This document shows, piece by piece, positions 1-36,583 of a DNA stretch of 36,583 nucleotides. Source of the stretch: a virus. The DNA lies in IMG/VR virus record IMGVR_UViG_3300040958_000031, positions 1 to 36,583 of that record; one strand, given 5' to 3'. Numbering within the stretch: the first letter of the stretch is position 1; every line of letters starts with the position of its first letter. The notes beneath the pieces are model-generated. The model made no database searches. It was not told the origin of the DNA and saw only the letters and a program-made list of their open reading frames with translations. A program made the position numbers and the translations under genes.

Positions 1-222
1 ATGACCATCGCCAACAAAATCATCGACAAGTGCGGCGGGATCTCAAGGGTCGCGGAGCTAACTGGATGCTCCGAAAGCTGGGTCTACCGCTGGACGGTCG
101 GCCAGGAGAAGGGCGGCACTGGAGGCCGCATCCCGCAGAAAGCGCAACAGGCTTTGATCGAAGCGGCCCAACAGGGCAAATGCAATATCGAGCCATCTGA
201 TTTCTTCGAGGGCGCAGCATGA
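1..222 (+). CDS. Small HTH DNA-binding protein (carph-isopro/YdaS-like)
   Basis: The 73-residue protein has a single helix-turn-helix domain. A recognition-helix-like stretch around residues 18-33 (VAELTGCSESWVYRW) is followed by a GGRIP turn near residues 41-45 and a helix rich in Ala and Gln. The order IIDxxGG, HTH, GRIP, QALIEAA resembles the short carph-isopro or Cro/YdaS-type HTH proteins of proteobacterial prophages. By family it should bind an operator in the early region as a Cro-like or accessory repressor; this is inference. It begins at the first base of the window, so its promoter and operator cannot be seen. Its stop overlaps the start of the next gene by 4 bp, which makes it the first visible cistron of the early operon. 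Confidence 0.75.
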   Translation: MTIANKIIDKCGGISRVAELTGCSESWVYRWTVGQEKGGTGGRIPQKAQQALIEAAQQGKCNIEPSDFFEGAA

Positions 223-887
223 ACGCGCTCGCCCCCGTAAACTCCGCCCGCCTCCCGCAAACCTACGAAGCAGCCCGTGCCGCGTTGGCGCAGTGCAGCG
301 CAGTCGATGAATGCAATGACTGGGCTGACAAGGCGGCTGCATTGGCAAGCTATGCGCGCCAATCCCAAGACGACCAGCTTGAGCGCATGGCGCAGCGCAT
401 CCGTGCAAGGGCCATTCGTCGCGCGGGTGAGCTGCTGAAGCAGATTGAGCCAGCTCCTACTGGCCCAAAGCCAGAATTAAAGGCGGGCGACCGCCTTCAA
501 TTGGGTCGCGCAGATGCAGCTCGTGAAGCCGGCATGTCTCCGCATCAGGCAAAGCAGGCCGTTCGCGTTGCTAACGTTTCTGAGGATGATTTTGAGGAGC
601 AGGTCGAAAGCCCTAATCCTCCGACCCTTTCGCAGCTCGCCAGCCAAGGCACGCAAAAGCGCCAGCCTGAACCGCCCCGACCGATCATCGACTTAAAGGG
701 CCGCGACCCGCGCGAGTTCAACCGCGCACTGCATTTCATTGGCGCGTTCGAAGATTACGCCCGCGCCTTGGTGAAAGAGAACATCGAAGCCGTGACCGCG
801 ATCCTGACCCCAGAGGAGCGTCTGCGTCTGCGCGGCTGCATCAACAAAATCGACGCGGTTCATGACCGCATCATGACGAGGATCTGA
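219..887 (+). CDS. Early phage protein of unknown function, charged and helical
   Basis: This 222-residue protein overlaps the upstream HTH gene by an ATGA. The N-terminal part (about residues 15-75) is Ala/Arg-rich and predicted helical, with the pattern DKAAALASYARQ then IRARAIRRAGELL. This pattern is common in alphaproteobacterial phage proteins loosely annotated as ParB-like or replication-associated. A Pro-rich middle (residues 130-155) leads to a second helical region. I see no catalytic motif. Its place between the HTH regulator and the nuclease/replication genes suggests an early role in DNA metabolism or regulation, but that is inferred from context only. Confidence 0.7.
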   Translation: MNALAPVNSARLPQTYEAARAALAQCSAVDECNDWADKAAALASYARQSQDDQLERMAQRIRARAIRRAGELLKQIEPAPTGPKPELKAGDRLQLGRADAAREAGMSPHQAKQAVRVANVSEDDFEEQVESPNPPTLSQLASQGTQKRQPEPPRPIIDLKGRDPREFNRALHFIGAFEDYARALVKENIEAVTAILTPEERLRLRGCINKIDAVHDRIMTRI

Positions 888-889
888 CC

Positions 890-1324
890 ATGCGTAGCAA
901 GACAGACGTTACCTCCGAAATTCGCCGCCTTGTTCAAGAGCGCGTCGGCGCAGGAATTGCGATCCGGGTTGACTGGTTCACCCAAGAAATCCTGACGATG
1001 AAGTCTGAGATAGACGGCGAAGATGCCGATTTCTACGTGGCCTGCGCAGTCGATTTCATCAAAGAAACCGTGTCGCGGACTGTGGGTGCATATGCCCCCA
1101 AAGCCGCTGCGGCGACTGACCGTCAGATCATCATGGACGGCTTCGATCACATGCAGAAAGCCTACACGGTCATGCGCCAGGGCGAACAGGTTCTCGTTCC
1201 CATCCAAAGCCTGACCGACGAGGAGATCGAAGCCCGCGCCGCTGAATACGAAGCCATGGCAAAGGCTTGTATCGCGCACGCAAAAGAGCTTCGCGCTTAC
1301 GGCCGGATGCGGGCCGCGGCCTGA
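890..1324 (+). CDS. Hypothetical early protein
   Basis: The 144-residue protein starts at ATG 890, two bases after the previous stop, behind a GAGGATC stretch that can serve as ribosome-binding site. It is acidic to neutral, with predicted helices and no transmembrane segment. The C-terminal half (LTDEEIEARAAEYEAMAKA) looks like a charged helix that could form a coiled coil. I recognise no family. Codon use matches the neighbours and the 3' end shares an ATGA with the next gene, so it is almost certainly translated as part of the early operon. Confidence 0.7.
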   Translation: MRSKTDVTSEIRRLVQERVGAGIAIRVDWFTQEILTMKSEIDGEDADFYVACAVDFIKETVSRTVGAYAPKAAAATDRQIIMDGFDHMQKAYTVMRQGEQVLVPIQSLTDEEIEARAAEYEAMAKACIAHAKELRAYGRMRAAA

Positions 1325-1626
1325 TGACATGCCAGCCCCTGAAAATAGACCGTCTGCAGCTGATGGCGTTCAGCGGCGTGGATGTCATCACCCCGGTTGC
1401 GGCGGCATCGGATGCTTCGGCTTCGTTGCCCCGCACGGGCACCCGCGTACAAAGCCCCTGCGCGCCTGTCGCGATCATCGGGAATGGGCAGAGCAACGCT
1501 GGCGTGATGCCTATCATCGCACGACGGGCGAAGGGCATGCGCTTCCGCAGCAACGAGAGCCGCAAGCGCTTCCTGGCGGTTCACAAGTCGCTGGCGACCT
1601 ACTTGGCGGGGCGTGACCATGCGTAG
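1324..1626 (+). CDS. Hypothetical small early protein
   Basis: The start at ATG 1324 is chosen because it overlaps the preceding TGA (ATGA), the pattern throughout this operon. An earlier in-frame ATG at 1267 would overlap the previous gene heavily. The product of 100 residues ends in a basic segment (RRAKGMRFRSNESRKRF), which may contact nucleic acid. It has no recognisable domain. It overlaps the start of the VRR-NUC gene by 8 bp. Confidence 0.6.
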   Translation: MTCQPLKIDRLQLMAFSGVDVITPVAAASDASASLPRTGTRVQSPCAPVAIIGNGQSNAGVMPIIARRAKGMRFRSNESRKRFLAVHKSLATYLAGRDHA

Positions 1627-1945
1627 AGCCGCCAAGGTCGATCGCAACCAAGCCGAGATCGTCGGTGCCCTGCGCGCCGTCGGTGCCAGCGTCCAGCCGC
1701 TTCATGCAGTGGGGCAGGGATGCCCTGACCTGCTGGTCGGGTTCCGCGGCCGGTGCTTTGCCATCGAGGTGAAGGACGGCCTGCTGCCCCCGTCGGCGCG
1801 CAAGCTGACCCCGGCGCAAGTCGAGTGGCACGGCGCATGGCGCGGACATGTCGTGGTTGTCACCAGCGCCGAGGAGGCCACCGCTGCCATCGGAGTGCCA
1901 AGCTACACCGACCTGCATCGCCAGATCATCGGAGAGGTCGAATGA
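1619..1945 (+). CDS. VRR-NUC/PD-(D/E)XK family nuclease
   Basis: The 108-residue protein carries the core of the VRR-NUC branch of the PD-(D/E)XK nucleases. GCPDLLVGF gives the PD, and FAIEVKDG gives the E-x-K about 15 residues later, followed by a helix starting LTPAQVEW. Small phage VRR-NUC proteins are thought to act as structure-specific nucleases, possibly Holliday-junction resolvases, during replication and before packaging. The ATG at 1619 is preferred over GTG 1613 because it gives the usual basic N-terminus (MRRAAKVDRNQ); both are possible. It is translationally coupled to the downstream initiator gene by ATGA. Confidence 0.85.
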   Translation: MRRAAKVDRNQAEIVGALRAVGASVQPLHAVGQGCPDLLVGFRGRCFAIEVKDGLLPPSARKLTPAQVEWHGAWRGHVVVVTSAEEATAAIGVPSYTDLHRQIIGEVE

Positions 1946-2670
1946 GCGTCCGCATCATGGCTGCAGTTTTCGAGAGCAGCACGCTCAAGGCTGGCGAGCG
2001 TCTTGTTATGTTGGCGCTGGCCGACCACGCCGACGACCAGGGCCGCTGCTACCCTTCGACGCCCCGCTTGGCGCAGAGAACTGGCATGTCGGAGCGCGCA
2101 GTGCAGGGCCACATCAAGGCACTTCGGGCAGAGGGCTACCTGCAGATCGAAGACAACGCCGGGCCAGGCGGGACGAACCTGTTCTTCGTTCGTCCAACCC
2201 CAGTAACCCCCGCAGATTCTGCGCCCCCGCAAAAGCTGCGCCCCCGCAAAAGCTGCGCCACCCCCCCGCAGAAAACGTCATTTACCCCCGCAGAATCTGC
2301 GGACGAACCATCAAGAACCACCATTGAACCATCAATACCAGAAGCTAACGCTTCTGGGCGCTGCGCGCCGTCTGAAGCTGAGAATGCTGAATTCTGGGCA
2401 AATGCTCGGGAATACCTCAAGCGCAAGCGGGTGAGTGAAAAGCCTGCTGGCTCGTTCATCGGGAAAATGATCCGTGAGCATGGCTTCAACAGGACACGCG
2501 AAGCCTTCAGGCGATCGCAGCGCGAGGGCGTAGCGGAGCCGATCCCCTGGATTACCGCCACGCTCAAGACCCCTGTCCATCAACCCGCCATCACCGCCGA
2601 AACCCTGCGCCTCGTCACAGCCCAAATGGAAGCCGACGACGCGTTTGAACAGAGAAGGGCCGCACGATGA
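1942..2670 (+). CDS. Lambda-O-like replication initiator with N-terminal winged helix
   Basis: The start at ATG 1942 overlaps the previous stop; longer in-frame openings upstream lie inside the VRR-NUC gene. The 242-residue protein opens with a winged-helix domain (residues about 5-75) containing LVMLALADHAD, then GRCYPS and LAQRTGMSERAVQGHIKAL. This is the usual signature of phage O-type and HTH_36 replication proteins. The middle (residues about 85-125) is Pro/Ser-rich and is encoded by the iteron array. The C-terminal part is helical and basic and probably recruits a helicase loader or helicase. The arrangement, an initiator with its own binding sites inside the gene, is that of lambda O and ori; the call rests on that and on the domain order. 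Confidence 0.8.
   Translation: MSVRIMAAVFESSTLKAGERLVMLALADHADDQGRCYPSTPRLAQRTGMSERAVQGHIKALRAEGYLQIEDNAGPGGTNLFFVRPTPVTPADSAPPQKLRPRKSCATPPQKTSFTPAESADEPSRTTIEPSIPEANASGRCAPSEAENAEFWANAREYLKRKRVSEKPAGSFIGKMIREHGFNRTREAFRRSQREGVAEPIPWITATLKTPVHQPAITAETLRLVTAQMEADDAFEQRRAAR
2207..2301 (+). repeat. Iteron array inside the initiator gene, probable replication origin
   Basis: Five 17-bp units beginning CCCCCGCA are seen at 2207-2223, 2224-2240, 2241-2257, 2263-2279 (degenerate) and 2285-2301. Units 2 and 3 are identical. Units 1 and 5 carry near-palindromic cores, CGCAGATTCTGCG and CGCAGAATCTGCG, which are exact reverse complements of each other. The first three units are head to tail with no spacer. 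Iterons inside an initiator gene are the hallmark of lambdoid origins, where the O protein binds them. I infer the same here. Confidence 0.75.
2302..2357 (+). other. Origin-flanking AT-richer segment and perfect inverted repeat
   Basis: Just downstream of the iterons is a stretch less GC-rich than its surroundings (2303-2337) with repeated AACCATCAA-like words. It is followed by a perfect 8-bp inverted repeat, CCAGAAGC at 2338-2345 and GCTTCTGG at 2350-2357, with a TAAC loop. Iterons followed by an easily melted region and an inverted repeat is the order found in the lambda origin. The melting role is inferred. Confidence 0.55.
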
Positions 2671-3281
2671 ATCTCCACGCCGCCGACCTCACCAGCAAAC
2701 TGAGCGAATACCTTGCCCGCCGCGTCCCGCCCAAAGGCATCGCTGGCGACGAGAACCTCAAGGCTGCCCAGATGACCGAATACCTGCGCATCCTGCGTCG
2801 GTTTGCCCCCGAGGGCGAGAAGCTGGCAGCCTGGTGGCGCGAGTTCTCCGACAAGCTGTCCGACGAGGCCGAGACGTGGGCTTGGCCCAGCCCGAAGGAC
2901 TTGGCCCGTGCTGCGAAGGCCGCCGGTTCCAAGGTTGGCGGAAACGGCGACAGCTGGAAGGCCGACAGCGTCGAGATCAACCTGAAGCGCCTGAATGACG
3001 GGCTGCCCATCAGCGAGAATTGGCTTTGGGGCCGCAGCGCTATCATGCTGGAGAAGGCCGGTGCCAGCCGTCACGTCCTGCGTGAACGCCGCCTGCAGTT
3101 GGCACAGCAGATGGCTGAGACATACCCCGCCGATCAGGTCCGCGCCCGTCTGATCGAGCTGCGCGAAGCCCACGAAGCCGCCCGCGCTGATGTGGACAGC
3201 CGGGCCATCATCAAGCGCGAGGTCGGCATCCCCGACAAGCGCGCCTTCGACGTGTCTGAGCTGGAGGCGCTGGTAGCATGA
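2667..3281 (+). CDS. Hypothetical protein beside the initiator, possible replication partner
   Basis: The 204-residue protein is coupled to the initiator gene by ATGA. It is helical and strongly charged. Trp-containing motifs AAWWREFSDKL and WAWPSPKDLARAA lie in the first half, and a long Arg/Glu-rich helix runs from about residue 125 to 175. There is no Walker motif, so it is not an ATPase. In lambdoid replication modules the gene next to the initiator often supplies a helicase loader or adaptor; I propose that role only from position. I recognise no family. Confidence 0.7.
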   Translation: MNLHAADLTSKLSEYLARRVPPKGIAGDENLKAAQMTEYLRILRRFAPEGEKLAAWWREFSDKLSDEAETWAWPSPKDLARAAKAAGSKVGGNGDSWKADSVEINLKRLNDGLPISENWLWGRSAIMLEKAGASRHVLRERRLQLAQQMAETYPADQVRARLIELREAHEAARADVDSRAIIKREVGIPDKRAFDVSELEALVA

Positions 3282-3517
3282 CCCGCCACCCCCTCAGGGC
3301 ATTCTTCCGCCGCGGCCAGCCTGTTCCACTGACGGGCGCAGACTTCGCCTATCGCCACCGCTGCGCAATGCGGGACCGCATCGACACCATCGCTGCGCTG
3401 CATCGCGACGGCCTGATCCACCAGACCCAGGGCCAGCGAGAAACGATCTGGGAGCTGACTGAGGCCGGTATCGCCTACGCCCGTTCTGTTCTGTGCATCC
3501 CGGAGGCACGGGCATGA
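3278..3517 (+). CDS. Small winged-helix-like hypothetical protein
   Basis: The 79-residue protein shares an ATGA with the preceding gene. The second half reads IAALHRDGLIHQTQ, then IWELTEAGIAYAR, the pattern of a winged-helix wing followed by a final helix as in small phage transcription or replication factors. The N-terminus is basic. DNA binding is plausible but not proven from sequence. Confidence 0.6.
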   Translation: MTRHPLRAFFRRGQPVPLTGADFAYRHRCAMRDRIDTIAALHRDGLIHQTQGQRETIWELTEAGIAYARSVLCIPEARA

Positions 3518-3723
3518 AGCGCCGCATGACAAACAACCCTTTCGGCAAGCGCAAGATGCCCGCCGCTGCCGTACCGCCGGCCCCGTTCGACATCCCTGCG
3601 GCAGACCGTGACGAGACAGCCCCAACCGGCCGCATCATCCGCCGCGCTACACCCAAGCGCCCCTTCACCGCACAGGACACCATCGACGTGATCCGCCGCA
3701 TGACCCTGGAGGCCCGCAAGTGA
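3514..3723 (+). CDS. Small basic hypothetical protein
   Basis: The start at ATG 3514 is chosen for its ATGA overlap with the previous stop; an in-frame ATG at 3493 lies within the upstream gene. The 69-residue product is rich in Arg, Lys and Pro with low sequence complexity in the middle and ends in a short helix (IDVIRRMTLEARK). No family is recognised. Its place in the coupled gene chain supports translation. Confidence 0.55.
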   Translation: MKRRMTNNPFGKRKMPAAAVPPAPFDIPAADRDETAPTGRIIRRATPKRPFTAQDTIDVIRRMTLEARK

Positions 3724-4061
3724 ACGCTTTCCTATCGCCCGAACGCCACCCGGCCCGCAACGTCGGCAATGACCCTTACCACCCCTACGGCGCCCGGAAC
3801 ATCGTCACCGAGAACCGCGACGACGTGATGGCAATGCTGGCATCGCTAGCACGCGCTTCGCAGCAATACGCCGAGGGCAAGGTGTTCCTCGCCAAGTCGC
3901 CGCTGCGGTCCAAGCCGTGGATTGCCGGGGCGATGAAAACCCTGGGCCTGATCGATGAACGTCCGTCGCCGAATGGTGCCTGCGCCGTGGTCCTGACGCC
4001 TCGCGGCCGGGAACAGGTCAGCATCGCCAAAGCCAATGGCTGGATCGGAGAAGCAGCATGA
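3720..4061 (+). CDS. Hypothetical early protein, possible winged helix
   Basis: This gene starts with GTG at 3720, overlapping the previous TGA as GTGA, one of the few non-ATG starts in the operon. The 113-residue product has a helix at residues 34-55 and then KSPLRSKPWIAGAMKTLG and VVLTPRGREQV. This is a layout like a winged-helix domain in which a Pro/Gly-rich wing precedes a final helix. It is a likely DNA-binding or regulatory protein, with low certainty. It ends in an ATGA overlap with the NUMOD-like gene. Confidence 0.6.
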   Translation: MNAFLSPERHPARNVGNDPYHPYGARNIVTENRDDVMAMLASLARASQQYAEGKVFLAKSPLRSKPWIAGAMKTLGLIDERPSPNGACAVVLTPRGREQVSIAKANGWIGEAA

Positions 4062-4678
4062 GCCGCGCGAACTGCATGCCCGTGCACATTAGGGGTAAGG
4101 ATTATCCGTCAGTAAATGAAGCCGCTGCCGCCTTGGGTATCAAGCCGGCATCCCTTTCGAGCTACCTCAGCCGTTATGGTCACACCGAAGGCGTCGGGCT
4201 GGGCTGTTCCTCACCAGCGCGCAACAAATATCCGCGCAACAAGAAGCCCGTTGATATTGCCGGGCATCAGTTTGCAACCGTGAAGGCCGCAGCGGATGCA
4301 CTGGGTGTCAACTACCAAGCCTTGGCCCGCACGCTGAAACGCCCATTGTCTGAGAAATCAGCCCGTCGCCTGCTTCGTCTGGTCAATGCGTGGAAGGCCC
4401 GCAAGGCCGCAGAGGCCGATGATGCCATGCGCAAGGCGTGGGCGGCCTCCATGCGCAAAACAGTCCAGGTGGACCGCGCCGCAATGCGTGCCCACGCTCA
4501 GGAACTGGCCCGCAAGAACGCGCTGAACCACCCCCGCGCAGATGAGATCGCGCAAGCCTACCGTGACGGAGTGCGGACTGCAGACATTGCCCGAGAGTAC
4601 GGCATTTCCAACGCGCGCATCTCTGCGCTTGTGGAGGTGCTTGGCATCCCCCGTCGGTCCGAGCGGGTGGCAGCATGA
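4058..4678 (+). CDS. Tandem NUMOD-like HTH DNA-binding protein without a nuclease domain
   Basis: The 206-residue protein contains two copies of a short module. Copy one is at residues 9-40 (VHIRGKDYPSVNEAAAALGI, then LSSYLSRYG). Copy two is at residues 65-95 (VDIAGHQFATVKAAADALGV, then LARTLKRP). The strand-then-HTH pattern matches the NUMOD1/NUMOD-type DNA-binding modules usually attached to GIY-YIG or HNH homing endonucleases. A third, resolvase-type HTH lies near the C-terminus (IAQAYRDGVRTADIAREYGIS). I see no nuclease motif, so this looks like a DNA-targeting protein alone, perhaps a regulator or a domesticated homing endonuclease part. It sits in the coupled early operon. Confidence 0.7.
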   Translation: MSRANCMPVHIRGKDYPSVNEAAAALGIKPASLSSYLSRYGHTEGVGLGCSSPARNKYPRNKKPVDIAGHQFATVKAAADALGVNYQALARTLKRPLSEKSARRLLRLVNAWKARKAAEADDAMRKAWAASMRKTVQVDRAAMRAHAQELARKNALNHPRADEIAQAYRDGVRTADIAREYGISNARISALVEVLGIPRRSERVAA

Positions 4679-4863
4679 GGCCCGAACTGAAGTTTACCCG
4701 CCAGGAACGCAACCAGCGCGAACGCCGGGCTCGCCGGCAGCAGGACCACCAGCTGACAGCCACCATCGCAGCCTTGGGCGCAGGAGACGAGAGCGACTGG
4801 CCCCAGGACACCACGGAACATCACAAGCCCGCCAGACGGGAACAGAGGGGCGCAGAGGGATGA
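4675..4863 (+). CDS. Very small charged hypothetical protein
   Basis: The 62-residue, highly charged protein (ERNQRERRARRQQDHQ near residue 12) overlaps both neighbours by ATGA. Its only support is coupling and codon use. The basic first half might bind nucleic acid. Confidence 0.5.
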   Translation: MRPELKFTRQERNQRERRARRQQDHQLTATIAALGAGDESDWPQDTTEHHKPARREQRGAEG

Positions 4864-5180
4864 GTGAACGCAAGTGGACGCCGGGGCCGTGGGCTATCGA
4901 CTTCAGCTCGATCATCAGCAAGGCGGACGCGCTGCCAGCTGGTCGCGTGCATGGCTACGGATGCGGGAACGATTTCGTCGCCGATCTGAACGACGGTGAA
5001 TATCACGAATACACCGACCGCGATGAGCAGGATGCTAACGCCCATCTGATCGCCGCGGCGCCGGATCTGTATGAGGCGCTGGATAAAGTGAACCGTTGGT
5101 TCAACGGCGCTGAAACGGAAATCGGAATGATCCTCAGAGAAGCAAACGTCGCTTTGAAGAAAGCACGAGGCCAAGCATGA
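4860..5180 (+). CDS. Conserved phage protein with KWTPGPW and AAPDLYEAL motifs
   Basis: The start at ATG 4860 overlaps the preceding TGA. The 106-residue protein begins with KWTPGPWAI and has DEQDANAHLIAAAPDLYEALDK (residues about 57-78). This pair of motifs is seen in many phage-encoded proteins of unknown function in which the text between them varies. The family is widespread in early regions of siphoviruses, but no biochemical role is known to me. It ends coupled to the next gene. Confidence 0.75.
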   Translation: MSERKWTPGPWAIDFSSIISKADALPAGRVHGYGCGNDFVADLNDGEYHEYTDRDEQDANAHLIAAAPDLYEALDKVNRWFNGAETEIGMILREANVALKKARGQA

Positions 5181-5758
5181 CCACCAAGAGCCGCAAGGCC
5201 AACAAGCAACGCCGCGCCGCTCTTGCCGGCGGTCTGGCAAAATCCAAGAGGCCTATCACGATGATCACAGCAGCATGGGACCACGGCGCTACCGGCCAAG
5301 CCAATCGGGCAGGGCTGGTCATCGAGGAGCGCGGCGAGGTGGACGCCAAGACCGGCAAGACTACGAACCCGAACGGCGTGACCGGCGCCAGGCGTGTCGA
5401 CCTGCTGGAGTTCTGGCACAAGCGTGGCAACATCAGCACGGCAGGCTTCAACGCAGCCACTGCCCTGCGTGACGCGTTCGAGGGCACCTTGCGCGGCAAG
5501 CCTGCGCTGCCGGACAACGACCGGGTACAGTCCAGCCCCAAGCCGGACCATGCGGTGACGATCCAGATCGATCGGCTGAGCAAGTACGAAAAGCTGTCCC
5601 GCCATGTTCAGCTTGGCGACCGGCAGATCATCACCGCCTGCGTGCTGGACGGGCACCACCCGTCATCGGTCTACGGCGCGCTGCGGGTCCGTGATGGGTT
5701 CGCTCATCTGCGAGTGGCGCTAGATCGGCTGTCCGAATCAATGGGGCGCACAAGATAG
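5177..5758 (+). CDS. Last gene of the early operon, DUF6456-like, possible late regulator
   Basis: The 193-residue protein starts in an ATGA overlap. A basic N-terminus (TTKSRKANKQRRAAL) leads to a central segment with RRVDLLEFWHKRGNISTAGFNAA. The C-terminal helical region (RLSKYEKLSRHV, then VLDGHHPSSVYGALRVRDGFAHLRVALDRL) has the layout of DUF6456-type domains of Rhodobacterales phage and chromosomal HTH proteins. Being last before a promoter, structured RNA and the late genes, it could control the early-late switch, as Q or RinA-like proteins do elsewhere. That is positional inference. No metal-binding or catalytic motif is visible. Confidence 0.6.
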   Translation: MTTKSRKANKQRRAALAGGLAKSKRPITMITAAWDHGATGQANRAGLVIEERGEVDAKTGKTTNPNGVTGARRVDLLEFWHKRGNISTAGFNAATALRDAFEGTLRGKPALPDNDRVQSSPKPDHAVTIQIDRLSKYEKLSRHVQLGDRQIITACVLDGHHPSSVYGALRVRDGFAHLRVALDRLSESMGRTR

Positions 5759-5760
5759 GG

Positions 5761-5789
5761 TTGTCAAACACGAAAAGACGTGCTATCCC
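5761..5789 (+). promoter_or_regulatory. Sigma70-like promoter for the structured RNA
   Basis: TTGTCA at 5761-5766 (five of six to TTGACA) is followed after exactly 17 nt by TATCCC at 5784-5789. The -10 is weak by the E. coli consensus but reads CTAT in the alphaproteobacterial style. A start near 5794-5797 would place the first perfect hairpin at the RNA 5' end. It begins 2 bp after the stop of the early operon. Confidence 0.55.
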
Positions 5790-5848
5790 AATAATCGCAG
5801 GCGATTGGTAACTCTATGCCTGCGATCCGCTTTCTGGCGGTGCAATAA

Positions 5849-5916
5849 GGCCTGTAGCTCAGATGGTAGAGCAAGCCGCAGGGCAGAAGGTCGCGGGTTC
5901 AAGTCCCGTCAGGCTA
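5849..5916 (+). other. tRNA-like domain lacking an anticodon arm
   Basis: A canonical D-arm (GCTC 5857-5860, loop AGATGGTA, GAGC 5869-5872) and T-arm (GCGGG, loop TTCAAGT, CCCGT at 5893-5909) are joined by an acceptor-like helix GGCCTG 5849-5854 with CAGGCT 5910-5915. The variable loop AGGTC is normal. Between position 26 and the variable loop are 14 nt instead of 17, and they cannot form a 5-bp anticodon stem; only GCC/GGC with loop GCAG is possible. There is no CCA. It cannot serve as an ordinary tRNA and is probably a structural mimic or a degenerate tRNA fixed in the larger RNA. Confidence 0.65.
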
Positions 5917-6129
5917 GGGTGGCTTGATCAGCCGCCTTTATTGCACCTCCTGAACGCGGTTCGGTGCAACGGTCCCTTGCGTGCGAGGGAGGGAGCCTGC
6001 CGGAAATCAGGCTTACAGCCGCGCTCATCATAAGCCTCAGGCCCACGGTTCGAGTCCGTGCATGGATCAAGGGAAGATCAGGGGCCCGCAACCTACGGTC
6101 AATTGGTGACAGTGCGGAGAGACGCACAC

Positions 6130-6160
6130 AGCCCGCCCCGTTAGTTCGGAGCGGGCTTTT
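6130..6160 (+). terminator. Intrinsic terminator of the structured RNA
   Basis: AGCCCGC at 6130-6136 pairs with GCGGGCT at 6151-6157. The stem is extended by CCG 6138-6140 with CGG 6147-6149 across a C-A mismatch, and is followed by TTTT to 6160. GGGGC at 6081-6085 could pair with GCCCC at 6135-6139 and compete with the terminator. Confidence 0.8.
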
Positions 6161-6177
6161 CCATGCGCCTTCTCACG

Positions 6178-6237
6178 GCAGCAGCTGCACACCCAAATGC
6201 AGATCCATGCACATCACCAGCTGCTGCTATGCGAGGG
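6178..6237 (+). promoter_or_regulatory. Leader hairpin and ribosome-binding site before the packaging genes
   Basis: GCAGCAGCTG at 6178-6187 and CAGCTGCTGC at 6218-6227 form a perfect 10-bp stem with a 30-nt loop. GAGGG (6233-6237) follows, six bases before ATG 6244. The loop contains GATCCATG (6202-6209), complementary to 6061-6068 just after the second T-arm. The stem may affect translation of the small ORF and the coupled HNH gene. Confidence 0.45.
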
Positions 6238-6243
6238 CACATC

Positions 6244-6336
6244 ATGAGCATCGCCAACTACATCGCTGTCAGGGCTCGCCTCGGCCTCCGCCCCATAAGC
6301 GGCAAGGCAAGCGCGAGACTGACGGGGTACTGGTGA
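6244..6336 (+). CDS. Possible 30-residue leader protein
   Basis: ATG 6244 is preceded by GAGGG with 6-nt spacing and opens a 30-residue frame starting MSIANYIAVRARLGL, basic in its second half, ending at TGA 6334-6336 six bases before the HNH start. The good ribosome-binding site and close spacing suggest real translation, either as a leader peptide coupling expression of the HNH gene or as a tiny protein. It is too short to test for family. Confidence 0.35.
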   Translation: MSIANYIAVRARLGLRPISGKASARLTGYW

Positions 6337-6342
6337 CACGGC

Positions 6343-6708
6343 ATGGCTAGGCTCAAGGCTCCACCGTCCAGGCTTACGGCAATGCGGCCTGTGCTGGTCG
6401 CTCCCAAGGGGGAGCAGGGCCGCACGGCATACCGCAGGCAGGCTACCCCCTGGCGCGCATGGTACAACACGGCGCGCTGGCAGAAGCTACGCTGGCAGGT
6501 GCTGAAGGACGCAGCGTTCATCTGCGCTATGTGTGGGAAAGCAGAGAGTGACACATCGAAATTGGTTTGCGATCACATTCGTCCCCATAGGGGCCGGGAT
6601 GGGCTTTTTTGGGACCGCGCCAACCTGCAATGTTTGTGCAAGTCATGCCACGACGGCGAAAAACAGAGGCAAGAGAAGCGCCAAGGATTCACAGCAAAGT
6701 TTTGGTGA
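6343..6708 (+). CDS. HNH endonuclease of the packaging module
   Basis: The 121-residue protein has a basic N-terminus, then WYNTARWQKLRWQVLKDA, a zinc-binding CAMCG, and the HNH core CDHIRPHRG, NLQCLCKSCH. This is the compact HNH type found next to terminase genes of cos-type HK97-like phages (HK97 gp74 family), where it is needed with the terminase for specific cutting of genome concatemers. Its place two genes before the terminase subunits fits that role, and it should not be grouped with the mobile nucleases elsewhere in the window. A start at ATG 6343 leaves a 6-bp gap from the small ORF. Confidence 0.85.
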   Translation: MARLKAPPSRLTAMRPVLVAPKGEQGRTAYRRQATPWRAWYNTARWQKLRWQVLKDAAFICAMCGKAESDTSKLVCDHIRPHRGRDGLFWDRANLQCLCKSCHDGEKQRQEKRQGFTAKFW

Positions 6709-6777
6709 TGTAAACTAAACAGGCCGCTCGGTGCGTCAACACCAAAGCGGCCTTGACCTAACGATGATAGGGGCATC
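6688..6777 (+). promoter_or_regulatory. Homing-endonuclease leader element A
   Basis: TTCACA at 6688-6693, a 17-nt spacer and TAAACT at 6711-6716 form a promoter reaching out of the HNH gene. Then comes a two-tier hairpin: outer stem AGGCCGCT 6721-6728 with AGCGGCCT 6746-6753, inner stem GGTG 6730-6733 with CACC 6740-6743, loop CGTCAA. The linker TTGACC leads to mini-stem GATG 6763-6766 with CATC 6774-6777, holding loop ATAGGGG with the Shine-Dalgarno sequence. The next ATG is 6780. Confidence 0.7.
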
Positions 6778-6779
6778 GC

Positions 6780-7349
6780 ATGGCTGAAATCCATTCTACA
6801 TGTATCGTGTGTGGAGCGCAATTCTCATATACCCATGAAGGCTCAGGCCGACGCAGGCTGTTCTGCACGGGTGAGTGCAAGACATCGCGCAAAGCAGAGC
6901 AGATGGCGAGCTACCGCACTCCGCCTCAGTACCAATCGACGTGCAAGAGGTGTGGGTCCTCGTTCATTGCGAAGAAGCCTGGAGCTTTCATCTGCTCAGT
7001 TGCATGCAGGCAAGCGCTGAAGCGGGTTCGCAAGAAGGCCCAGGGCTGGAAGCGTCCACCGCAGCATACGTACTGGGCAATAAAGAGAGCGAGGAAGAGG
7101 ACTGCGCAGGTTGAGCCCGTTGATCCAATGCAGGTCTTTGCTCGCGATAAGTGGAGATGCCACCTGTGTGGTGTGAAGACAAGGCAGTCTAAGAGGGGAA
7201 CGACTGAGGCCCTTGCTCCTGAGCTTGACCATATCGTTCCTCTTTCTCAGGGCGGAGAACATTCATATCGCAACACGGCATGTGCGTGCAGGTCGTGCAA
7301 CTCTGCGAAGGGCGCGCGCATGCTAGGGCAGATGCGGCTGTTCGGGTGA
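6780..7349 (+). CDS. Free-standing HNH endonuclease with two zinc ribbons
   Basis: The 189-residue protein begins with two zinc-ribbon-like modules, CIVCG with FCTGEC (residues 8-37) and CKRCG with FICSVAC. A basic linker rich in Arg and Lys follows, and then an HNH domain: DKWRCHLCG, ELDHIVPLSQGG, CACRSCNSAKG. Such HNH proteins are typical mobile or homing endonucleases in phages. It is inserted between the packaging HNH gene and the small terminase gene and is preceded by its own promoter and leader. Its codon use is less GC-biased than the neighbouring structural genes, consistent with separate transfer. Target site unknown. Confidence 0.8.
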   Translation: MAEIHSTCIVCGAQFSYTHEGSGRRRLFCTGECKTSRKAEQMASYRTPPQYQSTCKRCGSSFIAKKPGAFICSVACRQALKRVRKKAQGWKRPPQHTYWAIKRARKRTAQVEPVDPMQVFARDKWRCHLCGVKTRQSKRGTTEALAPELDHIVPLSQGGEHSYRNTACACRSCNSAKGARMLGQMRLFG

Positions 7350-7480
7350 TCGAGCTAGGGGGGGTGCCCCAAGGCCGAAAGGCGGCTACCTCCCAAGACC
7401 CGCGCTCAAGGCATCCGCAGATAATCTTCGGGCTGTTTGATTACTTCAGCCCCCAATTCAATCAATTCAAAGGTGATGCA
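7350..7480 (+). other. Intergenic region before the small terminase gene
   Basis: No gene is seen. The segment has a G-run followed by TGCCCC (7360-7372), a GGCCGAAAGGC mini-hairpin and GGGCTG...CAGCCC around 7429-7453. AAAGG at 7469-7473 is the ribosome-binding site of the terminase gene. A cos site would be expected hereabouts in a cos phage, but I cannot identify one. Confidence 0.4.
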
Positions 7481-7813
7481 ATGGCCCGAGGCGGTGCGCG
7501 TCCGGGTGCTGGTCGCCCGAAAAAAGAGGCGGGCAAAGCGCCTGCGATCAAGAATGATGCGGCTGCCAACCGGCCGCGCAAATCCTTGGGCGGCCTGACG
7601 CCCTTGGAGTACATGCTTGCCGTGATGAACGACGATGGGGCGGATGATCTGCGCCGCGATAGGATGGCGCAGTCAGCAGCGCCTTACGTCCATGTCCGCG
7701 CGGTCGAGGCGGCGCCGGGCAAGAAGGAGCAGAAGCAGGCTGCGGCTGAGGAGGCCACCAAGGGCCGCTTTGCGCCGCGGCAGGGTCCGCGCCTGGCTGT
7801 TAAGAATGACTGA
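7481..7813 (+). CDS. terS: Terminase small subunit
   Basis: ATG 7481 follows AAAGGTGATGCA; longer in-frame starts upstream lie in the HNH gene. The 110-residue protein opens with RGGARPGAGRPKKEAGK, the Arg/Gly/Pro-rich N-terminus common in small terminase subunits of HK97-like alphaproteobacterial phages. It then has the segment LTPLEYMLAVMNDDGADDLRRDRMA and an Ala/Lys-rich tail. The subunit recognises the packaging site and stimulates the large subunit. It overlaps the large-subunit gene by 8 bp, as expected for an obligate pair. Confidence 0.85.
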   Translation: MARGGARPGAGRPKKEAGKAPAIKNDAAANRPRKSLGGLTPLEYMLAVMNDDGADDLRRDRMAQSAAPYVHVRAVEAAPGKKEQKQAAAEEATKGRFAPRQGPRLAVKND

Positions 7814-9482
7814 CTGGACGACCGCCTGCCCTGACTGGGAAAGGCGGATTGTGGCGAAAGAGGGTTTGATACCGTTCGCGCCACTGTTCCCCGGTGAAGC
7901 TGAGTACGCGCTGAGCGTGTTCAAGGATCTTCGGGTGGCCGACCTTCCGGGCAAGCCCCGGTTTGGGGATTGCTGCGAAGACTGGATCTTCGACTTCGTG
8001 GCCTCGATCTTCGGCGCCAACGATCCGGAGACAGGAAACCAGCTGATTGCGGAGTTCTTCCTCTGCATCAGCAAGAAGAATGCCAAGTCCACGCTGGCGG
8101 CCGGGATCATGATGACAGCGCTCATCACCGGCTGGCGCGAGGAGGAGGAGCTGCTGATCCTTGCCCCGACGATTGAGGTCGCGGGGAACAGCTTCAAGCC
8201 CGCAGCGGCTATGGTTCGCGCCGATCCTGAGCTGGATGCCATGTTCCACGTCCAGGATCATAGCCGGACCATCACGCACCGGGTCAACCGGTCGTCGCTG
8301 AAGGTTGTTGCAGCTGAGACGGACACCGTGTCGGGGAAAAAGTCCGGGCGCGTACTGATCGATGAGCTGTGGATCTTCGGCAAGCGCCCCGGTGCTGATG
8401 CGATGCTGCGCGAGGCTACGGGCGGCATGATTTCGCGGCCTGAGGGCTTCGTGGTCTATCTGACGACGCAATCGGATGCCCCGCCGGCCGGGGTGTTCAA
8501 GGATAAGCTGGATTACGCCCGAGATGTGCGGGACGGCAAGATCGTGGATAAGCGGTTCCTGCCGGTCATCTACGAGTTCCCCAAGAAGTTGATGGACAAC
8601 CAGGGCTACCTGCAGCCTTCGAACTTCTACATCACCAACCCGAATATGGGCCGATCGGTCAGCCAGGATTGGCTCGATCGGGAGATGGGTAAGGAGCTGG
8701 CAAAAGACGCCAGTACGCGGGCGACTTTCCTCGCCAAGCACCTGAACGTCGAGATCGGGATGAACCTGCGGTCCAACCGCTGGCCCGGCGCCGACTACTG
8801 GGCAAAGCGTGCAGAGCAGGGGCTTGACCTTGAGGCGATCCTAGGTCGGTCCGAGGTTGTTGTCGTCGGCTTGGACGGCGGTGGCGCAGACGATCTGTTC
8901 GGCGTAGCTGTGGTAGGGCGGGACGCCCAATCCAAGGATTGGCTGGCTTGGCACCATGCCTGGTGTCATGCGGGGGTTATGGAACGGCGCAAGAGCATCG
9001 CGCCGCGACTGCGGGACTTCGAGACAGAGGGCAGCCTGACAATCGTCGGCGATGAGCTGGACGACATTCGCCAAATTGTGGAGCTTATCCAAGACATCGA
9101 TCAGCGTCGGCTGCTGGCTTCCGTCGCGGCTGACCCTGCGGGCCTGGGCGAGATGATTGATGCTCTAGCTGAAATCGACGTCACGCCAGACAACGGCAAG
9201 CTGATCGGGGCTCCGCAGGGCTGGGCCTTGATGAACGCCATCAAGACGACGGAACGGAAGCTGATCAACGGTACGATGAAGCATGACGGGTCCGCGCTAA
9301 TGGCGTGGTGCGTGAGCAACATCAAGATCGAGCCGACGGCGACCGGCATCCGGGCGACCAAGCAGAATGCGGGTGATCTGAAGATCGACCCCGCGATGGC
9401 ACTTTTCGACGCGGTTACGGTGATGAGCCGGAACCCCGAGCCGGCCCGTCAGCCGGAATACCAGATGCTGATTATCGGCTGA
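7806..9482 (+). CDS. terL: Terminase large subunit (HK97 type)
   Basis: The 558-residue ATPase/nuclease packages DNA into the prohead. ATG 7806 gives MTDWTTACPDW, and it overlaps the terS stop. The ATPase domain has a variant Walker A, SKKNAKST (residues 89-96), of the Terminase_1 family and a Walker B, VLIDE (183-187), followed by FVVYLTTQSDAP as motif III. The C-terminal RNase H-like nuclease begins at VVGLDGGGADD with the first catalytic Asp at about 357, and further acids lie in GDELDD and DPAMALFDAV. The length is normal and no disruption is seen. Family resemblance is to HK97-like terminases, which usually make cohesive ends. Confidence 0.95.
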   Translation: MTDWTTACPDWERRIVAKEGLIPFAPLFPGEAEYALSVFKDLRVADLPGKPRFGDCCEDWIFDFVASIFGANDPETGNQLIAEFFLCISKKNAKSTLAAGIMMTALITGWREEEELLILAPTIEVAGNSFKPAAAMVRADPELDAMFHVQDHSRTITHRVNRSSLKVVAAETDTVSGKKSGRVLIDELWIFGKRPGADAMLREATGGMISRPEGFVVYLTTQSDAPPAGVFKDKLDYARDVRDGKIVDKRFLPVIYEFPKKLMDNQGYLQPSNFYITNPNMGRSVSQDWLDREMGKELAKDASTRATFLAKHLNVEIGMNLRSNRWPGADYWAKRAEQGLDLEAILGRSEVVVVGLDGGGADDLFGVAVVGRDAQSKDWLAWHHAWCHAGVMERRKSIAPRLRDFETEGSLTIVGDELDDIRQIVELIQDIDQRRLLASVAADPAGLGEMIDALAEIDVTPDNGKLIGAPQGWALMNAIKTTERKLINGTMKHDGSALMAWCVSNIKIEPTATGIRATKQNAGDLKIDPAMALFDAVTVMSRNPEPARQPEYQMLIIG

Positions 9483-9488
9483 TCTTGA

Positions 9489-9581
9489 TTGATATAGGCG
9501 ATTGATTCAGATAAAATAAACGGGCCGATACGGTGTCTCACCACCACATCGGCCCTTACCATCAAGACGCGATTGGAGCGC
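9489..9581 (+). promoter_or_regulatory. Homing-endonuclease leader element B
   Basis: TTGATA 9489-9494, a 17-nt spacer and TAAAAT 9512-9517 form a strong promoter just past the terL stop. Outer stem GGGCCGAT 9522-9529 pairs with ATCGGCCC 9548-9555. Inner stem GGTG 9532-9535 pairs with CACC 9542-9545 across a symmetric AC/AC internal loop, loop TCTCAC. The linker TTACC leads to mini-stem GCG 9569-9571 with CGC 9579-9581 and Shine-Dalgarno loop ATTGGAG; ATG at 9587. Confidence 0.75.
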
Positions 9582-9586
9582 ATCAA

Positions 9587-10291
9587 ATGGCTGTATCCGG
9601 TATATATGAAATCGTGAACCTCGTGAACGGAAAACGTTACGTTGGGAGTGCGGTAAATCTGGCTAGGCGCAAGGCGGATCACATCCGACGCCTGCGTAAG
9701 CAGGATCACCATAGCCGCGCGCTGCAAAGCGCATGGATCAAGTACGGTGAGGAAGCTTTTCAGTTCCGGACTATCGTCGTCTGTGACCGAGAAAGCCTCA
9801 TTCTGGAAGAACAGAAAGCAATAGATTGCAAGTCTGAATACAACATGACCCGCGCTGCGGGCTCATGCTTAGGGCGTGTTTTAAGCGACGAAACTAAGAC
9901 TAAAATAGCAGATAGGCGGAGAGGGACTAAATGCCCACCGAGGTCTGAGGCTCACCGTCAAAAGCTGAGTGAAGCCCAAAAGGGCAAGATGAAAAGCGAA
10001 GCGCATATGGCAGCCCTGCAGAACGCAAGGCGAGGGTATGTTCTGACAGACCAAGATAAGCTTGCTCGTGCAGAAGGGATGAGGCGCGCTTACGCGAATG
10101 GCCTCAGAAATCCATCCAAAGATCAAAACGTCCGAGACAAGATTGCTGCGACTTTGCGGGAGCGTTCCAATGATCCTCTCATTAAAGACAAATTGAGCAA
10201 GCAGGCTTCTTCTTATTGGGCTTCCATGACTGCGGAAGAGCGTAAGGCTCGGTGCGCTCACATGCGAGCGGGTCGGCAGCTAGCAAAATAA
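9587..10291 (+). CDS. GIY-YIG homing endonuclease with NUMOD3 repeats
   Basis: The start at ATG 9587 is set by the Shine-Dalgarno hairpin. The 234-residue protein has the GIY motif at residues 5-7, YVG at 18-20, catalytic-type Arg at 27-28 and a Glu in ILEEQKAID around residue 70. This completes the I-TevI-type active site. The rest contains repeated NUMOD3-like segments: SDETKTKIADRRRG, SEAHRQKLSEAQKG, SEAHMAALQNARRG. It has the form of a T4 Seg-like free-standing homing endonuclease. It lies between terL and the protease/capsid gene, where it interrupts the late operon without breaking a gene. Expression is probably from its own leader. Confidence 0.9.
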   Translation: MAVSGIYEIVNLVNGKRYVGSAVNLARRKADHIRRLRKQDHHSRALQSAWIKYGEEAFQFRTIVVCDRESLILEEQKAIDCKSEYNMTRAAGSCLGRVLSDETKTKIADRRRGTKCPPRSEAHRQKLSEAQKGKMKSEAHMAALQNARRGYVLTDQDKLARAEGMRRAYANGLRNPSKDQNVRDKIAATLRERSNDPLIKDKLSKQASSYWASMTAEERKARCAHMRAGRQLAK

Positions 10292-10301
10292 GGCTGAAAA
10301 A

Positions 10302-12305
10302 ATGGACAGAGCTTATGTCGCCTTGGAAATCAAGGCGCTGAACGATGATGAGCGCCTTATCGAAGGATGGGCAAGCCGCGTCGAAGAAGATCGCATGGGC
10401 GATGTCGTGATGCCAAAAGGCGCGGTTTACAATCTGCCGCTACCCTTCCTTCTTGACCACGACCACAAGCGCGCGGTTGGCGAGGTGCACCGTGTTGAGG
10501 TGACGAGCGAGGGCATTCGTTTCTGGGCTCATATCAAGAAGATTGCGGAGCCGGGCGAGGTCAAGGATCTGTGCGATAGTGCTTGGCAGTTGGTGAAGAG
10601 CGGTCTGCGGAAGGCTGTCTCAATCGGCTTCAAGCCCATAGAGTATTCTGCGCTCCCCACTGGTGGAATGAAGTTCAGCTCGTGGGAATGGTTAGAGTTG
10701 TCCGCCGTATCGGTGCCGGCCCATCAGGGGGCACTGATCACAGGAACCAAAAGTTTTCAGCCGGGCGATAAGCTGACCACGGTCAGCGTCCCGGCAGTCA
10801 AATCCATCTCGCAAGAGCAGATGGCCGCGTCAGGCCAGAGCGAGAAGAAACCCGGCGTCTCGGGCAAGCCTGTGAAACTTCATTCCAAAGGAGCCGAGAC
10901 AATGAGTCTGGCAGATCAAATCGCTTCCCTGGAAGCAAAGCGCGCGGCCAACGCTGCGCAGATGGAAACCATCCTGAGCAAGTCGGCCGATGCCGGCGAG
11001 ACCACCTCGGCCGATGAGCAGGAGGAGTTCGACGCCCTGGAGGCCGAAGTCCAGCAGATCGACGCTGACATCAAGCGCTTCCGTGCGCTGGAGCGCGTCA
11101 AGCTGGCGTCGGCTCAGGCCCCCGCTGGTGCCAAGGCGGCCGACGCAGACACCCGTCAACCCGGTTCGGTCCCCGCGCAGGTTCGCCTGTCCGAGAAGCT
11201 GGACAAGGGTATCGGCTTCGCTCGTCTGGCGAAGGTCAAGGCGCTGGCGAAGCTGGACGGCGAGAGCGTTCGCACCGTTGCCAAGGAGCTGTATGGCGAA
11301 AGCTCTGCCGTGTTCGGCATCGTCAACAAGGCGCCTGTTCCGGCCGGCTCCACGCTGGATGGCAACTGGGCTGCCCCGCTGTACGGTGAAGGCACGGACG
11401 TCATCGCCGACTTCGTCGAGTTCCTGCGCCCCCGGACCATCCTGGGCCGCTTCGGCCAGGGTGGTGTCCCCAGCCTGCGCGCCGTGCCGTTCAACGTCCC
11501 CCTGGTCGGTCAGACCGAAGGTGGCGAAGGCTACTGGGTCGGTGAAGGCCGTGCCAAGCCGCTGACCCGCTTCGGGTATGAGCGCAACATCCTGGACATC
11601 TTCAAGGTCGCGAACATCGCAGTCGTCACCGAGGAGCTGCTGCGCCGTTCCAGCCCCGCCGCCGAGGCGCTGCTGCGCGATCAGCTGGCTTCGGCCATTG
11701 CTGCGCGCCTGGACATCGACTTCATCAACCCGGCCAAGGCTGCAGTTGCTGGCGTCTCGCCTGCTTCGATCACCAACGGCCTGACCGCGGTGACCTCGGC
11801 CGGTGGCGATGCTGATGCGGTTCGTTCGGACATCCGCGCGCTGATGGCGACGTTCATCGCGGCGAACAACGCCCCCACCTCGGGCGTCTGGATCATGGGC
11901 AGCACTACGGCGCTGGCTCTGTCGATGATGGTGAACCCCCTGGGTCAGCCGGAATTCGCCGGCGTCTCGATGATGGGCGGCACCTTCAACGGAATGCCGG
12001 TCATCGTCTCCGACTACATCCCCGCGGGCACTGTCGTTCTGGCAAATGCCAACGACATCTACCTGGCGGATGAAGGCGGCATGCAGGTCGACATGTCCCG
12101 CGAGGCATCGCTGGAGATGGCCGACAACCCGGCCCACAACTCCACGACCCCCACGCCTTCGGCTTCGCTGGTCTCGATGTTCCAGACGAATTCTGTAGCA
12201 TTCAGAGTTGAGCGCTTCATCAACTGGTCCCGCCGCCGGCCGTCCGCAGTTGCCATCCTCACGGGTGCAACTTGGGGCGCTGCCGCTGCGCCTGAAACCC
12301 CCTAA
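10302..12305 (+). CDS. Fused prohead protease and HK97-type major capsid protein
   Basis: One uninterrupted 667-residue frame holds two proteins that are separate genes in most HK97-like phages. Residues 1-200 are a prohead serine protease of the U35 type, with FLLDHDH (His 53 or 55), KAVSIGF (Ser 107) and LSAVSVPAHQGA. Residues 201-300 form a charged helical delta/scaffold region (MSLADQIASLEAKR onwards). Residues from about 320 form the capsid fold, with FVEFLRPRTILGRFG, FRVERFINW and an intact C-terminus. The protease should cut itself and the scaffold away during maturation. A strong internal start gives capsid precursor alone. The ribosome-binding site in front of 10302 is modest (AAGG in the tail of the GIY-YIG gene). 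Confidence 0.92.
   Translation: MDRAYVALEIKALNDDERLIEGWASRVEEDRMGDVVMPKGAVYNLPLPFLLDHDHKRAVGEVHRVEVTSEGIRFWAHIKKIAEPGEVKDLCDSAWQLVKSGLRKAVSIGFKPIEYSALPTGGMKFSSWEWLELSAVSVPAHQGALITGTKSFQPGDKLTTVSVPAVKSISQEQMAASGQSEKKPGVSGKPVKLHSKGAETMSLADQIASLEAKRAANAAQMETILSKSADAGETTSADEQEEFDALEAEVQQIDADIKRFRALERVKLASAQAPAGAKAADADTRQPGSVPAQVRLSEKLDKGIGFARLAKVKALAKLDGESVRTVAKELYGESSAVFGIVNKAPVPAGSTLDGNWAAPLYGEGTDVIADFVEFLRPRTILGRFGQGGVPSLRAVPFNVPLVGQTEGGEGYWVGEGRAKPLTRFGYERNILDIFKVANIAVVTEELLRRSSPAAEALLRDQLASAIAARLDIDFINPAKAAVAGVSPASITNGLTAVTSAGGDADAVRSDIRALMATFIAANNAPTSGVWIMGSTTALALSMMVNPLGQPEFAGVSMMGGTFNGMPVIVSDYIPAGTVVLANANDIYLADEGGMQVDMSREASLEMADNPAHNSTTPTPSASLVSMFQTNSVAFRVERFINWSRRRPSAVAILTGATWGAAAAPETP
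10887..10904 (+). promoter_or_regulatory. Internal ribosome-binding site and start for the capsid precursor
   Basis: AAAGGAG at 10887-10893 lies eight bases before an in-frame ATG at 10902 inside the protease-capsid ORF. Initiation there yields a 467-residue protein beginning MSLADQIASL, the size of a normal scaffold-plus-capsid precursor. This is the best Shine-Dalgarno match near either domain, so most capsid is probably made from here, with the fusion as the minor product, as in lambda C/Nu3. Confidence 0.75.
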
Positions 12306-12314
12306 TAGCATCGA

Positions 12315-12337
12315 GGGCTAGCATTTCGTGCTGGCCC
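12315..12337 (+). terminator. Stem-loop after the capsid gene
   Basis: GGGCTAGCA at 12315-12323 pairs along 9 bp with TGCTGGCCC at 12329-12337 (one G-U), loop TTTCG, ten bases after the capsid stop. There is no T-run, so it may stabilise the abundant capsid mRNA or act as a weak or factor-dependent terminator. Confidence 0.5.
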
Positions 12338-12341
12338 CCGG

Positions 12342-12437
12342 TAAACTTGCTTCGTGCGTCTAGGGTAGCTCCCGAAAAGCCGTTTCCTAGCGGTCTGACG
12401 CACGCATCATCTAGGAATTGCTTCTATAGGAGGAAGC
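12342..12437 (+). promoter_or_regulatory. Homing-endonuclease leader element E (variant)
   Basis: TAAACT at 12342-12347 is the same -10-like word as in element A; no clear -35 is seen. Outer stem CGTGCGTC 12353-12360 pairs with GACGCACG 12397-12404. Inside, TAGG 12361-12364 can pair with CCTA 12386-12389. Then mini-stem GCTTC 12420-12424 with GAAGC 12433-12437 shows TATAGGAG, with the Shine-Dalgarno, in an 8-nt loop; ATG at 12439. The layout matches elements A-D but the inner hairpin is larger and the linker differs. Confidence 0.5.
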
Positions 12438-12438
12438 C

Positions 12439-13230
12439 ATGGCCGTGTTTATCTACGGGCTTCATTGCCCGTTGTCCGGTGAAATCCGCTACATTGGGAA
12501 GTCGGTTAACCCGCAGAAGAGGCTTAGGGCGCATATTTCCTGTGCTGTCCGGGGCGCTGCTGATCATCACACTTCCCGGTGGATCAGGCGATTAGCAGCA
12601 TGCGATCTTATGCCGTTATTGGTCATCTTGCACGAAGTTGGACCAGACGAGAGATGGCAGGACGTTGAACGTAGGCTTATTGCTGACGCAATCCAACTCG
12701 GACTGCCTTTGACTAACTCCACCTCAGGCGGCGAGGGGCTGGATTACCTGAATGAAGAAGACCGCAATCGCTATCTGGCCAACAAGGCCAAGGCAATGGC
12801 CCAGTATCGAGACACGGAAGCGGGCAGGAAACAAATCGCCGCATTCGTGAAATTCGCTTCAAGCAACCCTGAGATTGTTGCGCGCCGAAATGAAGCAATC
12901 CGGAAAGCGTTGCGTAAGGAGGATGTGCGACGGCGCACCTCTGAGAAATCCAAGCAGACTGCGGCGATGCCCTCTGTCAAGGCCGCGCAATCCAAAGCAG
13001 CTAAGGCCCTTTGGTCCGATGAAGAATACCGCAAGCACAAGTTGGCTCACCTGAAGTCTGACGAATTTCGAGCGGCACAATCCGCCCGCATTGCAGCACG
13101 GTGGGCAGACCCAGAGGCCAAGGCCCGCCTGAAGGCAGGCCGCTGGACTGACGAGGCAAGGAAAGCCCAAGCCGACAGGATCAGGTCTAGGAACCAAAAG
13201 GCCGCAGGCCAAGTAGGAGCACGCACATGA
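12439..13230 (+). CDS. GIY-YIG homing endonuclease with C-terminal repeats
   Basis: The 263-residue protein has a slightly divergent GIY-YIG domain. FIYGL (residues 4-8) stands for GIY, RYIGKSVNPQKRLRAH (17 onwards) gives YIG and the catalytic Arg, and VERRLIADA supplies the Glu. The C-terminal half is basic and built from short repeats around a W-x-D/S-x-E pattern (LWSDEEYRKHK, RWADPEAKAR, RWTDEARKAQ), which probably bind DNA. It is inserted between the capsid gene and the 77-residue gene, overlapping the latter by 4 bp. It is a mobile element by type and place. Confidence 0.85.
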   Translation: MAVFIYGLHCPLSGEIRYIGKSVNPQKRLRAHISCAVRGAADHHTSRWIRRLAACDLMPLLVILHEVGPDERWQDVERRLIADAIQLGLPLTNSTSGGEGLDYLNEEDRNRYLANKAKAMAQYRDTEAGRKQIAAFVKFASSNPEIVARRNEAIRKALRKEDVRRRTSEKSKQTAAMPSVKAAQSKAAKALWSDEEYRKHKLAHLKSDEFRAAQSARIAARWADPEAKARLKAGRWTDEARKAQADRIRSRNQKAAGQVGART

Positions 13231-13460
13231 AGAATTCCGGTTACATGGACCGCGCCTTGCGGGCCTCAGACCCCCGTTTTGCTCGCGTCCTCGGAAAGCT
13301 GGGATATCAGCGCTCCGACATGGCTGCACAAGCCGAGATCCAGCACGACGAACTGACGAGCCTCCGGGCTGAATACCAGCGTCTCTACGAGAAGCGGGCC
13401 TATCACGCATGGGACGCTGACGAGCTGCGCGCGAAGATTGCTGACAAGGCGGACGAGTGA
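13227..13460 (+). CDS. Small hypothetical protein between capsid and portal
   Basis: The 77-residue protein starts in an ATGA overlap with the GIY-YIG gene. The first part reads YMDRALRASDPRFARVLGKLGY, the second is a charged helix (LTSLRAEYQRLYEKRAY, then LRAKIADKADE) that may form a coiled coil. It overlaps the portal start. I know no family function; its place suggests a head assembly accessory protein. Confidence 0.6.
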   Translation: MKNSGYMDRALRASDPRFARVLGKLGYQRSDMAAQAEIQHDELTSLRAEYQRLYEKRAYHAWDADELRAKIADKADE

Positions 13461-14794
13461 TGAAAACTAGCTACCCCAACGTCAGGGTCAAGGCGATCAA
13501 GGCCGTCAATGCCTCGCCTGTGCCCTCGTCGCGGGGTGGCTGGATCAGTATCCTTGAGGGCAACAGCGGCAACTGGCAGCGCAACGTCGAAATCGACTAC
13601 GACGGCGTTCGGTCCTTCCATGCGGTCTATTCCTGCATGACGCTGATTGCTTCGGACATCGCGAAGCTGCGCGTCCGGCTGGTGAAGTATGACCAGGGCG
13701 TGTGGAGCGAGACGACTAACCCCTCGTTTTCCCCGGTCCTTCGCAAACCTAACCCCTACCAGAACCGCATCCAGTTCTGGGAACACTACATGCTGTCCAA
13801 GCTGTCGACGGGCAACGTCTATGTCCTGAAGCGGCGAGACAATCGGAACGTGGTCACCGGGCTTTATGTCCTGAACCCGACCAAGGTCATGCCACTGGTG
13901 ACCGAAGATGGGGATGTCTACTACCAGCTGCAGGCCGACAATATCTCTGGGCTCACGGCTCAGGTCGTTGTGCCAGCGCGCGACATCATCCACGACCGGA
14001 TGAACACGATCTATCACCCGCTGGTCGGGACATCGCCCATCCATGCTGCCGGTATCGCGGCGATGCAGGCCTTGGGCATCCAGAACAACTCGACGCTGTT
14101 CTTCGCCAACGGCGCCCGGCCGTCTGGCGTGCTGACCGCGCCGGCGGCTATCTCGAACGAGACGGCGCAGCGGCTGAAGGAGCACTGGGACACCAATTAC
14201 ACCGGCGCAAATGCCGGAAAGGTCGCCGTCCTTGGAGATGGCCTGAAATACGAGCCGATGATGATGACCGCGACCGATGCGCAGGTCATCGAACAGCTGA
14301 AATGGACCGCCGAAGTGGTCTGCTCTACCTTCCACGTCCCGCCCTACAAGGCAGGGGTGGGTGACATGCCGTCCTACAACAACGTCCAGGCGCTGAACGT
14401 CGAGTATTTCACGCAGTGCTTGCAGATCCACCTGGAGTCGGCCGAGGCCTGCTTGGACGAGGGATTGGGCTTAGATGGCGTTACGATGGGCGTGGACTTC
14501 GACCAGGCAAACCTTTTGCGCATGGACACCCTGACGCAAATGGACGTGCTGCAGAAGGGCAAGGACATCCTGACGCTGAACGAACGCCGGGCCCGTCTGG
14601 ACGAGCGCCCGCTTGCCTACGGAAACACCATCTACATGCAGCAGCAGGATCACAGCGCCGAGGCTATCGCCGCGCGGGATCAGCAGCTGATCGCCGGGCC
14701 GGTGGAGACGCCGCCTGTCATCGTTGACACCGCATCGCAGGAACGGGCCGCGCGGGCCGAGCTTCTGCTGGCGTTCCAGAAAGGGCTGCACTGA
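13460..14794 (+). CDS. Portal protein (HK97 family)
   Basis: The 444-residue protein starts at ATG 13460, overlapping the preceding stop (a GTG one codon earlier is possible). FHAVYSCMTLIASDIAKLRVRL is the conserved N-terminal portal helix. LSTGNVYVLKRRDNR, then DIIHDR and NPLVGTSPIHAA-like text, and VCSTFHVPPYKAGV, complete the HK97-type portal signature. It forms the dodecameric ring through which DNA is packaged and to which connectors bind. Unusually it lies downstream of the protease/capsid gene. Confidence 0.95.
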   Translation: MKTSYPNVRVKAIKAVNASPVPSSRGGWISILEGNSGNWQRNVEIDYDGVRSFHAVYSCMTLIASDIAKLRVRLVKYDQGVWSETTNPSFSPVLRKPNPYQNRIQFWEHYMLSKLSTGNVYVLKRRDNRNVVTGLYVLNPTKVMPLVTEDGDVYYQLQADNISGLTAQVVVPARDIIHDRMNTIYHPLVGTSPIHAAGIAAMQALGIQNNSTLFFANGARPSGVLTAPAAISNETAQRLKEHWDTNYTGANAGKVAVLGDGLKYEPMMMTATDAQVIEQLKWTAEVVCSTFHVPPYKAGVGDMPSYNNVQALNVEYFTQCLQIHLESAEACLDEGLGLDGVTMGVDFDQANLLRMDTLTQMDVLQKGKDILTLNERRARLDERPLAYGNTIYMQQQDHSAEAIAARDQQLIAGPVETPPVIVDTASQERAARAELLLAFQKGLH

Positions 14795-15636
14795 TGCTGG
14801 ACGCGGGAACGCTAGGCGCTGATTTGGCTGCTATGGTCAAAGCCCAATTCGGGCCGGTCTTGGCTCGCATCGAGGAGCGCATGGGCGCCCTGGAGAAGCG
14901 CATTGAATCCATTCCGACGCCCAAGGACGGCAAGGATGCTGACCCTGCCTCTGTGGCCGCCCTAGTGGCAGACAGCGTGCGGTCCGATCTTGCGGCGATC
15001 CGGGCATCCATCCCCAAAGCGATCGAGCCTGTGATGCCCGATGTCGAGGGCATGGTGAAAAAAGCCGTCGCGAAGGCGATCGCCGACATTCCGGCGCCCG
15101 AGGCTGGCAAGCCCGGCGTGGGTGTGGCAGGCGCGCTGATCGACCGCGAAGGCGAGTTGGTTCTGACCCTCTCGAACGGCGAAACCAAGACACTCGGCAA
15201 GGTCGTCGGGAAAGATGCCGATCCTGTGCAGCTTCCGGACATCCCGGCCATGGTGAAGGCGGCTGTCGCTGCGATCCCGGCGCCGAAGGACGGCGTAGAT
15301 GGGGTCGGGTTCGATGACATGGCGATCGAGCATGACGGCGAGCGAGCCATCACGCTGCGCTTCGTTCGCGGAGAGAAGGTGGTCGAGAAGACGATTGCTG
15401 TTCCGGTTATGTTGGACCGCGGCGTTTATCGGGCCGGACAGGCCTATGAGAAAGGCGATGCAGTTACCTTCGGCGGCAGCGTTTGGGTCGCTCAGGCAGA
15501 GACGACCGAGAGGCCGGGCACCGGTCCGGGCTGGCGGCTTGCGGTGAAGGCTGGCCGGAACGGTAGCGATGGCATCGTCAAGGCGGCTCGCGAGGAGAAG
15601 CCGCTGCAGCTCCGTGGTGGCCGCAATGCTGATTGA
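14794..15636 (+). CDS. Collagen-like/head-fibre-like virion protein
   Basis: The 280-residue protein starts in an ATGA overlap with the portal stop. An N-terminal helical stretch is followed by short Gly-Lys-Asp/Gly-rich segments (PKDGKDADP, EAGKPGVGVAG, PKDGVDGVGFDD) recalling collagen-like linkers. A C-terminal domain follows, LDRGVYRAGQAYEKGDAVTFGG then VWVAQAET, which resembles a carbohydrate-binding module of the CBM5/12 type. Similar proteins sit beside portal genes in other phages and are annotated as head fibre or decoration proteins. It may decorate capsids and bind host surface sugars; that is inference. Confidence 0.65.
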   Translation: MLDAGTLGADLAAMVKAQFGPVLARIEERMGALEKRIESIPTPKDGKDADPASVAALVADSVRSDLAAIRASIPKAIEPVMPDVEGMVKKAVAKAIADIPAPEAGKPGVGVAGALIDREGELVLTLSNGETKTLGKVVGKDADPVQLPDIPAMVKAAVAAIPAPKDGVDGVGFDDMAIEHDGERAITLRFVRGEKVVEKTIAVPVMLDRGVYRAGQAYEKGDAVTFGGSVWVAQAETTERPGTGPGWRLAVKAGRNGSDGIVKAAREEKPLQLRGGRNAD

Positions 15637-15913
15637 CCTGAACGACGCAAAAGCCTGGCTTCAGATTGAGCATGACAGGACAGATGGCTTGATCCAACAG
15701 CTAGCTGATGAAGCTTCTGCAGTCGTAATCGACTACATCAAGCGACCTGACCACGGGTGGGACGCAACCACGGTGCCATTCCACGTCAAGGCGGCGATCA
15801 GGCACGTGCTGATGCGCTTACACGAAGATAGGGCAGCAGAGATGGAAGGCGGCCCCTTTCCTGCGCACATCAGGAGTTTGTTGGACCGGGACCGCGACCC
15901 GGCTTTGGCGTAA
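15626..15913 (+). CDS. Head-tail connector (gp6-like)
   Basis: The start at ATG 15626, overlapping the previous gene by 11 bp, gives the typical N-terminus MLIDLNDAKAWLQIEHD. The in-frame opening at 15569 is rejected. The 95-residue protein continues with LIQQLADEASAVVIDYI and FHVKAAIRHVLMRLHEDR, the all-helical HK97 gp6/SPP1 gp15 connector pattern. It forms a ring beneath the portal. Confidence 0.85.
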   Translation: MLIDLNDAKAWLQIEHDRTDGLIQQLADEASAVVIDYIKRPDHGWDATTVPFHVKAAIRHVLMRLHEDRAAEMEGGPFPAHIRSLLDRDRDPALA

Positions 15914-15915
15914 TC

Positions 15916-16257
15916 ATGGCGCGCAGAACGAAGCCGATGCACGATCAGGCCGTCTTTGAGCGGCGATCGAACGAGCAGGATGGCTTTGGCAACTACATCG
16001 GCGAATGGGTGCCTGCCTTTACCCGATGGTGCAGTGTTGATGCCTTGCGCGGCGGGGAGTCGGTCATCGCGTCCAGGCTACAAGGACGTCAGCCGGTCAT
16101 TGTGACAGTACGCAATGACCCGGATACGGACACAATTGAACCTGAGATGCGGGCCATAATTGACGGCAGGACCTACAACATCCGTGAGATGCCTAGGCTG
16201 ACCGAGGATAGGCTATATCTAGAATTCTTGGCGGAAAGCGGTGTTCCCGATGGTTAA
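15916..16257 (+). CDS. Head closure/head-tail joining protein
   Basis: The 113-residue protein has the beta-rich head closure pattern: VFERRSNEQDGFGNYIGEW near the N-terminus, then SVIASRLQGRQPVIVTVR and RAIIDGRTYNIREM. This is the Phage_H_T_join/HK97 gp7 type. It seals the connector and joins the tail. It follows the gp6-like gene by two bases and overlaps the next gene. Confidence 0.85.
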   Translation: MARRTKPMHDQAVFERRSNEQDGFGNYIGEWVPAFTRWCSVDALRGGESVIASRLQGRQPVIVTVRNDPDTDTIEPEMRAIIDGRTYNIREMPRLTEDRLYLEFLAESGVPDG

Positions 16258-16720
16258 TGGCATCTCCGAGGTTCAGGCGATGTTCAGACGAAAGGCGGCT
16301 GCGGTTCGCGCTGCTGCAAAAGTTTCGGCGCGGCAAAGCGGCGAGGAAGTCGCAAGTGCGATGCGCTATTTGGCGCCAGTGGATCAAGCGGCTCTGCAAA
16401 AGTCTATCAGGGTTGAGGATCTAGATACCGTCCGCCTGTCTGGGAACAAAAAAGGCGCTTATGCTTCGCGCGAAGGCAGTCAATCTTTGCGTCAGACCTC
16501 GAACCGAACCGCGAGTTACATTGGGGTCAAGATCATCGCTGGTGACGCGTCGACGCTTGTCACGGGCGCCCGAAAAACAAGATTTCAGAACGCCAAGCTG
16601 CAGGAATTCGGGACGCAGAACATGGCTGCCAACCCATTCTTCTTTCCTGCCTGGAGGGCCAACAGGACCAGAGTTCGATCCAAACTGTCTCGCGACATCA
16701 GGAAGGCTTGGCTGTCATGA
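16250..16720 (+). CDS. Neck/tail completion protein (HK97 gp10-like)
   Basis: ATG 16250 is preferred over GTG 16241; GGAAAG lies a little upstream. The 156-residue protein has the gp10-like features: a helical N-terminus (AMFRRKAAAVRAAAKVSARQSGEEVA), RYLAPVDQAALQKSI, and near the end EFGTQNMAANPFFFPAW, a hallmark of the HK97 gp10 family (minor structural or tail completion). It lies in the usual place before the tail terminator. Confidence 0.85.
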   Translation: MVNGISEVQAMFRRKAAAVRAAAKVSARQSGEEVASAMRYLAPVDQAALQKSIRVEDLDTVRLSGNKKGAYASREGSQSLRQTSNRTASYIGVKIIAGDASTLVTGARKTRFQNAKLQEFGTQNMAANPFFFPAWRANRTRVRSKLSRDIRKAWLS

Positions 16721-17148
16721 GCGATCCTTCACTTGAGCTGCAGTCGGCGATCCATACCGCCTTGACCGCCGACGCAGACCTGATGGCGCTTGTGGGCGGC
16801 GTATATGATCGCGTGCAACGCGGGTCCGACGGCTCGCCGGCGGCGTCCGTCTGGGGCACGCAGCAGGCTTACGTCAGTTTTGGACCTGAGTTTGTCGTCT
16901 ATGAGGACGCCGAGTGCTTAGACATCCAAGAGGTGAATATTCAGCTTGACGTGTGGTCGCGTCAGGTTGGCCGACCTCACTGCAAGCGCATCGTGGCACA
17001 GGCGCGCCGAGTGCTGTTGGCGCTGCCGGAGTTGACCGAAAATGCGCTGATCCTGTCGGAGGCGCCTCTGACCCGTATTACGCCAGACCCTGATGGTTTA
17101 ACCACGCACGGCATCATAAACCTTCGCTACGAAGTCGAGGCGCGCTAG
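16717..17148 (+). CDS. Tail terminator (DUF3168 type)
   Basis: ATG 16717 is preferred over TTG 16708. The 143-residue protein starts with LELQSAIHTALTADADLMALVGGVYDRV and continues with YVSFGPEFVV, DVWSRQVGRPHCKRI and a C-terminal strand, the DUF3168/gpU-like tail terminator pattern. It caps the tail tube. Its TAG stop shares the palindrome CTAG (17145-17148) with the stop of a convergent minus-strand gene. Confidence 0.88.
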   Translation: MSDPSLELQSAIHTALTADADLMALVGGVYDRVQRGSDGSPAASVWGTQQAYVSFGPEFVVYEDAECLDIQEVNIQLDVWSRQVGRPHCKRIVAQARRVLLALPELTENALILSEAPLTRITPDPDGLTTHGIINLRYEVEAR

Positions 17149-17495
17149 TCGGTAACCAAATTGCGGCAGGATTGGATCTCTGCCGCCATCGTATCGCCTG
17201 TCAGCGGCTGCCCGGACGCTTCAACCCGCTGGACGAAAGCCAGCGTCGCTTGGTGGTTGTCAAAAGCGTCCAGGTCTCGGCGGCATGCTTCGACCACCAT
17301 AGCTTGCTCTGCTTCTCGCGCTGCCCGTTCCGCTTCGACGCGCGCCAAGTACATCATGTTCTCCATCCGCTGTGCGTGCTCAGCTTCGATGGCTGCAGCG
17401 GCTCGTACGGCGCGACGATCGTTCAAGTACACCCCGGCTGCCGCGATGATCGCGACACACGCAACTGCGACTAGCGCCTTCAAGGCTTGGTTCAC
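17145..17495 (-). CDS. Minus-strand membrane protein with coiled coil (moron, possible superinfection or spanin-like)
   Basis: GTG at 17495 is chosen because AGGGAGG lies five bases upstream on the minus strand; a TTG at 17513 would place that sequence inside the gene. The 116-residue product has a single N-terminal transmembrane helix (ALVAVACVAIIAAAGVYL), then a long Ala/Glu/Arg coiled coil and a C-terminal part with two Cys. It is the only minus-strand gene inside the head-tail operon, exactly convergent with the tail terminator gene. The topology is like an Rz-type inner-membrane spanin, but a real Rz pair exists at the lysis module, so a lysogenic-conversion role is possible. Confidence 0.6.
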   Translation of the reverse strand: MNQALKALVAVACVAIIAAAGVYLNDRRAVRAAAAIEAEHAQRMENMMYLARVEAERAAREAEQAMVVEACRRDLDAFDNHQATLAFVQRVEASGQPLTGDTMAAEIQSCRNLVTD

Positions 17496-17530
17496 GGCAT
17501 CCTCCCTTTTCAACTAAATAGGGTGCCCCA

Positions 17531-17683
17531 ATGCCGACGCAAAGGAAATGGCTGATCTTAATCGGGTTCGACTGGTCGCCTCGCCACGGTGTGGTGATCG
17601 CGTATCGCCCCGGTCAGATCGCCACCGGATTAACGCGCGCCTGTCTAAAAAGAGCAGGAAATCGAGTTAAATATCTCGGCTAA
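17531..17683 (+). CDS. Small conserved-type phage protein
   Basis: This 50-residue frame starts at ATG 17531. The text WLILIGFDWSP, then VVIAYRPGQIATGLTRACLKRAGNRVK, resembles a family of 50-80 residue proteins in tail regions of proteobacterial siphoviruses (an FDF/FDW-x-P motif, then IAYRxG, then a short helix). It lies between the tail terminator region and the tail tube gene. Function unknown. Its stop at 17681-17683 directly precedes the leader of the inserted HNH gene. Confidence 0.6.
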   Translation: MPTQRKWLILIGFDWSPRHGVVIAYRPGQIATGLTRACLKRAGNRVKYLG

Positions 17684-17684
17684 C

Positions 17685-17721
17685 AGCTTACAAAGGCAAG
17701 CTAATATCTTATATTATAGCT
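17685..17721 (+). promoter_or_regulatory. Homing-endonuclease leader F with structured Shine-Dalgarno spacer
   Basis: AGCTT 17685-17689 pairs with AAGCT 17698-17702, showing ACAAAGGC, with an AAAGG Shine-Dalgarno, in an 8-nt loop. The ATG at 17722 is 25 bases away, but AGCTA/TAGCT and ATAT/ATAT within 17699-17721 can form a second hairpin. That hairpin would bring the two together and competes with the first. No promoter is convincing. Confidence 0.35.
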
Positions 17722-18408
17722 ATGGTTGCAGTCGCCGTTTGCAGAGTTTGTAGTTCTGAATTTTCACGGCCTGACCGTGCTTGGAACCGATCGATATGCA
17801 GCGATGCTTGCAGGCGAAAGCTCGATAGGGACCAGAAGCGAAGCGGCGTTGAGCTTGGTGGCTTGGTTAAGTGCTGCGACTGCTTGGCAGAAACCCCGAG
17901 AGTTGCATCGACAACCAAGCGGTGTGCTGCCTGCCAAGTAAAGTGGAACGCTCTCAAATCCAGACGGTGCCGCGCGAAGAACCCCGACAGGCAACGAGAA
18001 TTAGACACGGCTGCGGCAAGTAGAAGGCGATCCACTTCTGAAGGTGCTGAGGCTTACCGGGTGAAATGCCGCGAATGGCGCTTGGTCCCGAAGAACCGGT
18101 TGCGAGGCCGTGTAACGGCGATGATGAACCGCTGCTTATCGTCTGGAAAGGCTGGGCGCTCGTGGTTCGAGTTGGTTGATTACTCTCTGGACGACTTGAA
18201 GCGCCATATTGAGCGTCAGTTCACCAAAGGGATGAGCTGGGAGAATATGGGCGAATGGCACATTGACCACATCGTGCCCGTCGCATCGTTTTCGTTTTCC
18301 TCGCCAGAGGAACCTGAGTTCAAGGCCTGCTGGTCCTTGGCCAACCTTCGACCCATGTGGGCGGAGGAAAATCAAAGGAAGTCTGCAAAGCGGATTTTCC
18401 TAATCTGA
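17722..18408 (+). CDS. Free-standing HNH endonuclease with zinc ribbons
   Basis: The 228-residue protein begins with a zinc ribbon (CRVCSSEF, then CSDACRR) and a second (CCDCLAET, then CAACQVKW). A basic linker follows, and then a C-terminal HNH domain: WHIDHIVPVASF, then ACWSLANLRPMWAEEN. The DLKRHIERQFTKGMSWENMGEW segment before the HNH is typical of phage HNH homing nucleases. It is inserted between the 50-residue gene and the tail tube gene. The leader in front is an unusual double hairpin. Codon use is less GC-biased than the tail genes, which suggests acquisition. Confidence 0.85.
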   Translation: MVAVAVCRVCSSEFSRPDRAWNRSICSDACRRKLDRDQKRSGVELGGLVKCCDCLAETPRVASTTKRCAACQVKWNALKSRRCRAKNPDRQRELDTAAASRRRSTSEGAEAYRVKCREWRLVPKNRLRGRVTAMMNRCLSSGKAGRSWFELVDYSLDDLKRHIERQFTKGMSWENMGEWHIDHIVPVASFSFSSPEEPEFKACWSLANLRPMWAEENQRKSAKRIFLI

Positions 18409-18432
18409 TCTTCACCTCATTCGGAGAATAAA

Positions 18433-18882
18433 ATGGCCCGTCCAGTTACGTACGTGGGGTCCAGCGTTGCGCTGTTCCTTCAAGGTCTGACGCCCGGAAC
18501 GTTTATCCGTCCTTGCGGATTGACCAACCACACGGTGACTTTCACCAAGAATGCCACTGAAATTTCTGTGCCCGATTGTGATGATCCGGAACTGCCCGCT
18601 TGGATCGAGCGCGGCGTCGAGAGCCTGGACATGAGCGGTTCGGGCAACGGCATCCTGGCGGCCGAGGCCGTCGATGCGTGGTGGGCTGCGTTCAACAGCA
18701 CCGAAAGCATCCCGGCGCGGATTTACATCGGCAGCCTGACGGACACCGTGAATGGCCGCTTCTGGGAGGGGAACATTCACATCACCAGCTTTGAGGTGAC
18801 GGGCGAGCGCGGCAACAAAGCGCAGGTCAGCGTGTCGTTCGTGTCCGACGGCGAAATGGTCTTCAGCACCACGACCCTCTGA
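18433..18882 (+). CDS. Major tail (tube) protein
   Basis: The 149-residue protein starts at ATG 18433 behind CGGAGAAT. It has the tail tube pattern: ARPVTYVGSSVALFL and CGLTNHTVTFTKNATEISVPDCDDPELPAW, then LDMSGSGNG and, near the end, GNIHITSFEVTGERGNKAQVSVSF, a beta-rich protein of the TP901-1/lambda V-like kind. It polymerises around the tape measure. It overlaps the chaperone start by one base. Confidence 0.88.
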   Translation: MARPVTYVGSSVALFLQGLTPGTFIRPCGLTNHTVTFTKNATEISVPDCDDPELPAWIERGVESLDMSGSGNGILAAEAVDAWWAAFNSTESIPARIYIGSLTDTVNGRFWEGNIHITSFEVTGERGNKAQVSVSFVSDGEMVFSTTTL

Positions 18883-19256
18883 TGGAGCCGCTGAAGATGA
18901 ACTGGGTCTGCGGAGAGGACGAGTTTCTTCTCCGCATCGGCGAGCTTGAAGCTCTGGACGACCTGACCTCGGATGGGGTTCTGGATCTGCGCTACCGGCT
19001 CTCTTTGGGTCAGCAGCGCGGCAGCCTGGCTTATTCCCCAGTCCGCGTGCGCGAGGTGATGGCTTGCCTTCGGCTTGGCCTGATCGGCGCGGGGATGGAT
19101 CGTCAGAAGGCCGAGATGAAAGCCAAGAACGCGATGATCGACGGTGACATTTCGGAACTGAACCTTCTGGCCTTCACAGTCATCAGCAATTCGCTGAAGG
19201 GCAAGGAGCATGACCCGTTGGGGGAGGCTCAGGCGGAGGAGAGCCCGCCCGCCTAA
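18882..19256 (+). CDS. Tail assembly chaperone, GTA gp10-like
   Basis: The 124-residue protein reads NWVCGEDEFLLRIGELEALDDLTSDGVLDLRYRL, then VREVMACLRLGLIGAGMD. This resembles the GTA gp10-type tail assembly chaperones of Rhodobacter gene transfer agents (Phage_TAC family). Such proteins coat the tape measure protein during assembly. An alternative start at ATG 18897 exists. A second chaperone frame follows in the -1 frame. Confidence 0.8.
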   Translation: MEPLKMNWVCGEDEFLLRIGELEALDDLTSDGVLDLRYRLSLGQQRGSLAYSPVRVREVMACLRLGLIGAGMDRQKAEMKAKNAMIDGDISELNLLAFTVISNSLKGKEHDPLGEAQAEESPPA

Positions 19257-19288
19257 AGTTCTCCACGTACTACGGCAGCGGCGCAGCG

Positions 19289-19465
19289 ATGGGCATGGCG
19301 CCGCGCGAGATCAAGCAGATGACGATGTGGGAATACATGGCCTGCGTCAGCGGCTTCAATCGCGCGCAGGGCGGCGGAAACGCCCACCAGGGCGCGCCCA
19401 TGTCAGACGAAGAATACGACGCGCTGTGCGCGCTAGGCGAGGGGTGGAGCAATGGCGGAAGCTGA
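19289..19465 (+). CDS. Second tail assembly chaperone, possibly a -1 frameshift product
   Basis: A 58-residue frame from ATG 19289 reads MGMAPREIKQMTMWEYMACVSG, then a Gly-rich stretch and MSDEEYDALCALGEGW. It fits the small rcc01693-like chaperone that follows GTA gp10 and precedes the tape measure gene. There is no clear Shine-Dalgarno, and the frame is open upstream across the stop of the first chaperone (RLKFSTYYGSGAA precedes the Met). Expression could therefore be by -1 frameshift, as in lambda G/GT. It overlaps the tape measure start. Confidence 0.65.
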   Translation: MGMAPREIKQMTMWEYMACVSGFNRAQGGGNAHQGAPMSDEEYDALCALGEGWSNGGS

Positions 19466-21470
19466 AGCAGGTCTTGAGCTTCCGATTGGCCTGACGGAGC
19501 AGAAGTTCCTTCAGCAGCTGGCCCGGATCGAAGCGCGCGCCATCAAGTCGGCGCAGCGGTCCGAGAAGGCATTCGTCCAAGGCAATGCCCAGATCGGCAA
19601 ATCGTTCGGCACCATGTCCGGCCAGGCGCGCGCCGGCCTGCAGAACGTCAGCTATCAGCTGCAGGACATCTTCGTGCAGATCCAGGGCGGGCAGGGTGCT
19701 GCCCGCGCGCTGTCACAGCAGCTGCCGCAGTTGCTATCCGGGTTCGGTTTGGTCGGTTCGGCTATAGGCCTGGTTGCTGCGGCTGGCATCCCGCTTGTCG
19801 CCAGCTTTTTCAACGCAGGCGGTGAAGCAAAAACCCTTGAGGAGACGCTGAAAGAGCTGAACACGGCTCTCCGCGACTACGAAAGTGCAGCAGCTGCGGC
19901 CGGAACGCCGACCGATGAACTGGTCGAAAAATACGGACGGGCGGCGGGATCGGCACAGATGCTCCTGCAGCAGCTTGCCAACCTGGCGAAGCTGGACGCG
20001 GCATCGGCCATTCGTGCGACAGGGGCTTCCATCGCCGAGACGTTCGAAGATTTGCCAAGCATCCTCGCGCTGGTCGATGCTGAACTGCAGCAATTTGGCG
20101 AGGGCAGTTCGGGCATCGAGACCTTGGCGGACAGCCTGAAAGACACTTTCGGCATCACCATCGACCAAGCCCGAACGCTACAGAACATCCTCACGGATCA
20201 GTCGACCGCTTCAACGCCTGAGCAAGCCGCTGACGCCATGCGGCGCTTGGCTGCTTTCCTGGCCGATGCAAACCTTCAGGCGGGCTATACCAACGACGCG
20301 TTGCTGGCGGCCGAGCGGCAGGCAGCGCAAGGTGCTTTGGCCGGATACGAGTTTGCGACTGCGATGCAGAGCGCATCTGATGCGGCCGGCGGCGTAGTCT
20401 CTACCGTGGATCAGCTGCCCGGTGCTATCGATGCCGCGACTGCAAGCGCCCTTGCGCTGACCCGCGCGCTGTCTGCTGCTATCGCGGCATCGCAGGCCGT
20501 TCCCGGCACGATCGGAGCCCCCACACTGGGCCGCTTCGGCAACGGCGAGGACATCACCCGCCGCGCTGGCGGCATGGACCTGCAAGAGCAGCAGACATTC
20601 CGATATGACTGGCAGGAGCAGCTGAAGGCCGAGGAAGAAGCGCGCCGCAAGGCTGAGCAAGCTGCCGGGCGCAAAGGACGCGGCGGCGGCAGCGGCGGGT
20701 CCAAGGGCCGCGCAGAAAAGCAGGATCGCCCGTTCTTCGAGAACGTCGAGCGGGATCTCGTCAACCTTGAACGCGAGATCACCCTTGTCGGGAAATCGAA
20801 CGAGGAGATTGCCACCGCCAAGGCCCGGTGGGAGCTGCTGGACGAGGCAAAGAAGCGCGGTATCCCGGTCAACGCTGAGCTTAGCGCACAGATCGACGCA
20901 CAGGCTGCCGGGTTTGGGCGCCTGACGGGCGAACTGGAACGGGCCGAGGCATCGCAGCAGCAATTCGAACAGGCTGTTGACGGCATCGCTGACGCTATGG
21001 CCGGGGCTCTGGTGGCGGGGGAAAGCCTGCGCGAAGGTCTGGCCCAGGTTTTCAAGCAAATCGCCAGCGACATCCTGAACAGCGGCATTCGGAATGCAAT
21101 CTCGGGTCAGTTGAGCGGCGGTGGCGGCGGTGGCTTCAACCCGTTTGCTGCCATCGGAAACATCTTCGGCGGTGGAGTGAAGGTGCCCAGCTTCAATGGC
21201 GGTGGCTTTACCGGCTATGGATCCCGCTCCGGCGGGATAGATGGCCTCGGCGGCATGCCTGCCATCGTCCATCCGAACGAAACCATCGTTGACCACACCA
21301 AGGGCCAGCAGGCTGGCGGCGCTGTGGATGTCCGCGTCTACATGGACGAGGGCGGAAACTGGCAAGCACAGGTTGAGAAGATTAGCGGCCGTGTCGTTGC
21401 AAAATCAACGCCCGGCATCCTGCGACAAGCTCCTGCGTACATGGACAATCAGAACAAGAGGCTCCGTTAA
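19452..21470 (+). CDS. Tape measure protein
   Basis: The 672-residue protein is long, Ala- and Gln-rich and mostly helical. A hydrophobic stretch (LLSGFGLVGSAIGLVAAAGIPLVASFF, about residues 93-120) could insert into the membrane during ejection. A second helical and charged part runs around residues 370-510. The C-terminus is Gly-rich with FNPFAAIGNIFGGG and HPNETIVDHTKG, typical of siphovirus tape measures. By the usual 1.5 angstrom per residue the tail would be near 100 nm, as inference. It overlaps the next gene by one base. Confidence 0.92.
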   Translation: MAEAEAGLELPIGLTEQKFLQQLARIEARAIKSAQRSEKAFVQGNAQIGKSFGTMSGQARAGLQNVSYQLQDIFVQIQGGQGAARALSQQLPQLLSGFGLVGSAIGLVAAAGIPLVASFFNAGGEAKTLEETLKELNTALRDYESAAAAAGTPTDELVEKYGRAAGSAQMLLQQLANLAKLDAASAIRATGASIAETFEDLPSILALVDAELQQFGEGSSGIETLADSLKDTFGITIDQARTLQNILTDQSTASTPEQAADAMRRLAAFLADANLQAGYTNDALLAAERQAAQGALAGYEFATAMQSASDAAGGVVSTVDQLPGAIDAATASALALTRALSAAIAASQAVPGTIGAPTLGRFGNGEDITRRAGGMDLQEQQTFRYDWQEQLKAEEEARRKAEQAAGRKGRGGGSGGSKGRAEKQDRPFFENVERDLVNLEREITLVGKSNEEIATAKARWELLDEAKKRGIPVNAELSAQIDAQAAGFGRLTGELERAEASQQQFEQAVDGIADAMAGALVAGESLREGLAQVFKQIASDILNSGIRNAISGQLSGGGGGGFNPFAAIGNIFGGGVKVPSFNGGGFTGYGSRSGGIDGLGGMPAIVHPNETIVDHTKGQQAGGAVDVRVYMDEGGNWQAQVEKISGRVVAKSTPGILRQAPAYMDNQNKRLR

Positions 21471-22141
21471 TGCAGGCGACCTTTCCGCACCTGGCGCAGC
21501 ATCAGGAAGCCCAGTTCTACATGATGGGCCAGTCCCAAGAGGTCGTGGAGAGCATCACGGGCGCCGAAACCATCACACCCACTATGCGGGGGCACTGGAG
21601 AGCCACCGTAAACTTCGTCCTGAAGGGCGAGGCTAGCACGCTCCAGTGGCAGACGTTTATGGCACAGATGCAGGGACGCATCGGGACTACGCTGGTTCCG
21701 GTGCACTCTCGTTTTCGGCCGAAGGATCGCAATGGTCGCCCGCTGCCATTCGCTGAAACGGCCAATTTGTCCGATGCGCAAACGTGGGAGCATTTTGGGC
21801 TGGAGAATACTCAGTTCAACCGGATCACGCTGGCAGCTGCCGCGCCTTTGCGTGCGACGCAGCTTAGCCTGACTTTGTTCGACACAACTGGCATTCGGCC
21901 TGGGCAGTTTTTCAGCATCGGAGAAAGGCTCTATCGCGTTCAGAGCCACTGGCAGCCATCAGCCGGCGTACGCCGCGTCATGATCGAACCCCCGCTGAGA
22001 GCAGCTGCCGGCGTTGGAACGCCCCTAGAGGTCGCCCGCCCTGTCTGTCGCATGCGCATGGTTTCAGAAACGGAAGGTCTGTTCGATCAGACGATGGCCG
22101 TTCGTCCGCGCGTGTCGGTCAACTTCCGCGAGGCAATCTGA
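21470..22141 (+). CDS. Minor tail protein (distal tail/baseplate)
   Basis: The 223-residue beta-rich protein directly follows the tape measure gene, where siphoviruses encode the distal tail protein. Visible features are TMRGHWRATVNFVLKGEAS, a central FRPKDRNGRPLPF segment, and GIRPGQFFSIGERLYRVQSHW, which resembles distal tail or minor tail domains in other proteobacterial phages. The assignment is by place and fold-like pattern. Confidence 0.75.
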   Translation: MQATFPHLAQHQEAQFYMMGQSQEVVESITGAETITPTMRGHWRATVNFVLKGEASTLQWQTFMAQMQGRIGTTLVPVHSRFRPKDRNGRPLPFAETANLSDAQTWEHFGLENTQFNRITLAAAAPLRATQLSLTLFDTTGIRPGQFFSIGERLYRVQSHWQPSAGVRRVMIEPPLRAAAGVGTPLEVARPVCRMRMVSETEGLFDQTMAVRPRVSVNFREAI

Positions 22142-22746
22142 TGCCAGCACGTGACGACCTGATCGCCATCCCCGACGAACTGCTCCGGAACGGCAACATC
22201 GGCCAGGCGGCGCTGGTGTTCATGGACTTCCGCGACAGCCCGCAGCGCTGGTGGACCGGCTTCGGCGACCTGAACGTGGCCGGCCAGCTGTGGCGCGGAC
22301 TTGGCGACCTGATCAGTATCAGCGAGATCGAGACGAGTTATCAGGTGTCGGCGCAACAGGTGTCGTTCGAAGTTGCCGCCACGCAGGAGATGCTTGCACT
22401 GGCGCTCAACGCCAAGAACCGCGTCCGTGATCGGGCGGTGACGGTATATCTGCAGCTGTTTGCGATGGATGACGTCGAGGTTGCAGGGTCCGACATCTTG
22501 AGCGGGCAGCCCATCGGTTCGCCGATCGCGCTGTTCAATGGCACCATGCAAAAAATGCCCTGGTCGGCCGATGGGCCAAATCAGCGAAAGATCACGATCG
22601 AGGCCGAGGGGCTGTTCTTCCGCCGCAATTCCCCGCCGCGCGGGCGCTGGACTGATGCTGACCAAAAGGCGCGCTACCCCGGCGACCGCGGATTGGAGCG
22701 GCTGCCGCTTTATTCCAGCGCATATGAGACGACATGGCGTCGGTAA
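22141..22746 (+). CDS. Minor tail/baseplate hub protein (DUF2163-like)
   Basis: The 201-residue protein overlaps the previous stop by one base. ALVFMDFRDSPQRWWTGFGDL, then LWRGLGDLISISEIETSY and VSFEVAATQEML, resemble tail proteins that bridge the distal tail and the tip (GTA gp13-like and DUF2163 types). The C-terminal segment is basic and Pro-rich. It overlaps the GNAT gene by 13 bp. Confidence 0.7.
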   Translation: MPARDDLIAIPDELLRNGNIGQAALVFMDFRDSPQRWWTGFGDLNVAGQLWRGLGDLISISEIETSYQVSAQQVSFEVAATQEMLALALNAKNRVRDRAVTVYLQLFAMDDVEVAGSDILSGQPIGSPIALFNGTMQKMPWSADGPNQRKITIEAEGLFFRRNSPPRGRWTDADQKARYPGDRGLERLPLYSSAYETTWRR

Positions 22747-23132
22747 AGCTGGCGACTGCTGCCGATGTGCTGCGGGTCGTGGATATGGTCGAGGCACTGC
22801 GGGAGGCTGTGAGCGGCCCTGTGGCTGTCGATCGGTCTTGGACGGCCCGGACAATCGCCAGCCTGATTGCAAGCCCTGACGGGGCTGTGTGGCTGTCTGA
22901 TGCCGGTTTCATCGCCGGATGCTTACAGCCGACCATCATCAGTCCGGCGATCGTCGCGCAAGAGATGGGCTGGTTCGCAACGGACCGAAGCGGCTTGCAA
23001 CTGCTGCGCGCTTTCGAGGGATGGGCTCGCGAGCGTGGCGCAACCCTGATCCAGCTATCAACCGGGCCCACGGGTCCAGACCTAACCCGCCTTGGGTATC
23101 GCCGGGCAGAGCAAGCGTGGATTAAGACGTAA
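22734..23132 (+). CDS. GNAT-type acetyltransferase
   Basis: The 132-residue protein has a GNAT-like order: VKLATAADVLRVVDMVEAL (first helix), GAVWLSDAGFIAGCLQP (central strands), a helix LQLLRAFEGWARERGATLIQLST and a final LTRLGYRRAEQAW. The acetyl-CoA loop is reduced, as often in phage GNATs. Genes like it are common in tail-tip modules, where an amine on a tail or host component may be acetylated. The substrate is unknown. It shares single-base or short overlaps with both neighbours, so it belongs to the tail operon. Confidence 0.75.
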   Translation: MASVKLATAADVLRVVDMVEALREAVSGPVAVDRSWTARTIASLIASPDGAVWLSDAGFIAGCLQPTIISPAIVAQEMGWFATDRSGLQLLRAFEGWARERGATLIQLSTGPTGPDLTRLGYRRAEQAWIKT

Positions 23133-25177
23133 TGGCGATCTTCACGGCAATCAGCGCTTACGCGACCTGGGCGCTTGGGCCGGGGGCGATCTCCATCTTC
23201 GGTCTGTCGCCCGCCGTGACGGCTGCGATCTTCACCGTCGGCCGTTCCGCATCCTGGGCCTTCGCCTCGGCGGCTCTAAACAAGCCCCAGGCATCGCGCC
23301 AGCAGGTCATGGCGACGATCACTCAGACCGATGCGCCCCGCATTCGGGCCTATGGGCGCAACCTTCTGGGCGGCATCCGGGCGCTATACGAGGCCGAAGG
23401 CGGGTTTTTGATCCAGATCGTCGTTGCTCATCACGGGCGCGTTGACGGGCTTATCCGTTTCTGGATCGACGGGGAGCCGGTCACCTGGAACTCCAGCACC
23501 GGAGAGGTCGAGAAGTATAAGGTGCTCCGCTTCCGAGACGGGTCCGGCATTGGCGGGGATTATGACCCCGCGCTGAGCGCATTCCCGAGCATATGGACCG
23601 CGGCACATCGCTTGCAGAACCAGGCCACGTTCCTGTCGGTCTGGGGTGATCCTTCAGACGAGGATTTCGCCAAGGTATTTCCAAAGGGCCCGAACACGCA
23701 GGTTCAGGTTGAAGTGCGAGCCAGCCTTGTTCGCAATTTGGCAGACGCGCTGGTGTATAGCGAAAACGCCGGCCTGTGCATCAGGGACTTCATGACCCAC
23801 CCCGACGGCTGGAACATCCCTGTGGAGCGCCTGAACAGCGCATCTTGGGCCGGCTTCGTTTCCTTGTGCTTCCAGTCCGTTCCTCTTGCATCCGGCGGCA
23901 CCGAAGGCCGTTACAGCCTCTGCGGTTACTACTCGCTGCAGGATCCGCTGAAAGAAACGACAGCGCGCATGCTGGCGACCTGCGACGGGCAGATCTACGA
24001 GACGGCTGACGGGGACATCGGTATCATTGGCGGTCAATGGTCCGAGCCTGATGTGACGATCAGCGGCGATGACATCCTCTCGGTTCAGATGGCCGACGGC
24101 TTCGATCCTTTCACTGATTACAACGTGCTGATGGGCAGTTTTGTCAGCCCGTCGCATGGTTACCAGCCGACTGAGGTTCCGGAGCTGGTCGACGCGGTTT
24201 CGCTTCAGACGCAGCCGCGCCGCACTGAATTGCTGGACGTGGACATGTGCCCGTCTGGTTCTCAACTGCAGCGCCTGATGAAGATCAAGCGCGCCAAGGA
24301 TCGGCGCCAGTATGTCGGCACCCTGCGGACCAATCTTGTCGGCCTGAAAGCACGCTTCCCCAAGGGCGACGGCATCCACACGATCCGGGTTGTCGCTGAT
24401 GAGTTCGGCCTAGACGGCGTCTTCGAGGTCACCAGCCACAGCTTCAGCATCGCAGATGGCTTCTGCGAGATCGGCATCGCCAGCATCGAGAACCCGTATT
24501 CGTGGAACGCTGCCACGGAGGAGAAACCGGTTCAGCCGACACTGGACGCGATCGGAAAGCCTGTTCGCGTCGATCCGGTCCCGGTGAACGCTACGCTGAT
24601 CCAGGAGCGCTTCGGTGTCTCTGGCGGCGTCCAAGGTGTTCGCATTGCCTTGACAGTGGACGATCCGGGCCGTGACGGTCTGGAGCTTCGGGCGCAGATT
24701 GCCCGCGGGGATTTCGCGCCTGTCGGGCCTTGGTCCGGGACGCAGCCACAATGGGTCGAGATGAACGCCTCGGCGCTCTTGGCAGAAAGCGGCGTTCTCG
24801 ATGACGGCCAGCAGTACACGGTCCGCTATCGTTGGCGCGGCTATGGCGATTGGCTTAAGATCGGCCCGGTCACCGTCCTTGCCAACCCGACGGAACCCCC
24901 GGCGCCGACCAGCCTGGACGTGATGGCAACTGGCGCAGATGCGTACATCGACTGGATCAACGCGCCCAATGGCTATTACCGGACGCAGGTCCTGATGGGA
25001 TCGACCACTGTCTTTGAAGATGCCACGCCTATCGCGACCGTAGCTGGCAGCGCAGGGCGGCCCGATAACCACACCCACACTGTGACGGGAACGGGCGCGC
25101 GTAGCTTCTGGGTCCGGACCCTGAACCCGTCGGGTATCCCGTCCGATCCCGCAGGTCCGGTGACCATCCCCTTTTAA
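23132..25177 (+). CDS. Tail tip/host specificity protein (gpJ-like)
   Basis: The 681-residue protein begins with a hydrophobic N-terminus (TAISAYATWALGPGAISIFGL) often seen in tail tip proteins, then RQQVMATITQTDAPRIRAYGRNLLGG. The latter is a signature of the central tail-tip family with gpJ-like hub folds. The middle carries receptor- or hub-like domains (DGFDPFTDYNVLMG). The last third is fibronectin-III-like (VNATLIQERFG, then EPPAPTSLDV and YIDWINAPNGYYRTQV). It probably forms the tip that contacts the host. It is followed by a terminator. Confidence 0.82.
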   Translation: MAIFTAISAYATWALGPGAISIFGLSPAVTAAIFTVGRSASWAFASAALNKPQASRQQVMATITQTDAPRIRAYGRNLLGGIRALYEAEGGFLIQIVVAHHGRVDGLIRFWIDGEPVTWNSSTGEVEKYKVLRFRDGSGIGGDYDPALSAFPSIWTAAHRLQNQATFLSVWGDPSDEDFAKVFPKGPNTQVQVEVRASLVRNLADALVYSENAGLCIRDFMTHPDGWNIPVERLNSASWAGFVSLCFQSVPLASGGTEGRYSLCGYYSLQDPLKETTARMLATCDGQIYETADGDIGIIGGQWSEPDVTISGDDILSVQMADGFDPFTDYNVLMGSFVSPSHGYQPTEVPELVDAVSLQTQPRRTELLDVDMCPSGSQLQRLMKIKRAKDRRQYVGTLRTNLVGLKARFPKGDGIHTIRVVADEFGLDGVFEVTSHSFSIADGFCEIGIASIENPYSWNAATEEKPVQPTLDAIGKPVRVDPVPVNATLIQERFGVSGGVQGVRIALTVDDPGRDGLELRAQIARGDFAPVGPWSGTQPQWVEMNASALLAESGVLDDGQQYTVRYRWRGYGDWLKIGPVTVLANPTEPPAPTSLDVMATGADAYIDWINAPNGYYRTQVLMGSTTVFEDATPIATVAGSAGRPDNHTHTVTGTGARSFWVRTLNPSGIPSDPAGPVTIPF

Positions 25178-25187
25178 TCCAATGAAC

Positions 25188-25223
25188 AGCCGCTCACGAC
25201 AACCTGCTTAAGGCGGGCTTTTT
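25188..25223 (+). terminator. Intrinsic terminator after the tail-tip gene
   Basis: AGCCGC at 25188-25193 pairs with GCGGGCT at 25213-25219 with one bulged G, and is followed by TTTTT to 25223. It separates the tail operon from the fibre genes. Confidence 0.65.
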
Positions 25224-25240
25224 GCATTCGAGGTAGCCAC

Positions 25241-26365
25241 ATGCCTACACTTGCCGACGTTCTTTTCCGCGACCATGTGCGCTACACTGGCGACGGCCAG
25301 CCAAACGAGCCAGCCGGCTCGCCAGCGCCAAGGGGGGACCCTCGATCGGGGGTCTATAACCCCAAAAAATCCGATTTTAGGGATTTCGCCAATTACCTTT
25401 CAAGCATAGTCGGTCCAGTACTTGCAGAGGCCACTTGGCTTAGAACCGATATAATCACGGGCACGGCGCCGTTGATTAACATCTCTCCCGGTAGCATCAC
25501 GCCACCAAACAACCTAGTGTTTATCTCCCAGGACACGACTCAGCGATCTGGTAACATCACAGCCCAGATTGTCCGAAACGTCAACTCAGAGCATGGATAC
25601 CTTAACCCGAAAGCGCTAAGGGTTAAGACGAACGTCAATATCGACACGACACAAACCGAATGGGCTATTTCGGGTGAAATTGACAACTATTCCAATCTCA
25701 CTGGAACAGGCTGCACTGCAGTTTCTGGCGTAGCAAATAAGTTTGGGCGTGCGGGTGTCTTCGCCGGACATTTCCAATCCAACGACCACAACATTTTCGC
25801 TACTGCTGCAGACGTTACTCCGTGCGTCGGAACAGAGATGAACATTCAAGCTGTCGGCTTGGATAATCCTACTGCGAACCAAGGGTATGGTAACAGGAGG
25901 GTCTTGGATATTCTGGCGCGAACGCATGAAATCTCCGGATGGAATGGAAGTTCTGGAAACACTGGCAATGCTGAAATCGGCACCGGCATCACGGTCAGGT
26001 CTGACAACTTGACCCAGGGCACATTCCGTTACGGAATTGCTGTATTTCAGACCATTGGCGGGTCGGCGATTACTAAGGCTGGCATTCAAATTGCCACCAC
26101 AGGGGAGCGCGGACTTTCCATCGTGGGCTCGAATACGGTCGCACAAGCATTTTTTGGGGGTTCATCGCCCAACGGCATCTTGCTTGGTGGAACATATACG
26201 GGTTCAGCAATCAGGGTTCCCTCTGATCAGAAACTAGCATTTTCCAACAGTGACGCTGTTTCTCTCAGGTTTAATAGCTCAAATAACCGACTTGAGTTTT
26301 TGAACGGTAACACCATTCGAGGCTACGTCGATATGGCGTCAGGTTCTGACGTCAGGATGAACTGA
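25241..26365 (+). CDS. Tail fibre/spike protein
   Basis: The 374-residue protein starts behind GAGGT. Residues 1-60 (LADVLFRDHVRYTGDGQP, then FRDFANYLSSIVGPVL) look like a short virion-attachment domain. The rest is Thr/Ser/Asn/Gly-rich beta-strand sequence with repeated short strands, typical of a trimeric beta-helical or fibre shaft. The C-terminal part (SDAVSLRFNSSNNRLEFLNG) resembles phage fibre tips. Base composition is clearly more AT-rich than the surrounding tail genes, consistent with exchange of receptor-binding genes. The receptor is unknown. Confidence 0.75.
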   Translation: MPTLADVLFRDHVRYTGDGQPNEPAGSPAPRGDPRSGVYNPKKSDFRDFANYLSSIVGPVLAEATWLRTDIITGTAPLINISPGSITPPNNLVFISQDTTQRSGNITAQIVRNVNSEHGYLNPKALRVKTNVNIDTTQTEWAISGEIDNYSNLTGTGCTAVSGVANKFGRAGVFAGHFQSNDHNIFATAADVTPCVGTEMNIQAVGLDNPTANQGYGNRRVLDILARTHEISGWNGSSGNTGNAEIGTGITVRSDNLTQGTFRYGIAVFQTIGGSAITKAGIQIATTGERGLSIVGSNTVAQAFFGGSSPNGILLGGTYTGSAIRVPSDQKLAFSNSDAVSLRFNSSNNRLEFLNGNTIRGYVDMASGSDVRMN

Positions 26366-26376
26366 AAGGACACACT

Positions 26377-26649
26377 ATGAATGTTGATTTCTCGTCGCTC
26401 ATGAAAAACATGGACGGAACTGATGCCAAGATTGACGGCGCTGATATGACCTTGGGCGTTGTTGCCGCTTTGGCGCTGAACACCTCAGGTCCTCACAGCA
26501 GTGTGCAGCGTGGGATGCTGGCAATGCGCTTGTATGGGGCAGCCGGTGACGTCGAAATAACTCCGGAAGAGGCTTCTCTTATTCGTGACGGACTGCCGAA
26601 CGTCTGGCCGCCTATCATTGTTGCCCAAGCTCATGCCTTGTTAGGGTAA
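26377..26649 (+). CDS. Small hypothetical protein after the fibre gene
   Basis: The 90-residue protein starts behind AAAGGA and reads VVAALALNTSG, RGMLAMRLYGA and VEITPEEASLIRDGLP with a helical C-terminus. The EITPEEASLIRD and HALLG text resembles small phage proteins found near fibres. A chaperone or accessory role for the fibre is a guess from place. Confidence 0.6.
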   Translation: MNVDFSSLMKNMDGTDAKIDGADMTLGVVAALALNTSGPHSSVQRGMLAMRLYGAAGDVEITPEEASLIRDGLPNVWPPIIVAQAHALLG

Positions 26650-26712
26650 CGCAATGTGTGCTTACTCCAGGTTGTACATGGGCAGATGCCCTTGCGGTCC
26701 TTGGAGGAAATG

Positions 26713-27477
26713 ATGAACGATGTAAGCCCCGTGATGCCTGCCGCGGGAGGCGGCGGCAGGCGCCTTGAGCTTGATGAACTTAAACGGATGGGGCTGGACG
26801 TCGAGTCAGCAAACAGAAACTGCATCGGCACGCAATTTTCATTTGAGGCTCCAACAAGGATACACCGCACAAATTTTGGCGGTAAATGTCACGTTGGAGC
26901 GTTCAGCTACTTTGGAAGTGGCAGAGTCATGCGGACGGATATCGGTCGATATTGTTCAGTTGCTGCAGATGTTATCATCGGTCAGCCGAACCATCCAACG
27001 CGATGGCTGTCCACGAGCCCGTTCCAATACCAAGGGGGATACGCCTACAATGTCGGAGAGGATTTTGCCTGCAGGGAGCAATATGAGGCAGATAGGGTTG
27101 ACCCAACCCTGACAAGGAAGGCCCTCTCTGAAGTGGTTTTCCGAACCTCAATCGGTAACGACGTGTGGATCGGAAACCGGGTAACGATAATTGCGGGTGT
27201 TACGATCGGCGATGGCGCCATCATTGGGGCTGGCGCAGTAGTTACGAAGGACGTTCCGGCATATGAGATATTTGGCGGCGTCCCTGCAAAAAAGATCGGC
27301 GAGCGATTTAGCGGTGAAATAAGGGAACGGCTCTTGCAGTCTGAATGGTGGGAGTATGCACCTTGGCAGTTGCGTCACATAGACTTTTCCAACGTGGAAG
27401 CCGCGTTGGATGATGTGGCGTTTATGAGATCTCAGGGTGTAATGCCATACTCTCCTGGTATTGTCCGCGCTTTATAA
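26713..27477 (+). CDS. Hexapeptide-repeat O-acetyltransferase (CatB/LbetaH type)
   Basis: ATG 26713 is chosen for GGAGG at 26703-26707; earlier in-frame starts lack one. The 254-residue protein has a left-handed beta-helix. Hexapeptide turns are seen at [14 protein letters not shown], then [35 protein letters not shown] with [10 protein letters not shown]. The active-site His region is [11 protein letters not shown]. The family uses acetyl-CoA to acetylate sugars or drugs. In a phage it most likely acetylates host O-antigen or capsule (lysogenic conversion, blocking superinfection) or modifies a glycan. Lower GC content than the tail genes supports transfer. A terminator follows. Confidence 0.88.
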
Positions 27478-27509
27478 ATGCCGCTTATCTGAAACTATGA
27501 AACCATCAG

Positions 27510-27533
27510 CCCGCCCTCACCGGCGGGTTTTTT
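27510..27533 (+). terminator. Intrinsic terminator after the acetyltransferase gene
   Basis: CCCGCC 27510-27515 pairs with GGCGGG 27522-27527 and is followed by six T (27528-27533). It lies 33 bp after the stop and isolates the acetyltransferase from the large fibre operon. Confidence 0.85.
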
Positions 27534-27550
27534 CATGCCCGGAGATCACG

Positions 27551-27862
27551 ATGACCCCCACCTGGAAGCGCGGTTCGACCGTGCAGATCCTGCTTGACCA
27601 GTTCACGGATGAGGAATGGGCCGCGATCTATCCTTGGACGGCTTCCAACAGCGAGGCGCGCTATCCCGGAGGTACGCAATCGCTAGCTGTGATGGTCGAT
27701 GAGGAAGCACGGACCATCCTGCTGTCGGCTGACACAGCCGGTTGGCCCGTGCGGCTAATGAAGGCTGACCTGCTGATCGAGCGGGCAGGAGCCAGCACCT
27801 ACGTCCCGGCCGCCAACTTCTTCGAGTTCCAGATCACCCAGCCCGCGACGGAGGCCAACTGA
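27551..27862 (+). CDS. Hypothetical protein upstream of the large fibre
   Basis: ATG 27551 lies six bases after GGAG; a longer in-frame start at 27461 would run into the terminator. The 103-residue protein reads WKRGSTVQILLDQFTDEEWAAIYPW, then LIERAGASTYVPAANFFEFQIT. It overlaps the fibre gene by one base and is likely a virion or assembly partner of that protein. No family recognised. Confidence 0.65.
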   Translation: MTPTWKRGSTVQILLDQFTDEEWAAIYPWTASNSEARYPGGTQSLAVMVDEEARTILLSADTAGWPVRLMKADLLIERAGASTYVPAANFFEFQITQPATEAN

Positions 27863-30654
27863 TGCGCGTGACCTATCTGACCGGGCAAGCTCCGGCGTCG
27901 GTTGATCTTGGCCCGGTCGTGGTTCCGGGCGGCGGATCGGCCTATGACGACACGGCACTTGTGGCGCAGATTGCCGAACAGCAGGCTCAGATCGTGGCGT
28001 TGCAGGAAGCGATCGACGCCATCCTTGCGGGCGGTGGTGGGCCGGTACTGCCGACGCTCACGACCCCACTGCCCGACCGCAGCCTGACCGTGGGCGATGC
28101 AGCCGTCACGCTGGCACTGGGCGACTATTTCGCCAACGCCGCCAGCTACTCCGTCAGCCCGACGGGGCTGGGCGTGACCATCAGCGGCAGCACGCTGACC
28201 ATCAGCGCCGCGGCCGAGCGGAACGCGACCTACACCGTCACGGCCAGCAACAGCACCGGGCAGACCGTCAGCGACGCCTTCGCGCTGGTGGTGGCTGCGG
28301 CGATCACTGCACCGTCGCCCTTCGTGGCTGGTGACTGGACGCTCGCCACCGGACTGGAGGCGAACCAGCTGGTGGTCAGCGTCAACACGCTGCCGACCAA
28401 CGGCGGGTCGCCCATCACGGCCATTCAGTACTCCGCCAACAGCGGCACGTGGACGCCTCTGGGCGGGGCTGGGGCCGGTGATCGCACCCTTACCATGCCC
28501 GCGGCAGGAACCAGTTACAGCGTCCGTCTGCGCGCGGTCAATGCGGCTGGAAACAGCACGCCGAGCGACACCAAGACGGCGACCAGCGGAGTGTCCGCCC
28601 CCATGATCGGGGGTGCATCCATCGGTCAGGCTGGGGACACCGGCACGATCTACAACGGCTATGTGCTGGCAGACGGCGACGACTTCGACGACATGACCGC
28701 CGCTGATTTCCTGACGCCGACCAGCGCCACTGGTTCCTACATGACCACCCGGCATTACGGCATCCAGTCGACCGCGCCGCGCTACCTGCGTGGTGCCGCG
28801 AGCCTCGGAGGCTACGAGGCCGACCCGTGGCATACCGGCTTCCTCGACGCGAACCGCGGCGTCGTGCCGGCCAGCTACGCCGACATGATCACGTTCGAGA
28901 ACGGCATCCTGCGGGCGAAGTCTCGGCGCGCGACGACGGCGGAACGGGCGCTGATGGGCGCATTGAATGGCAAGCTGAACCTGTCGTCCATGATCCACAT
29001 GGGACGCCGCAACATGATGCGCGCGCCGTGCCTGATGGAGATGCGACTGCGCTTCCCTTACGAGCTGTCGTCCTGGAACCAGTGGCATCCGACCTTCTGG
29101 CTGATCCAGTCTCAGCCGGGCAATGGCTGGGACGGCTTGGAGCTGGATTGCGAGGGCTTCTCGCCCGCGCTGCAGTTCAACCGCAACACTTGGAACAACG
29201 GGGTCGGCTCCTACGGCCCGACCCTCGGCAACACCGCGCCGGTCAGCGAGACCGAGTTCCGGGACTATGCGTTCGAGATCCTGCAGGTGGGCGGCGCCTG
29301 GCGCGTTCGGCTGTGGGAGAACGGATCGCTGGTGGCCGAAGGCTCGCCCGACTATGGCGGCAACGTGTTCGACCCGTCGCGGCCGTTCCACCTGATGATG
29401 ACGAACCACATCCTGCAGTCCGGCATTGACCAGGCGATCTTCGATGCGGCCGGGGATGCCGGAGCCGACATCGAGTGCGACTGGTGGCGGGCATGGCGGC
29501 CCAGTACCGGCACGTTCCGCCAGCCGCTGGTCCCGGCGGCCGTGCTGGAGACCCCGTTCAACACGGCGTTCTCGTTCGCGCTGCCGACCCCCCAGCAGGT
29601 CTGGGGCAGCGATGTCACCGCCGACGTGATCGAGATGATCCCAAACGAGGACAACACCCCGGCGCAGCCCTGGGTGCGCGGCCTGCTGCCGCCTTCGGTG
29701 ACGCGGACCGGTAACACGCTGGCCGGGACGATCGGGGACAATCCGGGGCAGCTGGTCCTGGCGCGATCGGCGACGCCTGCGCTCGGCGACGGCTGTGTGC
29801 CGCAGCCGATCACTATCGCGGTCGGGCCGACTATCCGATGGGCCGACCAGACCTTTACCGAAGGCGAGGCGGTCAGCGTCGACCTCTATGCGCTCTGCGA
29901 CTGCGGAGATTTGCACATGGGCAAGACGATCGCAGTAACCGGCCTTTCGGGGTCTGGGTTGTCCTATAACCCCAGCACGGGGCTGCTGACCGGCGATCCT
30001 GTCCTGGGTGTGTACAGCGTCGGCGTGACCGTGACCAACTCCCGTGGGCAGACGGCGACGCGGACGTTCGCCTTGACCGTGGCCGAGGCGGGTTCTGGCA
30101 CCACGACCTTCGTGGACACCTTCGACCGGCCGAATGAGGCTCTGGAGGCTTCGCCCAACTGGGCGCTGCTGTCGGGGACGGCGGGAACGGGACAGATCGT
30201 ATCGAACCGGATGGTCGGTTCTGGAACCGCATCGGTCACGGCCTGCTACCTGTCGCCCGACATGGGTTCGGCAGATCAGGCCGTCGAGTTCGCGACACGA
30301 TCGAACGGCGCCGGGCCTTATGTCATGTGCCGCTTGACGGCGCTGCTGACCGGTGTGGGCATCCGTATTGCCGGCAACCTGCTGACCGTCTGGAAGCTGG
30401 TCAATGGGTCTTTCGATCTCATCGGCGAATACAACGTCACTTATGTGGCGGGCATGGTGATCCGCCTCGAGGTGGTCGGGAACCAGTTCCGCGTGGCGGT
30501 CAACGGCTCGCGGGTGACGACGACGTTCGGAACCGAGACCATTCCTGGCACTGACCTTCCCCCCTCGACGCGGCAGGGCCTCAGCCTGCGAACCACGGCG
30601 ATGACCTTGGAAGATTACCGGACGGAAGCGATCACCGCTTTCACGATCGCTTAA
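27862..30654 (+). CDS. Large tail fibre with Ig-like domains and a GH16-like catalytic motif
   Basis: The 930-residue protein has a short coiled coil near residues 30-55 (VAQIAEQQAQIVALQEAIDAI), then a putative Ig-like/He_PIG domain (LPDRSLTVGDAAVTLALGDYF) and an FN3-like domain. A jelly-roll region at residues about 265-560 resembles family 16 glycoside hydrolases: the text GLELDCEG holds the pattern E-x-D-x-E at residues 427, 429 and 431. Two further Ig-like repeats and a C-terminal beta domain (VDTFDRPNEALE) follow. It probably binds and may depolymerise a host polysaccharide. It starts one base before the end of the small upstream gene. A very long minus-strand frame covers it but is a GC artefact. 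Confidence 0.8.
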   Translation: MRVTYLTGQAPASVDLGPVVVPGGGSAYDDTALVAQIAEQQAQIVALQEAIDAILAGGGGPVLPTLTTPLPDRSLTVGDAAVTLALGDYFANAASYSVSPTGLGVTISGSTLTISAAAERNATYTVTASNSTGQTVSDAFALVVAAAITAPSPFVAGDWTLATGLEANQLVVSVNTLPTNGGSPITAIQYSANSGTWTPLGGAGAGDRTLTMPAAGTSYSVRLRAVNAAGNSTPSDTKTATSGVSAPMIGGASIGQAGDTGTIYNGYVLADGDDFDDMTAADFLTPTSATGSYMTTRHYGIQSTAPRYLRGAASLGGYEADPWHTGFLDANRGVVPASYADMITFENGILRAKSRRATTAERALMGALNGKLNLSSMIHMGRRNMMRAPCLMEMRLRFPYELSSWNQWHPTFWLIQSQPGNGWDGLELDCEGFSPALQFNRNTWNNGVGSYGPTLGNTAPVSETEFRDYAFEILQVGGAWRVRLWENGSLVAEGSPDYGGNVFDPSRPFHLMMTNHILQSGIDQAIFDAAGDAGADIECDWWRAWRPSTGTFRQPLVPAAVLETPFNTAFSFALPTPQQVWGSDVTADVIEMIPNEDNTPAQPWVRGLLPPSVTRTGNTLAGTIGDNPGQLVLARSATPALGDGCVPQPITIAVGPTIRWADQTFTEGEAVSVDLYALCDCGDLHMGKTIAVTGLSGSGLSYNPSTGLLTGDPVLGVYSVGVTVTNSRGQTATRTFALTVAEAGSGTTTFVDTFDRPNEALEASPNWALLSGTAGTGQIVSNRMVGSGTASVTACYLSPDMGSADQAVEFATRSNGAGPYVMCRLTALLTGVGIRIAGNLLTVWKLVNGSFDLIGEYNVTYVAGMVIRLEVVGNQFRVAVNGSRVTTTFGTETIPGTDLPPSTRQGLSLRTTAMTLEDYRTEAITAFTIA

Positions 30655-30667
30655 GGATCGCCCTGTC

Positions 30668-31195
30668 ATGACGAAACGTCAGTATATCCCTATCGACCTT
30701 GAGGAGGTGCGGCAGCGCGTCTCCCAAGGCGAGAACAGTCGCGCCATCGCGGCTGAGGTGGGCGCGTCCAGTGCTGCAGTCTATCGGCTATGCGACCGCG
30801 CCGGCATCCCCATCCGGGGGCGACGGGTGCCCAACCGCACGCACGAGAGCATCGACACGGCCATCGCTGACATGCGGCCGACCGAGGCGCTGGAATACGT
30901 GCTGGAGGCGTTCAAGCAGCAGACCGGCCAGGACGGCGAGACGCTGGCCTTTGCGGCCTCTCTGGGCCTCACGCAGGGCGAGGGGATGATCTTCGGCCTG
31001 CTGTACCGCAACATGAACCATGTCGTGCCCACGCAGCGCATGGTCGACTTCCTCGACGTGTCCCAACCGGGCAACCCTGATCGCTACACGCTCAGGATGG
31101 TCTGGGTCTACATCCGCAAGCTGCGCGTGAAGCTGGCCGGGAAGTACACTGTCCAGACGGCGCACGGTCACGGCTACATGATGAGGCCGGCATGA
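30668..31195 (+). CDS. Transcription regulator with HTH and OmpR-type C-terminal domain
   Basis: The 175-residue protein has an N-terminal HTH (RQRVSQGENSRAIAAEVGASSAAVYRLCDRAGI) like those of transposases or resolvases. Residues about 90-175 (LGLTQGEGMIFGLLYRNMNHVV, then VWVYIRKLRVKLAGKY and TAHGHGYMM) match the OmpR/PhoB winged-helix DNA-binding domain. No receiver domain is present, so phosphorylation control is absent. Its place at the head of the lysis genes suggests control of late or lysis transcription. It overlaps the next gene by ATGA. Confidence 0.75.
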   Translation: MTKRQYIPIDLEEVRQRVSQGENSRAIAAEVGASSAAVYRLCDRAGIPIRGRRVPNRTHESIDTAIADMRPTEALEYVLEAFKQQTGQDGETLAFAASLGLTQGEGMIFGLLYRNMNHVVPTQRMVDFLDVSQPGNPDRYTLRMVWVYIRKLRVKLAGKYTVQTAHGHGYMMRPA

Positions 31196-31563
31196 TCGCG
31201 TTTCTGAAAGAGCTGCTGCGCTCACCCGAGGCGCAGCGGGCACCGCACTACTGGGCCAGTGTCTACGGCGGCCACGCGTACTTGGCTCTCGGGCCGTGGG
31301 GCATCCTGGCGATCTACTCCAACATGTGGACGGCAGCATGGGTGGTGCCGGTGCTTTACCTGATGCTGTGGGAGTTGCCGCAGTTCCTGCTTTCGGATGC
31401 GCAAAGCTCAAAGCTCGCTTGGGACTGCCTGCTTGATACGGTGGCAGTCGCTTTCAGCTGCTACGCCGCAACATTTCTCGGAAGCCGCGACCTGAACATG
31501 GCGACGCTCTGCTGGGGCGCATCTGTCGGGGTGATGATAGTTGGAGTGAGGAAACGGCAATGA
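31192..31563 (+). CDS. Membrane protein in the lysis region
   Basis: The 123-residue protein has about three hydrophobic segments (YLALGPWGILAIYS, AWVVPVLYLMLWELPQFLL, VAVAFSCYAATFLG) and a basic C-terminus (RKRQ). It overlaps both neighbours by ATGA. Its place before the endolysin genes suggests a holin or membrane-associated lysis factor, but 2-3 membrane-spanning proteins are also common elsewhere in phages. No family recognised. Confidence 0.65.
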   Translation: MIAFLKELLRSPEAQRAPHYWASVYGGHAYLALGPWGILAIYSNMWTAAWVVPVLYLMLWELPQFLLSDAQSSKLAWDCLLDTVAVAFSCYAATFLGSRDLNMATLCWGASVGVMIVGVRKRQ

Positions 31564-32036
31564 TTATCGTCAGGGTGGCGGAAGGCATATGGGAGCACGC
31601 AGACGCGCGGTTCTCGGAATATGTCGGAACAGCGGCGTTGTTTCTTTGGGGCTACGTCCTTTACTCGACGCCAGGGGTGTTTGACGCGGAAAGCTTCCGC
31701 ATCATGGCAAGCTGGGCCGATCAGGCGATATGGGCCAACCTGCTTATGGCGGGGGCAGCGTTCCGGGCCGTGGGGTTAGTCCTTAACGGCACGTTCTTGC
31801 CCTTACGGCCTTATACCCCGACGCTGAGGTTCATTGGCTCAATCATTGCCTTTGTCGCTTGGAGTTCTGTGGGGCTAGGGATGCTATACGCCTACTTGGC
31901 CGGGAACGGCCTGCCCACCGGCATGATCGCTTACGGCGTTTTCATCGCGCCCCACGAATGGCGCAACGTGTTTCTGACGCGCCGGGATATGGCAGCCGTC
32001 AGGAGGAATGCCAATGCGTTGGCTGGAAAGTCCTGA
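31560..32036 (+). CDS. Multi-span membrane protein in the lysis region
   Basis: The 158-residue protein has four hydrophobic segments (VGTAALFLWGYVLY, AIWANLLMAGAAFRAVGLVL, IGSIIAFVAWSSVGLGMLYAYL, TGMIAYGVFIA) and ends in a charged tail. It may act with the preceding membrane protein. Function not recognised. It overlaps the next gene by 23 bp. Confidence 0.65.
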   Translation: MIIVRVAEGIWEHADARFSEYVGTAALFLWGYVLYSTPGVFDAESFRIMASWADQAIWANLLMAGAAFRAVGLVLNGTFLPLRPYTPTLRFIGSIIAFVAWSSVGLGMLYAYLAGNGLPTGMIAYGVFIAPHEWRNVFLTRRDMAAVRRNANALAGKS

Positions 32037-32403
32037 TCTAAGCGCAGCCATCATCGGCTTTTTCACCATGCTGGCCGCTATTTTCGGAGGCGGCACCATC
32101 GCCCAGCTGTTCGGTGGCAAAGGAAAGCCAGTAGTGCCTCCGCCTGCTTTTGCTGAGGTAAAGGGCGCCATCGTGGACAACGCGGGCGTCGACCGGATGG
32201 TGAAGTCTCTGGATGGCTTTACCGCAGCTGCGGTTTTGCTGACGGCGGCGATTGATCGCGATGTGGACGCGAAAAGCAAGCTGACCCTGAGCCTGAACCG
32301 CAACAGCGAGGTGTCCGAAGATATGCGAGACGAGATCAAGGACACCGGCCAGCGCATGGAGCGACTGACTATGGAGCTAGTTCGAGCCCAACTGAAGTCT
32401 TAG
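32014..32403 (+). CDS. Single-span membrane protein with charged tail
   Basis: ATG 32014 is chosen because AGGAGG (32001-32006) lies seven bases upstream; ATG 32008 is too close. The 129-residue product has one N-terminal transmembrane helix (LSAAIIGFFTMLAAIFGGGTIAQLF), then a helical, partly amphipathic and charged C-terminus (EVSEDMRDEIKDTGQRMERLTMELVRAQLKS). It could be a holin regulator or a spanin-like protein. The HNH-AP2 gene is inserted downstream. Confidence 0.65.
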   Translation: MRWLESPDLSAAIIGFFTMLAAIFGGGTIAQLFGGKGKPVVPPPAFAEVKGAIVDNAGVDRMVKSLDGFTAAAVLLTAAIDRDVDAKSKLTLSLNRNSEVSEDMRDEIKDTGQRMERLTMELVRAQLKS

Positions 32404-32447
32404 AAAAAGATCAGGTCGGAAAGGCTTTCGCCGCGCCTATTCTGTGC

Positions 32448-32516
32448 TAGAATCAACGGACTGCGAGGTGCTGGACACACCGCCGCAGCCCTAACCAAAC
32501 GGATCACGGAAGGATC
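32448..32516 (+). promoter_or_regulatory. Homing-endonuclease leader element C
   Basis: TAGAAT at 32448-32453 is a good -10 (five of six); a weak -35-like TTTCGC lies about 16 bases upstream. Outer stem CTGCG 32461-32465 pairs with CGCAG 32484-32488 (extended by GG/CC). Inner stem GGTG 32467-32470 pairs with CACC 32478-32481, loop CTGGACA. The linker TAACC leads to GATC 32502-32505 with GATC 32513-32516, holding loop ACGGAAG with the Shine-Dalgarno; ATG at 32522. Confidence 0.65.
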
Positions 32517-32521
32517 ACGTC

Positions 32522-33088
32522 ATGGCTATACGCCCTTTACCCTCCCTCGAGGTTCTCCGTCAACTGTTCCGGCATGAACCGGAAACGGGCAAACTCTTTT
32601 GGAAAGAGCGCCCTGTATCGATGTTTACCTCTGGCAAGTATTCGGCGGCCCGGAACGCGGCGATTTGGAATACCCGTTTTGCTGGAAAAGAAGCGTTCAC
32701 CGCGTCTCTTTCCAACGGCTATCTGCATGGCACTATCTTTGGGTGCCAGCATCGCACTCATCGGATTATGTGGGCACTATTTTACGGATATGAGCCCAAT
32801 GGTCACATAGACCACATAAACGGCGACAAGGCAGATAATCGGATTTCGAACCTGCGAGAAGCAACTGCATCCGAAAACAGATGTAATGTTGGCCTGCGGG
32901 CGGATAACACGAGCGGTTATAAAGGCGTTCATTGGTTCAAAACCAGACGCAAGTGGCGCGCAGAGATTAGACTCTGTGGCAAACGCCGCGGGCTTGGCTA
33001 TTTCGACACGTCCGTAGAGGCAGCCATGGCTTATGACGAAGCCGCTCGCCAACTGCATGGCGATTTCGCGCGTCTCAATTTCCCATAG
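32522..33088 (+). CDS. HNH homing endonuclease with AP2 DNA-binding domain
   Basis: The 188-residue protein has an HNH_3-type domain: [13 protein letters not shown], then [25 protein letters not shown]. It is followed by a C-terminal AP2 domain ([19 protein letters not shown], then [23 protein letters not shown]). HNH-AP2 proteins are typical phage homing endonucleases. It lies between the last lysis-region membrane gene and the endolysin gene. The start ATG follows the leader described separately. It is intact, and probably active by its motifs. Confidence 0.92.
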
Positions 33089-33198
33089 CGCAGGTCCACA
33101 TCCGCTACCTGAACCGCTCGCGTTAACGAGCCCCCGAAAACCGAACATGACCCGCCCGACGTGTAAGCGTCCGGGCCGCGTCCGCATGGAGCAACCCA
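33089..33198 (+). other. Intergenic leader of the endolysin gene
   Basis: No gene is seen. Hairpins are CTCG/CGAG near 33115-33130 and GCCC 33154-33157 with GGGC 33173-33176, extended by inner GACG/CGTC with loop TGTAAG. The inner stem is the same as in leader D. The endolysin Shine-Dalgarno is GGAG at 33188-33191. Confidence 0.4.
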
Positions 33199-34008
33199 AT
33201 GCAGATCACCGCGCAGACCCTGGCCTTGCTGGCCGGGACGAATGAGAACGACAATATGCGATCGACGCTGGCCGGGCTTCAGCGCGGCGGCGTCGGGGCA
33301 GGGCTGGAGCGCCCCCACCGGCTGGCGATGTATCTGGGCCAGCTGTCGCATGAGAGCGCGGGCTGGAAATACGACCGCGAGCTGTGGGGACCGACGGCCG
33401 CGCAGAAGCGATACGACACGCGGACCGACCTGGGGAACACTGCCGCTGCTGATGGGGATGGCTACCTGTACCGAGGCAGGGGTCCGATCCAGATTACCGG
33501 CAAGTCAAACTATGCTCAGTTCACCGCATGGGCGCGCAAGATGGATCGCGCCGCCCCGGACTTCGTCAAGAACCCCGATGCCGTCAACACGGACCCGTGG
33601 GAGGGTCTTGGCCCGATCTGGTACTGGGACACCCGCAGCATCAACGCCTTGGCCGACCGTGGCGATTTCGAGGCAGTCACCAAGCGCATCAACGGTGGCC
33701 TGAACGGTTATGCCGACCGGCAGCAGCGCTACGCCCGCGCCGCGCTGATCCTGATGGGCCGCAAGCCGACTGACGTGCGTGGCTATCAGATGGCGCTTGG
33801 TCTGACGCCCGACGGCGTTCCCGGACCCATCACCTTGGCGTCAATGCACAAGGCGCTGCTGTCCATGCCGCCGGTCAGCTTCGGCGCCGTCCCTGTCATC
33901 GACGCCCGCCCGCCGGCCAAGCCCGCCGTCTCCGGTCAGGGCAAGGGCATCATCTACATCATCGCCGCGCTGGCCGCTGCCGTCGCCGCTTACCTGGGAG
34001 TGAAATGA
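33199..34008 (+). CDS. Endolysin (GH19/chitinase-like) with C-terminal membrane segment
   Basis: The 269-residue protein degrades peptidoglycan at the end of infection. The catalytic domain has a helical N-terminus, then YLGQLSHESAGW with the probable acid Glu52, and YLYRGRGPIQITGKSNY, a clear GH19 lysozyme signature. A small peptidoglycan-binding-like segment follows (MALGLTPDGVPGPITLASM, residues about 197-215). The C-terminus is a transmembrane helix (GIIYIIAALAAAVAAYLGVK), unusual for a secreted lysin and possibly anchoring it. There is no signal peptide. The holin-like gene follows by one base. Confidence 0.88.
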   Translation: MQITAQTLALLAGTNENDNMRSTLAGLQRGGVGAGLERPHRLAMYLGQLSHESAGWKYDRELWGPTAAQKRYDTRTDLGNTAAADGDGYLYRGRGPIQITGKSNYAQFTAWARKMDRAAPDFVKNPDAVNTDPWEGLGPIWYWDTRSINALADRGDFEAVTKRINGGLNGYADRQQRYARAALILMGRKPTDVRGYQMALGLTPDGVPGPITLASMHKALLSMPPVSFGAVPVIDARPPAKPAVSGQGKGIIYIIAALAAAVAAYLGVK

Positions 34009-34009
34009 A

Positions 34010-34201
34010 ATGGTCGGACCGATCGCCCGAATTTTGCTGCGTTATCTCGCTGCTGCGCTCGTCACCTATGGTTTTGTCACCGAGGAGATCGGGGCGCAGA
34101 TCGCGGCAGACCCTGACCTGCTGATGATCCTCGGCGTTGGCTTGGCCGCTGCTGCGGAAGCCGCCTATGCGCTGGCGAAACGCCGGGGTGGGGCAACCTG
34201 A
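34010..34201 (+). CDS. Holin-like small membrane protein
   Basis: The 63-residue protein has two predicted transmembrane helices (IARILLRYLAAALVTYGFV and LLMILGVGLAAAAEAAYALA) joined by an acidic loop and ends basic (KRRGG). This is the form of a class II or III holin. It lies directly between endolysin and spanins, the standard place. Confidence 0.75.
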   Translation: MVGPIARILLRYLAAALVTYGFVTEEIGAQIAADPDLLMILGVGLAAAAEAAYALAKRRGGAT

Positions 34202-34422
34202 TGGACCATATCATCAGCCTGATCATCGCCGCCGTCGTTGTCGTCGGGGGCTACCTGCTGGGCACCCGCAAGGGCCGCAAGGCAGAGCAGACCGACCGCG
34301 CCGCCAAGCAAGCCAAGGCGGACGCTATCACCCACACCAAGGCCAAGGAGGCCCGCGATGAAGTATCTGGCATGTCTGATGACGATGTTAGCGAGTGGCT
34401 GCGCAAGCGTGCCCGCAAGTAG
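34201..34422 (+). CDS. Rz-like inner-membrane spanin
   Basis: The 73-residue protein has an N-terminal transmembrane segment (ISLIIAAVVVVGGYLLG) and then a Lys/Ala/Glu-rich helix that can form a coiled coil, the i-spanin topology. It is short for an Rz. It overlaps the holin-like stop by one base, and the Rz1-like frame lies partly inside its end in another frame. Confidence 0.7.
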   Translation: MDHIISLIIAAVVVVGGYLLGTRKGRKAEQTDRAAKQAKADAITHTKAKEARDEVSGMSDDDVSEWLRKRARK

Positions 34423-34558
34423 CCCGGCGATCTGTTCCGGGACCAAAGCGGAGCGCCGGGGCGCGGCTGCGGGGTTCGAGGTGGACGGCGGACCTGTGTC
34501 AGCCCGCGGGACGGCGGTGCTGATAGCCAAGCTGGACGCATACTGTCGAGACGTTTGA
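34358..34558 (+). CDS. Rz1-like outer-membrane lipoprotein spanin
   Basis: ATG 34358 lies seven bases after GGAG (34347-34350). The 66-residue product begins MKYLACLMTMLASGCAS, a lipoprotein signal peptide with a lipobox-like ASGC at the predicted cleavage Cys 15, followed by a Pro/Ser-rich linker and a short mature part. The first 65 bases overlap the Rz-like gene in another frame, as in many Rz/Rz1 pairs. The two would join in the periplasm to fuse the membranes at lysis. Confidence 0.78.
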   Translation: MKYLACLMTMLASGCASVPASSPAICSGTKAERRGAAAGFEVDGGPVSARGTAVLIAKLDAYCRDV

Positions 34559-34595
34559 TTCGCCAGCAAAATATGGGCCGGGTTCGCAGATGTTC

Positions 34596-34690
34596 TTGTT
34601 TCGCGAATCAGTCTGGTGTATGGTGACAAAAGAATGGCCCGGCGACGTTGCAAGCGTCCCGAGCCGTGACCAGAAAGCGATTGGAGCGCT
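34596..34690 (+). promoter_or_regulatory. Homing-endonuclease leader element D
   Basis: TTGTTT 34596-34601, a 17-nt spacer and TATGGT 34619-34624 form a promoter. The outer stem is GGC 34636-34638 with GCC 34663-34665, then CGG 34640-34642 with CCG 34659-34661. The inner stem is GACG 34644-34647 with CGTC 34655-34658, loop TTGCAAG. The linker GTGACC leads to mini-stem AGCG 34676-34679 with CGCT 34687-34690, and the same loop as element B, ATTGGAG; ATG at 34694. Confidence 0.65.
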
Positions 34691-34693
34691 CTG

Positions 34694-35143
34694 ATGTCCG
34701 AAACCATAACCCAGAAAACACTCTCCGACAAGCAAGTCAAAGAGATTGCTGCCCGAAAGTTCGGCAGCCGCATCAATCGTGCATATGCGCAGAAACATGG
34801 CCTTGCGTGGCCCCTTCCAAAGGGGTGGAAACGGTATCTTGTCGAAAAACTTGAGGGCCTTAATCCCGGCCCGCCAATAGCCAAGGTCGAGACTGTAGCG
34901 GCCAAGGCTTTCTATCAATCTTGGGCGTGGAAAAAAGCTAGATACGGCGCGCTGATGAAACACGGGCACCGCTGCCAGTGCTGCGGGTGGACGGCGGCTA
35001 GTGGCCGTGCGGGGCATCTGGTCGTGGATCACATTAAAGCCTTGAAGCTGCGCCCCGATTTGGGTTTGGACATCTCCAACCTTCAAGTGCTTTGCAACGA
35101 TTGCAACATGGGCAAGTCTCAGCGCGCGGATGACTTCCGGTAG
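34694..35143 (+). CDS. HNH endonuclease
   Basis: The 149-residue protein has an N-terminal helical region (SDKQVKEIAARKFGSRINRAYA) that may bind DNA. Then WAWKKARYGALMKHGHRCQCCG opens the HNH fold, and HLVVDHIKALKL with NLQVLCNDCNMGKS completes it, including the zinc-binding Cys pairs. It is a mobile-type or accessory phage HNH protein at the end of the lysis operon, with its own promoter and leader. It converges on the minus-strand block. A role in packaging is less likely as the packaging HNH is elsewhere. Confidence 0.82.
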   Translation: MSETITQKTLSDKQVKEIAARKFGSRINRAYAQKHGLAWPLPKGWKRYLVEKLEGLNPGPPIAKVETVAAKAFYQSWAWKKARYGALMKHGHRCQCCGWTAASGRAGHLVVDHIKALKLRPDLGLDISNLQVLCNDCNMGKSQRADDFR

Positions 35144-35157
35144 GAGCGGGGGATGGG

Positions 35158-35379
35158 CTATGCCTGACTGTCCGTCTCTCCGATAGGGCCGCGGCCAGAG
35201 GGGGTGGGGCAGGGCAGCGCGAGGATCTTCGCAACCACACGATCCGATCTGTCTCGTGCCATGCCCAGCATGTGAACCTGCGCACATCGCGCCGAAGCTT
35301 TGATAGCTTGCTGCCAGCCCGCTTCATACGCAAGGCGGGCAGCTTCCACGGCGGCTAGTTCTCTCATGTCGGCGTCCAT
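35158..35379 (-). CDS. Small hypothetical minus-strand protein
   Basis: ATG at 35379 is preferred because GGAG lies six bases upstream; ATG 35391 has its Shine-Dalgarno adjacent. The 73-residue product starts MDADMRELAAVEAARLAYEAGW and is helical with a variable C-terminus. Function unknown. It is the last gene of the minus-strand block and lies just 15 bp from the end of the plus-strand HNH gene. Confidence 0.5.
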   Translation of the reverse strand: MDADMRELAAVEAARLAYEAGWQQAIKASARCAQVHMLGMARDRSDRVVAKILALPCPTPSGRGPIGETDSQA

Positions 35380-35418
35380 CCCCGTCTCCATCCTTGATAC
35401 ATACAGGCCCGTAAGCCG

Positions 35419-35766
35419 TCAGGTCGCCGGAACGTAGACGGGGATACTCGCCGCCTTAGCCCGCTTTATCATGTCAGCGGTGCCAACCCCGCCGGGGAAA
35501 GCGATCACCGCATTCGGTTTATGTTCGTCAATCATGAGCTGGTTGCGTATGGGGCCCGCGCTCTTGCCGTGTGTTTTCCACATGGCTGGCTCGTTAATCA
35601 CCATCACTCGCCGATCAGCAGCCCAATCATAGGCCATGATATCGGCCCCCGGCGCCGCCCCTTGGATAACGCAGGTGATCCCGTACGAGGAGCGGAAGCG
35701 GTCCAGGGCGGCATATAAGCCTGCTCTATCTGAAAAGTCCCTGCCGCCGCAGACAATCACCCGCAC
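35419..35766 (-). CDS. SLOG-family (DUF2493) nucleotide-binding protein
   Basis: The 115-residue protein starts with GTG at 35766 behind GGGGAAG. It has the DUF2493/YspA-type SLOG fold: RVIVCGGRDFSDRAGLY, then VIQGAAPGADIMAYDWA and RNQLMIDEHKPNAVIAFPGGVGTADMI. SLOG proteins bind nucleotides and some act as sensors in anti-phage systems; others process cytokinin-like nucleotides. In phages the role is mostly unknown. It overlaps the upstream gene by 10 bp. Confidence 0.88.
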   Translation of the reverse strand: MRVIVCGGRDFSDRAGLYAALDRFRSSYGITCVIQGAAPGADIMAYDWAADRRVMVINEPAMWKTHGKSAGPIRNQLMIDEHKPNAVIAFPGGVGTADMIKRAKAASIPVYVPAT

Positions 35767-36020
35767 TGAGGCTTCCCCGCCTGATCTACGCTAGCGAGAG
35801 CCGCGCTTATGCGGCCGGCAAGCGCGCCGCTATATTCTGCGTCATAACCTTGAGCGCACAAGGCGGGTGCGTGCGAAGCCCACCCAAGCGCGTCCATTTC
35901 GCAGTCCCGCAGTAGGGCGACAAGCGCTCTGATGGTTTCATCAGCCGCCTCCACTCGCTCGCGAAGCGTCGCGTTCTCAACCCAAGCGGCAACAAGATCA
36001 GCGTTTGCCTGCAATCCCAT
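35757..36020 (-). CDS. Hypothetical minus-strand protein
   Basis: ATG 36020 is preferred (GGAG upstream at a suitable distance); the longer frame from 36137 lies across the stop of the HNH gene. The 87-residue protein reads ADLVAAWVENATLRERVEAADETIRALVALLRDCEMDAL, a helical, coiled-coil-like first half, then HAPALCAQGYDAEYSGALAGRI. It overlaps the SLOG gene by 10 bp, so the two are likely translated together. No family recognised. Confidence 0.55.
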   Translation of the reverse strand: MGLQANADLVAAWVENATLRERVEAADETIRALVALLRDCEMDALGWASHAPALCAQGYDAEYSGALAGRISAALASVDQAGKPQCG

Positions 36021-36109
36021 CGTCCATCTCCGATACAGGCCACCGTGCAGGCCCTTGATTTCCGGTGCGGCGCTGCCTCTCTGCGATACAGACGCCGCCG
36101 TTGTTTTCG

Positions 36110-36583
36110 CTAGGGTATGGCGCGGGGCCAGCCCCACTCCTCAAGCGTCTTCTGGCCCTTTGAGCAATTGCAGCTCGCACAGGCCACCGTCAGGTTGGTC
36201 GCTTCATCATCACCGCCGCGGGCTAGGGGCAGGACATGGTCCAAGTGGAATGGGCCATCCTCGTCGCCACAGTATCGGCAGACCATCCCGTCCCGGTCGT
36301 AGACAAATGCCCGAACGATATCCAAGACGGTGTTTTTGCGCTTGGGGGCAAGCTCTCCAACAGCACGGCGGACGCGCTTGATCTGGGCCGGGGTGATCTG
36401 GTCAAGGTCCAGCCGATCGTACCGCTTGATGCGTGGAGAGAGCGCCTTGCGCTTGATGCCTAAAGCCTCAAGTACGGGCGGGCTCACCCCGAGATACGCA
36501 GCTGCATCAGAATCATCGAACAGGCGGGGCATGTAGCCATATCCGCTGTGCCAAAATTGTGCCGCGGTTCCCGAGTCGTTCAT
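36110..36583 (-). CDS. HNH endonuclease with N-terminal excisionase-like HTH
   Basis: The 157-residue protein starts at the window edge; ATG 36532 (MPRLFDDSDAAAYLG) is an alternative start. The N-terminal segment DDSDAAAYLGVSPPVLEALGI and YDRLDLDQI is a MerR/excisionase-like HTH. The HNH domain follows: DRDGMVCRYCG, FHLDHVLPLARGG and VACASCNCSKGQ. It is the first visible gene of the minus-strand block. The fusion of HTH and HNH suggests a nuclease with its own DNA recognition domain. It may be complete, but upstream sequence is missing. Confidence 0.82.
   Translation of the reverse strand: MNDSGTAAQFWHSGYGYMPRLFDDSDAAAYLGVSPPVLEALGIKRKALSPRIKRYDRLDLDQITPAQIKRVRRAVGELAPKRKNTVLDIVRAFVYDRDGMVCRYCGDEDGPFHLDHVLPLARGGDDEATNLTVACASCNCSKGQKTLEEWGWPRAIP

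Follow-up and report, generated by a model that had tools for sequence, protein, structure and literature searches.

A gap of about 365 nt that holds no recognizable gene, located between the early genes and the terminase genes of a phage, raises a simple question: what does it encode? The window analyzed here is the whole stretch of 36,583 nt, i.e., positions 1 to 36,583 of the IMG/VR virus record IMGVR_UViG_3300040958_000031, and the gap lies at 5794-6160, between the open reading frame (ORF) at 5177-5758 and the genes for an HNH endonuclease and the small and large terminase subunits. An earlier note, made from the letters alone, had proposed a structured non-coding RNA for this place, after the last early ORF and before the terminase operon. 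The location and the lack of genes are as described in that note, since no ORF inside the gap matches a PHROG family. The upstream ORF gave no match in Pfam or PHROG searches. The features of the region are collected in Table 1.

Table 1. Coordinates of the features in and around the gap at 5794-6160, with the evidence for each.
Feature	Position	Strand	Evidence
Last ORF before the RNA	5177-5758	+	193 aa; homologues likewise placed in L005 (69%) and L006 (60%)
Promoter-like TTGTCA-17-TATCCC	5761-5789	+	Sole TTGNCN-N17-TAT on the window + strand
5′ hairpin ATCGCAGGC...GCCTGCGAT	5794-5826	+	Minimum-free-energy fold
10-bp helix, 5′ strand GGTGCAATAA, enclosing the tRNA-like domain	5839-5848	+	Perfect complement of 5938-5947
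tRNA-like domain, anticodon arm shortened	5848-5917	+	Rfam RF00005, 37.5 bits (cut-off 29)
Hairpin GGTGGCTTGATCAGCCGCC	5918-5936	+	Predicted fold
10-bp helix, 3′ strand	5938-5947	+	Perfect complement of 5839-5848
Conserved RNA motif, T-loop subtype	6030-6133	+	Covariance model R1, 110.3 bits; alignment A2; covariation
P1 (6034-6038 with 6081-6085), closing the three-way junction	6034-6085	+	Compensatory changes in 2/5 pairs; 96.7% of cells paired
P2, T-arm-like hairpin CACGGTTCGAGTCCGTG	6044-6060	+	Stem invariant, loop nearly so; form identical to a tRNA T arm
P3 hairpin, invariant loop AAGGGAA	6065-6079	+	3/4 pairs change on both sides; 100% paired
P4 (CAACC 6089-6093 with GGTG 6105-6108), core helix	6089-6108	+	Covariation, 12/12; independent test with 77 copies of the wide family
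P5 hairpin GTGCG-GAGAGA-CGCAC, core hairpin	6112-6127	+	Covariation among copies with other stems
Intrinsic terminator	6130-6160	+	Terminator prediction and fold
HNH endonuclease	6343-6708	+	PHROG 589, Pfam PF01844
Terminase small subunit	7280-7813	+	PHROG 641
Terminase large subunit	7635-9482	+	PHROG 9, E 6e-121

The intrinsic terminator that had been claimed at the 3′ end is present. The promoter claimed at the 5′ end did not pass the strict test of the promoter tool, but the site is the only one of its form on its strand, and similar sequences follow the same or an analogous gene in loci L005, L006, and L091. Between these ends, the 10-bp helix, which surrounds the tRNA-like domain and the hairpin at 5918-5936, is perfect, as had been stated; of 300 shuffled versions of the region, 9 contain a perfect inverted repeat this long. 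The domain enclosed by this helix was rightly called tRNA-like, as the Rfam match indicates, but it is rejected as a true tRNA because its anticodon region counts 14 nt (instead of 17) and forms only a 3-bp hairpin, CCA is absent at its 3′ end, and ARAGORN calls no tRNA there. A second GGTGCAA, at 5963-5969, could compete with 5839-5845 for TTGCACC (5941-5947), as a possible alternative pairing; L093 has a comparable arrangement, with two copies of TTGAGTGTGG and one of CACACTCAA.

The assertion that helix density lies far above that of the protein-coding flanks does not hold. The folding energy of the 367-nt region corresponds to z = -2.84 and that of its reverse complement to z = -3.85, while 240-nt sub-windows of the region are mostly unremarkable among 122 genome windows, the one at 6001 giving the second-lowest value. 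These z-scores are uninformative, and the region is not identifiable from folding energy alone.

The structured RNA is nevertheless real, and the evidence comes from the covariation and conservation of a stretch that had not been singled out before, 6030-6133. By blastn, positions 6041-6124 match an unannotated gap of Sinorhizobium phage phiM9 (82%, E 5e-13), and scanning IMG/VR and bacterial genomes with patterns yielded further copies, giving 12 distinct ones (the window, phiM9, eight other IMG/VR phages, Brucella tritici, and Mesorhizobium). The first search pattern fixed the T-arm; relaxed patterns added one copy and otherwise returned an identical set. Under a hand-written structure (P1, T-arm, AAGGGAA hairpin, P4, and P5), partly derived from these same 12 sequences, 93.9% of the cells in the five helices are paired, with 35 double-sided compensatory changes, against a mean of 10.5 in shuffled controls, none of which (0/500) reached as many. 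When the structure is slid along the same alignment, pairing falls to 25-36%, and RNAalifold independently recovers P1, P2, P3, and most of P4. Covariance model R1, of which the window is one of the 12 source sequences, finds one match in the window. Its search of 398 genomes of the order and 385 of the class, with 10 candidates scored per genome, returned a single genome, which is itself a source. Conservation of the helices in other phages, on which the earlier note had staked its proposal, is thus observed. A protein-coding origin was also considered, as the 3′ half of the motif translates as 'RPATYGQLVT' in several ORFs, and was rejected: non-multiple-of-three indels occur, phiM9 and L093 have stop codons, and the pairing extends perfectly to third codon positions, which together favor RNA.

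The 3′ part of the motif, AACNN...NNGTGACA followed by a hairpin with the loop GGAGAGAC, is far more widespread than the whole. This core consists of helix P4 (AACNN...NNGTG), a GACA linker, and hairpin P5 with the loop GGAGAGA, and the window carries both the AACNN/NNGTG helix (6089-6108) and the P5 loop GGAGAGA(C) (6112-6127). The exact 20-nt form of the core, GTGACNGCCGGAGAGACGGC, has at least 120 matches in IMG/VR. Distant matches lead to Stenotrophomonas phage phiSHP3, a Manatee Spring phage, and a Morganella phage-plasmid, to which later carriers were added, i.e., Pseudomonas phage Itty13, Morganella IME1369_02, Providencia PSTRCR_117lys, Bradyrhizobium ppBdUSDA122-1, and EBPR podovirus 1. 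Because every copy was found with a sequence pattern, more divergent members escape the search, and the patterns themselves account for part of the conservation at the positions they specify. The pairing of P4 was compared with shuffled sequences in two independent tests: a 5-bp helix forms in 64 of 106 distinct copies, versus 15 in shuffles, and with AACG as the only guide to the 5′ strand, both test pairs are present in 31 of 77 copies, with at most 17 in 500 partner shuffles. For P5, a scan without the common stem gave 25 distinct copies, 18 of which keep both stem pairs through other bases. Model R1 also scores some of the wide-family copies, with E down to 2e-4, scores that are not independent because these loci were picked by their P5 sequence.

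The window motif is thus one subtype of this family, in which a T-loop three-way junction is added 5′ of the common P4-P5 core. Four prophage copies, probably enterobacterial (L276 2410-2715, L285, L144, and L206), constitute a second subtype, with about 150 nt conserved upstream of the core (AGAATCAAAAA...GGCAACGTCAGCC). Two of these, L276 and L285, follow lysis genes, L276 also lying before a terminase gene. Tandem or degenerate second core copies stand beside the main one in L087 (5365-5466), L151, L236, and L142.

The core is usually present once per genome. Its pattern matched 37 of 40 genomes or records, at one place in 36 of them and as a tandem pair in the other, and a reversed control pattern gave no match in the same 40. 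It is rare in bacterial chromosomes, the exact 20-mer occurring in 2 of 399 Pseudomonadota genomes, and a search of E. coli with one enterobacterial copy returned no match. The sites are diverse: some copies precede terminase genes or border tRNA genes, and others separate gyrase genes, follow a capsid gene, or lie within ORFs. When the longest ORF in the 2.5 kb downstream is taken, it encodes a terminase for about 15 of the 84 cases, versus at least 1 of 80 random positions (approximate counts, taken among the best 25 families), and the other downstream families are varied, including polymerases, methylases, RecT, and gyrase. A single copy that often shortly precedes terminase genes, the location of cos sites, could also be a site acting at the DNA level (cos/pac or a single-strand origin); covariation is also expected of a hairpin formed by single-stranded DNA. 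This explanation is the least probable of those considered: the position varies widely, a tRNA-type T-loop lies inside, and nine copies directly precede a tRNA gene of the same orientation.

The core is indeed associated with tRNA genes. One is found within 400 nt of 13 of the 106 copies, compared with 3.5% of random positions, and among the 17 loci possessing any tRNA gene, 13 have it near the element; in 9 of these 13 tRNA-adjacent copies, the tRNA begins 5-13 nt past the element. Inspection of the Itty13 sequence revealed, after the core, a tRNA-like stretch enclosed by a CTGCATCGG/CCGATGCAG helix, a layout that matches the tRNA-like domain of the window. The interval around it (L250 2400-3740) is, by annotation, a nearly gene-free gap before the terminase, and contains, besides the core, a long insertion in the anticodon arm of the helix-held stretch and more T-arm-like hairpins; it appears to be a larger, multi-module RNA region. 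These neighbors and the tRNA-like domain would suit an RNA that is simply part of a phage tRNA array, either as a tRNA unit that has decayed or is unusual, or as a spacer processed by RNase P, and that has no function of its own. We consider this very unlikely, given that most copies have no tRNA gene nearby and that the core helices covary while the core loops remain invariant over very different phages, which speaks for selection on the core itself.

Copies inside ORFs suggest another possibility. The same ~100-nt motif that occupies intergenic sites is found within ORFs with DUF2312/GapR-like N-termini in L089 and L117, and within another ORF in L103. In L089 (689-1459) and L117 (about 931-1548), the motif is in frame, and the C-terminus of the product is cysteine-rich. 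A small mobile or self-processing RNA element (a ribozyme, or an RNA-coding repeat like the Rickettsia palindromic elements), inserting in intergenic regions and ORFs, would account for such placements, as well as for the 88% identity over 112 nt between phiM9 and L090, which are unlike phages, for the tandem copies in L151 and L236, and for the short, narrow spacing to adjacent tRNAs. It is, however, improbable: there is one copy per genome, no ribozyme or intron of Rfam was matched, and no insertion border or target site was identified.

The main rival is a cis-acting element of the late leader, in which the nascent RNA would modify RNA polymerase or sense a factor, allowing transcription to continue past the 6130-6160 terminator and reach the HNH/terminase operon. 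It is related to the role of a late-switch regulator first suggested for this region, and several observations fit it. In the window, the motif lies between a promoter-like site and a terminator, upstream of the terminase genes. A terminator directly follows the element in L090, L091, and L108 as well, and terminase genes are enriched downstream of the copies. The late leader/6S RNA region of phage lambda, with a promoter, an untranslated leader, and a terminator at the early/late boundary, offers the same arrangement. A second parallel is the putRNA of phage HK022, a genome with both putL and putR; it is likewise ~70 nt long with two stem-loops (PMC9378689), and some copies of the core are likewise in a phage leader position.

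Nevertheless, the conserved motif is not bound to the early/late boundary. Its positions and downstream genes are diverse, many sites lie outside leaders, and it is single in each genome, in contrast to the two put sites of HK022. Identity with put was rejected, as pattern search detects no GGAGAGAC hairpin in HK022, and the only match of model R1 to that genome (14.2 bits, E 0.41, at 31378) falls within a helicase gene. Terminators are not generally enriched, with one just downstream of 5 of 123 copies versus 2% at random, so that a discrete RNA end is not a general property of the family. Moreover, L005 and L006, terminase relatives of the window that share its upstream gene, have the promoter, a short leader, and the terminator but not the motif, and none of the other relatives scanned carries it. 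Since these relatives retain the leader without the motif, the RNA is an accessory module. Regulation of the late switch thus remains one of the rivals only, and an unlikely one.

Comparison with known RNAs agrees with the earlier view that the RNA falls outside known families. Against Rfam 15, the window gave only tRNA and int-alpA matches, and within 5794-6160 only the tRNA-like domain; the motif-bearing loci matched only tRNA, the named-phage loci nothing, and the short relatives, apart from the tRNA match of the window itself, gave a single sub-threshold match. The int-alpA RNA (45.7 bits, cut-off 35.8) is at 12353-12416, flanked by the ORF of a major head protein and a GIY-YIG-like ORF, a site that is not the integrase/alpA interval, contrary to its name. 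The ORF that follows it (12439-13230) has a weak GIY-YIG match, as a homing endonuclease ORF, and another homing endonuclease ORF, of the GIY-YIG type according to PHROG, is located at 9533-10291, between the terminase and the head protein. A cobalamin riboswitch was also envisaged for the motif, as the series AAGGGAA...CCCGCAAC...GGAGAGAC resembles the consensus of that riboswitch; it was rejected, with no Rfam match up to E = 10, and AAGGGAA is here a hairpin loop. The literature searched contains no description of the element or its core, which is weak evidence of novelty as many subscription journals fall outside its coverage.

The closest parallels are in organization. GOLLD (RF02032) is phage-encoded, near tRNAs, with a conserved 3′ region, a less conserved 5′ region, and an unknown function, and ROOL is phage-encoded near tRNA islands, its function likewise unknown (PMC12286853). 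Phage origin, proximity to tRNA genes, and a conserved 3′ part with variable 5′ parts are all found here. Membership in either family was rejected, as no Rfam model of them matches the window or its relatives, and size separates them: GOLLD often exceeds 800 nt, the core counts only ~40-60 nt, and the RNA of the window is much smaller than ROOL.

Altogether, we estimate as about an even chance that the region encodes a phage non-coding RNA of ~365 nt that is accessory, single-copy, and probably trans-acting, its 3′ core being conserved and its 5′ modules, among them tRNA-like parts, variable. Such an RNA would be transcribed as a discrete molecule from its own promoter between the early and late genes, and would end at the intrinsic terminator. 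Its 3′ module, P4-GACA-P5, is the one common to very many phages, with 5′ parts differing from phage to phage; in the subtype of the window, these include the three-way junction with the T-arm and AAGGGAA hairpin and, upstream, the tRNA-like domain in the 10-bp helix. A cis element serving one operon would explain the single copy, the variable position with variable neighbors, and the strongly conserved core less well than an RNA that acts in trans by way of a conserved host partner. The core may dock on this host component, most likely the translation or tRNA machinery, while tRNA-elbow-like modules may aid folding or binding. The T-arm, the AAGGGAA loop, and the tRNA neighbors together suggest that the RNA folds like a tRNA elbow and is linked to translation or the metabolism of tRNA.

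In a broader reading, held with somewhat less than even confidence, the P4-P5 core would define a large, uncatalogued class of trans-acting RNAs in phages of several proteobacterial classes, the window RNA being one subtype, whose tRNA-mimicking modules bind or divert a conserved host machine (the ribosome, tRNA enzymes, a tRNA-cutting defense, or RNA polymerase). The core looks like a widespread phage RNA outside the catalogued families, and may be seen as a short relative of GOLLD and ROOL in organization, unrelated to them in sequence. Its presence in cultured phages (Itty13, phiM9, phiSHP3, and the Morganella and Providencia phages), along with its conserved loops and tRNA-like modules, makes these ideas directly testable. 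A structured RNA found once per genome in at least 100 unrelated phages, supported by covariation and without an Rfam entry, points to a common phage function that protein-centered annotation has missed.
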